Below are positions 1 to 64,000 of a stretch of 64,000 nucleotides of DNA, piece by piece (position 1 is the first letter of the stretch; each line of letters starts with the position of its first letter). Made by a program: the position numbers and the translations under genes. Under the pieces are notes generated by a model. The model saw nothing but the letters and a program-made list of their open reading frames with translations. It had not been told where the DNA came from and searched no databases. Origin of the DNA: Citrifermentans bemidjiense Bem (GTDB lineage Bacteria; Desulfobacterota; Desulfuromonadia; Geobacterales; Geobacteraceae); NCBI RefSeq assembly GCF_000020725.1, contig NC_011146.1:4468001-4532000 (forward strand), given 5' to 3'.

Positions 1-170
1 GCGTCACCCAAACGGGCTCAGGCGCAGGCTACCGCCCTTTCGCAGCGAAGCTACGATAGGGAAGCCGGTGTGTCCAAGGCGTCAGGGCGGCTACCTGCGA
101 AGCTGGTACAATGAGCGGCAGCGCCCGGAGCCGCTCGGCAGAAGAGGCGTGACAGCGCGATAAATCATTA
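1..170. other. Structured non-coding stretch, possible RNA of unknown class
   Basis: No convincing ORF is seen here. The segment at about 29-43 (GCAGG, CTA, CCGCCCT) can pair with about 84-98 (AGGGCGG, CTA, CCTGC), giving a long stem with a symmetric CTA/CTA internal loop. A smaller TTCGC/GCGAA hairpin lies inside, and a GAGCGGC/GCCGCTC hairpin follows at about 114-137. The window edge may cut the element. I compared it by eye with cobalamin riboswitch, RNase P, SRP and tmRNA signatures and saw no match. It could also be repeat-derived DNA. Confidence 0.3.
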
Positions 171-199
171 TTTTTGTTGATGGGACAAACAGGAATTTA

Positions 200-229
200 T
201 TGACATTGCCACCGCTACCGTGCTATTTA
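200..229 (+). promoter_or_regulatory. Sigma-70-like promoter of atpZIBE
   Basis: TTGACA at 200-205 matches the -35 consensus exactly. An 18-base spacer leads to TATTTA at 224-229. The start codon of atpZ follows about 50 bases later. Seen by eye only. Confidence 0.5.
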
Positions 230-278
230 GCCTTGGTTTTCCTACCCGTAGTTTGTATACGGGAAAGAGAGCGACAAC

Positions 279-521
279 ATGGATGAGGACAAGAAGGACC
301 TGCTGAAAACGCTCGGGATGGTCTCCACGATGGGAATTTCCTTCGCGGTAGCCATCATCATCGGCGTGTTCGCCGGACTGAAGCTGGACGAGTGGTTCGG
401 GACCAAGCCCTGGTTTTTCTACATTTTCCTTTTCTTCGGTATTGCGGCAGGTTTCCGCAACATTTTCATACTAGCGGGAAAAGAACTGCGCGATGACCGG
501 GACGAGACTAAACGAAAGTAA
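279..521 (+). CDS. atpZ: AtpZ/AtpI-family protein of the F-ATPase locus
   Basis: Small 80-residue membrane protein with two predicted hydrophobic segments, about residues 13-35 and 45-67, joined by a short charged turn (KLDEW). AtpZ-family proteins sit at the head of ATP synthase operons and are thought to help assembly or ion supply of the membrane rotor. The start is preceded by GGGAAAGAGAG. The 3' end overlaps the next gene by 29 bases, which suggests translational coupling. The assignment rests on size, topology and position before atpI-atpB-atpE; the family is poorly conserved in sequence. Confidence 0.75.
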   Translation: MDEDKKDLLKTLGMVSTMGISFAVAIIIGVFAGLKLDEWFGTKPWFFYIFLFFGIAAGFRNIFILAGKELRDDRDETKRK

Positions 522-879
522 CCTCTTCGCCTGGCTGGTCGGGGGAAGCCTTGTGGTGAGCGCCGTTGCAGGTGCTGGCTGCGCGCTTTTAATCTCCGGC
601 AAGTTCGGCGGTTCCCTCTTCATCGGGGGGGTGCTCGCCACGGCCAACTTCCTCTGGATGAGAAGAGGGGTGGAAGCGGCGCTTCAGCTGCAACCCAGGA
701 ATGCCTCGCGCTTCGCTGTGCTGCGCTATCTGCTGAGACTGGCCGTGATGGCGGTCGTGCTGTATCTGCTGATCGTTCGGCTCGGGGTCGACATCTTCGG
801 CCTGCTGATCGGACTGTCAGTCCTGGTCCTGAACATAACGGTATTTTCAATATATTTGTCCACCCGTAAAGGAGGCTAG
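493..879 (+). CDS. atpI: ATP synthase protein I
   Basis: A 128-residue protein with four predicted membrane spans (about 13-33, 37-55, 73-91 and 97-117) and basic loops. AtpI assists c-ring assembly in other bacteria and is not part of the final enzyme. It starts inside atpZ and ends five bases before atpB, so the three genes probably share one message. The fairly polar second loop (QLQPRNASR) is usual for the family. Function is taken from family and context; no catalytic motif is expected. Confidence 0.75.
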
Positions 880-884
880 CAGCA

Positions 885-1574
885 ATGGTTCATCCGTATC
901 TATTCCTCAATTTTTTCCGCGAGTTGCTTCATCCCCTCGGTTTCTCCGAGGCTGGAGCCGACGCCGTCGTTTATACCTGGCTGATCATGATCGGCTTGGT
1001 GGTCCTCTCCATCGCAGCCACCAAGCGGCTGCAGGCCGTTCCGTCCGGTCTCCAGAACTTCATGGAAGTCATCGTCGGGGGCATTGAGAACATGCTGGTG
1101 GAAACCATGGGCGAGCACGGCAAGCCGTTCTTCCCGCTGGTCGCAACCCTGGCGCTCTTCATCCTGGTGTCGAACCTGATCGGCCTGGTCCCCGGCTTCT
1201 TCCCGCCGACCGCCAACATCAACACCACTGCTGCCTGCGCGGTCGTCGTGTTCGTCACCACCCACATCGTCGGTGTCAAGCACCACGGCGCCGGCTACAT
1301 CAAGCATTTCCTGGGCCCCATCGCCTGGCTCGCGCCGATGATGTTCTTCATCGAGGTGATCGGTCACCTGAGCCGCGTGATCTCCCTGACGCTGCGTCTC
1401 TTCGGTAACATGAACGGCCACGAGCTGGTCCTGATCATCTTCTTCGGCCTGGCTCCGTTCATAGTGCCCCTGCCGATGATGCTAATGGGCGTCCTGGTCT
1501 CCTTCATCCAGGCCTTCGTGTTCATGCTGCTGGCGATGATCTACATCCAGGGCTCGCTGGAGCACGCGCACTAA
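885..1574 (+). CDS. atpB: F-type ATP synthase subunit a
   Basis: At 229 residues this is the normal length for subunit a, the stator protein that forms the ion half-channels beside the c-ring. The essential arginine is visible as R171 in [13 protein letters not shown] within a late membrane helix. Five to six hydrophobic helices are present and the C-terminus is short and histidine-rich. An RBS-like AAAGGAGG at about 869-876 lies just before the start. It is co-oriented with atpI upstream and atpE downstream. The other ATP synthase genes are at 18.8-24.7 kb on the opposite strand. Confidence 0.95.
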
Positions 1575-1709
1575 GAGGCAGATAAAGATAAAGATTGAGA
1601 TTAAGAACACCCTCGATCTTTGTCCGGTTTCCTCAATCTTAGTCTTAATCTCAATCTGATTTTTAATTCCTATACTGTTTAGGAAAAATACGCAGCAAAG
1701 GAGAAACAA
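1575..1709 (+). repeat. Inverted repeat between atpB and atpE
   Basis: A 15-base segment at 1592-1606 is the exact reverse complement of 1643-1657, forming a long stem-loop. The right side carries a second related copy, so the region reads as repeated TTAATCT/CAATCT words. A relative occurs at 7963-7993. The hairpin has a weak T-run after it (ATTTTTAATT). It could act as a partial terminator or as an mRNA-stabilising element that lets atpE be expressed at a higher level than atpB. Confidence 0.6.
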
Positions 1710-1985
1710 ATGGAATTCTTTACTATGTGTGTACTCGCAGCAGGCATCGGCATGGCTCTCGGCACCCTCGGCACCGGCATCGGTCAGGGTCTCGCAGTTA
1801 AGAGCGCAGTTGAAGGCACCTCCCGTAACCCCGGTGCATCCGGCAAGATCCTCACCACCATGATGATCGGTCTGGCGATGATCGAGTCCCTCGCTATCTA
1901 CGCCCTGGTTGTCTGCCTCATCATCCTCTTCGCTAACCCCTACAAGGACATCGCCCTCGAACTGGCGAAATCCGTAGCGAAGTAA
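1710..1985 (+). CDS. atpE: F-type ATP synthase subunit c
   Basis: A 91-residue two-helix hairpin that forms the rotor ring. Helix 1 has the glycine ladder GTLGTGIGQG (residues 18-27), the loop has RNPG (39-42), and helix 2 has the ion-binding carboxylate E59 in GLAMIESLAIYAL. Q26, E59, S60 and Y64 occupy positions that coordinate Na+ in sodium-type c subunits. The usual threonine after Glu-Ser is Leu61 here, so coupling-ion specificity is uncertain. A strong RBS (AAAGGAG) precedes the start and a strong terminator follows, as expected for the most abundant subunit. Confidence 0.95.
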   Translation: MEFFTMCVLAAGIGMALGTLGTGIGQGLAVKSAVEGTSRNPGASGKILTTMMIGLAMIESLAIYALVVCLIILFANPYKDIALELAKSVAK

Positions 1986-2008
1986 TTTCTTCTTCGAAGA
2001 GATAAAAA

Positions 2009-2037
2009 GGGGCGCGCCGCAAGGCGCGCCCTTTTTT
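2009..2037 (+). terminator. Intrinsic terminator after atpE
   Basis: GGGGCGCGCC and GGCGCGCCC pair around a GCAA tetraloop, followed by six T. This is a strong rho-independent terminator that closes atpZIBE. Confidence 0.9.
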
Positions 2038-2140
2038 GTTGCCTCCACCTTCGCTGAAGCTGCCTCGGACAAAAACCTGCCTGACCTCTGCTCGCCCCTG
2101 CGCCTTGACTTTTTCCGACCTGTGTGGAATATTCCAACCC

Positions 2141-2857
2141 ATGAAAATTCTTGCTGACATGCACACGCACACGCTCGCCTCAGGCCACGCCTACTCCACC
2201 ATAAACGAACTTGCCCAGGCCGCTGCTCAGGCAGGGCTGCAGGGGCTGGCCATTACCGACCACGGCCCGAGTCTTCCTGGAGGCCCGCACCGCTATCACT
2301 TCAACGCCATGCGCTTCGTGCCGCAACGGATAGGCGGGGTTCGCATCTTCCGTGGGGTCGAGGCTAATATCATGGACCAACAGGGGACGCTCGATCTCGA
2401 GCAGCCTCTCCTGGAAGAGCTCGATTTCGTCATGGCGGGATTCCACGAGGACTGCGGCATCTGCGGACAGGACATAGACCGCAACACCCGCACGCTCCTG
2501 GCGGTGATGGAAAACCCCCGGGTAAAATGCATCTCCCATCCGGGGAACCCCGTTTTCCCTCTGCGCTACGAAGAGATAGTAATGGGCGCGCTGGCCACCA
2601 GCACGGCCCTGGAGATCAACAATTCGTCACTGATGTCGGTGAGCCGCAAGGGGAGCGTCGGGAACTGCAGTGAAATTGCCAGGCTTTGCGCGCAGCTCGG
2701 GGCTCCCATTATGGTGGGTAGCGACGCCCATATCGCTCAGGGCGTCGGCATCTTCGGCGATGCGCTTGAACTGATAGCGGACGCAGGGGTGGCTGAGGGG
2801 CAGATAATCAACGCCTCCTGGCAGAGGCTTCTGGATTTCCTGGAGATCGAGGAATAG
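2141..2857 (+). CDS. PHP-domain phosphoesterase (YcdX-like)
   Basis: A 238-residue protein of the polymerase and histidinol phosphatase superfamily. Metal-binding motifs appear in order: MHTHT near the N-terminus (H8, H10), ITDHG, GVEANI, SHPGNP and VGSDAH near the C-terminus. This is the layout of stand-alone YcdX-type phosphatases that use a trinuclear metal site. The ATG at 2141 is chosen because the HTH motif lies seven residues inside it. The reading frame is open further upstream to 2036, but that part overlaps the atpE terminator. Substrate unknown. Confidence 0.8.
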   Translation: MKILADMHTHTLASGHAYSTINELAQAAAQAGLQGLAITDHGPSLPGGPHRYHFNAMRFVPQRIGGVRIFRGVEANIMDQQGTLDLEQPLLEELDFVMAGFHEDCGICGQDIDRNTRTLLAVMENPRVKCISHPGNPVFPLRYEEIVMGALATSTALEINNSSLMSVSRKGSVGNCSEIARLCAQLGAPIMVGSDAHIAQGVGIFGDALELIADAGVAEGQIINASWQRLLDFLEIEE

Positions 2858-2899
2858 CAGCCCGAAAGTGCGATTCAAGGAATAAGGAATAAATAGAAA

Positions 2900-2935
2900 A
2901 AGGCTTTCCGGTAACTCGCCGGAAAGCCTTTTCTG
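2900..2935 (+). terminator. Terminator after the PHP gene
   Basis: AAGGCTTTCCGG pairs with CCGGAAAGCCTT around a seven-base loop and is followed by a T-rich stretch. A-rich sequence on the left side means it could also stop transcription of the convergent transporter gene. Confidence 0.8.
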
Positions 2936-2984
2936 TTGTTATCTCGAATCCCCTTCTTCTTTGAGGATAGATACAATTTCTGCT

Positions 2985-3911
2985 TCAGCGCCCTTTGCCC
3001 GACATGGAGGCCGCAAGGACCGCGAGGCCGGCGAAAAGAAGGGGGATGCCGCAAAGCGCCAGCGGGGTGAGCCGTTCACCGAGGAACAGGATGCCCAGAA
3101 GCGCCGCTACCAGCGGCTCCGCCAGCGAAAGGGTCACAGCTGACGCCACCGGCACGCTGCGCAGCCCCCTGGCGAAGAGCCAGTAGGAGAGCGCAGTGAC
3201 CACGACGCCGAGATAAACCACCACCGCCATGCCGCTTGGCTGTGCCAGCCATTTAAGGTTGGATACGAAGAGCAGCGGTGACAGCAAAAGCGCCCCTAGG
3301 GAAAAGACCACCGCCATGACTGCCTCGGAGCTCCGCCCCGGAAGCAGCACCTTGATCGACATGGTGTAGCAGGCATAGGACAGGCCCGCCCCCAATGCGA
3401 GCATTATCCCCACTACGTCGACGGCGATCGCCCCACCTCCCCCCACCAGCAGGCCGCAACCCGCGATGGCTAAAAGGGTCGCCACCCCCCAGGCCCTGCC
3501 CGGCCTCTCTTTCCTGAAGACCAGTCCCAGCACTCCGGCGAGGACAGGGGAACTTCCGATCGCCACCAGGGTGCCGACCGCGACACCGGTCCTGCTCACC
3601 GCAGTGAAGAAGCTCAACTGGTAAGAGGCGACGAAGGCGCCGGCAAGGAAGGTGGCGCGAAAAGGCCAGCGGCCGGTACCGAGTCCCCCACGCATGAAAG
3701 CCAGCAGCATCAAGGCGGCGCCGCCGACAAGAAGGCGCAGCGCCCCCAGGCTCCACGGGCTCACCCCTGCGGGCGCCAACGCCTGCGAGGTACCTGAGGT
3801 CCCCCAGAGTACACCTGCAGCTAAAACCAGCAGCGCACCGGCACGAACGCCACCGGCCGACGACTCGGCCGCAGTCGGCGCCGCTGTTTCTGATCCTGTT
3901 TCCATAGTCAC
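2985..3911 (-). CDS. EamA/DMT-family transporter
   Basis: A 308-residue inner-membrane protein with about ten hydrophobic helices arranged as two EamA repeats. The first starts near residue 30 (LWGTSGTSQAL) and the second near residue 165. The late motif SLAEPLVAALLGILFLGE is typical of EamA proteins, where the conserved Glu-Pro lies near the end of the second repeat. Members export or import amino acids, nucleosides or other metabolites; the substrate cannot be read from sequence. It converges on the PHP gene and is transcribed alone. Confidence 0.85.
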   Translation of the reverse strand: MTMETGSETAAPTAAESSAGGVRAGALLVLAAGVLWGTSGTSQALAPAGVSPWSLGALRLLVGGAALMLLAFMRGGLGTGRWPFRATFLAGAFVASYQLSFFTAVSRTGVAVGTLVAIGSSPVLAGVLGLVFRKERPGRAWGVATLLAIAGCGLLVGGGGAIAVDVVGIMLALGAGLSYACYTMSIKVLLPGRSSEAVMAVVFSLGALLLSPLLFVSNLKWLAQPSGMAVVVYLGVVVTALSYWLFARGLRSVPVASAVTLSLAEPLVAALLGILFLGERLTPLALCGIPLLFAGLAVLAASMSGKGR

Positions 3912-4011
3912 CTTATTGCGGAGGAACTCCGTGAGAAACTGGGTGCCTAGGTATTACCCGAGAGGTCCTCAGAGGTTCTCTCAGATCTTCTCCGCGGCAA
4001 ACGGTTTTGGT

Positions 4012-5592
4012 TTAGCTATGCTCGCGGGTGGCGTGGAAGGTGAGATCCTTCCAGTTCTCCATGGTGTTGTCGAGACGCCACTGGCTTCCCGCCAGGTAAG
4101 CGAGGTTCCCTTCGCCGTCCTGGTAGAGGCTCAGCGCCTCTTTTTTCTGGAAATCGTCGAGCTTCTTCCTCTCGCCGGTGACCCAGCGCGCGGTGACGTA
4201 GGATACCGGCTCATAGACGGCCTTGACGCCGTACTCGTGCTCCAGCCGGTGCATGACGACATCGAACTGCAGCATCCCTACCGCGCCGACAATCCAGTCC
4301 GCACCCATGAGAGGCCGGAACACCTGGGTTGTTCCCTCCTCCGCCAGTTGCACCAGCCCTTTTTCCAGCGACTTCGACTTGAGCGGGTTGAGGATGCGCA
4401 CCTTCCTGAAGTGCTCGGGGGCGAAATTCGGGATGCCGGTGTACTTAAGCTCCTCCCCCTGGGTGAAGGTGTCGCCTATCTTTATGGTGCCGTGGTTGTG
4501 GATACCTATGATGTCGCCGGCGTAGGCCTCGTCGACGTTGGTGCGGTCCTGCGCCATGAAGATGGTCGCGTTGGAGATCTGCACCTCGCGCCCGAGCCTT
4601 AAATGCTTCACCTTCATGCCACGCACGAACTTGCCGGAGCAGATCCTGAAGAAGGCGATGCGGTCGCGGTGCGCCGGGTCCATGTTCGCCTGGATCTTGA
4701 AGGTGAACCCAGTGAACGGCTCCTCGTAGGGGGAGACGGTGCGAGAGGTGGCTTCGCGCGGCAACGGCGAGGGGGCGTTATCCACGAAGGAGTCGAGCAG
4801 CTGCTGCACCCCGAAGGTGTTGATGGCAGAGCCGAAGAAAACCGGGGTCTGCTTGCCGGCCAGGTAGGCCTCGGCGTCGAAGGGGTGCGCAGCGCCCTCG
4901 AGCAGTTCCACGTCGTTACGCAGCTCCTCGACCTGGCTTCCCAAGAGTTCGTCGAGCAGCGGGTCGTCAAGTCCCTTTACAGTGACCACCTGCCCCACGC
5001 CGCGATCGGCCTCTGGATCGTAGAAGGTAATTTCCTTAGTATATAAATGGTAGGTGCCGCGGAAGCGTTTCCCCATCCCTATGGGCCAGGTCATCGGCGC
5101 GCACTGGATGTTGAGCGTGCTTTCGATGTCGTCCAGAAGGTCCAGCGGCTCGCGCCCCTCGCGGTCCAGCTTGTTGATGAAGGTCATGATGGGGGTGTGG
5201 CGCAGCCGGCAGACTTCGAGGAGTTTTTTGGTCTGGCTTTCCACCCCCTTCACGGAATCTATCACCATGAGCACAGAGTCTACGGCGGTAAGGGTCCGGT
5301 AAGTGTCTTCGGAAAAGTCGTTGTGGCCCGGGGTATCCAGCAGGTTGATCTCGAAATCGCGGTAGGTGAATTTCATTACTGAGGAGGTTACAGAAATGCC
5401 GCGCTGCTTCTCCATCTCCATCCAGTCACTGGTGGCATGGCGCGCCGATTTCCTTGCCCGCACCTCGCCCGCCTGCTGAATCGCCCCGCCAAAAAGGAGC
5501 AATTTCTCCGTTATGGTGGTTTTACCGGCGTCAGGGTGGCTGATGATAGCGAAGGTGCGACGCCTTTGTATCTCTTGCTCGTTGTACCGCAT
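4012..5592 (-). CDS. prfC: Peptide chain release factor 3
   Basis: A 526-residue translational GTPase that recycles RF1 and RF2 from the ribosome after stop-codon reading. G motifs are clear: G1 SHPDAGKTT near residue 18, G2 region [11 protein letters not shown]3 DTPGHNDF and G4 NKLD. The length fits the family (about 525-530) and separates it from EF-G (about 690), since domains IV and V of EF-G are absent. It is a single gene divergent from the PilZ gene. Confidence 0.95.
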
Positions 5593-5721
5593 CTACTGGG
5601 ACTCCCGTTTAAAATGTTCTGGACAAAAGAAAGGCGAAGAGGGTATCTTCGCCGGACTGATAGGGTATCATAATTGCACAGCCGTTACCCAAAGGGCAAT
5701 AATTATTTTCTAGGCGGAAAG

Positions 5722-6429
5722 ATGAACGACATATACCAGAGGTTGAAAATTGCTGGGGCGGCGCAGGACTGCGCCGATATCATCGCCACCCTTGCGGCCA
5801 TAGAGAAAGGAACGCTTAAAAACGACTTGAGGCTGCTCAACTTCTACCGCGAGGTCCCGGTCAGCTACGGCGCCGAGGTACTGAACGTAGAAAAGGATTA
5901 CGCGGAACTGCAGGTGCACCAGGTGCAGGCCGTCGTGATCTCCCAAGACAAGCTGACCGTACTCAAAAGCAGCCATTTTCCCAAGGACGTTGTGGCTGCA
6001 GTTACCTACGTCAACGTGGAGAAGTCCCGGGTGGTGCTCTCCAAATTCAGCTACGGCGTGGTCCGGGCCGACCGCAGGATGTCGGTACGGGTCGAGATGG
6101 GAGGTGCGGTCAAGGTTACCTTCGCCGGGCAAGAAGAGAAAGTTGACGGAACCCTCCATGACATGTCTTTGACGGGGATGTCAATTAAAGTACCGCACGA
6201 CCCCATGTTCCCCGTGAGCGAGAAGGGTGAACTGACCATCGCTCTCCCCGGCGGAACCATCAAGGTTCCCGCCTCTCTGTTGAAGGTGATCTACAACGAC
6301 GATGGTTGCCGACTCGTCTTCGAGATCGAGCCTTCACGTCCCGCCGAAGTTAGCATCTCGCAGTACATCTTTCAGCGCCAGGTCGAGATCATCAAGGAAC
6401 TGAAGGAACATCCGGCCATAGGCGGGTAA
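5722..6429 (+). CDS. PilZ-domain protein, likely c-di-GMP binding
   Basis: A 235-residue cytoplasmic protein. The C-terminal half has the two PilZ ligand motifs: an arginine cluster RADRRMSVRV and the DMSLTGMSI (D/NxSxxG) motif about 35 residues later. The N-terminal half (about residues 1-100) resembles the YcgR-type flanking domain that often precedes PilZ. The ATG at 5722 follows GGCGGAAAG, better than the longer TTG option at 5674. It is probably cotranscribed with the TatD gene, three bases downstream. It may affect motility or surface attachment through c-di-GMP. Confidence 0.8.
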   Translation: MNDIYQRLKIAGAAQDCADIIATLAAIEKGTLKNDLRLLNFYREVPVSYGAEVLNVEKDYAELQVHQVQAVVISQDKLTVLKSSHFPKDVVAAVTYVNVEKSRVVLSKFSYGVVRADRRMSVRVEMGGAVKVTFAGQEEKVDGTLHDMSLTGMSIKVPHDPMFPVSEKGELTIALPGGTIKVPASLLKVIYNDDGCRLVFEIEPSRPAEVSISQYIFQRQVEIIKELKEHPAIGG

Positions 6430-6432
6430 GCC

Positions 6433-7212
6433 GTGCTTTTCGACAGCCACTGCCACCTGGACGACCCGCGGCTCCTCCCCCACCTGGAGAGGCTCCTCCC
6501 GGAGGCAGAGGCGGCAGGGGTCACCGCTTTCCTCGTCCCAGGTGTCGCGCCTCAGGGATGGCACCGGATCAGGACATTATCCGCAGCATATCCCCAAATC
6601 TACCCCGCCTACGGCGTGCACCCCATGCACGCAGAACTACTCACCCCTCAGGCAGTGTCGGATTTATTCCAGCTTGCCACCGGCGCCAGCGCCATCGGCG
6701 AAATAGGCCTCGACTACCTCCTCCCCTCCCCCTCGCGGCAGGTCCAGCAGCAGGCCTTCAGGGTGCAGTTGCGCCTTGCCGCTGAAGCCCGGCTGCCGGT
6801 ACTGCTTCATTGCCGCAAGGCGTTCGAGGACCTTTTGGCAATCATCAGGGAAGAGGGCATTTGCGGCGGCGTCATGCACGCCTTCTCCGGTAGCCTCGAT
6901 AGCGCCCGCAGTTGCCTGCGCCTCGGCCTGCACATATCCCTCGCCGGGAGCGTCACCTACGCCAACGCTCGACGGCCGTTGGAGGTTGCCGCAGGGATTC
7001 CGCTGGAGCGCCTGCTTTTGGAGACTGACGCCCCCGACCTGGCTCCGGAGCCCCACAGAGGAAGTGTCAACCGTCCCTCCTATCTCCTGGAAACGGCTAC
7101 CAGAGTGGCGCGCATCAAGGGTTTATCCCTCGAGGAGCTGGGTCGCGCCACCACCGGGAACGCAACCCGCCTCTTCCGGCTCCAAGGAAACACCTCCCAG
7201 CTAAACCTTTGA
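6433..7212 (+). CDS. TatD-family metal-dependent deoxyribonuclease
   Basis: A 259-residue TIM-barrel hydrolase that begins with a GTG codon directly after the PilZ gene. Metal-binding signatures are DSHCHLDD at the N-terminus, GEIGLDY, HCRKAFED, HAFSGS and ETDAPDLAPEPHRG near the C-terminus. TatD and YchF-like members are 3'-5' exonucleases acting in DNA repair or RNA quality control; YabD/YcfH relatives are similar. The length is normal. Which subgroup this belongs to cannot be settled by eye. Confidence 0.9.
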   Translation: MLFDSHCHLDDPRLLPHLERLLPEAEAAGVTAFLVPGVAPQGWHRIRTLSAAYPQIYPAYGVHPMHAELLTPQAVSDLFQLATGASAIGEIGLDYLLPSPSRQVQQQAFRVQLRLAAEARLPVLLHCRKAFEDLLAIIREEGICGGVMHAFSGSLDSARSCLRLGLHISLAGSVTYANARRPLEVAAGIPLERLLLETDAPDLAPEPHRGSVNRPSYLLETATRVARIKGLSLEELGRATTGNATRLFRLQGNTSQLNL

Positions 7213-7313
7213 ATTAACAAGCATTAACGTCCAAATTCCTCTCATTGACCTTGACATGCTCTCCGCTATACTCATTGCCAAGCAGTCCCACTGAAGCCTA
7301 CGGAGGTGCAGCC

Positions 7314-7811
7314 ATGTTCAAGGAGTACACACTGCAGGAGGCGCTGAAGCTCGCTATCAAAACAGAAAAGGGGAGCATGGATTTCTACCGGAAGGCGGCT
7401 TCCATTTCAAAGGACGAGGGGTCCAAAAAGGTGTTCACCCTGCTGGCCGGCGAAGAGGCAGGACATCTGAAGGCATTCTTCGACCATTACAAGGGGGGGG
7501 ACCTAGGCGACCTGGACAGCTTTATGGCCTCGCCCCCGGACAAGCAATCCGCCACGCACCAGGCGCTGGAGCAATCCATCGCCGAGGGAACCGGAGAGCA
7601 GAAGGCGCTGGAGATTGCGCTCAAGGAGGAGAAATCCTGCGTCGACTTCTACACCATCCTGGTCAAAGACATCGTCGACCCCTTGGTGCGCCGGGTCTTC
7701 GAGACGGTGATCCGCGAGACCCAGGGACACCACGACATGATCGAGGACGAGTACATGCGGGTCATGACCATGGTGCACAGCTCTGATCAGAACATTTACG
7801 TGAGGGAGTAA
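7314..7811 (+). CDS. Ferritin-like (rubrerythrin-type) diiron protein
   Basis: A 165-residue four-helix bundle. The iron ligands appear as two half-sets: EKGSMDFY and EEAGHLKAF in the first pair of helices, EEKSCVDFY and ETQGHHDMIEDE in the second. This matches the ferritin-like domain of rubrerythrin. There is no C-terminal CxxC rubredoxin domain, so it is the erythrin-only type common in anaerobes, probably used in peroxide reduction or iron handling. The ATG at 7314 is chosen after CGGAGGTGCAGCC; the longer frame from 7245 is unlikely. Confidence 0.85.
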   Translation: MFKEYTLQEALKLAIKTEKGSMDFYRKAASISKDEGSKKVFTLLAGEEAGHLKAFFDHYKGGDLGDLDSFMASPPDKQSATHQALEQSIAEGTGEQKALEIALKEEKSCVDFYTILVKDIVDPLVRRVFETVIRETQGHHDMIEDEYMRVMTMVHSSDQNIYVRE

Positions 7812-7842
7812 AGGGCACCTGCGCCTGCCGAGGGTCACCGGC

Positions 7843-7893
7843 CTGTGGACCTGATGGACGGAATGGACAGCATGGACGTGGTGGACACGGAGA
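7843..7893 (+). repeat. ATGGAC-type tandem hexamer repeat
   Basis: A degenerate run of GTGGAC, ATGGAC and related hexamers lies between the ferritin-like gene and its terminator. Similar GATGGACATGGAC tracts are scattered in Geobacter-type genomes. No function is assigned. Confidence 0.5.
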
Positions 7894-7910
7894 GGTTCCC
7901 CAAAAAACAA

Positions 7911-7946
7911 AAAGCCTTCGCACCAAACGGTGCGGAGGCTTTTTTT
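7911..7946 (+). terminator. Terminator after the ferritin-like gene
   Basis: AAAGCCTTCGCACC pairs with GGTGCGGAGGCTTT around AAAC and is followed by a run of T. The A-rich left flank makes it plausible in both directions for the convergent transglycosylase gene. Confidence 0.85.
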
Positions 7947-7991
7947 AGGGTCGGACTCAGTGTTAATCTTAATCTCAGTCTTAATCTGCCT

Positions 7992-8774
7992 CTAGGCGAC
8001 GTACTGGGTAAAGTAACCTTTCACCTTCGCCAGGTACTGCCTGGTTTCCCTGGGAAGCATGTCGACGCCGTGGCGGTCGACGTTCCCCGGGCCCCAGTTG
8101 TACGCCGCCAAGGCCTCGTCCAGATTCCCTTTATAGCGCCGCAACATGTCCTTCAGGAACCTGGTCCCTGCCATGACGTTTTGTTCCGGGTCAAAAGAGT
8201 CGCTCACGCCGAGCCCCCTGGCAGTGGCCGGCATCAACTGCATCAGCCCTTGGGCACCAGCGGAGGAGACCGCGTTCGGGTTGAAATTGCTCTCAGCCTT
8301 GATCACGGCCCGGATGAGGCCGCTGTCGATTCCGTAGCGCTGTGATGCCTTGTCGATGATGGCGTCCAAGCTGCCGTCGCCGGCACTGCTTCCTGCTTCC
8401 GGGAGTTTGCCCGCCTCGAAATGAGCCTGCTGCGCCTGGAACGCCGCCTCGGGACCATGCCCGTCTGCCGACCCGGGCGCTTGAATCTGGGTGCCGGTCT
8501 GTCCCTTGGGAATCTGCTCCATGAAGCGGCTCAACACCCCCTGCACATCGAGCTGCCTCGGGGCGGCGGCCTGGTCGGGATCCGCGCCGATGGCGAGCGC
8601 CGAGCTGAGCATCTTCAGGCGCAAAAGCTCGGCCGCCGCCTCGGGCGGGACCTCGCCTTCGCTCCCCTTCTGCGCCAGGTACTCCTCGAAACGAGTAGTG
8701 TTGGTTTCAGACGCGGCCCCTACCTTCCTGGCCGCGGCAACGCCGGGCGCTGTGGCTACCGGATTTATCGACAT
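7992..8774 (-). CDS. Lytic transglycosylase (SLT domain), possibly flagellum-linked
   Basis: 260 residues. The C-terminal half (about 140-255) is a goose-lysozyme-like SLT domain with the catalytic Glu in KAESNFNP, followed by SAGAQGLMQLMPATA and AAYNWGPGN. It cuts the glycan strand of peptidoglycan to form anhydro-muramic ends. There is no Sec signal peptide; the N-terminus is polar and Ala-rich. The region around residues 45-95 (AAAELLRLKMLSSAL) resembles the rod-binding part of FlgJ-like proteins. Its position next to chemotaxis genes suggests a role in letting the flagellar rod pass the cell wall. The link to flagella is inference. Confidence 0.8.
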   Translation of the reverse strand: MSINPVATAPGVAAARKVGAASETNTTRFEEYLAQKGSEGEVPPEAAAELLRLKMLSSALAIGADPDQAAAPRQLDVQGVLSRFMEQIPKGQTGTQIQAPGSADGHGPEAAFQAQQAHFEAGKLPEAGSSAGDGSLDAIIDKASQRYGIDSGLIRAVIKAESNFNPNAVSSAGAQGLMQLMPATARGLGVSDSFDPEQNVMAGTRFLKDMLRRYKGNLDEALAAYNWGPGNVDRHGVDMLPRETRQYLAKVKGYFTQYVA

Positions 8775-8788
8775 GAACCTGCTCCCTG

Positions 8789-10192
8789 TTACGGGGTGGC
8801 CGATCCCTCCCCGTAGACGAGTTTCTTTTTCTTCAACTTCTCTATCAGCGTGGTCCGCTTCAGGTTGAGGAGCTCGGCCGCTTCCTTCTTGTTGCCGCCG
8901 CTTTTCTCCAACGCCTGGAGGATCAGACGGTTCTCGAATTCCTCGACGGCGCTGTTGAGGCAGAAACCGTCGTCGGGTAGCGTCATCGGCTCGCCATGCA
9001 GCACCGTCGTGGTCCGGCTGCCGCGGTACTTCTCCGGAAGGTCGTGGATGCTGATGACGCCGGTCGTTTTGATGATCACCAGCCGCTCGACCAGGTTCTC
9101 CAGCTCCCGCACGTTACCGGGCCAGTCGTAGTTGCTGAGTATCTCCATTACCTGCTTGTCAAAACCTTGAACCTTGCGCTGCTTGCTCCGGTTGAACTTC
9201 TCCAGGAAGCTGTTCAGAAGCAGCGGCACGTCGGAACCCCGCTCCCGCAAAGGGGGGAGCATGATCGGAATCACGGAGAGGCGGTAGTACAGGTCCTCCC
9301 TGAACTCCTTAGACGCCACCATGTGGTCCAGATTCTGGTTGGTGGCAGCGATGATCCTGACGTCGACCTTCTTGGAACGGGTCGATCCTACCGGCTCAAG
9401 CTCGCGGCTTTGCAGCACGCGCAAAAGCTTCACCTGCAGGTTCGCCTTCATGTCGCCGATCTCGTCCAGGAACAGCGTCCCCTTGTCCGCCATCTCGAAG
9501 CGGCCGATGCGCGAGGCGACGGCGCCGGTGAAGGAGCCCTTCACGTGGCCGAAAAGCTCGCTCTCCAAAAGCTCATCGGGAATGGCCGCACAGTTGAGCG
9601 CCACGAAGTTCTTGTCCGAACGGTTGGATAGGTCGTGTATGGCCCGGGCCACCAGCTCCTTCCCTGTACCGGACTCCCCCTGGATCAGGACGGTGGAATC
9701 GGAAGTGGCGACCTTCTCTATCATCTCGAAGAGCGAGAGCATCTTTTCGCTCTCCCCGATGATGTTGTTCAAGAGGGCCCTGTTCTTTATGCACGGTTTG
9801 GACCGAAAACTCTTGCTCTGCAGAGCCTGGTGCTCGAGACCCCTCTTCACGTGGGTCTCCAGCTCCTCCAGGTTGAACGGCTTTTCCAGATAGAAAAAAG
9901 CCCCTGCCTTCAGGAGATTGGCGGTCATCTCGAAGTTGGCAAAGGCGCTGTAGGCTATGGTGACTATGTCCGGGCGTATCGACTTTAGTTGCTTGATGAA
10001 CTCCAGTCCGTTGACCCGAGGCATCATGATGTCGGTTATCACCATCTGGACTTCGTGGAGTTCGATCTTTTGCAGGGCGTCCTGCCCATCGAAGGCTTGG
10101 TAGACCTGGTACCCCTTGTAGCTCAGGAAGGCGGCTACGAAGTCGCGGGTCTTCTTGTCGTCGTCTGCGATCAGTATTTTCGGCGTTTCCAT
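8789..10192 (-). CDS. Sigma-54-dependent response regulator (NtrC family)
   Basis: 467 residues in three parts: a receiver domain (about 1-120; acidic pocket DDD at 10-12, phosphorylation site D54 in ITDIMMP), an AAA+ domain (about 150-385; Walker A GESGTGKE, Walker B-like GTLFLDEIGD), and a C-terminal Fis-type helix-turn-helix (about 425-460). The sigma-54 contact loop reads GSFTGA rather than the usual GAFTGA. It is divergent from the chemotaxis operon and 14 bases upstream of the transglycosylase gene on the same strand. No histidine kinase gene adjoins it. Confidence 0.9.
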   Translation of the reverse strand: METPKILIADDDKKTRDFVAAFLSYKGYQVYQAFDGQDALQKIELHEVQMVITDIMMPRVNGLEFIKQLKSIRPDIVTIAYSAFANFEMTANLLKAGAFFYLEKPFNLEELETHVKRGLEHQALQSKSFRSKPCIKNRALLNNIIGESEKMLSLFEMIEKVATSDSTVLIQGESGTGKELVARAIHDLSNRSDKNFVALNCAAIPDELLESELFGHVKGSFTGAVASRIGRFEMADKGTLFLDEIGDMKANLQVKLLRVLQSRELEPVGSTRSKKVDVRIIAATNQNLDHMVASKEFREDLYYRLSVIPIMLPPLRERGSDVPLLLNSFLEKFNRSKQRKVQGFDKQVMEILSNYDWPGNVRELENLVERLVIIKTTGVISIHDLPEKYRGSRTTTVLHGEPMTLPDDGFCLNSAVEEFENRLILQALEKSGGNKKEAAELLNLKRTTLIEKLKKKKLVYGEGSATP

Positions 10193-10515
10193 CGTTTCCC
10201 CGATTTCGGTTAAAGTTGCTCAGAATCAAGCCGATACAAAAACGGTGTTGATCGGAACTATAGCGGGATATTTCCCCAATGTCAATTAAATGACTTGCCG
10301 GCGACGGCCTCCGGTGTCAATTATTTGCACTTGACCCCGCAAGGGCGCCTTCCTCAGTCGCTCACCGCCCCGAAGCCCCTGTTTGTGCGGGGGAGGCGCC
10401 AGCAGCGCAAGAGAGAAAAAAATATTCAACCTTTGGTTCAGCATACCGAATAGGAAACTAATGCGGCGGGAGCCTGGCTTCCGCCGCCTATGATTTCACC
10501 GCACAGGGAGGGTCC
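10193..10515 (+). promoter_or_regulatory. Intergenic region with structured che leader
   Basis: This 323-base gap holds the sigma-28 promoter described separately and then about 270 bases of leader before cheW. Two possible stems are visible: GGCGCCTTCC near 10346 with GGGGAGGCGCC near 10390, and GCGGCGGG near 10463 with TTCCGCCGC near 10478. A run of A (GAGAGAAAAAAAT) lies between them. The RBS GGGAGGGTCC precedes the ATG at 10516. I see no known riboswitch here. Confidence 0.45.
10211..10237 (+). promoter_or_regulatory. Sigma-28 (FliA) flagellar promoter for the che operon
   Basis: TAAAGTTG at 10211-10218, an 11-base spacer, and GCCGATAC at 10230-10237. The FliA consensus is TAAAGTTT-N11-GCCGATAA, so 14 of 16 bases match, with the correct spacing. 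It points toward cheW. Established knowledge: FliA drives late flagellar and chemotaxis genes. No search against a weight matrix was run. Confidence 0.75.
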
Positions 10516-11013
10516 ATGGAGACCGCACTCACGAAGGTTAAAAGCGAGGAATATGGGGGTGAGCTGATCCAGTTGGTGAGCTTCAACCTCGAAAAAGAGG
10601 AGTACGGCATCAACGTCCTGATGGTGCGGGAGATCATACGCATGCTTAACATCACCCGCGTCCCCAACACCCCGCACTACGTGGAAGGGGTGATCAACCT
10701 GCGCGGCAAGGTGATCCCTATCATCAACCTGCGCAAGAAGTTCGATCTGGTGGACTCGGAATACGACAAAAGAACCCGGATCATGGTCATGGAGGTAGTC
10801 GGCGAGCTGATGGGATTCATCGTCGACGAGGTCTCCGAGGTGATCCGTATCTCCGAAAAGGAGATCCAGCCCCCGCCCCCGGCGGTTTCCAGCGGCATCG
10901 AGCAGGAATGCATGGCCGGGGTCATCAACCAGGCCGACCGGCTACTCGTTCTGCTCGACTTGGAGCGGATGTTCTCCGCCGACGAGCGCAGGCTGTTCAG
11001 CAACGTAGGTTAA
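10516..11013 (+). CDS. cheW: Chemotaxis coupling protein CheW
   Basis: A 165-residue single CheW domain of two small beta barrels. Family signatures are visible: LVSFNLEKEEYGINVLMVREI near the start, VEGVINLRGKVIPIINLRKKF in the middle and GVINQADRLLVLLDLERM near the end. It links chemoreceptors to the CheA kinase at the cell pole. First gene of the operon, 42 bases before cheA. The start is set by the GGGAGGGTCC ribosome site. Confidence 0.95.
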   Translation: METALTKVKSEEYGGELIQLVSFNLEKEEYGINVLMVREIIRMLNITRVPNTPHYVEGVINLRGKVIPIINLRKKFDLVDSEYDKRTRIMVMEVVGELMGFIVDEVSEVIRISEKEIQPPPPAVSSGIEQECMAGVINQADRLLVLLDLERMFSADERRLFSNVG

Positions 11014-11055
11014 GGTACCAACAGGGGAAAGCCTTCCCCCTTCCCGGAGCGCATC

Positions 11056-12867
11056 ATGGCTATAGACTGCGAAGATCAGGAGCTACTCGAAGGTTTCCTT
11101 GCGGAAACCACGGAACTCCTCGAAAAACTTGACGACGACCTGATCACCTTGGAGAAGAGCCCGGACGACGCCGAACTGATGAATCGGATCTTCCGCTCCA
11201 TCCACACGGTCAAAGGGGCCTCCAGCTTCCTCGGGTTCGACATGCTGGTCAAAGTGACTCACAAGACCGAGGATGTGCTGAACCGCCTGAGAAAGGGGGA
11301 GCTCTTCCTCAACCCAGAGATCATGGACGTGATCCTGGAGGCGGTCGACCTGGTGAAGACACTGGTGGCCGACATCAAGGGAGGGGATATCGTCGAGAGG
11401 GACCTCGAGGGGACCATCTCCAAGCTGATTCCGTTTCTCTCCGAGAACGCGACCGAAGCTACGGTGCTCGCCCCTACCTCGGCTCCCAAGGAGGAGAAGG
11501 TCGCGACGCCTCCTCCCCCCGAGTCAGCCGCGGATGCAGAAGCGAAAGCAGCCGGTGAGAAGGAGAGCGCACCCGCCGATACCGGTGCGCCCACAACGGC
11601 AGCCGCGGCGCCGGTGGCGCAGCCCAAGCCTCAGCCGGTCAAGGAGCCGCAAAAGCCTGCCCCCAAAGGGGAGGAGCTGGCCGACAACTCCACCGTGCGC
11701 GTCGACGTGAAGCGCCTGGACGACCTGATGAACCAGGTCGGCGAGCTGGTGCTCGAGCGCAACCGGATGATCCAGCTGCACAGCGACTACCAGACGGGTC
11801 TCGACCCCACCGGCTTCGGCGATGATTTCGGGAAACTCTCCAAGAGGCTCAACTTCGTCACCTCCGAGCTGCAGATGCAGGTTCTCAAGATGCGGATGCT
11901 GCCGGTGGAGAAGGTCTTCAAGAAGTTCCCGCGCATCGTCAGGAATCTGGCGCGCGACCTCGGCAAGGAAGTGGACTTGGTCATCATCGGCGAGGAGACC
12001 GAACTCGACCGCTCCGTCGTCGACGAGATCGGGGACCCCTTGATCCACCTGATCCGCAACGCCCTGGACCACGGCCTGGAAACTCCGGACCAGCGCCTTT
12101 CCGCCGGCAAGGACCGCACCGGCACCGTGGTCCTCTCCGCCGCCCACGAGGGGAACCAGATCGTCATCAGCATCAAGGACGACGGCCGGGGCATAGACCC
12201 CGAGCGGATCTCGAAGAAGGCGCTGGAGAAGGGGCTCGTCACCGAGGAACAGCTCGCTTCCATGGGGAACCGCGAGATCCTCGACCTCCTCTTCCTCCCG
12301 GGCTTCTCGACCAAGGAGCAGACCACCGACCTCTCCGGCCGCGGCGTCGGCATGGACGTGGTGCGCACCAACATCAGGAAGTTAAACGGCATCATCGAGA
12401 TCAAAAACGACGTCGGGCACGGCACCGAGTTCATACTGAAGCTCCCGCTCACCCTGGCCATCATCCAGTCCCTGCTGGTGGAGGTGGAGAAGGAGGTCTA
12501 CTCCATACCGCTTGCGTCGGTCATCGAGACCATGCGGGTGAGCAAGAGCGAGTTCCACATGATCGGCGGACAGGAAGTGCTCAAATTGAGGGACTCGGTG
12601 CTCCCGCTCCTGCGGCTGCAACAGACCTTCAGCTGCCAGGAGGTCTACACCGATCGCGACACCTGCTACGTGGTCATAGTCGGCGTAGCCGAGAAGCGCA
12701 TCGGCCTCATCGTCACCAGGCTCCTGGGGCAGCAGGAGGTCGCCATCAAGTCGCTGGGCAAGTTCCTGGCCAATCTTCCTGGCATCGGCGGTTCAACCAT
12801 CATGGGCGACGGGCGGGTGGCACTGATCGTGGATCCGATCGGTCTGATCGGGGGCGGGGCAGCCTGA
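11056..12867 (+). CDS. cheA: Chemotaxis histidine kinase CheA
   Basis: 603 residues. An Hpt domain (about 1-105) carries the phosphorylated H50 in RSIHTVKGASSF. A long Ala/Pro/Lys linker (about 125-215) replaces a clear CheY-binding P2 domain. A dimerisation helix pair follows (about 220-285), then an ATP-binding domain with HLIRNALDHGLE (N box), DDGRGID (G1) and SGRGVGMDVV (G2). A C-terminal CheW-like domain (about 450-595) completes it. It phosphorylates CheB and a CheY that is not in this window. The apparent lack of P2 is worth noting; some CheA proteins work without it. Confidence 0.95.
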   Translation: MAIDCEDQELLEGFLAETTELLEKLDDDLITLEKSPDDAELMNRIFRSIHTVKGASSFLGFDMLVKVTHKTEDVLNRLRKGELFLNPEIMDVILEAVDLVKTLVADIKGGDIVERDLEGTISKLIPFLSENATEATVLAPTSAPKEEKVATPPPPESAADAEAKAAGEKESAPADTGAPTTAAAAPVAQPKPQPVKEPQKPAPKGEELADNSTVRVDVKRLDDLMNQVGELVLERNRMIQLHSDYQTGLDPTGFGDDFGKLSKRLNFVTSELQMQVLKMRMLPVEKVFKKFPRIVRNLARDLGKEVDLVIIGEETELDRSVVDEIGDPLIHLIRNALDHGLETPDQRLSAGKDRTGTVVLSAAHEGNQIVISIKDDGRGIDPERISKKALEKGLVTEEQLASMGNREILDLLFLPGFSTKEQTTDLSGRGVGMDVVRTNIRKLNGIIEIKNDVGHGTEFILKLPLTLAIIQSLLVEVEKEVYSIPLASVIETMRVSKSEFHMIGGQEVLKLRDSVLPLLRLQQTFSCQEVYTDRDTCYVVIVGVAEKRIGLIVTRLLGQQEVAIKSLGKFLANLPGIGGSTIMGDGRVALIVDPIGLIGGGAA

Positions 12868-12877
12868 GGGGAAGATA

Positions 12878-13750
12878 ATGGCATTAGACATGAAACCATT
12901 CGACGCGAAAGCGGCCCCGAAGATCAACGAAAAGGACTTCGAGCAGCTTCGGGACTATATATATAACGTCTGCGGCATCTACTTCCACAGCAGCAAGAAG
13001 TACTTCCTTGAGAGCCGGCTGGCCCGGAGGATGGAAGCTACCGGCTGCAAGAGCCACGGCGATTACTACCAGTACGTGCGCGGCGCCGCTACCGGCAGGA
13101 CCGAGCTCACCAAGCTTTTGGACGAGATCACCACCAACGAGACCTGCTTCTTCAGGAACATGCCGCAGCTGACCGCGCTGGAGAACAAGTTCCTCCCGGA
13201 GATCGTCGCGGCCAAGGGAAAGATCGGCTTCAAGAAGCTCCGCATCTGGAGCGCCGGCTCCTCCTCGGGGGAAGAGGCCTACACCATGGCCATGATCTTC
13301 CTCGAGAAAAGGGCCACGCTGCTCAAGGACTGGATCATCGAGATCGTCGGCACCGACATCAACGAGACGGTGCTGGCCCAGGCCAAGGAAGGGGTCTACA
13401 ACAGCTACTCGGTGCGCAACACCCCCGACTATTACCTGAAGAAGTACTTCAAGGAGGAGGCGCCCGGAAAGTTCCTGCTCTCCCCCGAGGTGAAAAAGCT
13501 CGCCACCTTCAGCCAGCTGAACCTTTACGACGACAACAAGATGCTCTTCATGAAGAGCTTCGATTTCATATTCTGCGCCAACGTGCTGATTTACTTCGAC
13601 ACCTCGTCCAAGAGCAAGGTGGTCCAGCATTTCTACAACAACCTGCAGCCTTACGGCTATTTCTTCGTGGGGCAGTCCGAGTCGCTGCACGGGGTGAACG
13701 ACAAATTCAGGACCGTACACTTCCCCGGCGGGTTCACCTACAACAAGTGA
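12878..13750 (+). CDS. cheR: Chemoreceptor methyltransferase CheR
   Basis: 290 residues. The N-terminal helical domain (about 15-85; YFLESRLARRME) is followed by a SAM-dependent methyltransferase fold with the binding loop RIWSAGSSSGEEAYTMAM, the adenine-site acidic residue in GTDINETVL, and FDFIFCANVLIYFD. It methylates glutamates on chemoreceptors with S-adenosylmethionine, opposing CheB. It starts 10 bases after cheA and overlaps the HDOD gene by four bases (ATGA-type), so expression is coupled. Confidence 0.95.
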   Translation: MALDMKPFDAKAAPKINEKDFEQLRDYIYNVCGIYFHSSKKYFLESRLARRMEATGCKSHGDYYQYVRGAATGRTELTKLLDEITTNETCFFRNMPQLTALENKFLPEIVAAKGKIGFKKLRIWSAGSSSGEEAYTMAMIFLEKRATLLKDWIIEIVGTDINETVLAQAKEGVYNSYSVRNTPDYYLKKYFKEEAPGKFLLSPEVKKLATFSQLNLYDDNKMLFMKSFDFIFCANVLIYFDTSSKSKVVQHFYNNLQPYGYFFVGQSESLHGVNDKFRTVHFPGGFTYNK

Positions 13751-14658
13751 GGATGAGTATGGAAAGAGCAGCCATGATGCAGACTGCTGAAGAGATGGTG
13801 GAGAGCTTCGTCGACCTCCCCACCATTCCGCAGGTAGCCACCCGGGTCATCGAACTCCTGGACCGCCCCGGCGTTGAACTGGACGAGGTGGCCGACATGA
13901 TCCTGGCCGACCAGGTCCTCGCGGCCCGCGTCATCAAGATGGTCAACTCGCCGCTTTACAAGCCGGCGCACGAGATAAAGTCCGTCAAAAGGGCCCTGAT
14001 CTACCTGGGTTTCCGTCACATCCGCGAGCTTGCCTTCACCTGCTCCTTCGTCGACGTCTTCGAGGGGCGAGACGGCGTCTTCGACATCAAGAGCTTCTGG
14101 GAGCACTCCTTCGGCGTCGGGGTGGTGTCGAAGATCATCGCGCAGCGGGTGCGCTATCCCGACACGGAGAAGGCCTATCTCGTCGGTATCGTGCACGACA
14201 TAGGCGAGGTGTTCCTCTCCTACTACCGCCAGGACGCCTTCCGCGCCCTGCTCGATTCGGTGCAGGGGCAGTCGTTCCGCCTGGTGGAGAAGGAGGCCGA
14301 GTTTCTGGGGACTTCCCACAACGAGGTCGGCCTCTGCATCGCCAAGAAATGGAACTTCCCCGCGGATTACCGCGAGGTGATCGCATTGCACCATGCCCCC
14401 GAGGAGGCGGTCATCGATCCCACCCTTTGCGCCATAGTGAACCTGGCAGACCTCTTCTGCTCGGTACGTCAGCTCGACTACGGCGGGACCTCGCGGGTTT
14501 CCTTCAACCTCGCAGATGAAAAAGCCTGGGCCATACTCAAGGGTTACGCCCCACACCTGGCAGACCTCGATGTCGAGCGCTTCTGCTACGAACTGGACGA
14601 CCGGGTTCCCGAGATTCAGGACATGGTGAAATCGATCTTCCAGGGGATAGGAGCTTAG
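13747..14658 (+). CDS. HDOD-domain protein in the chemotaxis operon
   Basis: 303 residues with an HDOD domain over about 20-225: LPTIPQVATRVIELL at the start, ILADQVLAARVIKMVNS, then VGIVHDIGEVFL and later IALHHAPEEA. HDOD proteins resemble HD hydrolases but usually lack full catalytic metal sites; they act in signalling and, in some bacteria, in chemotaxis regulation. Here an HD pair (HDIGE) is partly kept. Sandwiched between cheR and cheB, it is very likely part of the same pathway. An alternative start is the ATG at 13753. Confidence 0.85.
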   Translation: MRMSMERAAMMQTAEEMVESFVDLPTIPQVATRVIELLDRPGVELDEVADMILADQVLAARVIKMVNSPLYKPAHEIKSVKRALIYLGFRHIRELAFTCSFVDVFEGRDGVFDIKSFWEHSFGVGVVSKIIAQRVRYPDTEKAYLVGIVHDIGEVFLSYYRQDAFRALLDSVQGQSFRLVEKEAEFLGTSHNEVGLCIAKKWNFPADYREVIALHHAPEEAVIDPTLCAIVNLADLFCSVRQLDYGGTSRVSFNLADEKAWAILKGYAPHLADLDVERFCYELDDRVPEIQDMVKSIFQGIGA

Positions 14659-14666
14659 GAGCTATC

Positions 14667-15743
14667 ATGATTCCCGACGGCCGGAACAAATTGAGGGTAC
14701 TCATCGTCGACGACTCCTCCTTCATGCGCATGGCGATCCGCGGCATTCTCGCCAAGGCGCCGGGGATAGAAGTGGTCGGAATCGCAGCGGACGGTTTGGA
14801 AGGGGTGGACAAGGCGCTGGCGCTGAAGCCCGACCTGATCACCATGGACGTGGAGATGCCCCGAATGGACGGCATCGCTGCCCTGAAGCAGATCATGGCC
14901 AAGCAGCCGACCCGGGTGCTTATGGTCTCAACGCTCACCAGCGAGGGGGCGCGCGCCACCTTCGAGGCGCTGGAGGCAGGCGCCATCGACTACGTCCCCA
15001 AAAACGTGAGCGACTGCAAGGATGCCCAGGCTGTCTTCCAGGCGGCGCTACTCGCCAAGGTTCAGGAGGCTGCCCTTTCCGCCCCCCCGAAAAAAGCCGG
15101 GATAGGCGCAGCTGCCCCGAGATTGGTGCAGCCGCCCCAGGTCCGTCCTTCTCACTTTGCGAACCGCCGCATCGGCTGTGTCGGCATCGGCGCCTCCACC
15201 GGCGGCCCGGTCGCGCTCCAGGAGGTGCTCTCGCGCGTACCGGTCAACTTCCCGCACGGCATCGTGGTCGCCATTCACATGCCCAAGGCCTTCACCGGCC
15301 CCTATGCGGACAGGCTGAACGCCAAGTGCTCCCTTTCCATCAGGGAGGCGGCCAACGGCGACGTGGTGAAGGGGGGCGAGGTGTTGATCGCGCCGGGGGG
15401 GCAGCACACCACCTTGGTGCGCCAAGGGAGCAACATCGTGGTACGCATCGCTCCCAGCGCCGATTTCCCGCAGTACGTCTATATTCCCAGCGTGGACCAG
15501 ATGCTGACCTCGCTCTGCGACGCCAGCAACGGCTCGATGCTGGGGGTGATACTGACCGGAATGGGGAACGACGGGTTCAAGGGGATGAAGCACCTGAAGG
15601 AGAAGGGAGGCCTTACCCTGGTGCAGAACGAGGCGACCTCCACCATCTACGGCATGCCGCGGGCCTGCATCGAGGGGAGCGTCGCCGACCTGGTGCTGCC
15701 GTTGGACCAGATCGGGATCGAGATAGGAAAGATGATCGGCTGA
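14667..15743 (+). CDS. cheB: Chemotaxis methylesterase/response regulator CheB
   Basis: 358 residues. The receiver domain (about 8-125) has the acceptor D61 in LITMDVEMPRMDG and is followed by a linker and an esterase domain (about 165-355). The catalytic Ser177 lies in GIGASTGGP; His and Asp partners are expected in VVAIHMP and TGMGNDG. It demethylates and deamidates receptor glutamates when phosphorylated by CheA. Last gene of the operon, eight bases after the HDOD gene. No cheY, cheD or receptor gene is present in this cluster. Confidence 0.95.
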   Translation: MIPDGRNKLRVLIVDDSSFMRMAIRGILAKAPGIEVVGIAADGLEGVDKALALKPDLITMDVEMPRMDGIAALKQIMAKQPTRVLMVSTLTSEGARATFEALEAGAIDYVPKNVSDCKDAQAVFQAALLAKVQEAALSAPPKKAGIGAAAPRLVQPPQVRPSHFANRRIGCVGIGASTGGPVALQEVLSRVPVNFPHGIVVAIHMPKAFTGPYADRLNAKCSLSIREAANGDVVKGGEVLIAPGGQHTTLVRQGSNIVVRIAPSADFPQYVYIPSVDQMLTSLCDASNGSMLGVILTGMGNDGFKGMKHLKEKGGLTLVQNEATSTIYGMPRACIEGSVADLVLPLDQIGIEIGKMIG

Positions 15744-15763
15744 GGCGGCGCCTAGCGCCGCCC
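15743..15763. terminator. Hairpin between cheB and the convergent unknown gene
   Basis: GGCGGCGC and GCGCCGCC pair around a short CTA loop directly at the cheB stop. There is no T-run, so it may be a weak or factor-assisted stop for both directions. It overlaps the last codons of the minus-strand gene. Confidence 0.4.
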
Positions 15764-16102
15764 TCGCACCAAGAGGCCGCGCTCCGCAGCCTCCACGCTG
15801 CAGCGCGAGAAACCCTCGCGCTTCAAGCGGAATAGGATGAAAGGCGCAGCCGGCGCCAGGCACTCCGGAAAGAAGAGCCGCAACTCCCCCCCCTCGTCAA
15901 GAAAACGCCCCATCCCCCCCCTGATCTGCAGCGGTTCGCACTCCCGCGCCTCCCCCGCAGCTCCCGGCTCCGACGCCCCACCCTGCGAAGGAAGCAGCGC
16001 CAGAAAGGCCAGTTGCAGCGTGCGCCAGATCCGTAGCGGCAGCAACCGCAGGCGCGCCGCTAGGGGCGCGTCCAGCTTGGCACGGATCTCTTCGTGTTTC
16101 AC
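15752..16102 (-). CDS. Unknown 116-residue protein
   Basis: Not recognised. The protein is rich in Ala, Leu and Arg, has an amphipathic helical N-terminus (EEIRAKLDAPLAARLRLLPL), a Gly/Ala-rich middle and a beta-like C-terminus (LRLFFPE, FILFRLKREGF). No signal peptide or clear membrane span. It follows the aspartic protease gene on the same strand after an 18-base gap and the two may be cotranscribed. The codon pattern is GC-rich as in its neighbours, which supports it being real. Confidence 0.5.
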   Translation of the reverse strand: MKHEEIRAKLDAPLAARLRLLPLRIWRTLQLAFLALLPSQGGASEPGAAGEARECEPLQIRGGMGRFLDEGGELRLFFPECLAPAAPFILFRLKREGFSRCSVEAAERGLLVRGRR

Positions 16103-16120
16103 ATCTCCCTCCTTTGCGTA

Positions 16121-17137
16121 TCAAAACCAGCGGATCAGCTGGCGCTCCATGTCGATCTGGTGCGGGTGCTTACCCAGGAAGTCCATGCCGAGCAGACCGT
16201 CGTGCTCCCCGCCGCCGCTGAACGGTATCACCTCCAGCTCCATCGAGGGATGGGCAAAGGGACCGACCGTCAGAAGATCCACCTTGCCGATCCAGGACCT
16301 GACCAGCCTGCCATCTGCAACCTCGGCCACAGAGGTTCGGGCGGATCGCAGATCGAGCGGGAGCCTCCTTAAAACCTCCTCGTGCACAACGCTCCTGGTG
16401 GCGCCGGTATCAACAACCAGTTCGACCACTACCGATACCCCGCCCTGTTTCAGGGTTACCGGAACCAGCAATTGGCCGCTCACCACGCGGATGGGGGTTA
16501 CCTGCTCCCCGCGGGCAGGGGGCGCCGGCGCGGGAGCCGCTGCCTCCTTCTGGACCAGCGGTTCGCTCTGCTCGGTCGGGGGAGGCGCGTCTGCGCTTCG
16601 CTGCGGCGGCGGGGTTGGCGGCTTGCCCGGTGCCTCGGCAGGGGCCGGGCTTCTGAGCGCAGCGGCGGGGCTCGGTTTACCCGCTCCAGCTCGGGTGGGG
16701 CTCCCATACTCTAAGAGGTAGCAGGCAATGCTGCCGACCGTACAGACGGCTGCGCACCAAGCTGCAATCCGCCTGGCCCCACCTGCCTTCTCCCTGGCCA
16801 CCGTCCTCGACTTGGCAACCAGTTCCTGGGCGTACACCGAAAGTTTCTTCTTCAAGAGGGGGTCGGCGCACCCTTCGGCCAGCTCGGACAAGACGGCGAT
16901 GCCCCCCTCCCCTCCTCCCCGAACCAGCGGAATGGCGATGGAGCTCACCAGGTCCAGGACCGCATCGCGCGCCCGCTGGTACTCCTGCGATTTCCTCGGC
17001 ATGCCGAGCTCCGCAAGCGCAGTCCGGCTCACCTCGTAAAGCGCCGCTATTAGAAGCGCCTCTCGCGCCAGCGGATCCACCGCCTCCTGCAACTCCAGCG
17101 CAACCCTTTCCTTCATCTTGGCACACAGGCGATCCAT
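16121..17137 (-). CDS. Membrane-anchored retropepsin-like aspartic protease
   Basis: 338 residues. The N-terminal part (1-115) is helical and charged. One membrane span lies at about 123-143, then a Pro/Ala-rich linker (150-210), then a retroviral-type aspartyl protease domain. The catalytic motif DTGA is at 243-246 and a second family motif, GLLGMDFLG, lies near residue 318. One motif per chain means it must dimerise to be active. The protease domain should be in the periplasm if the N-terminus is inside. Substrate unknown. Confidence 0.75.
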   Translation of the reverse strand: MDRLCAKMKERVALELQEAVDPLAREALLIAALYEVSRTALAELGMPRKSQEYQRARDAVLDLVSSIAIPLVRGGGEGGIAVLSELAEGCADPLLKKKLSVYAQELVAKSRTVAREKAGGARRIAAWCAAVCTVGSIACYLLEYGSPTRAGAGKPSPAAALRSPAPAEAPGKPPTPPPQRSADAPPPTEQSEPLVQKEAAAPAPAPPARGEQVTPIRVVSGQLLVPVTLKQGGVSVVVELVVDTGATRSVVHEEVLRRLPLDLRSARTSVAEVADGRLVRSWIGKVDLLTVGPFAHPSMELEVIPFSGGGEHDGLLGMDFLGKHPHQIDMERQLIRWF

Positions 17138-17230
17138 GAATGCACCCCCAAGACAGCTGATGCGAAGGTACTAACAGCGCGTTCCGCGGGTCAGAGATGG
17201 TTGCGGGGACACGGCCTTGCCGGGCGCAGA

Positions 17231-18607
17231 TCAGTCGGCAGCCCTATCCAGGCGTGGTTCGGCCGGGCTCATGCCGGCCGCCAGCCGCAGCACGTACAAA
17301 ACCGTTACGCAGGCAGCCCCCCAGGTCACCAGCAGTATTCCCCACCAGATCCCGGCGAGCCCGAACCCCAAGAACACCGCCAGGAGGTAGAACACCGGAA
17401 GGGGGAAAACGATCTGCCTCATCAACCCGACCATCAGGGCAAAGCCAGGCCTCTTCAACCCCTGCAGTACGGCGACGCAGGTGTAGAGGATGACGTAAGC
17501 AACGAAGACGAAAGCCTCGATCCTGAGATAGCCGACCCCTATCTCCACCACCTTGGGGTCGTTGCTGAAAAGCCCCATCAGCGGACGGGCCGCCAGATAG
17601 ACGACAACCGTTCCCGCCCCCATGAACGCCACCCCGACCCGCAGCGCCGTCTTGATGGTCTGCACCACCCGCTCCAGTTGCCGCGCTCCGCTGTTCTGGG
17701 CCACCAGGGCGAGCGTCGCCACGTTCATTCCCATCACCGGAAGGAGAGCGATCTGCTCGATCCGCGCCCCAATGCCGTAGGCCGCCACCGCCTCGCTCCC
17801 GAAGCGCCCGACGAACCAGGTGATCAGGAAGATGCCGCTAGCTACGGTCATCATGTTGAGGCTGGAAGGAAACCCCTGCCGGGCCAGTTGCGAATAGGGG
17901 TGCCGGCGGGGGACCAGCTCCCTCCAGCGGAACCCCTCCAGCATACCCGACTGCCTGACTCTCATGGCGAGATAAATGTTGCCCATCCCCTGAACCAGCA
18001 CGGTCGCCCAGGCTATGCCGGAAAGCCCCAGCGCCGGCACCCCGAGTCCTCCATAGAGAAACCAGGGGTCGAAAATCATGTTTAGGAAGAAGCCGACGAC
18101 GAGGAAGTTGCGGAAGCTGCGGCTGTCGCCGGTCGCGTTCAAGATGGAGTTCAAGACGTAGTTGATCAGGAAGAAAATGCTCCCGGTGAAGATGGTGTCC
18201 ATGTACTGCAGCGCGAACTGAAGCACTGGGCCTTTGGCGCCCAGGAGCTGGAAGAGGAGCGGAGCGGCCGAGAAGCCGACCGCTGCGACCAGGAAGCCGT
18301 GCACGATGCCAAAGGAGATGGTCTGCCCCGCCAGGTGCCTCGCCTCTTCGGCGTTGCCCGCGCCGAGTTCGTGACCTATGAGCGCGGTGGCTCCGGTGGA
18401 GATCCCGGCGCCGATGGCGATGATGAGGAAGAAGATGGGGAAAGATAAGGAAAGTGCGGCGAGCGCCTCGGTGGAGACCCTCCCGCCGTAGAAGGTGTCG
18501 ACCACGTTGAACATGGTGTTGAAGAAATAGCCGACGCTGGTGGGAATGGCCAGTTTCCTGATCAGCCCCGGGATCGGTTGGTGCAGCAGCTCGTGGCCGT
18601 GGTTCAT
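17231..18607 (-). CDS. MATE-family efflux transporter
   Basis: 458 residues with about twelve membrane helices in two MatE halves. The first half begins LIRKLAIPTSVGYFFNTMF with FYGGRVSTEALAALSLSFP; the second around residue 235 has QLARQGFPSSLNMMTVASG and YGIGARIEQIALLP. MATE proteins export drugs or metabolites in exchange for H+ or Na+. It is a single gene between the protease and the ATP synthase operon. A second MATE gene starts at 62725; the two proteins differ clearly. Confidence 0.9.
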   Translation of the reverse strand: MNHGHELLHQPIPGLIRKLAIPTSVGYFFNTMFNVVDTFYGGRVSTEALAALSLSFPIFFLIIAIGAGISTGATALIGHELGAGNAEEARHLAGQTISFGIVHGFLVAAVGFSAAPLLFQLLGAKGPVLQFALQYMDTIFTGSIFFLINYVLNSILNATGDSRSFRNFLVVGFFLNMIFDPWFLYGGLGVPALGLSGIAWATVLVQGMGNIYLAMRVRQSGMLEGFRWRELVPRRHPYSQLARQGFPSSLNMMTVASGIFLITWFVGRFGSEAVAAYGIGARIEQIALLPVMGMNVATLALVAQNSGARQLERVVQTIKTALRVGVAFMGAGTVVVYLAARPLMGLFSNDPKVVEIGVGYLRIEAFVFVAYVILYTCVAVLQGLKRPGFALMVGLMRQIVFPLPVFYLLAVFLGFGLAGIWWGILLVTWGAACVTVLYVLRLAAGMSPAEPRLDRAAD

Positions 18608-18713
18608 AGAGCCCTCGACGAAAAAGGTGCGGACACCCGCCTTGGTGCAGGGAAAGCCGGTGGAGGCGCGGCTTCCGGGGAGAAAGAGTAAATAGCTTAC
18701 ACGCTCTCCGGAT

Positions 18714-18744
18714 AAAAAAAAAGAGCGGCAGGCCGCTCTTTTTA
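18714..18744 (-). terminator. Terminator of the atpF'-atpC operon
   Basis: On the minus strand AAAAAGAGCGGC and GCCGCTCTTTTT pair around a minimal loop and are followed by a run of nine T. A strong intrinsic stop after atpC. Confidence 0.9.
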
Positions 18745-18765
18745 ATGCATGGTAATCGGAAACGC

Positions 18766-19182
18766 TTAGCGTCTGGCCGCCTTGCCGGCGACCTGGACCC
18801 TGATCAGCGCACGCTCGAGCGCGGCTTCGTAGATCCGGAAGTTCTTGTCCTCCGGGGTCAGGCCCTTGAGTTCGGTCTCGGCGCGGCCCAGGGCCGCCTT
18901 GGCGCGCTCCAGGTCGATCTCGTCCGCCTTCTCGGCGGTCTCGACCAGCACCGTCACGGTGTCGTTCTCGACCTCGAAGTAGCCCCAGTTCAGCGCCATG
19001 TGGTGCGACACGCCGTCCTTCCTGTAGGCCAGCTCGCCGATCTTCAGCGAGGTGAGGAAGGGAGCGTGGCCCGGCAGAACGCCGAATTCTCCGAGGGCAC
19101 CGGTAGCGGTGATCTCGTCGACCTCTTCGGAGAGGACCTTCTTGTACGGGGTTACCAGTTCAACCTTCAGTTTTTCAGCCAT
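18766..19182 (-). CDS. atpC: F-type ATP synthase subunit epsilon
   Basis: A 138-residue protein with the N-terminal beta sandwich (about 1-86; LKVELVTPYKKVLSEEVDEI, GVLPGHAPFLTSLKIG) and a C-terminal helical hairpin (LERAKAALGRAE and RALIRVQVA). It forms part of the central stalk and can inhibit ATP hydrolysis. Last gene of the operon; the 97-base gap from atpD is the largest after that before atpG. Confidence 0.95.
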   Translation of the reverse strand: MAEKLKVELVTPYKKVLSEEVDEITATGALGEFGVLPGHAPFLTSLKIGELAYRKDGVSHHMALNWGYFEVENDTVTVLVETAEKADEIDLERAKAALGRAETELKGLTPEDKNFRIYEAALERALIRVQVAGKAARR

Positions 19183-19279
19183 ATAAACCTCTTGAGGCGA
19201 AGGCGGGATGGAAAGGGGGGACAGGCGCCTCGCGGAGCCAGCCCCCTTTACCTCAAACCTTTTGCCGTGACCAGATTAA

Positions 19280-20731
<1,452 letters not shown>

Positions 20732-20740
20732 TTATAAGTG

Positions 20741-21604
<864 letters not shown>

Positions 21605-21624
21605 TCGCTAAGTCCGTCCTTGGT

Positions 21625-23133
<1,509 letters not shown>

Positions 23134-23142
23134 AGAACCGTC

Positions 23143-23685
23143 TCACCCCTTCTGTAATATATCCTGAATTCTTGCTAGCTGTGTTCTTACGCTGCCGTCG
23201 AAAACCTTGCCGCCGATCTTGGTAACAACCCCGCCGATCAGCGAGGGGTCAACTTCAACTTTAAGCTCCACCTTCTTGCCGGTCGACTTGGCAAGGGCGC
23301 TCCTGATCTCTTCGATCTGGCTCGCTTCCAGGGGAAGACCCGAGGAAAGCGTCGGCCGGATGACTCCGGAAAGCTCGTCGGCGAATGCGCCGTAGCTCTC
23401 GGAGATCTGCGGCAGCACCGAGATGCGGCCGCGCTCCAGAAGGAGCATCAGGAGGTTGGAGATCATCGGGGAGAGCTGGAGTTTGGCTACCAGCTCCTTC
23501 ATAACCTCGCGCTTCGACTCGATGCCGTAGGCGGGGTTAGCGAAAACCGCCGAGAGATCGCGGCTGTCCGTGAGGAGAGCGCTGAAACGGGTCAGCTCAG
23601 CGTTGAAGCTGTCCACGCTCCCGGCTTCCGAGCCAAGCTGCACGAGTGCCTTGGCGTAACGTTTGGCTATAGCGTTCGTACTCAA
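23143..23685 (-). CDS. atpH: F-type ATP synthase subunit delta
   Basis: 180 residues. The N-terminal six-helix domain (about 1-110; [14 protein letters not shown]) binds the top of F1, and the C-terminal part has the family motif [25 protein letters not shown] sequence with DPSLIGG visible. It links F1 to the b/b' peripheral stalk. It overlaps atpF by four bases. Confidence 0.95.
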
Positions 23686-24281
23686 TGTAGAGTCACCACC
23701 TTGGAGATATATTCGCCCACCAGCTTGTCCTGGTCGCCTTTTGCAATGTTCTTAACGATCTTCTGCTCGGCCAGTTCGACCGCGAGCTTGGCAGCCTCGG
23801 CGCGAAGCTCTGCTTTGGCCTTCAGAACTTCCTGTGCGGCGGAGGCCTCGGCCTGGGCCTTGATCCTGGCGGCCGCGTCGTTCGCCTCGGCGATGATGCG
23901 CTCTTTCTCGAGCTCCCCTTCGCGCTTCATGTTGGCCGAGATCACCTCGATCTCCTTGTTGGCCTGGTCCAGGCGCTGGGAGTACTCGGCGAACTTCTTC
24001 TCGGCTGCCTCTTTGGCGGCGACCGCTTCCTGCAGGGTCTTCTCGATGCCGGAACGGCGAGCGGCGAGCGAGCCCTTCACGTCGGCCTTCTTCAGAGCCC
24101 AGACCGCGATGGCGACCAGGAGGGCGAAGTCGATCGTGCGCCACATGAAGTCTTTCATCTGCGCGCCGGAGTTGGCATGGTGCGCCCCGCCTTCGGCAGC
24201 TTCCTGAGCGAAGCCCAGGGCCGCGAGGCCGAGGATCATGACGCAGACGGAGAGGGTGGTAACGAAACTTTTCTTATGCAT
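23682..24281 (-). CDS. atpF: F-type ATP synthase subunit b
   Basis: 199 residues from the ATG at 24281; the open frame extends 33 codons further into atpF' but is not conserved. The N-terminus (residues 5-22) looks like a cleavable signal peptide ending near GFAQEA. A second hydrophobic segment, [17 protein letters not shown], is the real membrane anchor. A long charged coiled coil follows. An extra signal-like segment on subunit b is an unusual trait to check. It forms the peripheral stalk with b'. Confidence 0.9.
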
Positions 24282-24282
24282 G

Positions 24283-24708
24283 CTAGAGACTCCTCCCCAG
24301 AACTTTTTCGCAGATATCGGCGGACAGGGTCTCGGCGCTGGCGGTGAGAAGACGGCGTGCGTCCTCGGTCTCCTGGGCAACCTTCGCCTTGATGGAGGCG
24401 AGGCTCGCGCCGGCTTCGGAACGCGCCTTGTCCAGGATGGCGGCCTCCTGCTGCTGGGCCTCCTTCTTCAGTGTGCCACGCTCGTCGGCGGCACCGGCGC
24501 GGATCTCGCGCATGCGTGCCTCGTAGCTGGCCATTTTCTCCTGCACTTCCCGGTCGACCTCGGCGCTCTTTTGCTTTGCGCCGTTGATCTGGGCTGCGCG
24601 CTCGGCAAGCTGTTTCCTGATCGGCTTGTAGAGGAAAGCGTTCAGGAGCAGCACGAGAACCAGAAAGTTCACCAGCTGGAATACAAATGCGATGTCTAAA
24701 TTGATCAC
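24283..24708 (-). CDS. atpF': F-type ATP synthase subunit b'
   Basis: 141 residues with an N-terminal membrane helix (INLDIAFVFQLVNFLVLVLLL) and then a charged coiled coil. Presence of two different b-type genes indicates a heterodimeric b/b' peripheral stalk. I choose the GTG at 24708 because AGGTGG lies six bases before it; a TTG one codon upstream is also possible. First gene of the operon. Confidence 0.85.
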   Translation of the reverse strand: MINLDIAFVFQLVNFLVLVLLLNAFLYKPIRKQLAERAAQINGAKQKSAEVDREVQEKMASYEARMREIRAGAADERGTLKKEAQQQEAAILDKARSEAGASLASIKAKVAQETEDARRLLTASAETLSADICEKVLGRSL

Positions 24709-24783
24709 CAAACCACCTCTATTCGAACATTTTTAAAGACGTATACGTCTTAGGCTGTAGCTGGGTCCGCGCAAAACAGGTGA

Positions 24784-24813
24784 TAGCTACCACATAAATC
24801 CTTTTTGTGTCAA
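24784..24813 (-). promoter_or_regulatory. Sigma-70-like promoter of the atpF'-atpC operon
   Basis: On the minus strand TTGACA (24813-24808), an 18-base spacer and TAGCTA (24789-24784). About 75 bases upstream of the atpF' start. The -35 is perfect, the -10 is moderate. Confidence 0.5.
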
Positions 24814-25088
24814 GCGATATATCCCTTCGGACGAAGAATTGTATACACTTTTGTCAGCTGCAGAGGAGGCTGAGCGGGGCGACTTTGCTGTGACAGTGGG
24901 CGCTGTAGCTGGAGACAGAGGGCACTCTTGCGAGTGGGATCAACCGGTTGCTATGAGCAAGTTCAAAACAGTTTTTGGAAATGTATGACAATTGCTGCAG
25001 CCGTATTTTCCGTCTCTCTCAGTAAAGGTCCCCCCTCCCCTAGCGGGAGGGGGTTAGGGGGTGGGGGTAGGTGCCCCTTTGAGCAGCG
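24814..25088. other. Non-coding gap between parB and the atp operon, with a GC-rich repeat
   Basis: No supported gene. The part at about 25026-25072 is a CCCTCCCC/GGGAGGGGG palindromic repeat also present near 62052. It may end parB transcription, although there is no T-run on the minus strand. No parS-like dyad is visible in the gap. Confidence 0.5.
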
Positions 25089-25928
25089 CTACAGGTTCAG
25101 GAGTTCCACGATCCTGGCGAGTTCCTTCTGGTCCGCGTAGCTTATCTCCAGCTTGCCGCCGCGCCCGGAACTCTTCAGGGCGACCTTGGCTCCGAAGAAG
25201 CGCTGCATCCGGTCCATGAGGTCCTTCTGGTCCGGGCTCTCGACAGGCTTCTGGGGCTTTTTCGCCGGGCCCGCCTTCTTGCGCTTGACCAGCGCCTCGG
25301 TCTCGCGCACCGAGAGGTGGTTCTTCACGATCTCGTCGCGGGCCGCCTTCTGCTCCTCCGGGTCTTCCAGGGTGAGGAGCGCGCGGGCGTGCCCCATGGA
25401 GATGCGGTCTTCAGCCACGTCGCGCTTGATCTCGGCGGGAAGCCTCAAAAGCCTCAGGGCATTGGCAATGGTCGAGCGCTCCTTGCCGACCCTCTTGGCC
25501 AGCTCCTCCTGCGAGAGGGAGAAGCGCTCCAAAAGCGCATGGTATGCCTCGGCCTCCTCGACCGCGTTCAGGTCCTCGCGCTGGATGTTCTCGATGAGCG
25601 CCATTTCCAGGGCCGTTTCCTCGGAAACGTCCTGGATCACCACCGGAACCTCGCGCAGCCCCGCCTTTTGCGCGGCGCGCCAGCGGCGCTCGCCGGCGAT
25701 CAGCTCGTAGTGCCCGGCCTTCTTGAGCACCACCAGGGGCTGGATGATCCCCTTCTCGCGGATGGAAGCGGCGAGTTCCTCCAGCTTCTCATTGACGAAG
25801 GTCTTTCTCGGCTGTTCCTTGTTGGGCCTGATCTCCTCGATCGGGCAGGAGAAGTACTTCTTGCCGTGGTCCTCCACGACCGGGAGCAGCGCCCCCATCC
25901 CCTTGCCGAGCCCCATCTTCTTAACCAT
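25089..25928 (-). CDS. parB: Chromosome-partitioning protein ParB
   Basis: 279 residues. The ParB/Srx CTP-binding domain (about 30-125) has GERRWRAAQKAGLREVPV and ENIQREDLN; the helix-turn-helix (about 140-175) has LSQEELAKRVGKERSTIANAL; a Lys-rich linker and a small C-terminal dimerisation domain (LARIVELLNL) follow. It spreads from parS sites and loads condensin near the origin. Its start overlaps the end of parA by eight bases. No parS palindrome was found in the window by eye. Confidence 0.95.
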   Translation of the reverse strand: MVKKMGLGKGMGALLPVVEDHGKKYFSCPIEEIRPNKEQPRKTFVNEKLEELAASIREKGIIQPLVVLKKAGHYELIAGERRWRAAQKAGLREVPVVIQDVSEETALEMALIENIQREDLNAVEEAEAYHALLERFSLSQEELAKRVGKERSTIANALRLLRLPAEIKRDVAEDRISMGHARALLTLEDPEEQKAARDEIVKNHLSVRETEALVKRKKAGPAKKPQKPVESPDQKDLMDRMQRFFGAKVALKSSGRGGKLEISYADQKELARIVELLNL

Positions 25929-26694
25929 GCGACACCTCCCGTCCGATGATTTCCTTGGCCAGGTCCATGTAGCTCGTGGCCCCCCTGGAGGTTATGTCGT
26001 ACAGGCAGATCGGCTTGCCGTGCGAGGGGGCCTCGGAGAGGCGGACGTTCCTGGGGATCACCGTCTGCAGGGTCTCCTTGGCGAAATGGGTGCGGATCTC
26101 TTCGCCCACCTGGCGCGACAGGTTGTTTCGCGCGTCGAACATGGTGAGCAGGATCCCTTCTATGATGAGGGAGCTGTTCAGCCCCTGCTGGATCAGGTTG
26201 ATGGTCTTCAAAATCTGCGAAAGCCCTTCCATCGCGTAGAACTCGCACTGCAGCGGTATCAGCACGGAATTGGCTGCGGTCATCGCGTTGATGGTGAGGA
26301 GGTTCAAAGAGGGGGGGCAGTCGATGAATATGTAGTCGTAGGAGTCGGAAACGGAGCTCAAGATCCGCTTGAGCTTCCTCTCGCGGTCGGTGACGCTGAC
26401 CAGCTCCAGTTCGGCGCCCGCAAGGTCGGAGGTCGCCGGGAACAGGTGCAGGTAGGGAAGTTCGGTGCGCTGGATGATCCTTGCCGCCGGCGCGTCATCG
26501 ATGAGCGCGTCGTAGATGCTCTCTTCAAGCAGTTCCTTGTCCGCGCCGACGCCGCTCCCCGCGTTCCCCTGCGGGTCCATGTCCACCAGGAGCACCCGGC
26601 GTTCGGCGACAGCCAGCGAGGCTGAAAGGTTGACCGCCGTCGTGGTCTTTCCCACGCCACCCTTTTGATTCGCCACACAGATGATCTTAGCCAT
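25921..26694 (-). CDS. parA: Chromosome-partitioning ATPase ParA/Soj
   Basis: A 257-residue deviant-Walker ATPase: KGGVGKTTTAVNLSASLA near residue 11, DMDPQGNAGSG, and DCPPSLNLLT. The N-terminus lacks the long DNA-binding extension of plasmid ParA types, as in chromosomal Soj. It drives origin segregation with ParB. The gap to the divergent cytochrome gene is 230 bases. Pairing of parAB directly upstream of the ATP synthase operon is a known Geobacter-type order. Confidence 0.95.
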   Translation of the reverse strand: MAKIICVANQKGGVGKTTTAVNLSASLAVAERRVLLVDMDPQGNAGSGVGADKELLEESIYDALIDDAPAARIIQRTELPYLHLFPATSDLAGAELELVSVTDRERKLKRILSSVSDSYDYIFIDCPPSLNLLTINAMTAANSVLIPLQCEFYAMEGLSQILKTINLIQQGLNSSLIIEGILLTMFDARNNLSRQVGEEIRTHFAKETLQTVIPRNVRLSEAPSHGKPICLYDITSRGATSYMDLAKEIIGREVSHG

Positions 26695-26808
26695 GTTTTC
26701 TTCTCGATATAGAGTTGATTCGGGTATTAAAGAACATTCAAAGCAGGGAAAACTACCATACTGCCGACTCTATGGAAAGCGTTTTTCTTCATAGCGGCGG
26801 TAACGGTT

Positions 26809-26826
26809 CCTTGACTTTGGTCAAGG
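26809..26826 (+). promoter_or_regulatory. Crp/Fnr-type dyad upstream of the triheme cytochrome
   Basis: CCTTGAC and GTCAAGG are perfect inverted repeats around TTTG. This fits the TTGA-N6-TCAA core recognised by several Crp/Fnr-family regulators. It lies about 100 bases before the cytochrome start codon in a divergent promoter region. Which regulator binds, if any, is unknown. Confidence 0.5.
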
Positions 26827-26924
26827 CGGCTATCTGGAAGCGGATATATCCTATCTCGGCGAAAGTTGTTTTCAGCCTAAGACACCCGTCCGGGTCACTA
26901 TGAGAACTTAGCAAAGGAGAGCAG

Positions 26925-27206
26925 ATGAAGAAACTGATTCCGGCATTGGCAATGCTGCTGGTTGCGTCCACAGCTTACGGCTACGAGTGCAAGGTCTGTC
27001 ACAGCAAGAACCCAGCAATGGTCCGCATGCACAAGGCGCTGCAGGGAAGAAACTGTTTCGATTGTCACAAGATGGGCGAGAAGCTGATGGGGAAAGGTAT
27101 TCCAAAAGATAAGGCCGCCCAGTTGAAGCGCCGCGAGAGCGAGCAGATCTGCTTCGAGTGCCACCGGCCTTCGCCACAGGCTTCGGCCGGCAAGCCGGCT
27201 ATATAG
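26925..27206 (+). CDS. Small triheme c-type cytochrome
   Basis: 93 residues with a signal peptide (about 1-19, cleavage after TAYG) and three heme-attachment motifs: CKVCH (22-26), CFDCH (44-48) and CFECH (76-80). Extra histidines and methionines (H36, M32, M35, M50) could supply distal ligands. It is probably a periplasmic electron carrier. The RBS AAAGGAGAG is strong. The last dozen residues (SPQASAGKPAI) are encoded by the start of a GCCGGC repeat that also supplies the stop codon, so the native C-terminus may have been altered. Confidence 0.85.
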   Translation: MKKLIPALAMLLVASTAYGYECKVCHSKNPAMVRMHKALQGRNCFDCHKMGEKLMGKGIPKDKAAQLKRRESEQICFECHRPSPQASAGKPAI

Positions 27207-27242
27207 CTATAGCTTCGGCCGGCAAGCCGGCTATTTAGCTAA
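27176..27242 (+). repeat. Two tandem GGCCGGCAAGCCGGC repeat units
   Basis: The unit CTTCGGCCGGCAAGCCGGCT followed by a TATATAGCTA or TATTTAGCTA tail occurs twice in a row. It begins inside the cytochrome gene. It is the inverse relative of the larger cluster at 27453-27645. Confidence 0.75.
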
Positions 27243-27292
27243 AGCTCCAGCGAGATTCAGAATTTAGACCGGTCAACCTCAGACCGGTCCTT

Positions 27293-27341
27293 GCCCCTCA
27301 CCCTTCGTTGCCCTCCTGGCCCTGGTGAGGGGCCTTTTTTT
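27293..27341 (+). terminator. Terminator after the triheme cytochrome
   Basis: GCCCCTCACC and GGTGAGGGGC form a ten-base stem with a 21-base loop, followed by CTTTTTTTG. Confidence 0.85.
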
Positions 27342-27452
27342 GTTTCATTGGGCAATTGTGGGAATCGCTCTTGTTCCCCCTCCCCTTGCGGGAGGGGGAG
27401 ACTAATCACCGCCGGAAATATCTAACCTTTTTAGGCGCCCCCGAGTGAACCC

Positions 27453-27645
27453 ATCGTAGCCTTAGCGGGCTTGCCGGCCATAGCCTTAGGGGCCTGCCGG
27501 CCGTAGCCTTGGTGGGGCTTGCCGGCCGTAGCCTTAGGGGCTTGCCGGCCGTAGCCTTGGTGGGGCTTGCCGGCCGTACCTTGGGGGCTTGCCGGCCGTA
27601 GCCTTGGGGGCCTGCCGGCCGTAGCCCTGGCGAAGGCCGGTTGCG
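27453..27645. repeat. Cluster of about eight GCCGGC-centred repeats
   Basis: A unit of about 22-26 bases, roughly GGGGCTTGCCGGCCGTAGCCTTA, is repeated about eight times with small changes. All frames stay open through it, so apparent ORFs on both strands are artefacts. Units touch each other without unique spacers, so this is not a CRISPR array. It sits just upstream of the heme-PAS sensor gene. Confidence 0.8.
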
Positions 27646-27701
27646 CATCCCCTCCCCTCCGCTATACTTTCCCCTTTAGTTCAATGAGATTAGGAGGATG
27701 C

Positions 27702-28901
27702 ATGACCCGCCCCGCAGATCTTCCCATCCGCGTCAAATTCTTCGGACTGATGTCGCTACTTTTAATCGCCCTCTTGCTGGCAAGCGGCCTCTTCATCTAC
27801 AACCGGCAGAAAGAATTCATCATCAGGTTCGCCGTCGACAACGCCCGCAGCTTCGCCACCACCGTAATAGAGACCCGCGAGTACATGTCCTCCGTGGTCA
27901 GGGGGGAGCCTGAACAAAACTACAACCTGGTGCCCCAGGTGGTGGCCACACAGGTCGCGAAAAGGGTCACCCAAAACAGCAAGTTCTACGTGCGCCAGGT
28001 CTCGCTGCGCTACCGCAACCCCGGCAACAAACCGGACACCTACGAGACAAAGCAACTGCAGTACTTCATCAACAACCCCAAGGCCGAGATCTACGACATC
28101 GTGCAAAGCGGCGAGATCAGCCTCTTCCGTTACCTGCAGCCGATGCGCGCCACCGCCTCCTGCCTCGAATGCCACGGCAGCTACGAAACCGCACCCGATT
28201 TCGTGAAGAAGCGCTTCCCCCCCGGCCACTATTCCTACAACTACAAGGTGGGCGAGGTGATCGGGGCGGTCTCGGTCAGCATCCCGGTCAAGGACCTCTA
28301 CGCCCAACTGGGTGCAAACCTCAAACTCGACCTCCTCTTCCGTGGCATGGTCTACGTGATCGTCATCCTGGTGATGGGATTCATCATGAGCCGCCAGATC
28401 CTAAACCCCATCAAGCTCCTCTCCGAACGCATGATCTCGGTGACCCGCACCGGCAACTTCAAAGATAAGCTGCCGCAGAAAACCAGGGACGAAATCGGCA
28501 TGCTGATCGGTTCCTTCAACGAGATGATGGACGAGCTCTCCAGCCGCACCGTCCAGTCGAAGGAGGCGGACGAGCGCTACCGCCGCTTCATCGAGGTGGC
28601 CGCCTCGGCGGTGATCACCTTCCTCAAGGATGGCAAGATCGTCATCGCCAACCAGAAAGCCGAGTCCCTCTTCGGGCGCTCGCGGCAGGAACTGCTGGGG
28701 GAATCGATCTTCGGCTTTCTGGAGGAGGGGGCCGCGCTCAAGGACAGGCTTTCCACGCAGGCGGAGTTCCGGGACGAAGCCTCCCGCCAGATAGTCAACG
28801 GCGTCGGCGGGAAACGGACGGAGGTGGAAATGGTGCTCTCCGTTTCCAGGACGGACCGGGAGCCGATGTTCACCGCCATTCTCAGGGAGCGCAGGGGATA
28901 A
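27702..28901 (+). CDS. Periplasmic heme-c sensor with HAMP and PAS, no output domain
   Basis: 399 residues. A membrane helix (12-33) is followed by a periplasmic DUF3365-type domain (about 40-205) with one heme-attachment motif CLECH (C154, C157, H158). A second membrane helix (about 207-228), a HAMP region (228-282) and a PAS domain (about 292-395) complete the chain. No kinase, cyclase or receptor-signalling domain follows, and the stop is clean. ATG 27702 is chosen after TAGGAGGATGC; the frame upstream runs through the repeat cluster. It probably senses redox state or a small ligand and signals to a partner protein. Confidence 0.85.
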   Translation: MTRPADLPIRVKFFGLMSLLLIALLLASGLFIYNRQKEFIIRFAVDNARSFATTVIETREYMSSVVRGEPEQNYNLVPQVVATQVAKRVTQNSKFYVRQVSLRYRNPGNKPDTYETKQLQYFINNPKAEIYDIVQSGEISLFRYLQPMRATASCLECHGSYETAPDFVKKRFPPGHYSYNYKVGEVIGAVSVSIPVKDLYAQLGANLKLDLLFRGMVYVIVILVMGFIMSRQILNPIKLLSERMISVTRTGNFKDKLPQKTRDEIGMLIGSFNEMMDELSSRTVQSKEADERYRRFIEVAASAVITFLKDGKIVIANQKAESLFGRSRQELLGESIFGFLEEGAALKDRLSTQAEFRDEASRQIVNGVGGKRTEVEMVLSVSRTDREPMFTAILRERRG

Positions 28902-28984
28902 GGGCGCGGCCGCGCGGGAAAGTTTGCAGCGCGGCTGCCGATTATGCTAGAGTGTGCCGATCATCGGCAAGGAGAACTCATTAA

Positions 28985-29572
28985 ATGGCCAAAGCAGGAA
29001 AAGAATTGTACGTCGGAAGCCTGTCCTACGACGCTACGGAATACGATATTCACAAGATGTTCTCCGTCTCAGGGACGGTGACCTCCGTTCACCTGATCAC
29101 GGATGCTGTCACCGGAGAGTTCAAAGGGTGCGGCTACGTCAGGATGTCGACCGAGGCCGAGGCCAAGGACGCCATCGATTCGCTGGACGGAGCCTGGCTA
29201 CTCGACAAGTCGATCAAGGTCTCCTACGCGACCCCCCAGAAGATGAAGCCCGGCGGCGGCGGTGCCAAGGCGCTCCCGAAACGCTGGGGCAAGAGCGCAG
29301 CGGAAAAGGCTGCAGCAGGCAAGCCGGCGGCTCCCAAGGCTGCAGCAGGAAAGCCAGCAGCTCCCAAGGCTGCAGCGGCAAAACCCGCAGCGGCAAGGCC
29401 CGCGGCAAAGGAAACGGCGGCTAGACCGGCAGGCGCCAAGCCCGCGGCTGCAAGAAGCGCTGCCGCCAAACCGGCTTCCTCCCGTCCCGCGAGTTCAAAA
29501 CCCGCAGGTTCGAGGCCAGCCTCTTCAAGACCCAGCTCCGCGAAACCCGGGAGCAGATCCGGCAAGCGGTAA
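28985..29572 (+). CDS. RRM-domain RNA-binding protein with basic Ala/Pro tail
   Basis: 195 residues. A single RNA-recognition motif spans about 7-82: RNP2 is LYVGSLSY and RNP1 is FKGCGYVRM. After residue 95 comes a low-complexity tail of AAAGKPAAPK-type repeats changing into SSRPASSKPAGSRP units, strongly basic. The tail should bind nucleic acid non-specifically or bundle RNA. The RBS AAGGAGAA lies six bases before the ATG. Short RRM proteins in bacteria are often cold- or stress-linked RNA chaperones; the target here is unknown. Confidence 0.85.
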   Translation: MAKAGKELYVGSLSYDATEYDIHKMFSVSGTVTSVHLITDAVTGEFKGCGYVRMSTEAEAKDAIDSLDGAWLLDKSIKVSYATPQKMKPGGGGAKALPKRWGKSAAEKAAAGKPAAPKAAAGKPAAPKAAAAKPAAARPAAKETAARPAGAKPAAARSAAAKPASSRPASSKPAGSRPASSRPSSAKPGSRSGKR

Positions 29573-29670
29573 CCCAAATCTCCCTCCCCCTCCGGGGGGA
29601 GGAGTATTGCCTCCCTTCCTTAAAACAACCCACCTTCCCTTCTAACCAGCTTCAGTCTATACTACGCCTC

Positions 29671-31542
29671 ATGATTACTCAGGCGATGATCGAGAACTTC
29701 CCCCCCTCCCCCGGCGTCTACCTCATGAAGAGCGCCGACGACACCGTCATCTACGTCGGCAAAGCGCGCAACCTCAAGAAAAGGGTCCGCTCCTACGCGG
29801 GAGACACCCGCGACTCCCGGATACACATCCGCTTCATGGTGCAACTGGTCCATTCGGTCGACTACCTGGTCACCGACACGGAGAAGGAAGCGCTCATCCT
29901 CGAAAACACGCTGATCAAGCAGCACCGCCCCAAGTACAACATCAACCTGCGCGACGACAAGACCTACTTCTCGCTGCGCATGGACATGAAGGAACAGTTC
30001 CCGCGCCTCTCCATCGTCCGGAAGATCCCCTCCGATGGCGCTCGCTACTTCGGCCCCTACGCCTCTGCCACCGCCGCCAAAGAGGTGCTGAAACAGCTCT
30101 ACAAGATGTTCCCGCTGCGCCACTACCCCCTTGCCACCTGCATGGCCAGAAAGCGCCCCTGCCTGTACCACCAGATCAAGCAGTGCTCCGCACCTTGCTG
30201 CGGCCTCATCTCCGCCGCGGAGTATGCGGCGCTGGCCCATGGGGCCGCACTCTTCCTGGAGGGGAAGAACACCGAGGTGGCGCGGCTCTACCGGTCCAAG
30301 ATGAACCTGGCCGCCGAGCAGATGCGCTACGAGGACGCGGCCCGCTACCGGGACCTGCTGCGCGCCATCGAGGTGACGGTCGAGCGGCAGAAGATGGTGG
30401 CACAAAGCGACGACAGCGACGTTTTCGGCTTGCACCGCGAGGCGGACCGGATGCAGATCGCCCTTTTGCACATCCGCGGCGGGACCCTGACCGGCGGGCG
30501 CAGCTTCCTCTTCGACTGGGAACTGGAGACCGAGGAGGGACTCGCCTCCTTCCTGAACGAGTACTACGACCTGGACGCGCCTATCCCCCCCCAGGTGCTG
30601 ATACCGGTTCCCATAGCCGAGCCCGCCGCGCTGGAGGAGCTTCTTTCCGAAAAAGCAGGGAAGAAGGTGACCATCGCAGTGCCGCAGCGCGGCCCGAAAC
30701 TCGAGATGGTGAAACTTGCCGGGAAGAACGCCGAGACCGCTGCCCAGGAACGCTTGGCGCGGGAGAGTTCCTCCGCGACGCTTCTGACCGAACTGGCCGA
30801 GAAACTGAACCTGCCGCACCCCCCGAGAAGGATCGAGTGCTACGACATCTCCAACATCCAAGGGGAGATGGCGGTCGGGAGCCGGGTGGTCTTCATCGAC
30901 GGCAGGGCCGACAAGTCCCTGTACCGGCGCTACCGGATCAAAGGGGTGCTGCAGTCGGACGACTTCGCCATGATGCGCGAGGTGCTCTCGCGCAGGTTCA
31001 AGGCCGAAAGCAGCGAAGAGAAGCCGGACCTGATCGTGGTCGACGGGGGTCTCGGGCAGCTGGGCGTCTTGAACGCGGTGCTCGACGAGCTTGAGGTCAC
31101 CGGGGTCGAGGCTGCGGGGCTCGCCAAAAGCCGCGTGGCCCGCGACATGGAGAGCGAAGAGATCGAGCGCAGCGACGAGCGCGTGTTCCGCCCCGGCCGG
31201 AAGAATGCGATTGCCCTCAGGCAGAGTTCCGCCCCGCTACTGCTCCTGGTGCGCATCAGAGACGAGGCGCACCGCTTCGCCGTCACCTACCACAAGGACG
31301 TGCGCAGCAAGGTCCTGACCGGTTCCGAGCTGGACGGAGTCGCGGGTATCGGCGAGAAGAGGAAGAAGGCGCTGTTGAAGCATTTCGGGAGTCTAAAACG
31401 GGTGAAAGAGGCGACGCTGGAAGAGCTGAAGGGCGCGCCGGGGATGACCGAAAGTGCGGCGAAGGCGTTGGTGGAACGTCTGCATGGCAGCCCCCTCCCC
31501 AACCCTCCCCCTCCTGGGGAGGGAGCCATGGACCGCAAATAA
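29671..31542 (+). CDS. uvrC: Excinuclease ABC subunit C
   Basis: 623 residues. Order of domains: GIY-YIG nuclease at the N-terminus (PGVYLMK, VIYVGKARNLKKR), a Cys-rich patch with CLYHQIKQCSAPCCG, a UVR motif that binds UvrB (about residues 207-240), the RNase H-like second nuclease with ECYDISNIQGE and VVDGGLGQL, and C-terminal helix-hairpin-helix motifs (VAGIGEKRKKALL). It makes both incisions in nucleotide excision repair. The last 18 residues (GSPLPNPPPPGEGAMDRK) come from a GC-rich dispersed repeat and look added. Confidence 0.95.
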   Translation: MITQAMIENFPPSPGVYLMKSADDTVIYVGKARNLKKRVRSYAGDTRDSRIHIRFMVQLVHSVDYLVTDTEKEALILENTLIKQHRPKYNINLRDDKTYFSLRMDMKEQFPRLSIVRKIPSDGARYFGPYASATAAKEVLKQLYKMFPLRHYPLATCMARKRPCLYHQIKQCSAPCCGLISAAEYAALAHGAALFLEGKNTEVARLYRSKMNLAAEQMRYEDAARYRDLLRAIEVTVERQKMVAQSDDSDVFGLHREADRMQIALLHIRGGTLTGGRSFLFDWELETEEGLASFLNEYYDLDAPIPPQVLIPVPIAEPAALEELLSEKAGKKVTIAVPQRGPKLEMVKLAGKNAETAAQERLARESSSATLLTELAEKLNLPHPPRRIECYDISNIQGEMAVGSRVVFIDGRADKSLYRRYRIKGVLQSDDFAMMREVLSRRFKAESSEEKPDLIVVDGGLGQLGVLNAVLDELEVTGVEAAGLAKSRVARDMESEEIERSDERVFRPGRKNAIALRQSSAPLLLLVRIRDEAHRFAVTYHKDVRSKVLTGSELDGVAGIGEKRKKALLKHFGSLKRVKEATLEELKGAPGMTESAAKALVERLHGSPLPNPPPPGEGAMDRK

Positions 31543-31575
31543 GAAGGGGGCGCCGGTTTTTTCGGCGCCCCCTTC
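31543..31575. terminator. Strong hairpin after uvrC
   Basis: GAAGGGGGCGCCG pairs with CGGCGCCCCCTTC around a loop of mostly T. It lies between uvrC and the convergent mglA and probably ends both. Confidence 0.7.
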
Positions 31576-31620
31576 TTCGTTCGATCTCTTAAGCCTTCTT
31601 CCCACTTCCCTTCTTGGATC

Positions 31621-32208
31621 CTACTTCCCTTTCTTCAGATCGAAAAGGATCAGCTTGGCTACGGCCTTCAGGGTTTCGAAGACCCCCTCGCCGGTGGTGG
31701 CGCAGGCCTCGAATTCCGGAACGTTGGTGGGGTTCAGCTCGCGGCGCAGTTCCTCGACGCTCAGAATGTTCGGGAGGTCGCGCTTGTTGTACTGGACCAC
31801 GTAGGGGATCTTGTCCAGATCGTACCCCTGCTCGATCAGGTTGATGCGCAGGTTTTCCACGCTCTCGACGTTGGCGTCCATCCGCTCTTCCTGGGAGTCG
31901 GCCACGAACACGACGCCGTCTACCCCCTTGAGGATCAGTTTCCTGGAGGCGTCATAGAAGACCTGGCCGGGGACCGTGTACAGATGGAAGCGGGTCTTGA
32001 AGCCGCGGATCTCGCCCAGCGCCAGGGGGAGGAAATCGAAGAAAAGGGTACGTTCGGTCTCGGTGGCGAGGCTGATCATCTTCCCCTTCGCGTCCGGGGC
32101 GGTCTTCTGGTAAACGAACTGCAGGTTGGTCGTCTTCCCGCACAGCCCAGGGCCGTAATAGACGATTTTGCAGTTGATTTCACGGGAAGCGTAGTTGATG
32201 AATGACAT
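31621..32208 (-). CDS. mglA: MglA-like small GTPase
   Basis: A 195-residue Ras-like GTPase. The P-loop is [16 protein letters not shown] (near residue 18), the switch region contains [11 protein letters not shown], the G3 region reads [10 protein letters not shown], where the usual Asp is Thr as in MglA, and the G4 motif is QYNKRDLP. In Myxococcus MglA sets cell polarity and motility direction; in other delta-proteobacteria its role is less clear. A roadblock protein gene is directly upstream, giving a complete GTPase/GAP pair. A terminator-like hairpin lies downstream. Confidence 0.9.
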
Positions 32209-32268
32209 CCGACGTTACCTCTTATAGTTGATGCATCACACTGGTTACTATGGGGTTCGACCCATGCT

Positions 32269-32760
32269 TTAGCTGAACAGGTTGTCGATATCGTCGTCGG
32301 TGATCTCGGCGAAGGGGAATTCGCTGTCGCCGCTCTTCTCCTTCTCCTCGCTCTTCTGCATCAGCCTGCCGAATATCGCCGAGAGTTCCTCGGAAGACTT
32401 CTTCACCCTGAGCCGCACCAGCCCCAACGAGGAGCGGGCGTCGAACAGCACCACGAGAATGACCCTGCCGGCAACGATGGAGATGTGGAGGTTGTCCTTC
32501 TCCCCCTCATGGAACAGGATGGAGAATTCCTTTTCGCCGATCAGCTTGGCCAGGCCTCCCGTGGCCGCGATGTTCCCGGCGGTGAGCGAAGCAAGCGAGG
32601 TGGTGTCGAAGCGCTCTGTTTCTCCGCAGCCGGTGATGAGCTGGCCGTTTTTGTCCACCAGGAAAATCACCTTGGCGTTTGCTTCCCGGAGAAGCTTTTC
32701 GATCACAGCGTTTATCTGCTTGAATTCCTCGTCGTACATAATCAACTGAGGATTCGCCAT
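32269..32760 (-). CDS. mglB: Roadblock/LC7 protein, probable MglB-type GAP
   Basis: 163 residues with a roadblock fold over about 8-125: INAVIEKLLREANAKVIFLVDKNGQLI, then LASLTAGNIAATGGLAKLIGE and ILFHEGEKDNLHISIV. The C-terminus is acidic (DDDIDNLFS). It is 60 bases upstream of mglA on the same strand. MglB proteins stimulate GTP hydrolysis by MglA and mark the opposite pole. The gene symbol rests on fold plus neighbourhood. Confidence 0.8.
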   Translation of the reverse strand: MANPQLIMYDEEFKQINAVIEKLLREANAKVIFLVDKNGQLITGCGETERFDTTSLASLTAGNIAATGGLAKLIGEKEFSILFHEGEKDNLHISIVAGRVILVVLFDARSSLGLVRLRVKKSSEELSAIFGRLMQKSEEKEKSGDSEFPFAEITDDDIDNLFS

Positions 32761-32860
32761 GGGTGACTCCTTGGGGGGTACTGAATTTTTCCGCGAATGC
32801 TATTCTATAACAGAAGCTATCAGCCATTTCAAGGTAATTGACCTCAGCAATAACCGCTTC

Positions 32861-34270
32861 TTACACGCCTGCGACCCGCTTTGCCGCCTCCAAGAGCCTG
32901 GCCACCAGGTCCGGTTCCCTCGCCTCGCTGTACAGCCTCAGCACCGGCTCTGTTCCCGAAAGGCGGATCAAAAGCCACGCCCCGTCCTCCAGGATGTACT
33001 TGAAACCGTCGCTGAAATTGGTCGCCGCCACACGGTGCCCGGCGATGACGTCGACGGCGTCGCCGCGCAGGCGCTCCAAGAGCTGCTGCTTCGCCGCCGC
33101 CGAGATGGGGACGTCGATGCGGCGGTAATGGAAGTGACCTATCTCCTCCATGGTCTCCTCAAGGAGAGCCCGCAGCCCCTTGCCGCTCATGGCCATCGCC
33201 TCCAGAAGCAAGAGCGCCATCAAGATGCCGTCACGCTCCGGGATGTGCCCTTTCACCCCGAGCCCCCCCGACTCTTCGCCACCCATCAGAATGTCGTGCT
33301 CCAGCATGACCTCGCAGATGTGCTTGAACCCGATCGGGGTCTCGAAGATCTGCAGGCCGTACTTTTCGGCCAGCCGGTCGATCATCTGCGTGGTCGAGAC
33401 CGTCTTCACCACCCCTCCCCGCAACCCCTTCCTCTCGTAGAGGTGACGGAGCAGCACGGTGAAGATCCGGTGCGAGGAAAAGTATTTCCCCCGCTCGTCA
33501 ACGGCGCCGATACGATCGGCGTCGCCATCGAGAGCGAGTCCCACCTGGAAGAAACCGTCGGCAACCACCTGCGACAGCTCCCCCAGGTGCTCGGCGATAG
33601 GCTCGGGAGGATGGCCGCCAAAGGCAGGGTTCTCGCTGCCGTGAATCTCGACGACACCGGGCAGCAGGCGCGGCAAAAGGCCGCACCCCGCGCCAAACAT
33701 CGGGTCGACCACCGCCTTGATGCCGCTGGAACGGATCAGCTCCAAGTCGACGTACCGCGCCAGCTGCGCCAGATAGGGGGCGCAGGCATCGAAATATGCG
33801 ATCTTGCCCGACTCCAGCCCCTCCGCCAGCGTTACCGCCTGCACCGGGCGCTTCTCCGCCATGTTGCGAGCCACCATCTGCTCCAGAACCTTCGTGGTGC
33901 TGGGCCTCGCCGAGCCGCCGAAGCCTTCCTTTACCTTGAAACCGTTGTAACAGGGGGGGTTGTGGCTGGCGGTGATCATGATCCCCGCGCCCGCCCCCCC
34001 TTCATGGACCGCCCAGGAGACGGCCGGAGTCGGGGCGTAGCTTTCGGAGAGGCGGGTCGCGATCCCGTTTGCCGCTGCGATCCCCGCTACCCTTTCGGCG
34101 AACTCCCGCGACAAAAAGCGCCTGTCGTATCCGATCACCAGCCCCTTTTGCGCCACTCCCTGCTCATGCAGGTAATCCATGGTGGCCTGTGCCACGAGGG
34201 ATAGGTTCTCGAAGGTAAAGGTGTCCGCGATCACGCCGCGCCAACCGTCGGTGCCGAATTGGATCTGCAA
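32861..34270 (-). CDS. Phosphoglucomutase/phosphomannomutase family protein
   Basis: 469 residues of the alpha-D-phosphohexomutase superfamily, four domains. The phosphoserine loop is ITASHNPPCYNG, the magnesium loop is LDGDADRIG, the sugar-binding loop GGEESGG, and the phosphate-binding loop near the C-terminus reads RLSGTEPVLR. It interconverts hexose 1- and 6-phosphates for glycogen or envelope sugars. The exact sugar cannot be decided from motifs. It is divergent from the cyclophilin gene. Confidence 0.9.
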   Translation of the reverse strand: MQIQFGTDGWRGVIADTFTFENLSLVAQATMDYLHEQGVAQKGLVIGYDRRFLSREFAERVAGIAAANGIATRLSESYAPTPAVSWAVHEGGAGAGIMITASHNPPCYNGFKVKEGFGGSARPSTTKVLEQMVARNMAEKRPVQAVTLAEGLESGKIAYFDACAPYLAQLARYVDLELIRSSGIKAVVDPMFGAGCGLLPRLLPGVVEIHGSENPAFGGHPPEPIAEHLGELSQVVADGFFQVGLALDGDADRIGAVDERGKYFSSHRIFTVLLRHLYERKGLRGGVVKTVSTTQMIDRLAEKYGLQIFETPIGFKHICEVMLEHDILMGGEESGGLGVKGHIPERDGILMALLLLEAMAMSGKGLRALLEETMEEIGHFHYRRIDVPISAAAKQQLLERLRGDAVDVIAGHRVAATNFSDGFKYILEDGAWLLIRLSGTEPVLRLYSEAREPDLVARLLEAAKRVAGV

Positions 34271-34363
34271 AGGTAGAATCCTCCATATAAGCTAATGTTC
34301 GGCATTTTCCACAGCGATGGCTGCTCTGTCAACCTTTACTTGCCCTAATGCAATGCGAATTGG

Positions 34364-34392
34364 TTGACCGCCTGTTTCGATTGGCTTATAAA
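34364..34392 (+). promoter_or_regulatory. Sigma-70 promoter of the cyclophilin gene
   Basis: TTGACC at 34364-34369, exactly 17 bases, then TATAAA at 34387-34392. Near-consensus, about 36 bases before the start codon, with GGGAGG as ribosome site in between. Confidence 0.75.
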
Positions 34393-34428
34393 TGGCCAAT
34401 ACAAATTTATCTGAAAGGGAGGAACTAC

Positions 34429-35007
34429 ATGCTGAAAAGAATCATGCTGGTGGCGGTCCTGTTACTTTGCTTCGCCGGCAGCGCATTCGCTGCCGAAACA
34501 AAGAACCCGGTCGTGGTCATTGAGACCAGCCAGGGGAACGTGAAGGTGGAACTGTTCGAGAAGGAAGCTCCCTTGAGCGTGAAGAACTTCCTGGAGTACG
34601 CGAAGAGCGGGTTCTACGAGGGGACCACCTTCCACAGGGTCATTCCCGGCTTCATGATCCAGGGCGGCGGGCTCACCAAGGACATCGCCCCCAAGGCGAC
34701 CCGTGCACCCATCAAGAACGAGGCCAATAACGGCCTGAAGAACGACCGCGGGACCCTGGCCATGGCGCGTACCGGCATGGTCGATTCGGCTACCTCGCAG
34801 TTCTTCATCAACGTCGTCAACAACGGCTTCCTGAACCACAACCCGGCCGGCGGCCAGAGAACCTTCGGCTACGCCGTGTTCGGCAAGGTGCTGGAAGGGA
34901 TGGACGTGGTCGACAAGATCGCCGCCACCCCGACCGGGTTCAAGAACGGCATGCCGGACGTCCCCGCAACGCCGGTAGTGATCCAGAGCGTGAAGGTAGT
35001 GAAGTAG
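34429..35007 (+). CDS. Exported cyclophilin-type peptidyl-prolyl isomerase
   Basis: 192 residues. A signal peptide (about 1-22, cleaved after SAFA) directs it to the periplasm. The cyclophilin domain shows [15 protein letters not shown], the catalytic [13 protein letters not shown] with the key arginine, [18 protein letters not shown] and [17 protein letters not shown]. It speeds proline isomerisation during folding of exported proteins. The ATG at 34429 follows AAAGGGAGGAACTAC; the frame upstream overlaps the promoter and is not used. Confidence 0.95.
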
Positions 35008-35013
35008 CAAAAA

Positions 35014-35043
35014 GGGGCGCCTCGCGGCGCCCCTTCTCATTTC
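35014..35043 (+). terminator. Terminator after the cyclophilin gene
   Basis: GGGGCGCC and GGCGCCCC pair around TCGC, followed by a T-rich stretch (TTCTCATTTCAT). Confidence 0.75.
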
Positions 35044-35044
35044 A

Positions 35045-35722
35045 TCATCTCCCCTTGCGCTGCGCTAGCAGCATCACGTTCCCCGCCATGAAGAACAGCG
35101 CCCCGAGAAGCGCGGCCCAGGCACCCGGCTCGCGGTGGATCTCGACGAGAGCCATCGGCACCGGGCTGAGCGCCACCTCTTTGAGGTAGATGCCGTACCC
35201 CTGGTGGAAGACCGGGTGGTTCGGCTGCACCTCCGCTACCTTTCCTTTTACCCGCAGCTGCGCGCGGTAGGAGCTGAGCATCCCCATCTGGCCTACCTCA
35301 CCGGAGATCCTCTCCAGCAGCACCTGATCGCCGTCCGGAAAGCCGATCGTCCCCCCCTCCGTCAGCTGCATCTGCTGCTTATACCCTCCGTAAGAGGAGA
35401 AGAGGTGGGCGATCACGACGAGCAGGAATCCCGCGTGCATCAGGTGGGGGGCGATGCTGCGCCCCTTCTTCCTGAGGGCGTCGATGCTGCAAATAAGAGC
35501 GTTCAGGAATAAGACGGCCAGCAAAGCGATGCAGAGCCAGAGCCACCAGGAGAGCGAGAGCGGCGCCCGTTGCAGCCAGAAGAGAAGCGGCATCTCATTG
35601 ATGCCCGACTCGCTGGCGCGGGTGAAAGAGCCAAGCGCCAAGGTGGCCATGACCCCGGTCATGAGCCACAGGCCGAGGTTGAGGGAGCAGAAGGTGGCGT
35701 AGAGTTTTTTCAGCAAAGGCAT
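35045..35722 (-). CDS. ResB-like cytochrome c biogenesis protein (short form)
   Basis: 225 residues. Three membrane helices (about 15-35, 58-78 and 92-112) precede a periplasmic region, and a fourth helix lies at the C-terminus (ALLGALFFMAGNVMLLAQ). ResB with CcsA forms the system II heme-delivery complex. Typical ResB proteins have 400 or more residues, so this is a compact form common in Geobacter relatives. It follows ccsA by 37 bases, with a perfect palindrome in the gap. Confidence 0.75.
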   Translation of the reverse strand: MPLLKKLYATFCSLNLGLWLMTGVMATLALGSFTRASESGINEMPLLFWLQRAPLSLSWWLWLCIALLAVLFLNALICSIDALRKKGRSIAPHLMHAGFLLVVIAHLFSSYGGYKQQMQLTEGGTIGFPDGDQVLLERISGEVGQMGMLSSYRAQLRVKGKVAEVQPNHPVFHQGYGIYLKEVALSPVPMALVEIHREPGAWAALLGALFFMAGNVMLLAQRKGR

Positions 35723-35732
35723 TCCCCTTTAT

Positions 35733-35755
35733 CTGACCAGTCGGACTGGTCAGAC
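35733..35755. repeat. Perfect 23-base palindrome between ccsA and resB
   Basis: TCTGACCAGTC and GACTGGTCAGA are exact reverse complements around one central G. The GAC/GTC-rich words (GACCAGTCGGACTGGTC) look like a dispersed repeat unit rather than an operator. No T-run follows. Confidence 0.7.
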
Positions 35756-35759
35756 GCCT

Positions 35760-36479
35760 TTAAAAGCTATGCGAACTACGCATCAGCAAGCTGACGCCAA
35801 GGTAGGTGAAAAGGGTCACGAAGAAACCCACGATCCCCATCCAGGCGAAGCCGCGGTCCCAGGACTGCCCCTTGAGGCGCAGGTGCAGGTAGAGCGAGTA
35901 GTAGACCCAGAGGATCGAAGTCCAGAATTCCTTCGCGGTCCAAAGCCAGTAGGTCCCCCAGGCGTAATATCCCCAGATCCCCCCGGATATCATGGAAAGC
36001 GAGAAGAAGGTGTACCCCACCAGCGCCGCCCGGTACTGCAGATCCAGTACCTGCCTTTTCCCCTGCATCAGGAACACCCCGCCGAAGAGCGCCGCGATAC
36101 CGAAGAGGGCGTAGGCGAAGAAGGCAAGCGCCACGTGCAGTTCGAACCAGTAGGTATCCAGGACGGGGGGAAGCGGCATGTTCAGCGTGGGGAAAGGTGT
36201 CGCCAGGAGCGCGAAGAGACCGGCGAAGACGCCGGCGCCCCAGGTGAAGAAGCGTTCGTTTGCGGCCGCGCGGGCGTAGACGAAGGGAAGCGCCATGAGC
36301 CCGATGGAGCTGGAGAAAAAGGCGAGGGTATCCTGCGGCCCGATCAGCGGCAGCCTCCCGAGCGCGAGGCCGCGCGAGCCCAAGTACACGAGACCGGCGG
36401 CGAGCGCCGCCAGGAACACGGGGCGCTTGAAAGAAACGAGGTAGAGGACCGCGGAGCTAATCAGAAGCCATTTCATCAC
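35760..36479 (-). CDS. ccsA: CcsA/ResC-type cytochrome c assembly protein
   Basis: 239 residues, about seven to eight membrane helices. The tryptophan-rich heme-handling motif reads WGTYWLWTAKEFWTSILW; family members normally have Asp where this protein has Thr (WxWD). Histidine H94-like residues in FELHVALAFFAY and a late HLRLKGQSWDRG may be heme ligands. With ResB it would carry heme across the membrane and attach it to CxxCH motifs. First gene of the pair; a repeat-rich gap lies upstream. Confidence 0.8.
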   Translation of the reverse strand: MMKWLLISSAVLYLVSFKRPVFLAALAAGLVYLGSRGLALGRLPLIGPQDTLAFFSSSIGLMALPFVYARAAANERFFTWGAGVFAGLFALLATPFPTLNMPLPPVLDTYWFELHVALAFFAYALFGIAALFGGVFLMQGKRQVLDLQYRAALVGYTFFSLSMISGGIWGYYAWGTYWLWTAKEFWTSILWVYYSLYLHLRLKGQSWDRGFAWMGIVGFFVTLFTYLGVSLLMRSSHSF

Positions 36480-36483
36480 AAAC

Positions 36484-36700
36484 CCTCAAAACAAAAAGTC
36501 AAAACCATTAACAAGGAGAACTTCTGAGGACATCTGAGAAAAAGACAAAAGGAGAAAGCCTTAAACCCTAAACCTTTGGCCACGAAGAAAACCTGAGAAC
36601 TGCGAGAAGCAAAGCCTTTAAAGGTTCAACCCTTCTCTTTTAGCTTCTCTCCGGTTGTGCCTATGCTCAGATTTCCTCAGATTTTCTCCTTGTGAGAGGT
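36484..36700. repeat. Dispersed TCTGAGAAAA/CACGGAGAAA-type repeat
   Basis: The 224-base gap between ccsA and def has no gene. It contains CAAGGAGAACTTCTGAGGAC (36512-36531) and CCTCAGATTTTCTCCTTG (36675-36692), which recur in inverse order in the element at 43545-43813. Probably a decayed copy of the same repeat family. Confidence 0.6.
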
Positions 36701-36703
36701 TTG

Positions 36704-37210
36704 CTATTTGTAGCTCTTCCTACGGAAAAGGCCGGTCTTCAGCGAGGCGATGCGGTCCAGGAACAGCAGGCCGTCCAGATGGTCCAACTCGTGCTGTATG
36801 GCTACCGCCTCGAAGCCGGAAGCCTCGAACTCCCGGACGGTGCCGTCTGGCTCGGTGAAGCGAAGCGTAAGCTCGGTAGAGCGCTCGACGTCGCCGGTGT
36901 AATCGGGGACGCTCATGCACCCCTCGCGCATCACTGCGGCGCCGCTTCGAGCCAGGATCTCCGGGTTGATCATCAGCAGCAGCCCGTGGTTGTTGTCCTT
37001 GCCGTGACGGTTCTTGGAGACGTCGATGACGCAAACGCGCAGCGATACGCCGATCTGGGGGGAGGCGACGCCGACGGAACCCGGCCCGGCATGCATGGTG
37101 TCCACAAGGTCGTCCACCAGCTGGCGCACCCAGTCGTCGATTTGTTCCACTACCTGGCAAGGGGTCTTCAATATCTGGTTCGGGTAGGTGACTATATTTC
37201 GAACTGCCAT
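36704..37210 (-). CDS. def: Peptide deformylase
   Basis: A 168-residue metalloenzyme that removes the formyl group from new proteins. Motif 1 reads SVGVASPQIG (consensus GxGxAAPQ), motif 2 EGCMS (consensus EGCLS) with the metal-binding Cys, and motif 3 QHELDHLDG (HExxH). The start at 37210 gives MAVRNIVTYPN; a longer frame to 37258 runs into the ACT gene and is not used. It is four bases downstream of the ACT-domain gene and probably the last gene of the ftsK operon. Ser for Ala in motif 1 is a mild variant. Confidence 0.93.
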   Translation of the reverse strand: MAVRNIVTYPNQILKTPCQVVEQIDDWVRQLVDDLVDTMHAGPGSVGVASPQIGVSLRVCVIDVSKNRHGKDNNHGLLLMINPEILARSGAAVMREGCMSVPDYTGDVERSTELTLRFTEPDGTVREFEASGFEAVAIQHELDHLDGLLFLDRIASLKTGLFRRKSYK

Positions 37211-37214
37211 ATCG

Positions 37215-37781
37215 TCAGAGCGAGACCGGTGTAATAAGCCGCACCGAAATCTCCACACTCAACTCCTTTTTCAGTTTTTCCAGCAGGTTGGTGACGTCTT
37301 CTACCGCCATACCGGTGGGAAGTGCCGCTTCCAGCACCAGCACGTAGACGGGATCCGCGGGGGTCCCGATCAGCTTGGTGTTGAGGTCGGCGATGCTCAC
37401 GCCACGGTCGGCGAGCTCCCGGGTAACGCGGTAGACGATGCCGGATTTGTCGCTGCCGTACACCGAGATCAGGCAGAGCTCCCCCTCCGGTCCGCGATAG
37501 CAGACCTCGTCGTCCTTCAAGTTCCGGATGAAGGCGGAGAGCCCGGTGTTGGCGTTCTTAGTCGCGAACTCCGCTTCCAACTGCTTCTTGGAGAAGGGCT
37601 TCTCGTGGGAGACGATCAGAATCATGGCGAACTCGCCCCCCAGCATGGTGCAGCTGGAGTCTTCCACGTTGCAGCCGAGCCTGTAGAGGACCTCGGCGGT
37701 GTCCGCGACGATGCCGGTGCGGTCCTTGCCGATGATGGTCACGGCGAAATGGGCCAAATTGGGCTTGCGGCAAAGGTTCAT
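37215..37781 (-). CDS. ACT-domain regulator (GcvR-like)
   Basis: 188 residues made of two ACT domains. The first starts AVTIIGKDRTGIVADTAEVL, the second LISVYGSDKSGIVYRVTREL, each with the G-I-V turn that binds amino acids. Related proteins are annotated as glycine-cleavage repressor (GcvR) or amino-acid-binding ACT proteins. It has no DNA-binding domain, so it would act through a partner. Lies between ftsK and def. Confidence 0.8.
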   Translation of the reverse strand: MNLCRKPNLAHFAVTIIGKDRTGIVADTAEVLYRLGCNVEDSSCTMLGGEFAMILIVSHEKPFSKKQLEAEFATKNANTGLSAFIRNLKDDEVCYRGPEGELCLISVYGSDKSGIVYRVTRELADRGVSIADLNTKLIGTPADPVYVLVLEAALPTGMAVEDVTNLLEKLKKELSVEISVRLITPVSL

Positions 37782-37820
37782 TGTTTCTCCTTCTAAAAAT
37801 GTTCCCGATGGATCGATCCC

Positions 37821-40145
37821 TCAGATCTTATTGATGAATACTTCGCGCGGCTTGCTGGTGCCGTCGGAGGGGCCGATGACCCCTTCCTGCTCCATCTTCT
37901 CGATGATGCGGGCGGCGCGGTTGTAGCCGATGCGCAGGCGGCGCTGGATCATGGAGATGGACGCCTGCTTCGCCTCGGCCACCAGCGCCAGCGCGTCGTC
38001 GTAGCGCTCGTCGAGCTCTTCCTCGTCGTCGCCCCCTCCCTTCTCGTCGGAGGCCTTCATCTCCAGGATCGACTTCTCGTAAACCGGCTTCCCCTGCTTC
38101 TTCAGGAACTCGACCACGCGCTGCACCTCTGCGTCGGAGACGAAGGCGCCGTGGGAGCGGAGCATCTTCGAGGTCCCCGGCGGGAGGAACAGCATGTCAC
38201 CCGCACCCAAGAGCGACTCGGCGCCGTTGCCGTCGAGGATGGTGCGCGAGTCGATCTTCGAGGAGACCTGGAAGGAGATCCTGGCCGGGAAGTTCGCCTT
38301 GATGAGACCGGTGATGACGTCGACCGACGGGCGCTGGGTGGCGAGGATCAGATGGATCCCCGCGGCGCGCGCCATCTGGGCCAGCCGGGCGATGGATTCC
38401 TCGATCTCGCGACCGGCGACCATCATCAGGTCGGCGAGCTCGTCGACGATCACCACGATGTAGGGGAGATGGCCGTGCTCCAGCTGGTCTTCCTTGGCCA
38501 GGAAGGCCTGGATCGCCGCCTCGCGCGCCTCCATGTCCTCCGGATCCTCGAGATGGTCTGCCTCCTCGATCTCCTCGACCACCACGGTCTCGCGCGCCTT
38601 GTTCTCGGCGACTTCCTTCTCTTCCCGCTCCAGCTCCCGGTTGTAGGAGTCGATGTTCCTGACACCCTTGTCGGCCATGAGCCGGTAGCGGCGCCCCATC
38701 TCCTCCACCGCCCACTTGAGCGCGAGCGCCGCCTTCTTCGGGTTGGTGACCACCGGCAGCAATAGGTGCGGGATACCCTCGTACACGGAGAGTTCCAGCA
38801 TCTTCGGGTCGACCATGATGATCCTGACGTCGGTCGGGGTCGAGGTGTAAAGGAGCGAGAGGATCATGGTGTTGATGGCGACCGACTTGCCCGAACCGGT
38901 GGCGCCCGCGACCAGAAGGTGCGGCATCTTGGCCAGATCGGTGACCAGCGGGTTCCCCGCGATGTCCTTTCCAAGCGCCAGCGGGAGCTTCATCTTCCCC
39001 TTGTGGAACTCCTCCGAGTTGAAGATCTCCTTCAAGGAAACCATCTCCCGTTCGCGGTTGGGAAGCTCGATACCGACGACACCCTTGCCCGGAATCGGCG
39101 CCACGATGCGGATGGAATGGGCCTGGAGCGCCATGGTGAGGTCGTCCTGGAGCCCGGCGATGCGGCTTACCTTGATACCGGGGCCCGGGGAGAACTCGTA
39201 CATGGTGATGACCGGGCCGGGGCATATCTCCACCACCTCACCCTCGACGCCGAAGTCCTTCAGCTTCTTCTCCATGAGCTTGGCGTTCATGGTCAGGGTC
39301 TCGCGGTCCTGGCGCTTGCCCGCCTCGGGAACCGGATCGAGCAGGGACAAGGGCGGGGTGCGGAAGTTCCCCTCCACCTTGATGAACTCGAACGCCTCCT
39401 GGACCGGCGCGGTCTTCTTCTCGTCCTGCTTCTTCTCCTTCTTCACGTTCGGCGCGGGAACCGGCGGCGCCACCACTGCCGGCTTTATCACCGGCGCCGC
39501 ATGAGGCTTCGCCTTCTCCCCCTTCTCCTTCTTCTCCGCCGCGAGTTCCTTATTCAGCGCCTGGCGCTGCTTGTGCTTCGCCCACCGCTCCTTCAGCGCC
39601 GTCACCCACCAGTTGGCGAAGAGGACGAAGGAGAAACGGGACAAAAGCATGGCGGAGGCCGCCAGCATAGGGAGCAGGATGAGGAGCGCGCCGAACTTCC
39701 CGAAGCCGCGCTTCAGCAGATCGGCGCTCTGGTAGCCGACGAAGCCGCCGCTGGGAACCCTCTGCCCCAGGAACTCCGTGAACTGCAGGTTGAAGGCGAA
39801 GAGCCCCGACACCGAAACCACCAGCAGGACGAAGCCGACTCCCTTATAGCGGCGCCACCGGATCGGGTCCGGCCCGAAGGCGCGGTAGGTCAGGTAGATG
39901 AGCGTGCAGGGGAAAATATAAGAGGCGAGCCCGAAGAGCTGCAGGAATACGTCCGCCAACTGCGCCCCGAAGCGCCCCCCGAGGTTATGGGTCTGCATCG
40001 AGGTGGACACGCTGTTGAAAGAGAGGTCCTCCCCGTTGAACGAGGCGAGAGCGACGCTAAGGAAGATCCCGGCGACGGCGAACGCCATCCCCTTCATCTC
40101 CTTCGTCACTTTCTCTTTCTTTTCTATCTTCTCGTCTGTCGCCAT
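37821..40145 (-). CDS. ftsK: DNA translocase FtsK
   Basis: 774 residues. Four N-terminal membrane helices (about 20-175), a Lys/Pro-rich linker (about 195-250), an alpha/beta motor with Walker A AGATGSGKSVAIN and Walker B VVIVDELADLMM, and a C-terminal gamma winged helix (about 705-770; MIQRRLRIGYNRAARIIEKME) that reads KOPS sequences. An insertion of charged residues lies between Walker A and B. It moves chromosome ends to dif for XerCD recombination at division. Length is as in SpoIIIE-like FtsK with a short linker. Confidence 0.96.
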   Translation of the reverse strand: MATDEKIEKKEKVTKEMKGMAFAVAGIFLSVALASFNGEDLSFNSVSTSMQTHNLGGRFGAQLADVFLQLFGLASYIFPCTLIYLTYRAFGPDPIRWRRYKGVGFVLLVVSVSGLFAFNLQFTEFLGQRVPSGGFVGYQSADLLKRGFGKFGALLILLPMLAASAMLLSRFSFVLFANWWVTALKERWAKHKQRQALNKELAAEKKEKGEKAKPHAAPVIKPAVVAPPVPAPNVKKEKKQDEKKTAPVQEAFEFIKVEGNFRTPPLSLLDPVPEAGKRQDRETLTMNAKLMEKKLKDFGVEGEVVEICPGPVITMYEFSPGPGIKVSRIAGLQDDLTMALQAHSIRIVAPIPGKGVVGIELPNREREMVSLKEIFNSEEFHKGKMKLPLALGKDIAGNPLVTDLAKMPHLLVAGATGSGKSVAINTMILSLLYTSTPTDVRIIMVDPKMLELSVYEGIPHLLLPVVTNPKKAALALKWAVEEMGRRYRLMADKGVRNIDSYNRELEREEKEVAENKARETVVVEEIEEADHLEDPEDMEAREAAIQAFLAKEDQLEHGHLPYIVVIVDELADLMMVAGREIEESIARLAQMARAAGIHLILATQRPSVDVITGLIKANFPARISFQVSSKIDSRTILDGNGAESLLGAGDMLFLPPGTSKMLRSHGAFVSDAEVQRVVEFLKKQGKPVYEKSILEMKASDEKGGGDDEEELDERYDDALALVAEAKQASISMIQRRLRIGYNRAARIIEKMEQEGVIGPSDGTSKPREVFINKI

Positions 40146-40169
40146 AGTCTAAAAATCCGTTAGTTGCGG

Positions 40170-40382
40170 TTCAACGTTCAACGTTCGATGCTGAACGTTT
40201 GTAGGTGGCTCATTTCTCCTGGCTTGCGACTTCAAATTCGACGTTCAACGTTCAACGTTCAACGTTCGATGCTGGACGTCTGTAGGTAGCTCATTTCTCC
40301 TGGCTTGGGACAGCACCGTACGAAGGATCACGCCAGAGACAGAATTCAACGTTGAACATTGAACGTAGAACGTTGAACGGGT
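40170..40382. repeat. TTCAACGTTC repeat array
   Basis: Two direct copies of a unit of about 60-65 bases (TTCAACGTTCGATGCTG, GTAGGT, CTCATTTCTCCTGGCTTG) at about 40170-40230 and 40249-40310 are followed by an inverted remnant at 40342-40378 (TTCAACGTTGAAC). Between rnj and ftsK. No coding sense; the short + strand frame at 40352 is an artefact. Confidence 0.75.
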
Positions 40383-40384
40383 TC

Positions 40385-42061
40385 TCACATCTCCAACACG
40401 AGCGGCAGTATCACCGGTCGCCTTTCCAGGGTCTTGTTGAAGAGCCGGCGCAGCACGCGGCGCACTTCCAGCTTCACCTCGTTCCAGTCTGTCATCACCT
40501 CGGGGGTGACCAAGGCCAGCGTGTCGAGCACGACCTTCTTCGCCTCTTCCAGATACTCCTGGCTATCGTCCTCGAAGACGAAGCCGCGTGAAACGATGTC
40601 GGGGCCGTAGATGATCTCGCCGGTGGTCTGGTTGATGCCGATGATGACCACCACCATTCCATCTTCGGAGAGATGCTTCCTATCCTTAAGCACTACGTTG
40701 CCGACGTCCCCTACCCCTTTGCCGTCCACGAAGACGCGGCCGGTGCTGACCTGGTCCACGATGCACGCCTCGTCCCCGGCAAAGAGGATGACGTCGCCGT
40801 TGACCGCGAGGATGCAGCGCTCCTCGGGGGTGCCGACCTTCTGGGCCAGTTGGGAGTGCTTAACCAGGTGCCGGTACTCGCCGTGCACCGGGACGAAGAA
40901 GCGCGGCTTCACCAGGTTGTGCAGGAGCTTCAACTCCTCCTGGCTCGCGTGGCCGGAGACGTGGACCTCGGAAACCTTCTCGTGAATCACCTCGGCGCCG
41001 CGCCGGTACAGGTGGTTCATCAGGTCCGAAATGGTCTTTTCGTTGCCCGGGATAAAGCGGGAGGAGAGGATGACCGTATCCCCGCGCTCCAGCTTGATCT
41101 GCTTGTGGTCGTCCATGGCAATCCGGATCAGCGAACTTCTGGGTTCCCCCTGGCTCCCGGTGGTGATCATGCAGACCTGTTCCTTCGGGAGCCTGGGGAG
41201 CTCCTTCAGGTCGATCAGTATGTCGTCCGGGATCTTCAGGTAGCCCAGTTCGCGCGCGATCTGCACGTTGCCGATCATGGAGCGGCCGTTCAAAAGCACC
41301 TTCCTGCCGCTTTTCTCCGCCGCGCGCACCACCTGCTGCACACGGTGGATGTTGCTGGAGAAGGCGGCGACGATGACCCTGCCGGCGCAGGCCGGGAAGA
41401 TCTCCTCGAAAGCATCCCCCACCAGCCGTTCGGAAAGCGTGTACCCCTCGCGCTCGATGTTGGTCGAGTCCGCGAAGAGCGCGAGCACCCCCTTCTCGCC
41501 GTAGCGGGAGAAGGTCGCGAGATCGGTCAGTTCGCCGTCGACCGGTGTCTGGTCCAGCTTGAAGTCGCCGGTGTGTATCACCACCCCTTCCGGGCAGCTT
41601 AGGGCCAGGGCGCAGCCGTCGACGATGGAATGTGCGACCCGGATGAACTCGACCTCGAAAGAGCCGAGCTGCACCGTGTCCCGCGGCTTGACCACCCTCA
41701 GGTCGACCTTTTGATCCAGCTCGAATTCCTTGAGCTTTTCCTTCACGAAGCCCAGTGTCAGCGCCGTCCCGTAGATGGGGGGATTGATATCCCTAAGCAC
41801 GTAGGGAAGCGCGCCGATGTGGTCCTCGTGGCCGTGGGTGAGCAGGATGGCGCGGATGCGGTCCGCCCTCTCGATCAGGTAGCCAATGTCGGGGATCACC
41901 ACGTCAATTCCCAGCATGTAAGGCTCGGGGAACATGAGCCCGCAGTCGACGATGACGATGTCGTCGCCGTACTCGAAGGCCGCCATGTTAAGGCCGATTT
42001 CTCCTAGTCCTCCCAGTGCTACGAACTTAAGCCCGGTACTCTCTGTGCTGGTTTCTTCCAA
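40385..42061 (-). CDS. rnj: Ribonuclease J
   Basis: A 558-residue metallo-beta-lactamase/beta-CASP RNase. The metal motif HGHEDHIGALPY, then GDFKLDQTP, DSTNIEREGYT, and SGHASQEELKLL plus VHGEYRHL in the late part mark RNase J1/J2. It has endonuclease and 5'-3' exonuclease activity in RNA maturation and decay. It is downstream of small membrane genes and upstream of ftsK. The N-terminus is slightly extended before FVALGGLGEIG. Confidence 0.95.
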   Translation of the reverse strand: MEETSTESTGLKFVALGGLGEIGLNMAAFEYGDDIVIVDCGLMFPEPYMLGIDVVIPDIGYLIERADRIRAILLTHGHEDHIGALPYVLRDINPPIYGTALTLGFVKEKLKEFELDQKVDLRVVKPRDTVQLGSFEVEFIRVAHSIVDGCALALSCPEGVVIHTGDFKLDQTPVDGELTDLATFSRYGEKGVLALFADSTNIEREGYTLSERLVGDAFEEIFPACAGRVIVAAFSSNIHRVQQVVRAAEKSGRKVLLNGRSMIGNVQIARELGYLKIPDDILIDLKELPRLPKEQVCMITTGSQGEPRSSLIRIAMDDHKQIKLERGDTVILSSRFIPGNEKTISDLMNHLYRRGAEVIHEKVSEVHVSGHASQEELKLLHNLVKPRFFVPVHGEYRHLVKHSQLAQKVGTPEERCILAVNGDVILFAGDEACIVDQVSTGRVFVDGKGVGDVGNVVLKDRKHLSEDGMVVVIIGINQTTGEIIYGPDIVSRGFVFEDDSQEYLEEAKKVVLDTLALVTPEVMTDWNEVKLEVRRVLRRLFNKTLERRPVILPLVLEM

Positions 42062-42116
42062 AAATTATCCTTTTTCTTTGTATCCCACGCGGGAATGCTT
42101 GCCCTTCTTTAGATCT

Positions 42117-42518
42117 CTACCGCTGCGCCGGCTGCAGCTGCACCAACTGCGCGATGCGTGTGTCGCAACGCTTGATCCAATCCTCGCCCGGTGAGTAGAT
42201 GCCGGCCGTCGCAAGAAACGAGCTTCGCAGCGCGCGGTAAGCGATGAGCGCGCGGGGGATGTCGTTGCTGCGCTCGGCGGCGTCGCCGATGGCCCACAGC
42301 TTCTGGGCGCTCTTTTCGACCACCGAACTCCACGGGGTGTACATGTGGATGGCCGCTTCGTAGCCGGCCACGGCCGCGGTGAAGTTCCCTTTAGCCGCTG
42401 CCTGCTCCCCCTTTTTGAACTGGGCGTGCTGCCGGTACAGCGTGTTCCCCCAGATGAGAACCAGCGATATGAGCGCGATGGCGGCGATGTTAACCGCTAC
42501 GGTTTTTACCTTTTCCAT
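42117..42518 (-). CDS. Small membrane-anchored TPR-like protein
   Basis: 133 residues. One N-terminal membrane helix (about 8-26), then a helical region with a TPR-like pattern (KKGEQAAAKGNFTAAVAGYEAAI and ERSNDIPRALIAYRALR). Likely faces the periplasm or cytoplasm as a scaffold. It lies in a run of same-strand genes between plsC and rnj. Not a recognised family. Confidence 0.7.
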   Translation of the reverse strand: MEKVKTVAVNIAAIALISLVLIWGNTLYRQHAQFKKGEQAAAKGNFTAAVAGYEAAIHMYTPWSSVVEKSAQKLWAIGDAAERSNDIPRALIAYRALRSSFLATAGIYSPGEDWIKRCDTRIAQLVQLQPAQR

Positions 42519-42549
42519 GTGTTACTTCCTGTTCATCCGGTGCAGGGAA

Positions 42550-42732
42550 TCATCCCTGAAAGAAGTGGGGCGCCACCGTAAGCAGCGTGCCGAGCAGAAA
42601 GGACGCCACCCCCGCGAGAACCGCCAGTGCCGCCAGGATATCGAAAGGCTTCCGCAAGCGATGGGACGCGGGAAATCCCCAGCAGACAAGGGCTATGCCC
42701 GCCGCGGCGAGCGCCAAATAAGCCATCACCAT
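42550..42732 (-). CDS. Small two-helix membrane protein
   Basis: 60 residues with two hydrophobic segments (about 3-20 and 34-54) joined by a basic loop (SHRLRKPF). It starts one base after the plsC stop, so it is likely coupled to plsC. No known family. Its GC-rich codon use fits neighbours. Confidence 0.6.
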   Translation of the reverse strand: MVMAYLALAAAGIALVCWGFPASHRLRKPFDILAALAVLAGVASFLLGTLLTVAPHFFQG

Positions 42733-43428
42733 TTAGTCAACCTCCAACTTTGCCGCGATAGCTTCACGAACCTGCTCCATAAGTTCACCCTCGGCACCCC
42801 GCTTCACCTCGATCGGCGCGCCGAAAGTCACTGAAATAGTCCCCGGCCGCAGTTCCAGCTGGTTGCGCGGGTTGATCGCCCGGCTGCCATTAATGGTGAA
42901 AGGAACGATGGGGACCCCCGCCATGCCGGCGAGCATGAACGCCCCGCGCTTGAATGGGAGGAGCAATCCGTCCTGAGTGCGGGTCCCTTCCGGGAAGATC
43001 ACCACGCTCGCTCCCGAGGCGATCCGCTCCGCCGCCTGCTTCATGCTTTTGAGCGCCTTCCTGCCGCCGCTTCTGTCCAGGGGGATGTATCCCGCCCGCC
43101 GCATGGCCGCGCCGAATACCGGCACCTTGAACAGTTCCTCCTTGGCGACCCAGGAGAACAGTCGCGGTACCGCGAGCGTCAGTGCGAAGATGTCGAAGTT
43201 CCCCTGGTGGTTGCCCATATAGATTACGGGCCCCTCAGGTGGAACGTGGTTAAGGCCGTTCACTTCAAGCCGGATGCGGGCCGCAGACAGGGAGCCTAAG
43301 CTCCAGATCCTGGCGCAGGCGTGTCCGGCCCGGCCGGAACCGTCGAAAAGCCCCCCGATCACAGCGGCGAGGCTGCATAACAGGGTGTACGGAACGAAGA
43401 AAAGTAAGTAGATACAAGCTCTCAGCAT
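42733..43428 (-). CDS. plsC: 1-acyl-sn-glycerol-3-phosphate acyltransferase
   Basis: 231 residues. An N-terminal membrane helix precedes the acyltransferase motifs: block I NHQGNFD (the HX4D site), block III FPEGTRTQDG and block IV VPIVPFTI. It adds the second acyl chain to lysophosphatidic acid in phospholipid synthesis. First gene of the minus-strand run toward rnj. The upstream gap holds a repeat element. Confidence 0.92.
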   Translation of the reverse strand: MLRACIYLLFFVPYTLLCSLAAVIGGLFDGSGRAGHACARIWSLGSLSAARIRLEVNGLNHVPPEGPVIYMGNHQGNFDIFALTLAVPRLFSWVAKEELFKVPVFGAAMRRAGYIPLDRSGGRKALKSMKQAAERIASGASVVIFPEGTRTQDGLLLPFKRGAFMLAGMAGVPIVPFTINGSRAINPRNQLELRPGTISVTFGAPIEVKRGAEGELMEQVREAIAAKLEVD

Positions 43429-43902
43429 GACCGGCTAAGTTACTTTTTTTTATCATAGGAGTCAAACCAATTATCGGTAGACCCATACACGAACCCGCGC
43501 CAGCTCCAGCTTGTGCCTGCTGCGGCGCAGTCGAATACGAAAAGGCGGAACACAGAGGTCGCAGAGGTTCACGGAGGCCACTGAGGTTTTTCAGGGAAAG
43601 GCACAGGCACTCACCACAGAGGACCGCAGAGGGGCACAGAGGAAGGACAACAGGTTTAACCCCAAAGCCATTTTCGTTTTCTCAGATTCTCTCCGTGGCT
43701 AAAGGTTTGGTTTAGTATTTTTGTCCGTTTCCTCAGAAGTCCTCAGATTTTCTCCTTGCTAAGGGTTTTGTTTTTGGTTTTGCCTCAGTGGACCTTCGTG
43801 TCCTGTGTTCCGCTTCCGTTTTGGCCGCAAAATATTGCTTTGCTAGAGGCGGGTTTTGATGTAGCATCGGCGCTCAATATTCAAGCGAAAAGGAGAAAGC
43901 AT
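43429..43902. other. 474-base gap upstream of ssb
   Basis: No supported gene. The middle is a MITE-like element, listed separately. The last 90 bases should hold the ssb promoter. Short frames here (for example 43511-43702) are low quality and made of repeat words. Confidence 0.55.
43545..43813. mobile_element. MITE-like element with imperfect terminal inverted repeats
   Basis: The left end at 43545-43586 (begins GCGGAACACAGAGG, ends CACTGAGG) is the imperfect reverse complement of 43783-43813 (begins CCTCAGTGG, ends TGTGTTCCGC). The ends enclose about 200 bases of CACAGAGG and TTTTCTCAGATT words. No transposase gene is inside. Related fragments occur at 36484-36700. It could be a non-autonomous transposon or a folding repeat. 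Confidence 0.55.
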
Positions 43903-44343
43903 ATGGCAAGTCTGAACAAGGTGATGCTCATCGGGAACCTGGGGAAAGACCCCGAGGTGCGCTACACCGCCGGCGGGACCGCCGTAGCATCCTTCTCCGT
44001 CGCCACCACCGAGAAGTTCAAGGGCAAGGACGGCAACTGGGAAGAGAAGACCGAATGGCACAACATCACCCTCTGGGCGCGTCTTGCCGAGATCGCCGGC
44101 GAGTATCTTTCCAAGGGGAAGACCGTATATATCGAAGGGCGTCTGCAGACCCGCAAGTGGACCGACAAGGAAGGCAAAGACAGGTACACCACCGAGATCG
44201 TAGGCGAGAAGATGCAGATGCTTTCCGCCAAAGGCGAAGGCGGCGGTGGTGGGCAGCGTCAGTCCAGGCCGCAGCAGGATTACAACCAGGGCGGCGGTTA
44301 CGAAGAGCCGGTATTCAACCCGGACGACGAGATCCCGTTCTAG
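43903..44343 (+). CDS. ssb: Single-stranded DNA-binding protein
   Basis: 146 residues. An OB fold fills about 1-110 ([53 protein letters not shown]). A glycine/glutamine-rich tail leads to the acidic partner-binding tip PDDEIPF. This is the standard SSB layout for replication and repair. The ATG at 43903 follows AAAAGGAGAAAGC; the longer frame is not conserved. Confidence 0.95.
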
Positions 44344-44361
44344 ACATATTAAGGAAAGAAT

Positions 44362-44392
44362 AAAAGCCGCTACCGCCAAGGTCGCGGCTTTT
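44362..44392 (+). terminator. Terminator after ssb
   Basis: AAAAGCCGC pairs with GCGGCTTTT around a 13-base loop and is followed by GTCGTTTT. Confidence 0.75.
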
Positions 44393-44420
44393 GTCGTTTT
44401 GAGGCGGGTTGGGATTTAAT

Positions 44421-44442
44421 AGTAATGTGTCCCCGGAATTCC
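44421..44442. repeat. Left GTGTCCCCGGAATTCC repeat
   Basis: The 15 bases TGTCCCCGGAATTCC are the exact inverse of GGAATTCCGGGGACA at 46424-46438. The two copies enclose about 2 kb with three small genes. Words of this kind often accompany REP-associated (Y1-type) transposases in other genomes; no such transposase is visible here. Confidence 0.6.
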
Positions 44443-44557
44443 AAGGTCTAGATGCGGTTGTTTATCAGGTAGAGTACTACGAGAAGTTGGACCGGCCGAG
44501 CCGGCCTACTTCCTGCTGTCAGGTAGAATGGCAAGAAATACCTACGGGAGGTTATGT

Positions 44558-44989
44558 ATGGAAAACGGCTCTGAGCTTAGTCGCTCATCGCAATGGTGGC
44601 GGTGGCCGATACTGCCGCTGGCGGCAGTCCTTGGTGCATTGGTAGGAGCTTTTCTCCTCACACTGCTTCAGTGGATCGGGATGAAAATGCAGGGGGGTTT
44701 CCGTGAGGATGGATGGTATTTTCGCTACATCCTACCGGTCATTTCTTCAGCGGTATTCGGGTGGTTATATGCGCTGATCACTCTAAATGTGGCACCGAGA
44801 GGCAAGGTCATTGCCTCCGTTGTGATGACGACCATACTCGGAGTACTAGCATTGCTAGGTTTGATCTTCACTTGGTTTTATAAATTGGATGATATCGGTA
44901 CTGCAGTTCAATCAACCGTCGGTTCTATCGCCTCTTTGGTTGCAGCAATTGCGACAATCGTTAGCCTCAAGGACGAGTATACGGAATGA
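44558..44989 (+). CDS. Four-helix membrane protein of unknown function
   Basis: 143 residues from the ATG at 44558, set by GGGAGGTT just before it. Four hydrophobic spans (about 18-40, 57-75, 82-105 and 112-133). No conserved motif recognised. GC content is lower than in flanking housekeeping genes, and the gene lies between inverted GGAATTCC repeats, which suggests it was acquired. A few bases after it the style of sequence changes to repeats again. Confidence 0.6.
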   Translation: MENGSELSRSSQWWRWPILPLAAVLGALVGAFLLTLLQWIGMKMQGGFREDGWYFRYILPVISSAVFGWLYALITLNVAPRGKVIASVVMTTILGVLALLGLIFTWFYKLDDIGTAVQSTVGSIASLVAAIATIVSLKDEYTE

Positions 44990-45137
44990 TTAACGCACAA
45001 TAAGCCACATGTAGCCAATGCTTCGAAGAGGGACAGAGGAGGCTTACCGGGGGGAGCATACCAGGTGTTGGGGACTGAGTGGCTCGAGGGGGACGCTGCT
45101 CATCCCCCACGACTTGGGTAGCGAATTAGGAGAAAAT

Positions 45138-45494
45138 ATGAATGATGCGAATGGATTCGTTAAATGCGCACATTGTGCAGGTACAGGCACTTGTAAGAAT
45201 GGTCAAAATGAAACCAGTTGTCTCGTCTGTATAAAGGAGCAGAAAGTCAAGATTATTGACAGCACGTTTGGCATTGTGTGCTCTGTGTGTCACGGTGTTG
45301 GCATCACGGAACCGAAGAGTGTACGGCTACATAATCGCATCGTCCCAGTATTGGCTATGATGATCGTATATGTTGCTTTGTTTTTGGTAATGATTCTGTC
45401 TACAAGGGAGCATTTTTCTGAAGTTTTAGCATTTGCTGCAACACTGATTGGTAGTGTAACAGGATATTATTTTGGCGGAAAGGCAAAGAAGTAG
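45138..45494 (+). CDS. Zinc-ribbon membrane protein, unknown
   Basis: 118 residues. The N-terminal 60 residues hold three CxxC pairs (CAHC, CLVC, CSVC) with G-rich loops (CAGTGTC, CHGVGI), like half of a DnaJ-type zinc-finger domain. Two membrane helices follow (about 70-90 and 94-112), then GGKAKK. ATG 45138 has the ribosome site TTAGGAGAAAAT. The gene is AT-richer than its neighbours. Function unknown; it may be a membrane-bound thiol or metal-binding protein. Confidence 0.65.
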   Translation: MNDANGFVKCAHCAGTGTCKNGQNETSCLVCIKEQKVKIIDSTFGIVCSVCHGVGITEPKSVRLHNRIVPVLAMMIVYVALFLVMILSTREHFSEVLAFAATLIGSVTGYYFGGKAKK

Positions 45495-45807
45495 TAAAAG
45501 CTAGCAGGCTAGGGGTAGAGCAGAGAGGAGGTGTTACCCTGCCCTCCCTCATCAATCCGGACGGGGGCCGAGGGGGACGTTGTTGAGTTGATTGAGTTCC
45601 TGACTTAAGGGCGAAGGGCGAAAGTGGACGTTCTTTAGTTCGTTTACTTTCTCCGTCTTCAGAGCGCGAGGGGACGTAGGTCCCCTCTCCCCTCAGGGGT
45701 TGAAGCTCTGACAACTTCCCTTTGCTCCCCACTTTTGCTAACATGCCGCAGTCCTTCAAGAACCAACCTGGCATTGCCCTGCATTGTGCTTACCATCGAG
45801 ACGCTTC
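45495..45807. other. Repeat-rich gap with GAGGGGGACGTT words
   Basis: No supported gene in these 313 bases. Words such as GAGGGGGACGTTGTTGAGTTGATTGAGTT (here cut into GAGGGGGACGTT and TTGAGTTGATTGAGTT) recur in inverse form at 48151-48183 and directly at 48106-48130. Also CCCCTCTCCCCTCAGGGG near 45680. Confidence 0.5.
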
Positions 45808-46383
45808 ATGGCCTTTTCATCAATCCAGTCCGCATCCCACTTGCTTCCCGTGTTTAAGCTTTTCCTGCTTCCTGTGGGCGGCGGAATACCCGCCGGCGTT
45901 CTGCTGGCCCGCACCCAAGGCCTGGCTTGGCCCGTCACCGCAGGGCTCTACCTGGTTTCGGATGTGGTCCTTGCCCTCATGTTTGAACCGGTTCTACGGC
46001 TTTTCGCCGCAGTGATAGGGAATATCCCTTTCCTGGCGCGTTTTAGCGCGGCATTAAAGGCTGCCACGGCGCGCAGCGTGGCGCATGTCAGCGGCACCAG
46101 CACCGGCCCCCTTGCACTCGTCATGATAGCCTTCGGCGTAGATCCGATGACCGGACGCGCCACTGCGCTTGCCTCGGGCCACGGATTCCTCGCCGGCTGG
46201 GCCTTCGCAATCGCAGGAGATATGCTCTATTTCGCGGTGATCGCCCTCACCACCTTGCGCCTCAACTCCTACTTCAAAGACCCGAACACCACAATGCTGA
46301 TCGTCTTGGCCGCGATGTTCCTCGTGCCTGTGCTGGTTCGCAAGTTACGGGACCACCGAGAGAGATGGCGTGCTGGGTCTTGA
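45808..46383 (+). CDS. Multi-pass membrane protein, unknown
   Basis: 191 residues, about five hydrophobic segments (near 15-35, 40-60, 95-110, 123-145 and 158-176). A Gly-rich first loop (LPVGGGIPAGVLLA) and an HVSGTSTGPLALVMIAFGVDP stretch (SGTSTGP is notable) are the main features. Ends with a basic tail. ATG 45808 precedes MAFSSIQSASHLL; a TTG start at 45784 is also open. Family not recognised; a small transporter is possible. Confidence 0.65.
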   Translation: MAFSSIQSASHLLPVFKLFLLPVGGGIPAGVLLARTQGLAWPVTAGLYLVSDVVLALMFEPVLRLFAAVIGNIPFLARFSAALKAATARSVAHVSGTSTGPLALVMIAFGVDPMTGRATALASGHGFLAGWAFAIAGDMLYFAVIALTTLRLNSYFKDPNTTMLIVLAAMFLVPVLVRKLRDHRERWRAGS

Positions 46384-46423
46384 ATTATAACCGCTGCCGT
46401 GTTTCGCTTTTTACCTCTACTTC

Positions 46424-46445
46424 GGAATTCCGGGGACATAATACC
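46424..46445. repeat. Right GGAATTCCGGGGACA repeat
   Basis: Inverse partner of 44421-44442 (15 bases identical). Followed by about 150 bases of non-coding remnants including GGGGGGTCTGAGC and TTGAATTTGACCC words. Confidence 0.6.
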
Positions 46446-46611
46446 TATAATTTTGCAACACATGAGACGCAGAAGAAGAATTCAGTCTCTTCTTCACAGA
46501 TTGTTATCCAGGCTATGCAAAAGCCGCTACCTATTAAGAGCAAAGGGGGGTCTGAGCTTGAATTTGACCCTATTGCCACTTAAATCTCTGACTTCTGCCC
46601 CTACCTCTCAA

Positions 46612-46653
46612 AAACAACAAGGCCGGAGACGTCGTCTGCCGGCCTTGTTGTTC
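46612..46653. terminator. Bidirectional terminator downstream of the lipoprotein gene
   Basis: AACAACAAGGCCGG pairs with CCGGCCTTGTTGTT around a 12-base loop, with A-rich sequence on the left. It should stop the minus-strand lipoprotein gene. Confidence 0.8.
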
Positions 46654-46678
46654 AAATTAAGAAGCTTCATCTAGTGAT

Positions 46679-47287
46679 CTAGTTATTTGCCTTCAGCAGG
46701 GCCGCAATGAAGGTCTTGTCGGCAAACATCTTCTGCATCCCTTCGTTAAGCGCCTTCTCCAGCGCAAGCTCCGCATTCTCGCCGGTCATCAACTGGATGT
46801 TGCGCTCGATTCCCTCCGCAACGAACTGATGGGAGTACAGTAAGTCCCCCTTCTTGTTCTTTATGGTGACCCCCATGTTCAGCTCGGCAACGGCGTCCCC
46901 CGCAAAGAATCCTACCTTGAAGTCGTTGTAGTACTTGACCAGATCGGCATCGATAGTGACAAGTGAGTTCTCTCGGCCAAGTCCGAAACCGCGGGCTTTC
47001 AGCTCGCACTCGATGGCTTTCTGGAAGGTGACCGCTACATTCTCCGCGGGCACGATTTGCGCCATTTCCATGCCGAACCCGTTCTTCTTGCTGCTCACCT
47101 TGACCTTCTCGTTGCGACTGTCACTCACCTGCACGTTGCAGATTACAGACTTGGCGTTCTCTACAGCAGCGACGCCAGTCTGCGGGGTGTAATTGATGTC
47201 GACTGTCGCAGTGGTGAGCGCACAACCGCCGAACATCAGAGAAGACAGTGCTACAACAGCCAGAACGATTGACTTGCTTTTTCCCAT
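46679..47287 (-). CDS. YajG-like outer-membrane lipoprotein
   Basis: 202 residues. The signal peptide ends in a lipobox FGGC with Cys at about residue 22. The mature protein resembles YajG-type lipoproteins: an early VDINYTPQTG segment, KVSSKKNGFGMEM, a long VTFQKAIECELKARGF helix and a beta-rich C-terminus. No enzymatic motif. Single gene, with terminator downstream. The lower-GC stretch around it may be acquired. Confidence 0.7.
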   Translation of the reverse strand: MGKSKSIVLAVVALSSLMFGGCALTTATVDINYTPQTGVAAVENAKSVICNVQVSDSRNEKVKVSSKKNGFGMEMAQIVPAENVAVTFQKAIECELKARGFGLGRENSLVTIDADLVKYYNDFKVGFFAGDAVAELNMGVTIKNKKGDLLYSHQFVAEGIERNIQLMTGENAELALEKALNEGMQKMFADKTFIAALLKANN

Positions 47288-47591
47288 ACTTTCTCCTTTA
47301 AAGCTTCGGTTAACAACGCTTTCGCGTTGAGGGTGTTCTCATGGGCCAGCAGTTCTCACAGTGCATGATGTAGATACAAAGTCTTTCATCCCGCTGTTGT
47401 TAAACAATGCAACGTATACGGCAAAGCTATGCCTCTATATCAATATCGGAAACCCTTGTCTATAGATAAGAGATTTTTCTTCATGTAAAATCCTTCTGCT
47501 GAAGGTCTGCAGGCAAATACTAAAAATCCATTGCAAAGTTAAAGGATTCGGTCTACGTTTGCCCCATCTAACTCTTACCGGAGCCCCTTTT
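47288..47591. other. Divergent intergenic region
   Basis: A 304-base gap between the YajG-like gene (minus) and the WbuC-like gene (plus), AT-rich near 47400-47500. It should hold both promoters; TATAGATAAGAG near 47461 and TTCTTCATGTAAAATCC near 47479 are possible -10 regions. No gene or known motif seen. Confidence 0.4.
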
Positions 47592-48068
47592 ATGAAAAAA
47601 CTCGGTTTCGACGATCTCTCCTCCCTTAGCACCCAAGCACAACAATCCCCACGCAAGCGGATGAATCACAATCTTCATTCCGAATTGTCCGACCCCATCC
47701 AGCGCTTGGTGATTGCAATGGAACCTGATACCTATATTCGCCCCCATCACCATCGGCACACATGGGAGCTTCTGACCCCACTACGTGGCCGTTTCGTGGT
47801 CTTGACTTTCGATGACGACGGTGTGGTCATCGGACGTGCAGTGCTGGGTGAAGACGTTTCGATTGCTGAAACTCCAGTCGCAGGCTGGCATGCGGTACTT
47901 TCTCTTGATACCGGTGGTGTCATCTTTGAAGTCAAACACGGCCCTTATTCTCCATTCAAAGAAGAAGATTTCGCCCCTTGGTCGCCTTCTGCCGAGGACG
48001 ATAAGCATAAGGAACTTATGCGTTGGTTCCGTAATGCCGAAGTTGGACAACGTTGGCCTGGTTGCTGA
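47592..48068 (+). CDS. WbuC-family cupin protein
   Basis: 158 residues with a single cupin barrel. The metal motif is PHHHRHTWELLTPLRGR and a second half-motif lies in VAGWHAVLSLD. WbuC proteins are usually encoded in O-antigen clusters; here the gene is isolated. The ATG at 47592 opens with MKKLGFDDL. The closing stretch before CysTer (RWFRNAEVGQRWPGC) has no known role. GC is lower than average. Confidence 0.75.
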   Translation: MKKLGFDDLSSLSTQAQQSPRKRMNHNLHSELSDPIQRLVIAMEPDTYIRPHHHRHTWELLTPLRGRFVVLTFDDDGVVIGRAVLGEDVSIAETPVAGWHAVLSLDTGGVIFEVKHGPYSPFKEEDFAPWSPSAEDDKHKELMRWFRNAEVGQRWPGC

Positions 48069-48105
48069 CAGAAGATGAGCGGTCATGTGATCACTCGGCG
48101 TAAGA

Positions 48106-48175
48106 GGGACGCTGGTCAGTTCGTCTAGTTATTTAGGATTCGGAATGAGGAACTCAACCAACTGACCAACGTCCC
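48106..48175. repeat. Imperfect 25-base inverted repeat
   Basis: GGGACGCTGGTCAGTT at 48106 onward pairs with AACTGACCAACGTCCC ending at 48175. The stem lies between convergent genes and could stop transcription. It belongs to the GGGACG-word repeats seen at 45.1-45.6 kb. Confidence 0.65.
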
Positions 48176-48198
48176 GTCCCCCTCGCCTCCCGAATGCT

Positions 48199-48957
48199 TT
48201 ACTTTGATTTCCTACCCGAGACAATCGGGACCACACCGACAAGTTTGAGCGATTTGTCCAATACTTCACTCGCATTATCGGCTTCACTCCTGCCGACACT
48301 GGCGGCAAGAACGGTTATCAGACCGCGCATCTGCAACTCGGACAAACCGGTATTAAAACCGACGCTGAAATGGGCCTGCAGTTGGGGATTGACCCCCTTC
48401 ATAGCGGCCAGAGCGGAAATGGTGGCAATCTCCCTGCTCTGGAAGTCCAGGTTGTCGCGTCCGAAGATGTCGCCGAACAAGTGGCCTTTCAAAAACGCGT
48501 CGATGGCGGGAGCGAAAGCATAGATCGGCCCAGTGACCGGCTTGCCTACCAATTGCGTCTGTATTTCTGTGCCAAGCTCGATGCTGCTTTTACCAGCAGG
48601 CATTTTGCCGGGTTCCTTTCCGAGTTGATCCTTGATGCCCTTCTTCTCCCGTTGTTCCACAACGTTCATAAAAGCGCCAAGTCCGTTCAGGCTGCGCGGA
48701 AACCCCGTATAGGCATATAGTTGCACCAGGATTTCCTTGATTTCGTTCACGGTCAGCCCGGCATCCAGCCCTTTGTTCAGAGCAGTTTCGAGCTTTTCAA
48801 TGTCTCCGTTGGCGGTAAAGGCGGCTATGGGGATAATGCCTTGCTGCTTTGAGTTTAAAGTTTGGTTTTTGTCCATGGGTTGTGCCTCCGCTATGGCTGC
48901 CATGATGCACATCATGGCGAACGTGATTGCCAGGAACTCAATAATAAGTCTATTCAT
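48199..48957 (-). CDS. Exported carboxymuconolactone decarboxylase family protein
   Basis: 252 residues from the ATG at 48957, where a signal peptide begins (MNRLIIEFLAITFAMMCIMA, cleaved near AEAQ). Two CMD-type helical units follow: KGLDAGLTVNEIKEILVQLYAYTG, and a second around SVGFNTGLSELQMRGLI. No CxxC peroxidatic pair, so it is closer to the decarboxylase than to AhpD. Periplasmic members often act on small carbonyl or lactone compounds, but the substrate is unknown. It follows the aldo-keto reductase gene after 62 bases. Confidence 0.75.
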   Translation of the reverse strand: MNRLIIEFLAITFAMMCIMAAIAEAQPMDKNQTLNSKQQGIIPIAAFTANGDIEKLETALNKGLDAGLTVNEIKEILVQLYAYTGFPRSLNGLGAFMNVVEQREKKGIKDQLGKEPGKMPAGKSSIELGTEIQTQLVGKPVTGPIYAFAPAIDAFLKGHLFGDIFGRDNLDFQSREIATISALAAMKGVNPQLQAHFSVGFNTGLSELQMRGLITVLAASVGRSEADNASEVLDKSLKLVGVVPIVSGRKSK

Positions 48958-49019
48958 GCTTGCCACCAGGTTTTCCGTTGTATTGATCGTAGTTGACCTT
49001 TTCCAACCATTCGACATTC

Positions 49020-49895
<876 letters not shown>

Positions 49896-50165
49896 TTATT
49901 TTGTTCAACGACCGGTCAACTCTTCCAGTTTATCAGGGTGTCTGCCCCCTTGTACGGTGATCAGATTGGCGGCGGTTTCGTCTTTCCCAATACGTGTTTT
50001 TGCATCCGTTATCCCCCTGCATCTTTTTTTGACGATCGTATCCTACATCCCGTCAAGCACTAGGCGATAGACCGATCCTCTCGGTTTATTGCCCGATCCT
50101 GCATTGCACCAAATTATTATTGTAACGGTGCGGTAGGTTGGATAGTATCGAATTTGGAGGAAGTT

Positions 50166-51101
50166 ATGGAAATTTCGACTACCGATCAAGATATTGAGGC
50201 TAATGCCTTGGACATGGCAGTTGCTGCTCTTTGCAGTCGCATTGCCCGATATACCGAACGGGGAGAAATGCATATAACCGCAGTTCCCGGGTTGTCTCTC
50301 TTTCGTCGGGAGGAACCAAGCGGACCAACCAGCGGCATGTACGAACCGAGCATCTGCATGGCCGTGCAGGGTGCAAAGCGCGTAATTCTCGGTGATGACT
50401 CATTTGTATATGATTCACACCACTATCTGATTACGTCAGTGCATCTGCCGACGATCGTGCAGATTCTCGAAGCAAGCCCGGAAAAGCCGTACCTTGGTCT
50501 CCGTTTAAAGTTCGACCTGAAGGAAATTTCGCAACTGATGGTCGACAGCAACCTCCCTCAACCACGCCAGCAGTCGAGCCGTGGGATGGCGACCGGCGAG
50601 GTGACACAACAGATTGTCAATGCTTTTGCACGGTTAATTGATCTGCTTGACGATGAAAAGGACATTCCGATCCTCGCTCCGGTCATCCAGCGCGAGATCA
50701 TCTATCGGCTGTTGGTGGGAGATCAAGGCGAGCGGCTTCGTCAGATCGCAACGGCTGGGAGTCAAAGCCAGCACATTGCCAAGGCAATCGGTTGGTTGAA
50801 GAGCAATTACTCACAGGCTATCAGCATGGAGGAACTCGCTGCTCTGACAAACATGAGCGTTTCGACGTTCCACCATCACTTTCGGTCACTGACAGCGTTG
50901 AGCCCGCTGCAGTTCCAGAAGCAACTCCGCCTGCAGGAAGCGAGAAGATTGATGCTGACAGAACGGATGGATGCCGCTGCCGCAGCGTTTCAGGTCGGCT
51001 ACGAGAGTCCGTCACAGTTCAGTCGAGAATATAACCGCCTGTTTGGGGCGCCGCCGTTGCGGGATATCTCGAAACTGCGCGAGATGGTTGTCGCGGCATA
51101 A
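50166..51101 (+). CDS. AraC-family transcriptional regulator (YqhC-like)
   Basis: 311 residues. An AraC_N type II cupin-like domain (about 35-190; GLSLFRREEPSGP, MYEPSICMAVQGAKRV) precedes the double HTH (about 210-305; ISMEELAALTNMSVSTFHHHFR and LTERMDAAAAAFQVGYESPSQFSREY). The ATG at 50166 follows TGGAGGAAGTT. In E. coli YqhC, a regulator of the same type, controls the divergent yqhD-dkgA reductase genes, so this protein probably senses aldehydes and switches on the divergent aldo-keto reductase. Regulation is inferred. Confidence 0.9.
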   Translation: MEISTTDQDIEANALDMAVAALCSRIARYTERGEMHITAVPGLSLFRREEPSGPTSGMYEPSICMAVQGAKRVILGDDSFVYDSHHYLITSVHLPTIVQILEASPEKPYLGLRLKFDLKEISQLMVDSNLPQPRQQSSRGMATGEVTQQIVNAFARLIDLLDDEKDIPILAPVIQREIIYRLLVGDQGERLRQIATAGSQSQHIAKAIGWLKSNYSQAISMEELAALTNMSVSTFHHHFRSLTALSPLQFQKQLRLQEARRLMLTERMDAAAAAFQVGYESPSQFSREYNRLFGAPPLRDISKLREMVVAA

Positions 51102-51254
51102 GAGGGCGAACGTATCAGGGCGAAGGTGGGAAGCGGGGTCCAAGCACTGGCGCCGGCGCTCGCCGAAGCCTGGGGCCGCTCTTTATCAGAGCGGGGCGGG
51201 TCGATTGAAGGGTCGTCCAGTGAAAAGGGTATAAGGGCAAAAGGAGGAAGAGAC

Positions 51255-51668
51255 ATGAAGGAGTTGCAAGTCGGTTTGAAACATACGTTCAGCTACCTGG
51301 TGCCCAAGGAGCGGACGGTGCCATTTCTGTACCCGGAGTCGTCGTACTTCCAAGTGATGCCGGAGGTATTCGCCACAGGCTACATGGTGGGATTCATGGA
51401 ATGGGCCTGCATGGACGCTCTAGCTCCATACCTGGATGAGGGTGAACGGACTGTGGGGACCATGATCAACGTCACCCATGAGGCCGCCACTCCGGCGGGT
51501 ATGGAGGTGACGGCCACTGTAACGCTTGTGGAGGTCGACGGCAAGCGCACCGTCTGGGAGATCGAGGCCCGCGACGAGGTGGAGGTGATTGGCCGGGGTC
51601 GCCATGAACGCTTCGTGATCGACTACGAAAAATTCAGCAAGAGGGTGGCCGCGAAAGGAAACAAATAA
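51255..51668 (+). CDS. Thioesterase, fluoroacetyl-CoA thioesterase-like
   Basis: 137 residues, hotdog fold (VGLKHTFSYLVPKERTVPFL, then GFMEWACMDALAPYL and VGTMINVTHEAATPAGMEV). FlK-type enzymes have the E-C/T-H triad; here E and H in FMEWACMDAL and NVTHEAATP match. Substrate probably a short acyl-CoA. The ATG at 51255 follows AAAGGAGGAAGAGAC, an excellent ribosome site; the frame upstream to 51126 is not used. Confidence 0.8.
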   Translation: MKELQVGLKHTFSYLVPKERTVPFLYPESSYFQVMPEVFATGYMVGFMEWACMDALAPYLDEGERTVGTMINVTHEAATPAGMEVTATVTLVEVDGKRTVWEIEARDEVEVIGRGRHERFVIDYEKFSKRVAAKGNK

Positions 51669-51677
51669 CATCACGGA

Positions 51678-52217
51678 TCAGCCATCGACGGGATGGGCAG
51701 GTGTATCCAACAACAACTGGTAGAATGCCAAGTCGAGCCACCGGCCGAATTTGAACCCCACCTGCGGTAGCGTACCTACGTGCTTGAAGCCAAGTCGCTC
51801 ATGCAGCGCGATACTGCCGGTGTTCGCGGCATCGATTGCACCTACCACCGCATGCACATCGTTCTCCCTTGCCACCGCTAGCAATTCCCGCATCACAGCC
51901 TGCCCGAGCCCATGACCGCGATGATCCTTGTGCACATATACAGAGTGCTCCACGGTGTACTTGTAGGCAGGCCAGCCTCGAAACGTGCCATAGCTCCCAA
52001 AGCCCAGTAGCACCCCATTGCTGTCCTCGATGCCGATCACGGGAAACCCGCCGGCCCGCTTGGCGGCGAACCAATCGACCATGGCCTGCAGCGTCCGGGG
52101 CTTGTAATCATAGAGCGCGGTCGAGTGCAGGATCGCATCGTTGAAAATTTCCAGAATCGCATCCGCATGTCGCTCGAAGTTGCAGCGCACGATGGAGTGT
52201 TCCTGTTTGGTCATCAC
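51678..52217 (-). CDS. GNAT-family N-acetyltransferase, phosphinothricin type
   Basis: 179 residues. The acetyl-CoA site shows SVYVHKDHRGHGLGQAVMRELL (R/Q-x-x-G-x-G/A) and AANTGSIALHERLGFKHVG. The order resembles PAT/Bar and YncA proteins that acetylate phosphinothricin or methionine analogues. It converges with the thioesterase gene. Substrate not known. A start at the second Met (52214) is equally possible. Confidence 0.88.
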   Translation of the reverse strand: MMTKQEHSIVRCNFERHADAILEIFNDAILHSTALYDYKPRTLQAMVDWFAAKRAGGFPVIGIEDSNGVLLGFGSYGTFRGWPAYKYTVEHSVYVHKDHRGHGLGQAVMRELLAVARENDVHAVVGAIDAANTGSIALHERLGFKHVGTLPQVGFKFGRWLDLAFYQLLLDTPAHPVDG

Positions 52218-52485
52218 GGTCTCCTCACTATTTCCATCCAGCGTCGAGTCATTCTGCTCGGCGTGTGATACTCATTGTGGTACCTCAGCACCTTCTGTTT
52301 CTAACCATATACCCGAATCTCCTGCCTTGGTCACCTTGAAAAGGTGGTAGCGGCTTTTGTCATTTAAAAGCTAAGTAGGTTTTAGTTGGAAAAAATGCCG
52401 GATTTAGTATTATGTCTACGGATTCTAAATTAGTGTCAGGTCCGCGGAATGCTAATGTCCCCCGAACTGTATGAAGGTGGGTATT
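52218..52485. other. Non-coding gap with decayed repeat words
   Basis: No gene seen. At 52405-52465 a degenerate series (GGATTTAGTATTATGTC, GTGTCAGGTCCGCGGAATG, AATGTCCCCCGAAC) resembles the GTGTCCCCGGAATTCC repeats bounding the 44.4-46.4 kb segment. Confidence 0.45.
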
Positions 52486-53769
52486 ATGGGAATCTTGTTC
52501 CAAGTTGAACTGAGCTTCATGCCGATTCCGGACATTTTGCAGTGGATCGACATGAACCGTCTCACTTGCGTGGTTGCCATTACTCGCGAGAGCGACAGCG
52601 GCATAACGTTTTACCTTGAGAACGGAAAGCTGGTACTCGCCGGGTCCCAGAAAAAGGGGCTGCAGTTCGGCCAGTTCCTCGCCGCCTCAGGCGTGCTCTC
52701 CGAAGTGCAGGTATTCCAAGCGCTAACCGAAAGCAAGAGCAAAGGCATTTCCCTCACCAGATACCTGGTTGAGACTTCCCTCGTATCTTCCAATGTCCTC
52801 GCCGATATCATGTCCGACCTGGTCGAGAAACTCCTCCTTGACCTGCTCTCCAACAACGCCGGTTCAGTCACCATCACTACGCCGCTTCCCGAAATTCTTG
52901 CCGGTGGGCCGATTTCCCTGGAAACAGGGAGGGTCATCTTCAACGCAGTCAGGATCTACAACGAACAGAACAGGGACTCGCAGCAGCGGGATGAGGCGAT
53001 CGAGGCCATCAACAAGCGGCTTTACAATGAGGATTTCCAGCTTCCGGTTCTCCCTGGCATGCTCATGCAGTTGATTTCGCTGATGGAAGATGAGAGGACC
53101 ACGGTACAGGAGATGGTCAAACTGATCATGACGGATCAGGTCCTGATCTCCCGCATCCTCAAAGTTGCCAACTCGGCTTTTTACTCAGCGTCGGGGCAGG
53201 TGGACTCGATTCACTACGCCATTGTCCGGCTTGGGATGCGTGAGGTGCTGAATATCGTGACCGGTATTCAGGTGCTCTCGATGCAGAACCGCGATATTCC
53301 CCAGGAGAAGTTCCAGGCGATCCTCGATGGCGCGTTGAAGACGGCTTTTCTCGCCAGCGGTCTGGCGAGGCAGCTGAGAGAGGATCCGGAAGAGGCGTTT
53401 CTTGGCGGGTTGCTACTTGATCTCGGCAAGACCGTGATACTGAGTGTGGCGAAGGATTTCGAGATAGACGAGTCGCTTTTCGATGAGCTCATGCATTCCC
53501 GGCATGCTGAAATCGGGGCGATGATAGCCAGAAAGTGGAATTACCCCGAGTCGATCCAGAATCTGATCCGCTACCATCACAACCGCAACTTCGGCGACAT
53601 CGTCAACAAGATGATCGCGCTTCTCCAGATAGCGGATCAGGCAGTGCGGTCCCCGTCCGGGAAGGAGATAGATCCCGATCTGCTCGGTTCTCTCGGCCTC
53701 CCACTGGAAGCGGTTATGGAGGTCCATTCGAAGGCAATGGATTCCTTCAACCAGATAAAGTCCATGTAA
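52486..53769 (+). CDS. DUF4388-HDOD signalling protein
   Basis: 427 residues. The N-terminal part (about 1-155) is a DUF4388 domain (SFMPIPDILQWIDMN, GITFYLENGKLV), common in delta-proteobacteria. After a short helix an HDOD domain spans about 190-400: LPVLPGMLMQLISLM, IMTDQVLISRILKVANSAF and GLLLDLGKTVILS. HD residues are replaced (LLDLGK), so it is likely a non-catalytic signalling module. ATG 52486 is chosen because AAGGTGGGT precedes it. Confidence 0.88.
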   Translation: MGILFQVELSFMPIPDILQWIDMNRLTCVVAITRESDSGITFYLENGKLVLAGSQKKGLQFGQFLAASGVLSEVQVFQALTESKSKGISLTRYLVETSLVSSNVLADIMSDLVEKLLLDLLSNNAGSVTITTPLPEILAGGPISLETGRVIFNAVRIYNEQNRDSQQRDEAIEAINKRLYNEDFQLPVLPGMLMQLISLMEDERTTVQEMVKLIMTDQVLISRILKVANSAFYSASGQVDSIHYAIVRLGMREVLNIVTGIQVLSMQNRDIPQEKFQAILDGALKTAFLASGLARQLREDPEEAFLGGLLLDLGKTVILSVAKDFEIDESLFDELMHSRHAEIGAMIARKWNYPESIQNLIRYHHNRNFGDIVNKMIALLQIADQAVRSPSGKEIDPDLLGSLGLPLEAVMEVHSKAMDSFNQIKSM

Positions 53770-53824
53770 AGGGATTTGGCCTCAAGGCAGTGAACGAAAC
53801 GGAGAGGATTAGAGCGTAGAAGTG

Positions 53825-53860
53825 AAAAGCCCCCCTGGTTGTCGCCAGGGGGGCTTTTTT
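53825..53860. terminator. Terminator between HDOD gene and the unknown minus-strand gene
   Basis: AAAAGCCCCCCTGG pairs with CCAGGGGGGCTTTT around TTGTCG, followed by further T. Works for the plus strand and, with its A-rich left flank, perhaps both. Confidence 0.85.
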
Positions 53861-53861
53861 G

Positions 53862-54476
53862 TTAGGGGTTAAGAGGGATGGGGTTGGACCAGGGGCCGGC
53901 CGTCTCTCCGCGCTTCCCCCTGATCCTGAGCCAGTTGAGTTTCGTGCGGTCCACTCCGATGATCGGTATTTTCAGGCATTTGGTCGACCATACCACCAGC
54001 CTCCAGTTTTCTTCCAAGCTGGGATCACCGTCGCAGGCCCAAATTTCATATCCCCTTGCACCCATTATCTTGGTGACTGACGCTGCGGGATGACCCTTCG
54101 GGTCGAAACTAACCCTGAAATCCTTAGCACGCTCCAGGGTGGCGGAAACGGTTGCTCTTTCGGCTGAGGGATTGAGACCGAACGCCTCCTGCAACGAGGG
54201 ATCTTTCGCCGTGACCACCTTTGCCAAACCAAGAAGAAGGGAGAGGTTTTGGTCAATCAACTGGCGATCCTCCTCGCAGGCCTTGATCTTTTCGGGGTCT
54301 CCTCTCAAGTAACCAGCAAAGTTGGTCGCGTAGCGTTCATGCAACTCGCTATAAAACGCAGGCGTGGGGATGAGCGATAACAAGCGGTTGAACATCTCCG
54401 TGTTAAAGGTCGCATTCATCGCTGCGGATTTAGACAACAATTCAGGAAGGCTCAATTTGGTCGTGGGCATCTGCAA
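53862..54476 (-). CDS. Unknown 204-residue protein with fibronectin-like C-terminus
   Basis: Not recognised. The first 130 residues are helical and polar (LPELLSKSAAMNATF, EDRQLIDQNLSLLLGLAKVV). The last 80 have a beta pattern with RGYEIWACDGD, EENWRLVVWSTK and LRIRGKRGETAGPWSNPIPL; the last words resemble the end of fibronectin type III modules. No signal peptide. RBS AGGTTGC precedes the start. Possibly a structural or binding protein; no operon partner. Confidence 0.6.
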   Translation of the reverse strand: MQMPTTKLSLPELLSKSAAMNATFNTEMFNRLLSLIPTPAFYSELHERYATNFAGYLRGDPEKIKACEEDRQLIDQNLSLLLGLAKVVTAKDPSLQEAFGLNPSAERATVSATLERAKDFRVSFDPKGHPAASVTKIMGARGYEIWACDGDPSLEENWRLVVWSTKCLKIPIIGVDRTKLNWLRIRGKRGETAGPWSNPIPLNP

Positions 54477-54611
54477 CCTCCAGATGAATTTTTTTTAACG
54501 TGCCGAAATAGTAACCGGGCTTTCGGCGATGTCAAAAAAAAATATCGAGGCCGGATAAAGCACGATCAAAGTTGCTCCGCTTGCGCGCAACACTCCGCTG
54601 GCAAAGTGGTC

Positions 54612-55892
54612 CTACTCTTCCGGTGGCCTGACCGCCTTGAAACTCCGGTACAAAGATAAATCGTAAATTATCTTGAGACCGCCAGCGAGAAAAAAAGGGA
54701 TGTTCCAGAGGGCGGCATTGGCCAGAAACATCCCGGTGAACATAGGCGACAACGCGGCCCCAGTGGTCCGGGCAACGCCCGTGATCCCGGCGGCAGCCGA
54801 AAGTTCGTCAGGGCTCACCACGGCCATCGTGTACGACTGCCGGGTCGGCACATCCATCTGCGAAATGCTGAACCTAAGCAGCAACACGGCGATGGCCAAA
54901 GGGAGGTTCGGCATCAGCGGCACCAATATCAGCAGGACGTTCGAGGGAAGGTGCGTGAACACCATGGTCCGGATCAACCCGATCCTGGCGGCAACTCGCG
55001 CCGCAGCCAGGGCGGAGACGGCCGCAAGAATGTTGGCCACGAAGAAGATGGCTCCGAGCAGCCCCGGGCTTACGCCGAAGCGGAGGTAGAACCAATAGGC
55101 CATGATGCTTTGAGGGATGAAGCCGCCGCCAAAGGCGTCGAGGGCAAAGAGCGCCGACATTTTGAGAACCAGGCGATAAGAGCGGTGCAGACCGAATCGC
55201 GCCGCAAAGAATGAAGGGGCTGTTGTCCCGGGGGTTCTGCTATTCCTTGGCGCTTCCGCGGCCGGGGTCATCCTTCTGAACAAGACCCAGAGCACCGTCC
55301 CTACTGCGGCATAAACGACGAGAAGCACGCGGTAGCTGTCCACAGCGGCCCATCCGGCATTGATGAGTCCTTGCGCCAGACCTCCGCCGAAAACGGCCCC
55401 GACCGCGGAAGCGATGGAGCCGGCGAGATTGTACCAGGCGAAGACCTCGGTCCGAACCTCCTTCGAGACCAATTGGGTGAGCGATGCCTGCTCGATGGGG
55501 AGGAAGGGCCCCACCTCGTTCCCGCTCGGGCTTATGACGCCGATTGTCGCGGCTAGCAGCAGCAACAGGAAATTCGTCGTCACCGCGAAGAGGAGGCCGG
55601 CAAACAGCATCAAGCCTGCACCCACGACGAGCATGCGCTTTCTGCCGAAGCGATCGGCGATCGTGGTCAGCCAGAGCGAGATGACGGTATCGCCAACCAG
55701 AGTAAGGGTCAGCAGGAGGCCGATTCTCTTTGCCGAGATCCCGATGTGGTCAAGGTAGAGAACCAAAACAACCGCCAAAAACCCGTAGGCAAACATGCGC
55801 GCCATCCGGGTGACGAAAAGCAGTCTCCCATCCGGCGGCAATGACCGCAGGACCCGTAAACTCTCCATATCAGGCCTCGAAGGCCCGGGCAC
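54612..55892 (-). CDS. Major facilitator superfamily transporter
   Basis: A 426-residue protein with twelve predicted helices. The loop 2-3 signature is ADRFGRKRMLVVG, and the second half begins after a charged central loop (RRMTPAAEAPRNSRTPG). No substrate motif. The start may be the second Met (55868, MESLRVLRS). It is 37 bases upstream of... no shared strand partner follows; the next minus-strand gene upstream is the DUF1080-like gene, so the two may form an operon. Confidence 0.88.
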   Translation of the reverse strand: MPGPSRPDMESLRVLRSLPPDGRLLFVTRMARMFAYGFLAVVLVLYLDHIGISAKRIGLLLTLTLVGDTVISLWLTTIADRFGRKRMLVVGAGLMLFAGLLFAVTTNFLLLLLAATIGVISPSGNEVGPFLPIEQASLTQLVSKEVRTEVFAWYNLAGSIASAVGAVFGGGLAQGLINAGWAAVDSYRVLLVVYAAVGTVLWVLFRRMTPAAEAPRNSRTPGTTAPSFFAARFGLHRSYRLVLKMSALFALDAFGGGFIPQSIMAYWFYLRFGVSPGLLGAIFFVANILAAVSALAAARVAARIGLIRTMVFTHLPSNVLLILVPLMPNLPLAIAVLLLRFSISQMDVPTRQSYTMAVVSPDELSAAAGITGVARTTGAALSPMFTGMFLANAALWNIPFFLAGGLKIIYDLSLYRSFKAVRPPEE

Positions 55893-55929
55893 GTCTAATC
55901 CGCTGCATCGAACCCTCCTTGTGTCCCAT

Positions 55930-56595
55930 CTACTGTGCAGTCGCCTTCACGTCGTCGAAGCAGGTCACCGAATCCGCCTTGGTCCAGAGCCCGATCTTGC
56001 CGGCTTTGAAGGTATCGTCACGAGTCTCCACTACCAGCTTGCCGTTCAGGTAACCCCGGATGTCGTTCCCTTTTGCTTCCACGCGTAATTCCTGCCATTT
56101 CCCCGATACCACCTTGGCCGACCCTTCATTGAGAGTATGGCGCGATCCGGCCACGTACTTGTAGATGTTCACGTTGTCCTCCAACGCATTGGCGCGGAGG
56201 ATGTAGAAATTGTCTTCGTCCTGGATGCGGAAAATGATCCCGGCAGCACGGTCCCCGCTGCCGGAGACGGGCTTGAACCGGGTCGAGACGGTAAGGTCGG
56301 CGAAGATCTTGTCGCTCAATGCGATGGCTGGAAACGTTGCCGATGCGGTTTGGCAAAGGGCATGCGGCGAACTCGGTGCATCGCCTTCCTCTTTCACCGA
56401 CCAGGTGCCGCTGAAGGGATATGCCCCAGCCGGGACACTCCCCGCCTTTTCCTTGTCGAAAGACCATTGCACGTCCTGGCCGGGCGCCACCCCCCGGGCT
56501 TTGGGTTGAGATTCATCAGCGGCATCCGTCCTTGTGCATATTCCAAGTACGAATGCCGCCACGGTGATTCCTATCCCTACGAATGCTCGTTTCAT
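55930..56595 (-). CDS. Exported DUF1080-like beta-sandwich protein
   Basis: 221 residues. A signal peptide (about 1-25; VGIGITVAAFVLGICTRTDA) precedes a concanavalin/LamG-like beta sandwich with FADLTVSTRFKPVSG, AGIIFRIQDEDNFYILRANA, and VSGKWQELRVEAKGNDIRGYL; these match 3-keto-disaccharide hydrolase (DUF1080) domains, where they often bind glycans. The protein is secreted or periplasmic. Upstream lies an AT-rich tandem repeat. Confidence 0.8.
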   Translation of the reverse strand: MKRAFVGIGITVAAFVLGICTRTDAADESQPKARGVAPGQDVQWSFDKEKAGSVPAGAYPFSGTWSVKEEGDAPSSPHALCQTASATFPAIALSDKIFADLTVSTRFKPVSGSGDRAAGIIFRIQDEDNFYILRANALEDNVNIYKYVAGSRHTLNEGSAKVVSGKWQELRVEAKGNDIRGYLNGKLVVETRDDTFKAGKIGLWTKADSVTCFDDVKATAQ

Positions 56596-56686
56596 ACCTT
56601 ACTCCTTTGCTGCCATATTTCCGGATGATGCTGAAATTATAACAGTCTCCAGCGTCCCCGTCCCCCCCTGCATCTTCCCAACTCCG

Positions 56687-56875
56687 GAAATGACGTATTA
56701 TTTGGTGAATATGTCATTTTTGAATCCAAAAGTGACGCATTTGAAAAAAATGTGTCGTTTTTGAACTCGAATATGACGTTTTTGAATCCGAATATGTCAT
56801 TTTTGAGTCCGAATATGACGTATTTGAATTCAAAAATGACACATTTGAAAAAAAATACGACGTTTTCGCTCCGGA
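56687..56875. repeat. Nine tandem 21-base units
   Basis: A unit of roughly AATATGACGTTTTTGAATCC is repeated nine times without gaps. Because 21 is a multiple of three, all frames remain open, giving heptad-like peptides (for instance NMTFLNP on one strand). Short frames across it on both strands are therefore not good evidence for a gene. No ribosome site matches either. Confidence 0.8.
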
Positions 56876-57058
56876 TAAGCATTTCCCTGGGCCTGTTGAA
56901 TCCTTCGTGTAAATGGCCAGCGTTACCGGTCCGCAAGAACATGATCTCCACCCGGCGGTCCGGCAACCGGCTGTGAAAACTGCTGCAGCTGCGCCAGGTT
57001 GCGGGTACAGGCGCATGGGAAAATTCGCCGGGCGGGGAAGAAAATTTAGAAAATTTTG

Positions 57059-57086
57059 TTGACAATTCCTCATCGACAGGTATTAT
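57059..57086 (+). promoter_or_regulatory. Sigma-70 promoter for the riboswitch-ldt-lpp-ldt unit
   Basis: TTGACA at 57059-57064 is perfect, 16 bases follow, then TATTAT at 57081-57086. Transcription should start near 57093, directly before the first aptamer. Confidence 0.75.
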
Positions 57087-57101
57087 CCCCGCAACTTAAA
57101 C

Positions 57102-57184
57102 CTAGATAGACGATAATACTCAACCATCCGCGAGGATGGGGCGGAAAGCCTATAGGGTCTCACCGAGACAGCCGGGTTGCCGAA
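57102..57184 (+). promoter_or_regulatory. GEMM-I riboswitch 1, predicted cyclic GMP-AMP type
   Basis: The fold has a P2 stem CCATCC/GGATGG closed by a GCGA (GNRA) loop, the GCGGAAAGCC ligand-site core, a short P3 GTCTC/GAGAC, and GCCGGGTTGCCG, as in the GEMM-I consensus. Aligned to Vibrio Vc2, the base that pairs with one ligand guanine (G20) is A at 57118; the neighbouring pair G21-C46 is C57119-G57144. An A at this place is known to favour cyclic GMP-AMP in Geobacter. The aptamer 3' strand is also the 5' arm of the terminator at 57171-57215. Confidence 0.88.
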
Positions 57185-57215
57185 ATATCACAGATATTCG
57201 GTCCCGGCTTTTTTT
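57171..57215 (+). terminator. Riboswitch 1 expression-platform terminator
   Basis: GCCGGG (57171-57176) pairs with CCCGGC (57203-57208), with inner CCGAA/TTCGG pairing, followed by seven T. Its 5' arm is part of the aptamer, so ligand binding should disrupt it and turn expression on. Confidence 0.85.
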
Positions 57216-57293
57216 GTGTCCATTGATCAAGTGGGGGGCAAGTCGCAGGAGGCGCCTTGAAGGGCGCGGGCATGATGTAAAAACGGTGGTGGT

Positions 57294-57370
57294 ACACGAT
57301 AATACTCAACCATCCGCGAGGATGGGGCGGAAAGCCTATTGGGTCTCTCTGAGACAGCCGGGTTGCCGAA
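57294..57370 (+). promoter_or_regulatory. GEMM-I riboswitch 2, predicted cyclic GMP-AMP type
   Basis: Nearly identical to riboswitch 1: the core from ACGATAATACTCAACC to GGCGGAAAGCCTAT is the same, P3 is GTCTC/GAGAC with a different loop. The specificity base is A57304 and the compensating pair is C57305-G57330. It ends in its own terminator (57357-57402). Two serial switches would need both to be ligand-bound for full readthrough. Confidence 0.87.
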
Positions 57371-57402
57371 ATATCACACGATATCGGCTCCCGGCTTTTT
57401 TT
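57357..57402 (+). terminator. Riboswitch 2 expression-platform terminator
   Basis: GCCGGG at 57357-57362 pairs with CCCGGC at 57390-57395, with an inner GCCGA/TCGGC extension, then seven T. Same overlap with the aptamer as in copy 1. Confidence 0.85.
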
Positions 57403-57621
57403 GTGCCCCGAATCCCGGAACGTTCAACGGGGAATCAGGAGAAATTCCGGGAGCGTCGCTCTCGGTCCCCCCCCTTCAGTTCCATATGTTGCAGCTTCAC
57501 CCACCCCCCGTCCCCCTCCCATCAAGGGAGGGGGGGATACGAGGTGGGCCGCCGCCAAAGAGCAAACCCGGTAAGGGTTCCCGAACCCCTTAACCGCCTG
57601 TGAGGAAAGGGCAGTTCCAGC
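57403..57621. other. Leader between riboswitch 2 and the first ldt gene
   Basis: No gene. The part at 57489-57533 is a TTGCAGCTTCACCC plus CCCTCCC/GGGAGGG palindrome repeated almost exactly at 62115-62160. A GAGGAAAGG ribosome site precedes the start at 57622. Confidence 0.5.
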
Positions 57622-58944
57622 ATGCATCGAATTTTAGATCCGCCAATCATCGAAAAAGCTCTTCGTCTTCTGTTTCTCTGCGCTCTCGTCCTGTTTCTCA
57701 ACGGATGTGTCGCCATGCAGAGGGCTCCCGAGCAATCGTTGCTACCGCCGGTTCCCACGCAAAAGGAGATCGAGCGGAACGTCTTCCCGGTAGCCGGAGG
57801 TGATGACGTGATCGGCACCTTGGCAGTGGTGAGGCTTGAAAAGGGGGACACCCTGCCCGACATCGCCAGACACTTTAGCCTTGGGATCAACGCAATCAGC
57901 GCTGCCAACCCAGGTGTCGATGTATGGGTCCCTGAACCGGGAAAGGAGGTCATCCTCCCTTTGAGTTTCATCCTCCCGGATGCTCCCCGGAAAGGCATCG
58001 TGATCAACTTGGCCACCATGCGGCTTTTCCGTTTCAAGGAAGATGGTAAAGCGCAAGTGGTGTCGACCTACCCTGTCGGTGTCGGCACCGCGGAGCGCCC
58101 GACGCCTACAGGCAAAATGCGCATTGAACGCAAGACTGCCCTGCCCACTTGGCACGTACCCGCTTCAATTGCCGAGGATCATAGGAAAAAAGGAGATCTT
58201 CTCCCCGCGAAGGTTCCGCCGGGACCTGAGAACCCTTTGGGTGAGCGCGCGCTTTACCTGAGCAAAGCGGGGTATCTGATTCATGGCACCAACAAGCCGG
58301 CCAGCATAGGTCTTAAGGCAACAAACGGGTGCCTGCGGCTCTACCCCGAGAATGTGACGACGCTTTACGAGGAGACGCCGGTCAATACCCCGGTACTCAT
58401 CGTCAACCAGCCGTATCTAGTGGGGCAACGGGATGGGGTCCTTTATCTTGAGGCTCATGCGCCCCTGGAAAGCTCTGGTGCCCTGGAGTTGGAGAAGGTG
58501 ACGGCAAGACTGAGGAAGTGGGAAAAGAGGTACGGACGCTCACTTGACTGGGAAAAAATCCGTAAAGTGCAAACCGAGGCCAGAGGTGTCCCTGTCCCCA
58601 TCTTGGCCTTTGGTCAGGATAAGGCAAAAGATAGCCTGAAGACCGTTAACGTCGAGCGCCCGCTACAAATGTTCGGCGCGCCTGAGGTACCCGAGCTCAA
58701 ACGGGATGCCTGGTATGTTTTGGCTGCCAATGTGGGCGGGGAGATCGAGGCTCGGAGGCTGGCAGCCATTATCAACCACCAGGGGCCGCCCATCCCGGCA
58801 CGGGTGCTGCCGCAAAGCAGCAATAGCTACCATGTCATCGCCGGTCCTTTCGATAACGCCGGCTTGGCCAAAGAGGCGGTCAGGCGGCTGAAGCTCGACC
58901 TGGAACTCGACGGCATAGTGATAGACCCGGTCAAGAAGATATAG
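57622..58944 (+). CDS. YkuD L,D-transpeptidase lipoprotein with SPOR-like end
   Basis: 440 residues. The signal ends in a lipobox FLNGC, so it is a lipoprotein. A LysM-like segment (about 60-115; LEKGDTLPDIARHFSLGINAISAANPGVD) precedes the YkuD domain (about 130-260) with catalytic IHGTN and ATNGCLRL (His and Cys of the HX14-17-S/T-x-GC motif). The C-terminal 80 residues resemble SPOR peptidoglycan-binding repeats (WYVLAANVGGEIEARRLAAI). It would form 3-3 crosslinks or attach a lipoprotein to peptidoglycan. First gene behind the tandem riboswitch. Confidence 0.88.
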   Translation: MHRILDPPIIEKALRLLFLCALVLFLNGCVAMQRAPEQSLLPPVPTQKEIERNVFPVAGGDDVIGTLAVVRLEKGDTLPDIARHFSLGINAISAANPGVDVWVPEPGKEVILPLSFILPDAPRKGIVINLATMRLFRFKEDGKAQVVSTYPVGVGTAERPTPTGKMRIERKTALPTWHVPASIAEDHRKKGDLLPAKVPPGPENPLGERALYLSKAGYLIHGTNKPASIGLKATNGCLRLYPENVTTLYEETPVNTPVLIVNQPYLVGQRDGVLYLEAHAPLESSGALELEKVTARLRKWEKRYGRSLDWEKIRKVQTEARGVPVPILAFGQDKAKDSLKTVNVERPLQMFGAPEVPELKRDAWYVLAANVGGEIEARRLAAIINHQGPPIPARVLPQSSNSYHVIAGPFDNAGLAKEAVRRLKLDLELDGIVIDPVKKI

Positions 58945-58985
58945 GTGTTCCTGTCTGCGCCATGTGCAGGGGGGATGTTGTGAAC

Positions 58986-59003
58986 TTCACGCCAATGCGT
59001 GAA
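58986..59003 (+). other. Small hairpin between ldt1 and lpp
   Basis: TTCACGC and GCGTGAA pair around CAAT. No T-run, so more likely an RNA-processing or stability element than a full terminator. The lpp ribosome site AAAGGAGGTAAT follows. Confidence 0.5.
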
Positions 59004-59032
59004 TAAACCCGCAATAAAGGAGGTAATCAGTT

Positions 59033-59398
59033 ATGAAAAAAGGTGCGCTGTTGATCACGATGTTGTTGGTTTCGGCTGTTACCATGGCAGGATGTGCGAC
59101 ATCCGGGGACCTCGCGAGAGTGGAGACCCAGGAAAGGGCGCTCGGCGCTAAGGCCGATCAGGCGTTGCAGGAAGCACAGGCTGCCAAGGCCACGGCGGAT
59201 GCGGCTAAGACACAGGCCGATGCCGCAGCACTCCGCGCAGAAAACGCGGCCAAAGCTGCAGAGGAAAGAGAAAGGCTCGCAGCTGAGAAGGAAAAGCTTG
59301 CCGCAGAGAAGGAGCAGGCCGCCGCAGAGCGGGAAAAAGTGGCAAATGAAAAGGGAGAGAGGGCTGATGCCGCTTTCTACAAGTCGATGAGGAAGTAG
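59033..59398 (+). CDS. Braun-lipoprotein-like (Lpp) protein
   Basis: 121 residues. A signal peptide with lipobox TMAGC (Cys at about residue 21) is followed by a long Ala/Glu/Lys-rich coiled coil (about 30-108; repeated AEKEKLAAEKEQ), and a short end finishing in RK. E. coli Lpp also ends in Arg-Lys, the terminal Lys being linked to peptidoglycan by YkuD enzymes. Here the two flanking genes both encode YkuD proteins. The coiled coil is longer than in E. coli Lpp (78 residues in total precursor). Function as a wall-anchored lipoprotein is inferred. Confidence 0.8.
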   Translation: MKKGALLITMLLVSAVTMAGCATSGDLARVETQERALGAKADQALQEAQAAKATADAAKTQADAAALRAENAAKAAEERERLAAEKEKLAAEKEQAAAEREKVANEKGERADAAFYKSMRK

Positions 59399-59541
59399 AT
59401 TTGCTTCAACGCAAGCTCCAGCTTGCCATCCGTGGGAAGCTGGAGCTTCGTCCTGCATTGCGTTCCCAAGGTGGACCTTGGGAACGAGATACATCTCCCC
59501 CCTTTGCAAAGGGGAACGTAGGGGATTTCTTGGGCGAAGGG
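59399..59541 (+). repeat. Two perfect inverted repeats between lpp and ldt2
   Basis: AAGCTCCAGCTT (59413-59424) faces AAGCTGGAGCTT (59437-59448), and CGTTCCCAAG (59461-59470) faces CTTGGGAACG (59477-59486). Both look like common genomic palindromes. They may lower expression of the second ldt relative to lpp. Confidence 0.75.
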
Positions 59542-60537
59542 ATGAGGGAAGTGAGAAGAGTAAGCAGAAATTGGGAGCAGCTTTGCCTTTTTGTTGTGCT
59601 CGCTACGATACTTTTTACCGCGGGGGGGTGCAGCCATCTTGACGGAACCTTCGGGGCCGGATCGGCATTCGAAGAAGCAAATCGCCATTCCGTCCTGCGA
59701 GATTACCAGGCTGCGCTGAAGGGGTACGAACTGGCCTCGAAGAAGTATCCCACGACCGGGGACAGGGCTTTATTCGAGATGGGCATCATCCACTCTCATC
59801 CGGACAACCCGCAGAAGGACTATGGCAAAGCGCTGGATTGCTATCGAACCTTGATAAAGGAGTATCCCCGCAGCAGCTACAGGCAGGACAGCGAGATGAT
59901 GGTTTTTTACCTCGTCAACGTGACCATCAAGGACAAGCTAATCGACTCACAGAGAAACGAAATCGAGGTGCTTCAGCGAGAGGTCCAGAACCAGCGCCAG
60001 GAGGCAAGAGCCCTGCAGCTGGAGATCGAGAAGAAGGTGGGTGAAATTGCGGTTCTGCAACAAGAGATTGCGGCACAGGAAGAAGAGATCTCTCCGCCTC
60101 CAGTGCCGACGGGACCGGCGGACAAGGTACTGATAGAAAAGAAGGAACGTCGCTTGACCTTGTTGTCGAAGGGTGAGGTGATCAAAAGCTATAAGATCTC
60201 GCTCGGGGAAAACCCGAATGGCCCCAAGGAGAGGCAGGGCGACAACAAGACTCCTGAGGGGATCTACCGCATCGATTCGAGAAACAACGACAGCCAGTAT
60301 CACCTCTCCCTTCATATCTCCTACCCCAACGAGCAGGACAAAAAGCGAGCGAAGCAACTGGGCGTTGCTCCCGGCGGCAACATCATGATTCACGGCATGC
60401 GGAATGGCTTCTCGTGGTTTGGGGAGCACCACACCTTGATTGACTGGACCAAGGGGTGCATAGCGGTAACGGACGAGGAAATACAGGAGATCGCAGAATT
60501 AGTACCAATCGGGACTGTCGTCGAGATAATGCCGTAG
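59542..60537 (+). CDS. Second YkuD-domain lipoprotein (YafK-like)
   Basis: 331 residues from the ATG at 59542; this start gives a lipoprotein signal ending TAGGC. TPR-like helices (about 45-120), a coiled coil (about 135-185; RNEIEVLQREVQNQRQEARA) and a YkuD domain (about 200-330) follow. The catalytic region is MIHGMRNG and DWTKGCIAVTDEEI. The DWTxGCIAV form is typical of YafK-like members. In E. coli one such enzyme removes Lpp from peptidoglycan, so this may be the releasing partner or a second attaching enzyme. The frame upstream of 59542 lies in repeats. Confidence 0.85.
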   Translation: MREVRRVSRNWEQLCLFVVLATILFTAGGCSHLDGTFGAGSAFEEANRHSVLRDYQAALKGYELASKKYPTTGDRALFEMGIIHSHPDNPQKDYGKALDCYRTLIKEYPRSSYRQDSEMMVFYLVNVTIKDKLIDSQRNEIEVLQREVQNQRQEARALQLEIEKKVGEIAVLQQEIAAQEEEISPPPVPTGPADKVLIEKKERRLTLLSKGEVIKSYKISLGENPNGPKERQGDNKTPEGIYRIDSRNNDSQYHLSLHISYPNEQDKKRAKQLGVAPGGNIMIHGMRNGFSWFGEHHTLIDWTKGCIAVTDEEIQEIAELVPIGTVVEIMP

Positions 60538-60564
60538 CAGCTTACGCACACGGTCCCGCACCGT

Positions 60565-61890
60565 TCACACCTCTATGCGGAAGCTGGCGCCCTCTTCGGT
60601 GTTGTTGGCGGTGAGCGATCCGCCCATGTTCTTCTCGATGATCGTCTTGGACATGTAGAGACCGATCCCGGTCCCCTTGTCCGGCCCCTTGGTGGTGAAA
60701 TAGGGGTCGAATACCTTGTCGATGGCGTCCGCGGGAATGCCGCCGGCGTTGTCGCTGACGGTTAACACCGAACGCCCCTCCTCGGCCGCTATACGTATCT
60801 CGATTTTGGGGCTGCTCACGTTGCGCTCGGCAAAGGCATCCCTCGCGTTGTTGAGGATGTTGAGCTGAACCTGCGCATACTGGTTGGGATATCCGGTGAT
60901 GACCGGATTGACATTCCCCGCTACCTCGATATTTATCTGCACCTGTTTCAGGGTCAAACCCATCAGCGATATGGTCTTCTCCACCACGTCGGATATGCCG
61001 AATTCCACCTTTTCCATCTCTGGGCAGAAGAAGTTGCGGAAATTGTCGATGGTCGCCGACATGTGTCCGATCGACTCCATCATCTTCTGCACCCGCGACT
61101 CAAGGTATTGCTCCGAAAACTCTTCTGTCGCGTAGGTTATCGGCAGTTCCTGTGCCAGTAACCCCAACAGGTTGAGCGGTTGCCGCCACTGGTGGGCGAT
61201 GTTATTGATCATCTCCCCCATCGCCGCCAGGCGGCTTTGCTGGATCAGCATCTGGTCCCTTTGCCGCAGCTGCTCCGCAGTCCTCGCCCGCTCTGCCGCC
61301 TCCCGCTCCAGTTCCCGGTATGCCCGCCCCAGTTCCTCGTGCTGCCGGCGCAGTGTCTCCTCGCCGCGAGCCCGTACCGCTATCTCCGTGCGCAACTGGA
61401 TTTCGGTCATCACCGCGGCCGCGAGGTTCTCCACCACCTCGACATCCTCCCCGCTCCAGTGCCTCGGCTTATGGTCTATGACGCAGAAGGAACCGAGGAC
61501 GTAGCCGTCGGAAGTGACCAGCGGAATCCCCAGGTAGGCAATGACCATGAGGTCCCTGATGGCGAGGTTTTCCTTGAACAGCGGATGAACGCGGGCGTCC
61601 TCGATGATGAGGGGCTGCTTGGCGACGCGATTGTATTGGCAGAACGAATGCGACAGGGGGGTCTGGCGGCTGGAGAGCCACGGTTCGGGAAGGCCGACGC
61701 AGCTTTTAAAGAACTGCCGGTCGCTGTCTACCAGCGTGACGAGGGCGACGGGTGCAGATGCAAAGCGCGAGGCGAGTCTGCTCAGGCGATCGAATGCCTC
61801 TTCGGTCGGAGTATCCAACAGGGCTACGGCCCGCAATGCGGCAAGCCGGGCGGGATCAGTAACATGGCTTGAAATATCGCTACCGTTCAT
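60565..61890 (-). CDS. GAF-domain sensor histidine kinase
   Basis: 441 residues. A GAF domain fills about 25-170 (FDRLSRLASRFASAPVALVTLV, LGIPLVTSDGYVLGSFCVID). A coiled linker (175-225) leads to the kinase core: H box NNIAHQWRQPLN, N box NILNNARDAFAE, G1 VSDNAGGIP, F-G2 FDPYFTTKGPDKGTGIGLYMSK. No membrane helix, so it is a cytoplasmic sensor. No response regulator gene adjoins. The start is ATG 61890; the stop faces the second ldt gene. Confidence 0.92.
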   Translation of the reverse strand: MNGSDISSHVTDPARLAALRAVALLDTPTEEAFDRLSRLASRFASAPVALVTLVDSDRQFFKSCVGLPEPWLSSRQTPLSHSFCQYNRVAKQPLIIEDARVHPLFKENLAIRDLMVIAYLGIPLVTSDGYVLGSFCVIDHKPRHWSGEDVEVVENLAAAVMTEIQLRTEIAVRARGEETLRRQHEELGRAYRELEREAAERARTAEQLRQRDQMLIQQSRLAAMGEMINNIAHQWRQPLNLLGLLAQELPITYATEEFSEQYLESRVQKMMESIGHMSATIDNFRNFFCPEMEKVEFGISDVVEKTISLMGLTLKQVQINIEVAGNVNPVITGYPNQYAQVQLNILNNARDAFAERNVSSPKIEIRIAAEEGRSVLTVSDNAGGIPADAIDKVFDPYFTTKGPDKGTGIGLYMSKTIIEKNMGGSLTANNTEEGASFRIEV

Positions 61891-62364
61891 TCGGGTTCCC
61901 CACTCGGAGCGGTTTCACTTAAATGCGCGAAAGTACCAGAGAGAAGCTATCAGATGCGGTGCGTGTTTCAAGCAAAATTCAGGGGATAGACAAATCGACA
62001 CTGCCCCTCTTTGTAAAGGGTCATAGGAAATGCCGGGGAAAACCGCTATTGGTCCCCCCTCCCCTTGCGGGAGGGGGTTAGGGGGTGGGGAAAGGTGCGA
62101 TCATTTCCGTACTTTGCAGCTTCACCCACCCCCCGTCCCCCTCCCGTCAAGGGAGGGGGGAACTCTTCTCCCCGGAATTCTCGGATGAACCTTTGTAAAG
62201 GGGGGAGGGTTAGGGAGCGTGGAGAAGTGGCTAAGGGGGACAGGCACCTGCGGAGCCAGTCCCCCAGCTGGAGCGTTGGGTTCATAATTAGTTTCCACCG
62301 CCCCCGGTTTGTGCTAGTTATGTAGGACATTTCCAACCGTCTGTTCCCGCCAAGGAGGTTGACC
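61891..62364. other. Repeat-rich gap upstream of the selenoprotein gene
   Basis: No supported gene in 474 bases. The GC-rich palindromes at 62052-62096 and 62115-62160 match those near 25026 and 57489. A promoter for the selenoprotein gene should lie after 62270; GTGCTAGTTATGT near 62310 is a possible -10 area, but no good -35 was seen. Confidence 0.5.
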
Positions 62365-62619
62365 ATGAAGATCCGCAAGAAGATTCTCGATTTCGAGTAT
62401 GAAGAGGTTCTGGAGGTCAAGTACCGCGAGCTGATACGGGTTGGCTGCGCCGTCGCGGTCGGCTGTCCGGATTGACTCAAGAAACACTTCGCGGTCGCGA
62501 AGGAAGCTGGCGCTACTGAAGAGGAACTGAACGAGGCCATGGCCTACGGCATGATCGCCCCTTCGGGAAGAGCAAAAAACTTCGTGCTCGGCATGAAGGG
62601 CGTGCTGGACGAGTTGTAA
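62365..62619 (+). CDS. AhpD-like selenoprotein with CxxU motif
   Basis: 84 residues if TGA at 62473-62475 is read as selenocysteine (residue 37). The translated frame gives MKIRKKILDF at the start, VGCPDU in the middle, then LKKHFAVAKEAGATEEELNEAM and AKNFVLGMKGVLDEL. This is a carboxymuconolactone decarboxylase/AhpD unit in which the second Cys of CxxC is Sec. A ribosome site AAGGAGGTT (62352-62360) is ideal. A hairpin CTTCGC-GGTC-GCGAAG at 62487-62502 lies right after the TGA; its GGTC loop is the same as in the E. coli fdhF SECIS. Likely a small redox enzyme against peroxides. Confidence 0.88.
62487..62502 (+). promoter_or_regulatory. Predicted SECIS hairpin for Sec insertion
   Basis: Six-base stem with a GGTC tetraloop whose first G is base 21 counted from the T of TGA. 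Bacterial SECIS elements need a loop with GG/GU about 16-37 bases after the codon, so both spacing and loop fit. Confidence 0.75.
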
Positions 62620-62667
62620 CCGGGGCGGCATGGCCTGATCCGCAACCGGCGGTGTAATAGCAGCTTG

Positions 62668-62703
62668 GGCCGGGGCCTCCATGGACCCGGCCTTCACTTT
62701 TTT
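62668..62703 (+). terminator. Terminator after the selenoprotein gene
   Basis: GGCCGGG (62668-62674) pairs with CCCGGCC (62686-62692), followed by TTCAC and six T. Confidence 0.75.
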
Positions 62704-62724
62704 CTAAGCGAGAGTCCCCAAATC

Positions 62725-64000
62725 TTGAAGCGTCTCTTTATCAAAAGAAGAAGGAAACCGGTCTCGATCCGCCGCAACGTCGCGGCGCTTTCGATGCCGG
62801 TGCTCCTGTCGTCCCTGTTCCAGCGCCTGGTTTCCATCGTCGACATCTTCATGGTCGGCGGGTTGGGAGCGGCTGCCATCGCCGCCACCGGCCTCGGCCA
62901 GTTGCTGATCTTCGTGACCATGACGGTGTTCTGGGGGCTTTCCACCGGCGCCAACGTGGTTATAGCGCATCTTTGGGGCGCGGGGCGCCAACTTGAGGCA
63001 CGCCGGGCGGGCTTCGCCTCGCTTTTGCTTTGCGCCCTTCTCGCCGTGGCGGCGACCCTTTTGGGGATTGGTTTCGGCAGCGAGGTGGCAACCTTCATGG
63101 GGGCGAGCAGCGACGTCCTGGCCTACGCCTCGCCTTATATCCGACTGGTCTTTCTCTACTTCGCCTTTACCGCCGGACTCAACATCCTCTCCGCCATCAG
63201 CCAGGGGACCGGCAACACCAGGACGCCGATGGAGGCCATCCTCCTGGTCAATATCCTGCACGTGGTCATCGCCTACCCGCTCATCTACGGCAAGTTCGGC
63301 TTCCCCCGCTACGGTGTGATTGGTGCCGCTTACGCGATCAACATCTCGGAGGCTGCAGGATTCATCTACCTCCTGATCCAGTCGCTCAGGAAGGGGTATC
63401 TGAAGATTGGCCCTCCCGACATGGTGCTCCTGAATAAAGTATGGAAGATCGGCTACCCGGTCGCGCTGGAGCGGATCGCCCAGCAGTCGGGACAGCTTTT
63501 CTACTCCAAGTTCATCATCGGCTTCGGCACCGCCGCCTACGCGGCGCACCAGATCGGGCTCTCCATCGAATCTCTTTCCTTCATGCCCGGGGCCGGCATG
63601 GGGATCGCCGCCGCCACCTTGATGGGACAGTCGCTGGGCGCCAAGAAACTCAGGCGCGCCCACATGAGCCACACCGAAGCGCTGCGGCTCGCCATCATCG
63701 TCATGGCCTGCATGGCGCTCCTCTTTTTCTTCATTCCGCACCACCTGATCGCCCTCTTCACCAGCGATCCCGACGTCATCGAAAAAGGAAGCGTCTTCCT
63801 GAAGCTGGTCGCCTTCGCCCAGGTGCCGCTCGCCATCTCCTTCGTCTATGCCGGGAGCCTGCGCGGTACCGGCGACACGCATTACGTCTTCCTGGTAACA
63901 CTCGTCGCCATGTGGGGGATCAGGGTGCTTCTCTCCTACGTCGCCGCAGTCCCGCTGCACCTCTCGCTCTACGCCGTCTGGGGGGTGTTCCTGGTGGACT
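62725..64000 (+). CDS. MATE-family efflux transporter, cut by the window end
   Basis: At least 425 residues run open to the window edge with no stop. The start is taken as TTG 62725 (KRLFIKRRRKPVSIRR follows); no better ATG upstream is in frame. Membrane segments begin near residue 20 (NVAALSMPVLLSSLFQRLV), with MVGGLGAAAIAATGLGQ, and in the second half YPVALERIAQQSGQLFYSKF and GAGMGIAAATLMGQSLGAKK. Those are MatE signatures. A long antisense frame over it is a shadow. It differs from the MATE gene at 17.2-18.6 kb. Confidence 0.88.
   Translation, partial: MKRLFIKRRRKPVSIRRNVAALSMPVLLSSLFQRLVSIVDIFMVGGLGAAAIAATGLGQLLIFVTMTVFWGLSTGANVVIAHLWGAGRQLEARRAGFASLLLCALLAVAATLLGIGFGSEVATFMGASSDVLAYASPYIRLVFLYFAFTAGLNILSAISQGTGNTRTPMEAILLVNILHVVIAYPLIYGKFGFPRYGVIGAAYAINISEAAGFIYLLIQSLRKGYLKIGPPDMVLLNKVWKIGYPVALERIAQQSGQLFYSKFIIGFGTAAYAAHQIGLSIESLSFMPGAGMGIAAATLMGQSLGAKKLRRAHMSHTEALRLAIIVMACMALLFFFIPHHLIALFTSDPDVIEKGSVFLKLVAFAQVPLAISFVYAGSLRGTGDTHYVFLVTLVAMWGIRVLLSYVAAVPLHLSLYAVWGVFLVD

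Follow-up and report, generated by a model that had tools for sequence, protein, structure and literature searches.

Two near-identical riboswitch aptamers stand one behind the other ahead of a group of cell-wall genes in the metal-reducing soil bacterium Citrifermentans bemidjiense Bem (earlier Geobacter bemidjiensis), which raises the question of what ligand they answer and what is gained by having two of them. The window, as we call the whole stretch of DNA analysed, comprised 64,000 nucleotides (positions 4,468,001 to 4,532,000 of contig NC_011146.1). A reading of its letters without database searches (the sequence-only reading) had proposed tandem GEMM-I riboswitches for cyclic GMP-AMP (cGAMP). 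The covariance model of Rfam family RF01051 (c-di-GMP-I) recovered both aptamers at full length and above its gathering cut-off of 35 bits (Table 1), and the same search gave no matches in 14 control genomes. The two copies were identical in 74 of 78 bases, with four differences and 186 bases from start to start, and had the GCGA-capped P2 and the GCGGAAAGCC core which the sequence-only reading had pointed out. According to our analysis, these are very probably two GEMM-Ib transcriptional ON switches in series, responsive to cGAMP and placed in the leader of an L,D-transpeptidase operon. The presence of GEMM riboswitches in this genome was already reported in the accessible part of PMC2996986. 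Two open reading frames (155 and 84 aa) cross the switches and were taken as chance frames.

Table 1. Features of the tandem riboswitch locus and the genes behind it (positions within the window)
Feature	Position	Strand	Basis
Sigma-70-type promoter-like site, TTGACA-16-TATTAT	57059..57086	+	11/12 consensus matches
P1 5' strand, copy 1 (GAUA), partner UAUC 57186-57189	57105..57108	+	Fold; pair counts in 52 modules; letters
Aptamer 1, c-di-GMP-I/GEMM-I fold, A-type (GEMM-Ib-like)	57108..57184	+	RF01051, 41.9 bits
Specificity base A, aptamer 1 (Vc2 G20 position)	57118	+	Alignment to RF01051 and own-genome aptamers
Intrinsic terminator 1; AGCCGGG and UAUC common to aptamer	57170..57215	+	-22.3 kcal/mol, z -5.18; T7
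Spacer between copies, partly alike in sequence and length among doublets compared	57218..57293	+	Comparison
Proposed P1 5' strand, copy 2 (GUGGUA), partner UAUCAC 57372-57377	57289..57294	+	Pair counts in 52 modules
Aptamer 2, c-di-GMP-I/GEMM-I fold, A-type (GEMM-Ib-like)	57294..57370	+	RF01051, 43.6 bits
Specificity base A, aptamer 2	57304	+	Alignment to RF01051 and own-genome aptamers
Intrinsic terminator 2	57356..57402	+	-24.4 kcal/mol, z -5.17; T7
Gene 1, lipoprotein L,D-transpeptidase (YkuD + SPOR; lipobox-like LNGC by eye)	57622..58944	+	ORF; Pfam
Gene 2, alanine-zipper (Lpp-like) lipoprotein	59033..59398	+	ORF; PF11839
Gene 3, second YkuD L,D-transpeptidase, lipobox-like by eye	59542..60537	+	ORF; PF03734 from 59587

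The RF01051 search of the whole genome gave 14 matches above the cut-off. A model built from these 14 found the same 14 again, as it must, together with one weaker site. When the 14 aptamers were aligned, 92.4% of the 249 pair cells were paired, most of the variation fell in P2, and seven pairs had changed on both sides (1.4 in shuffles). Covariation among the aptamers of the genome backs the predicted three-helix junction of GEMM-I. The minimum-energy fold of copy 2 without its terminator used another P1 register, GAUA at 57298-57301 with UAUC.

The expectation of cGAMP as the ligand had been based on an A at the place of Vc2 G20. The alignment confirmed this base in both window copies and a G was seen in neither. 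Among the 14 aptamers of the genome, 12 had A at this place and two (L001 and L003) had G, L001 together with the classical G21-C46 pair. A C-G pair replacing G21-C46, which the sequence-only reading had described as compensating for the A, is present, but the compensation did not hold: the pair was found in 13 of the 14 aptamers and also beside G, and therefore marks the lineage and not the A. The GEMM-Ib subclass was reportedly defined by two PNAS papers of 2015. In 48 genomes of the family, the exact A-type core occurred 413 times and a reversed control pattern once. The G-type core occurred five times in the same genomes, and three times with one extra A; one of the five (L151) went undetected with the aptamer model and was left out of the aptamer count.

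The promoter claimed ahead of both aptamers corresponds to the only promoter-like site in 56700-59100, though shuffles gave 0.9 such sites on average. In 19 of 21 doublets, the window counted, a TTGACA lay no more than 85 bases ahead of copy 1 (exceptions: L019 and L062). Just upstream of the promoter region, at 56707-56849, an array of 21/42-base AT-rich units (GAATATGACGTTTTTGAATCC-like) was observed, parts of which recur at three further sites in the genome.

Each aptamer has a terminator hairpin of its own, as had been proposed, and each hairpin ends in a run of seven T; the mean of shuffled folds was about -10 kcal/mol. A consensus terminator scan of the region listed neither of them, probably due to the interrupted stems, so that the assignment of the terminators rests on folds and conservation. 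The 76-base spacer had no promoter-like site, and the window thus has two complete switches with their own platforms and no gene between them, which is how pseudo-cooperative tandems are defined.

The spacer was partly alike among doublets. In a hand-chosen sample of 20 doublets, a figure which does not stand for all doublets, spacer likeness was 0.60 over aligned columns and 0.48 with gaps. The corresponding values were 0.52/0.20 for the stretch between terminator 2 and the gene, 0.47/0.41 upstream of copy 1, and 0.34/0.18 for shuffled spacers. Left out of the sample were L184 (short second stretch), L015 (near copy of the window) and L016, L019, L062, L077, L083, and L088 (spacers short or unlike). 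RNAalifold found no consensus pair in an alignment of 18 spacers, and Rfam gave nothing near a cut-off in the spacer (a narK match on the opposite strand had an E value of 1.3). A sequence model of the spacer, searched in five genomes at E ≤ 0.001, matched this locus only, and in one genome (G033) additionally the region following copy 2; the spacer of the window itself reached an E value of 0.0175. On these grounds a conserved structured RNA was rejected, and the spacer is treated as locus-specific and not as a new element. Counterparts of similar length and partly similar sequence were seen elsewhere (e.g., L026 3747-3854). Between terminator 2 and the gene, a GC-rich palindromic intergenic repeat was noted at 57489-57537. 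It had 42 matches in the genome, itself counted (40 of 99 candidates were scored), with a further copy inside the window near 62114-62160; many multicopy sequences were reported for this genome (PMC2996986, accessible part).

The way in which the aptamers may control transcription follows from the bases which they share with the terminators. AGCCGGG of the aptamer 3' strand and UAUC of the P1 3' strand form the terminator's 5' arm and its upper stem. Pairing was counted in 52 modules, those of the window together with those of relatives, after the degenerate single copies L020 and L030 had been dropped. P1 was paired in 246 of 311 cells; for the terminator the figure was 702 of 829, and neither value was reached by any of the six slid controls. 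The two outermost P1 pairs were weak (35/52 and 25/52), and two terminator pairs modelled on window copy 2 were paired in just 4/52 each, because this copy has a one-base bulge. In folds of single copies the terminator stem appeared in every row except L017, and a T run of at least five was present in 50 of the 52 modules. In the ligand-free state, the 3' portion of the aptamer (AGCCGGG ... UAUC) would enter the terminator and RNA polymerase would halt. With cGAMP bound, the aptamer and P1 would keep the shared bases and the polymerase would continue. The ON direction that had been proposed agrees with this competition and with a published mechanism: the pilM cGAMP riboswitch of Geobacter metallireducens is an ON switch with mutually exclusive aptamer and terminator (accessible part of PMC9262584).

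To follow the doublet among relatives, the protein search of named genome contigs (97 loci, best 80 kept) was combined with the aptamer model at E ≤ 0.01. Upstream sequence of 900 bases or more was available for 73 of the 80 loci, and less for seven. Two aptamers were found upstream of the gene in 20 of these 73 relatives, one in 12, and none in 41; since no aptamer was found at the gene in the latter, the enzyme does not need the switch. The specificity base was A in 39 of the 40 copies belonging to the 20 doublets. In the own genus (19 genomes), the gene was seen in only three at the threshold used. Several single aptamers at the transpeptidase gene looked altered: L017 (by fold) and L020 (by eye) had no recognisable terminator, and the cores of L020 and L030 were degenerate, an apparent decay of the switch. 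In L036, a third, weaker aptamer (5210-5292, 48.5 bits) was observed downstream of the transpeptidase gene; its specificity base is G, and its core differs.

Between genomes, copies at the same position were more alike (0.785) than copies at crossed positions (0.758). Within-genome label swaps produced a difference as large in 0 of 2000 cases in one run and in 1 of 2000 with another seed; after removal of three near-duplicates, with or without a 10-base flank, the count was 0 of 2000. For copy 1, the nearest foreign neighbour was likewise a copy 1 in 16 of 21 cases; for copy 2, such agreement in position was seen in 17 of 21. Because each copy resembles its positional counterpart, the doublet looks old. 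Identity of the two copies within a genome was higher still (0.813), and in the tree of copies, where 10 of 49 inner branches were well supported, several within-genome pairs appeared. We read these sequence comparisons as pointing to an old doublet that has undergone some homogenisation locally or some recent duplication.

The search for a source of the ligand gave one candidate. The genome had 22 GGDEF matches, two of them being parts of one protein. The signature motif was found in 20 GGDEF proteins, and of these L137 alone carries GHxxGS (as GHLIGS, with RYGGDEY), whose Ser occupies the Hypr signature position; L143 has Thr there, and the motif was not found in the GGDEF protein L146. The best PDB match of the L137 GGDEF domain was 6D9M (232 bits, next best 119), the Hypr domain of GacA from G. 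metallireducens. A separate protein search covered the best 120 of 5973 matches. By eye, L137 is a receiver-type protein beside hisS. It is likely a maker of cGAMP, and this GacA-like Hypr GGDEF protein would supply 3',3'-cGAMP to the switches. Together with the Rfam scores, the alignment at the specificity base, and the conservation in relatives, it supports the proposed assignment of the tandem to A-type GEMM-I (GEMM-Ib).

The ligand preference could still be broader than proposed. If the aptamers also, or mainly, answered c-di-GMP, the operon would track the total cyclic dinucleotide. Both ligands fall in the same Rfam class, and the OmcST riboswitch of G. sulfurreducens was reported as sensitive to both (accessible part of PMC6456294). 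In the published text available to us, the specificity base is described, for the c-di-GMP switch Cd1, as a selectivity factor and not a hard filter, and for a Desulfobacca aptamer an A was found to strengthen the binding of cGAMP and only perhaps to weaken that of c-di-GMP. Such a response to c-di-GMP is nevertheless improbable here, given the A in both window copies, the selectivity of about 1200 and 1600 fold for cGAMP given for two Geobacter aptamers in the same available text, and the separate G-type aptamer L001 with G21-C46, which presumably serves c-di-GMP. Assignment of the window aptamers to the c-di-GMP-I-GGC variant class (RF03167) is hardly credible. The bit scores in relaxed mode were slightly higher than with RF01051 (46.1 and 42.0), but stayed far under the cut-off of 59, and in the RF03167 consensus the specificity base and the A47 position (GCGAA) are both G, whereas the window carries A at each; membership was rejected.

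A different doubt concerns the number of working copies, as one of the two might be a recent or decaying duplicate without regulatory effect. The near identity of the window copies, the 12 relatives with one copy, L017 without a terminator and copy 2 of L027 without a full T run would all fit this, as would the finding that, with C. bremense left aside, both window copies were nearest to copy 2 of L024. Both window copies have, however, kept a terminator with T7, doublets exist in 20 relatives, and the excess of same-position over cross-position identity was almost never reached by label swaps. We therefore hold a single working copy to be quite improbable and retain two cGAMP-responsive switches acting in series.

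As for what two copies would do, the sequence-only reading had expected a steep, AND-like response. This was overstated: one shared ligand provides no two-input logic, and for two ideal independent gates the computed effective Hill coefficient was only 1.19, the 10-90% ligand range passing from 81-fold to 40-fold. The arrangement is AND-like solely in the sense that both gates open for one ligand. Computed leak and fold induction are both squared by gates in series; with a leak of 0.1 and a maximum of 0.8, induction rises from 8 to 64. A transcript passing two gates with the same ligand would have its uninduced read-through roughly squared and its induction ratio multiplied, with a slight sharpening. 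Because the range narrows only from 81- to 40-fold and the leak falls to its square, this model predicts reduced leak as the main gain, and the copies most likely act as leak-suppressing ON switches. The strongest terminator reached -29 kcal/mol or lower in 5 of 21 doublets and in 6 of 9 singles, a count which is uncorrected and unsafe through relatedness, so that weaker terminators in doublets were set aside, and compensation of leak by doubling is only hinted at. This count left out L017 (no terminator), L020 and L030 (degenerate), and L022 and L032 (short upstream).

The arrangement is not novel, as a close published precedent exists in Geobacter. According to the accessible part of PMC6456294 (eLife 2019), GSU2885 (omcAHG) of G. 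sulfurreducens likewise has two GEMM-Ib switches in series, termination control, and a Hypr GGDEF protein; it differs in the gene controlled (cytochromes) and was measured by RNA-seq, whereas the window tandem is known from its sequence. In the same source, RNA was lost by the second copy of the G. sulfurreducens tandem leader. The pilM switch shares the ON direction and the exclusive P1/terminator pairing, and is described as single. Pseudo-cooperative tandems in PMC9481103, as far as its accessible part goes, include 347 c-di-GMP-I doublets and a Bacillus thuringiensis triplet; these are also independent copies of one class with one ligand, named by the c-di-GMP class, with cGAMP doublets not listed apart.

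Tandems with unlike copies were observed outside the window. Another GEMM-I tandem of this genome, on the minus strand (L013 2179112-2179188, then L003 2178925-2179000; 187 bases between starts), precedes a protein with cytochrome c domains and carries A at the specificity base of its first copy and G at that of its second. The A-then-G pair was also present in two further genomes of the genus (L153 and L154), three in all, and recurred in a fourth genome before a different gene (L147), as well as at the transpeptidase gene in Geobacter sp. GAC1, one genome represented twice (L033/L201); other tandems at such genes were A/A (L159, L161, and L173). The mixed-tandem copies have terminator hairpins with T runs. 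Those of L013/L003 were weaker than in the window (-17.7 and -15.8 kcal/mol), and the terminator of L033 copy 2 had -18.2 kcal/mol. From these sequences we tentatively suggest, as a possibility open to considerable doubt, that mixed tandems could be two-input gates for cGAMP and c-di-GMP which arose repeatedly by changes of copy 2. Against such a gate, a G within a C21-G46 core may bind both ligands, by analogy with the dual sensitivity of OmcST (PMC6456294, accessible part). The 18 rows considered from Table 2 in PMC9481103 show no pairing of c-AMP-GMP with c-di-GMP switches. No published tandem of these two was found by title, though the 2015 PNAS papers may mention one. If the idea is true, two-input gates would have been made from one riboswitch class by changing one copy, and if the G copies prefer c-di-GMP, mixed tandems would couple two messengers which are said to promote growth on minerals and electrodes.

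The genes behind the window tandem form a putative operon of three, all with lipobox-like starts by eye; the start codon of gene 3 was chosen by hand within an ORF beginning at 59401. It resembles GSU0181-0183 of G. sulfurreducens, three locus tags described as cGAMP-dependent lipoprotein transpeptidases, in having three lipoprotein-like genes, two of them for L,D-transpeptidases. Deletion of gacA in G. sulfurreducens lowers the expression of genes behind GEMM-Ib switches, 16-fold for the lipoprotein-transpeptidase operon (for both, accessible part of PMC6456294). The window operon is likely the same operon as GSU0181-0183, a likeness drawn by description and not by sequence. These data add an operon with cell-wall functions (L,D-transpeptidase/lipoprotein) to the likely cGAMP regulon of a subsurface Geobacter, and an old, widely kept double gate makes the purpose of the doubling, lower leak or sharper response, testable.
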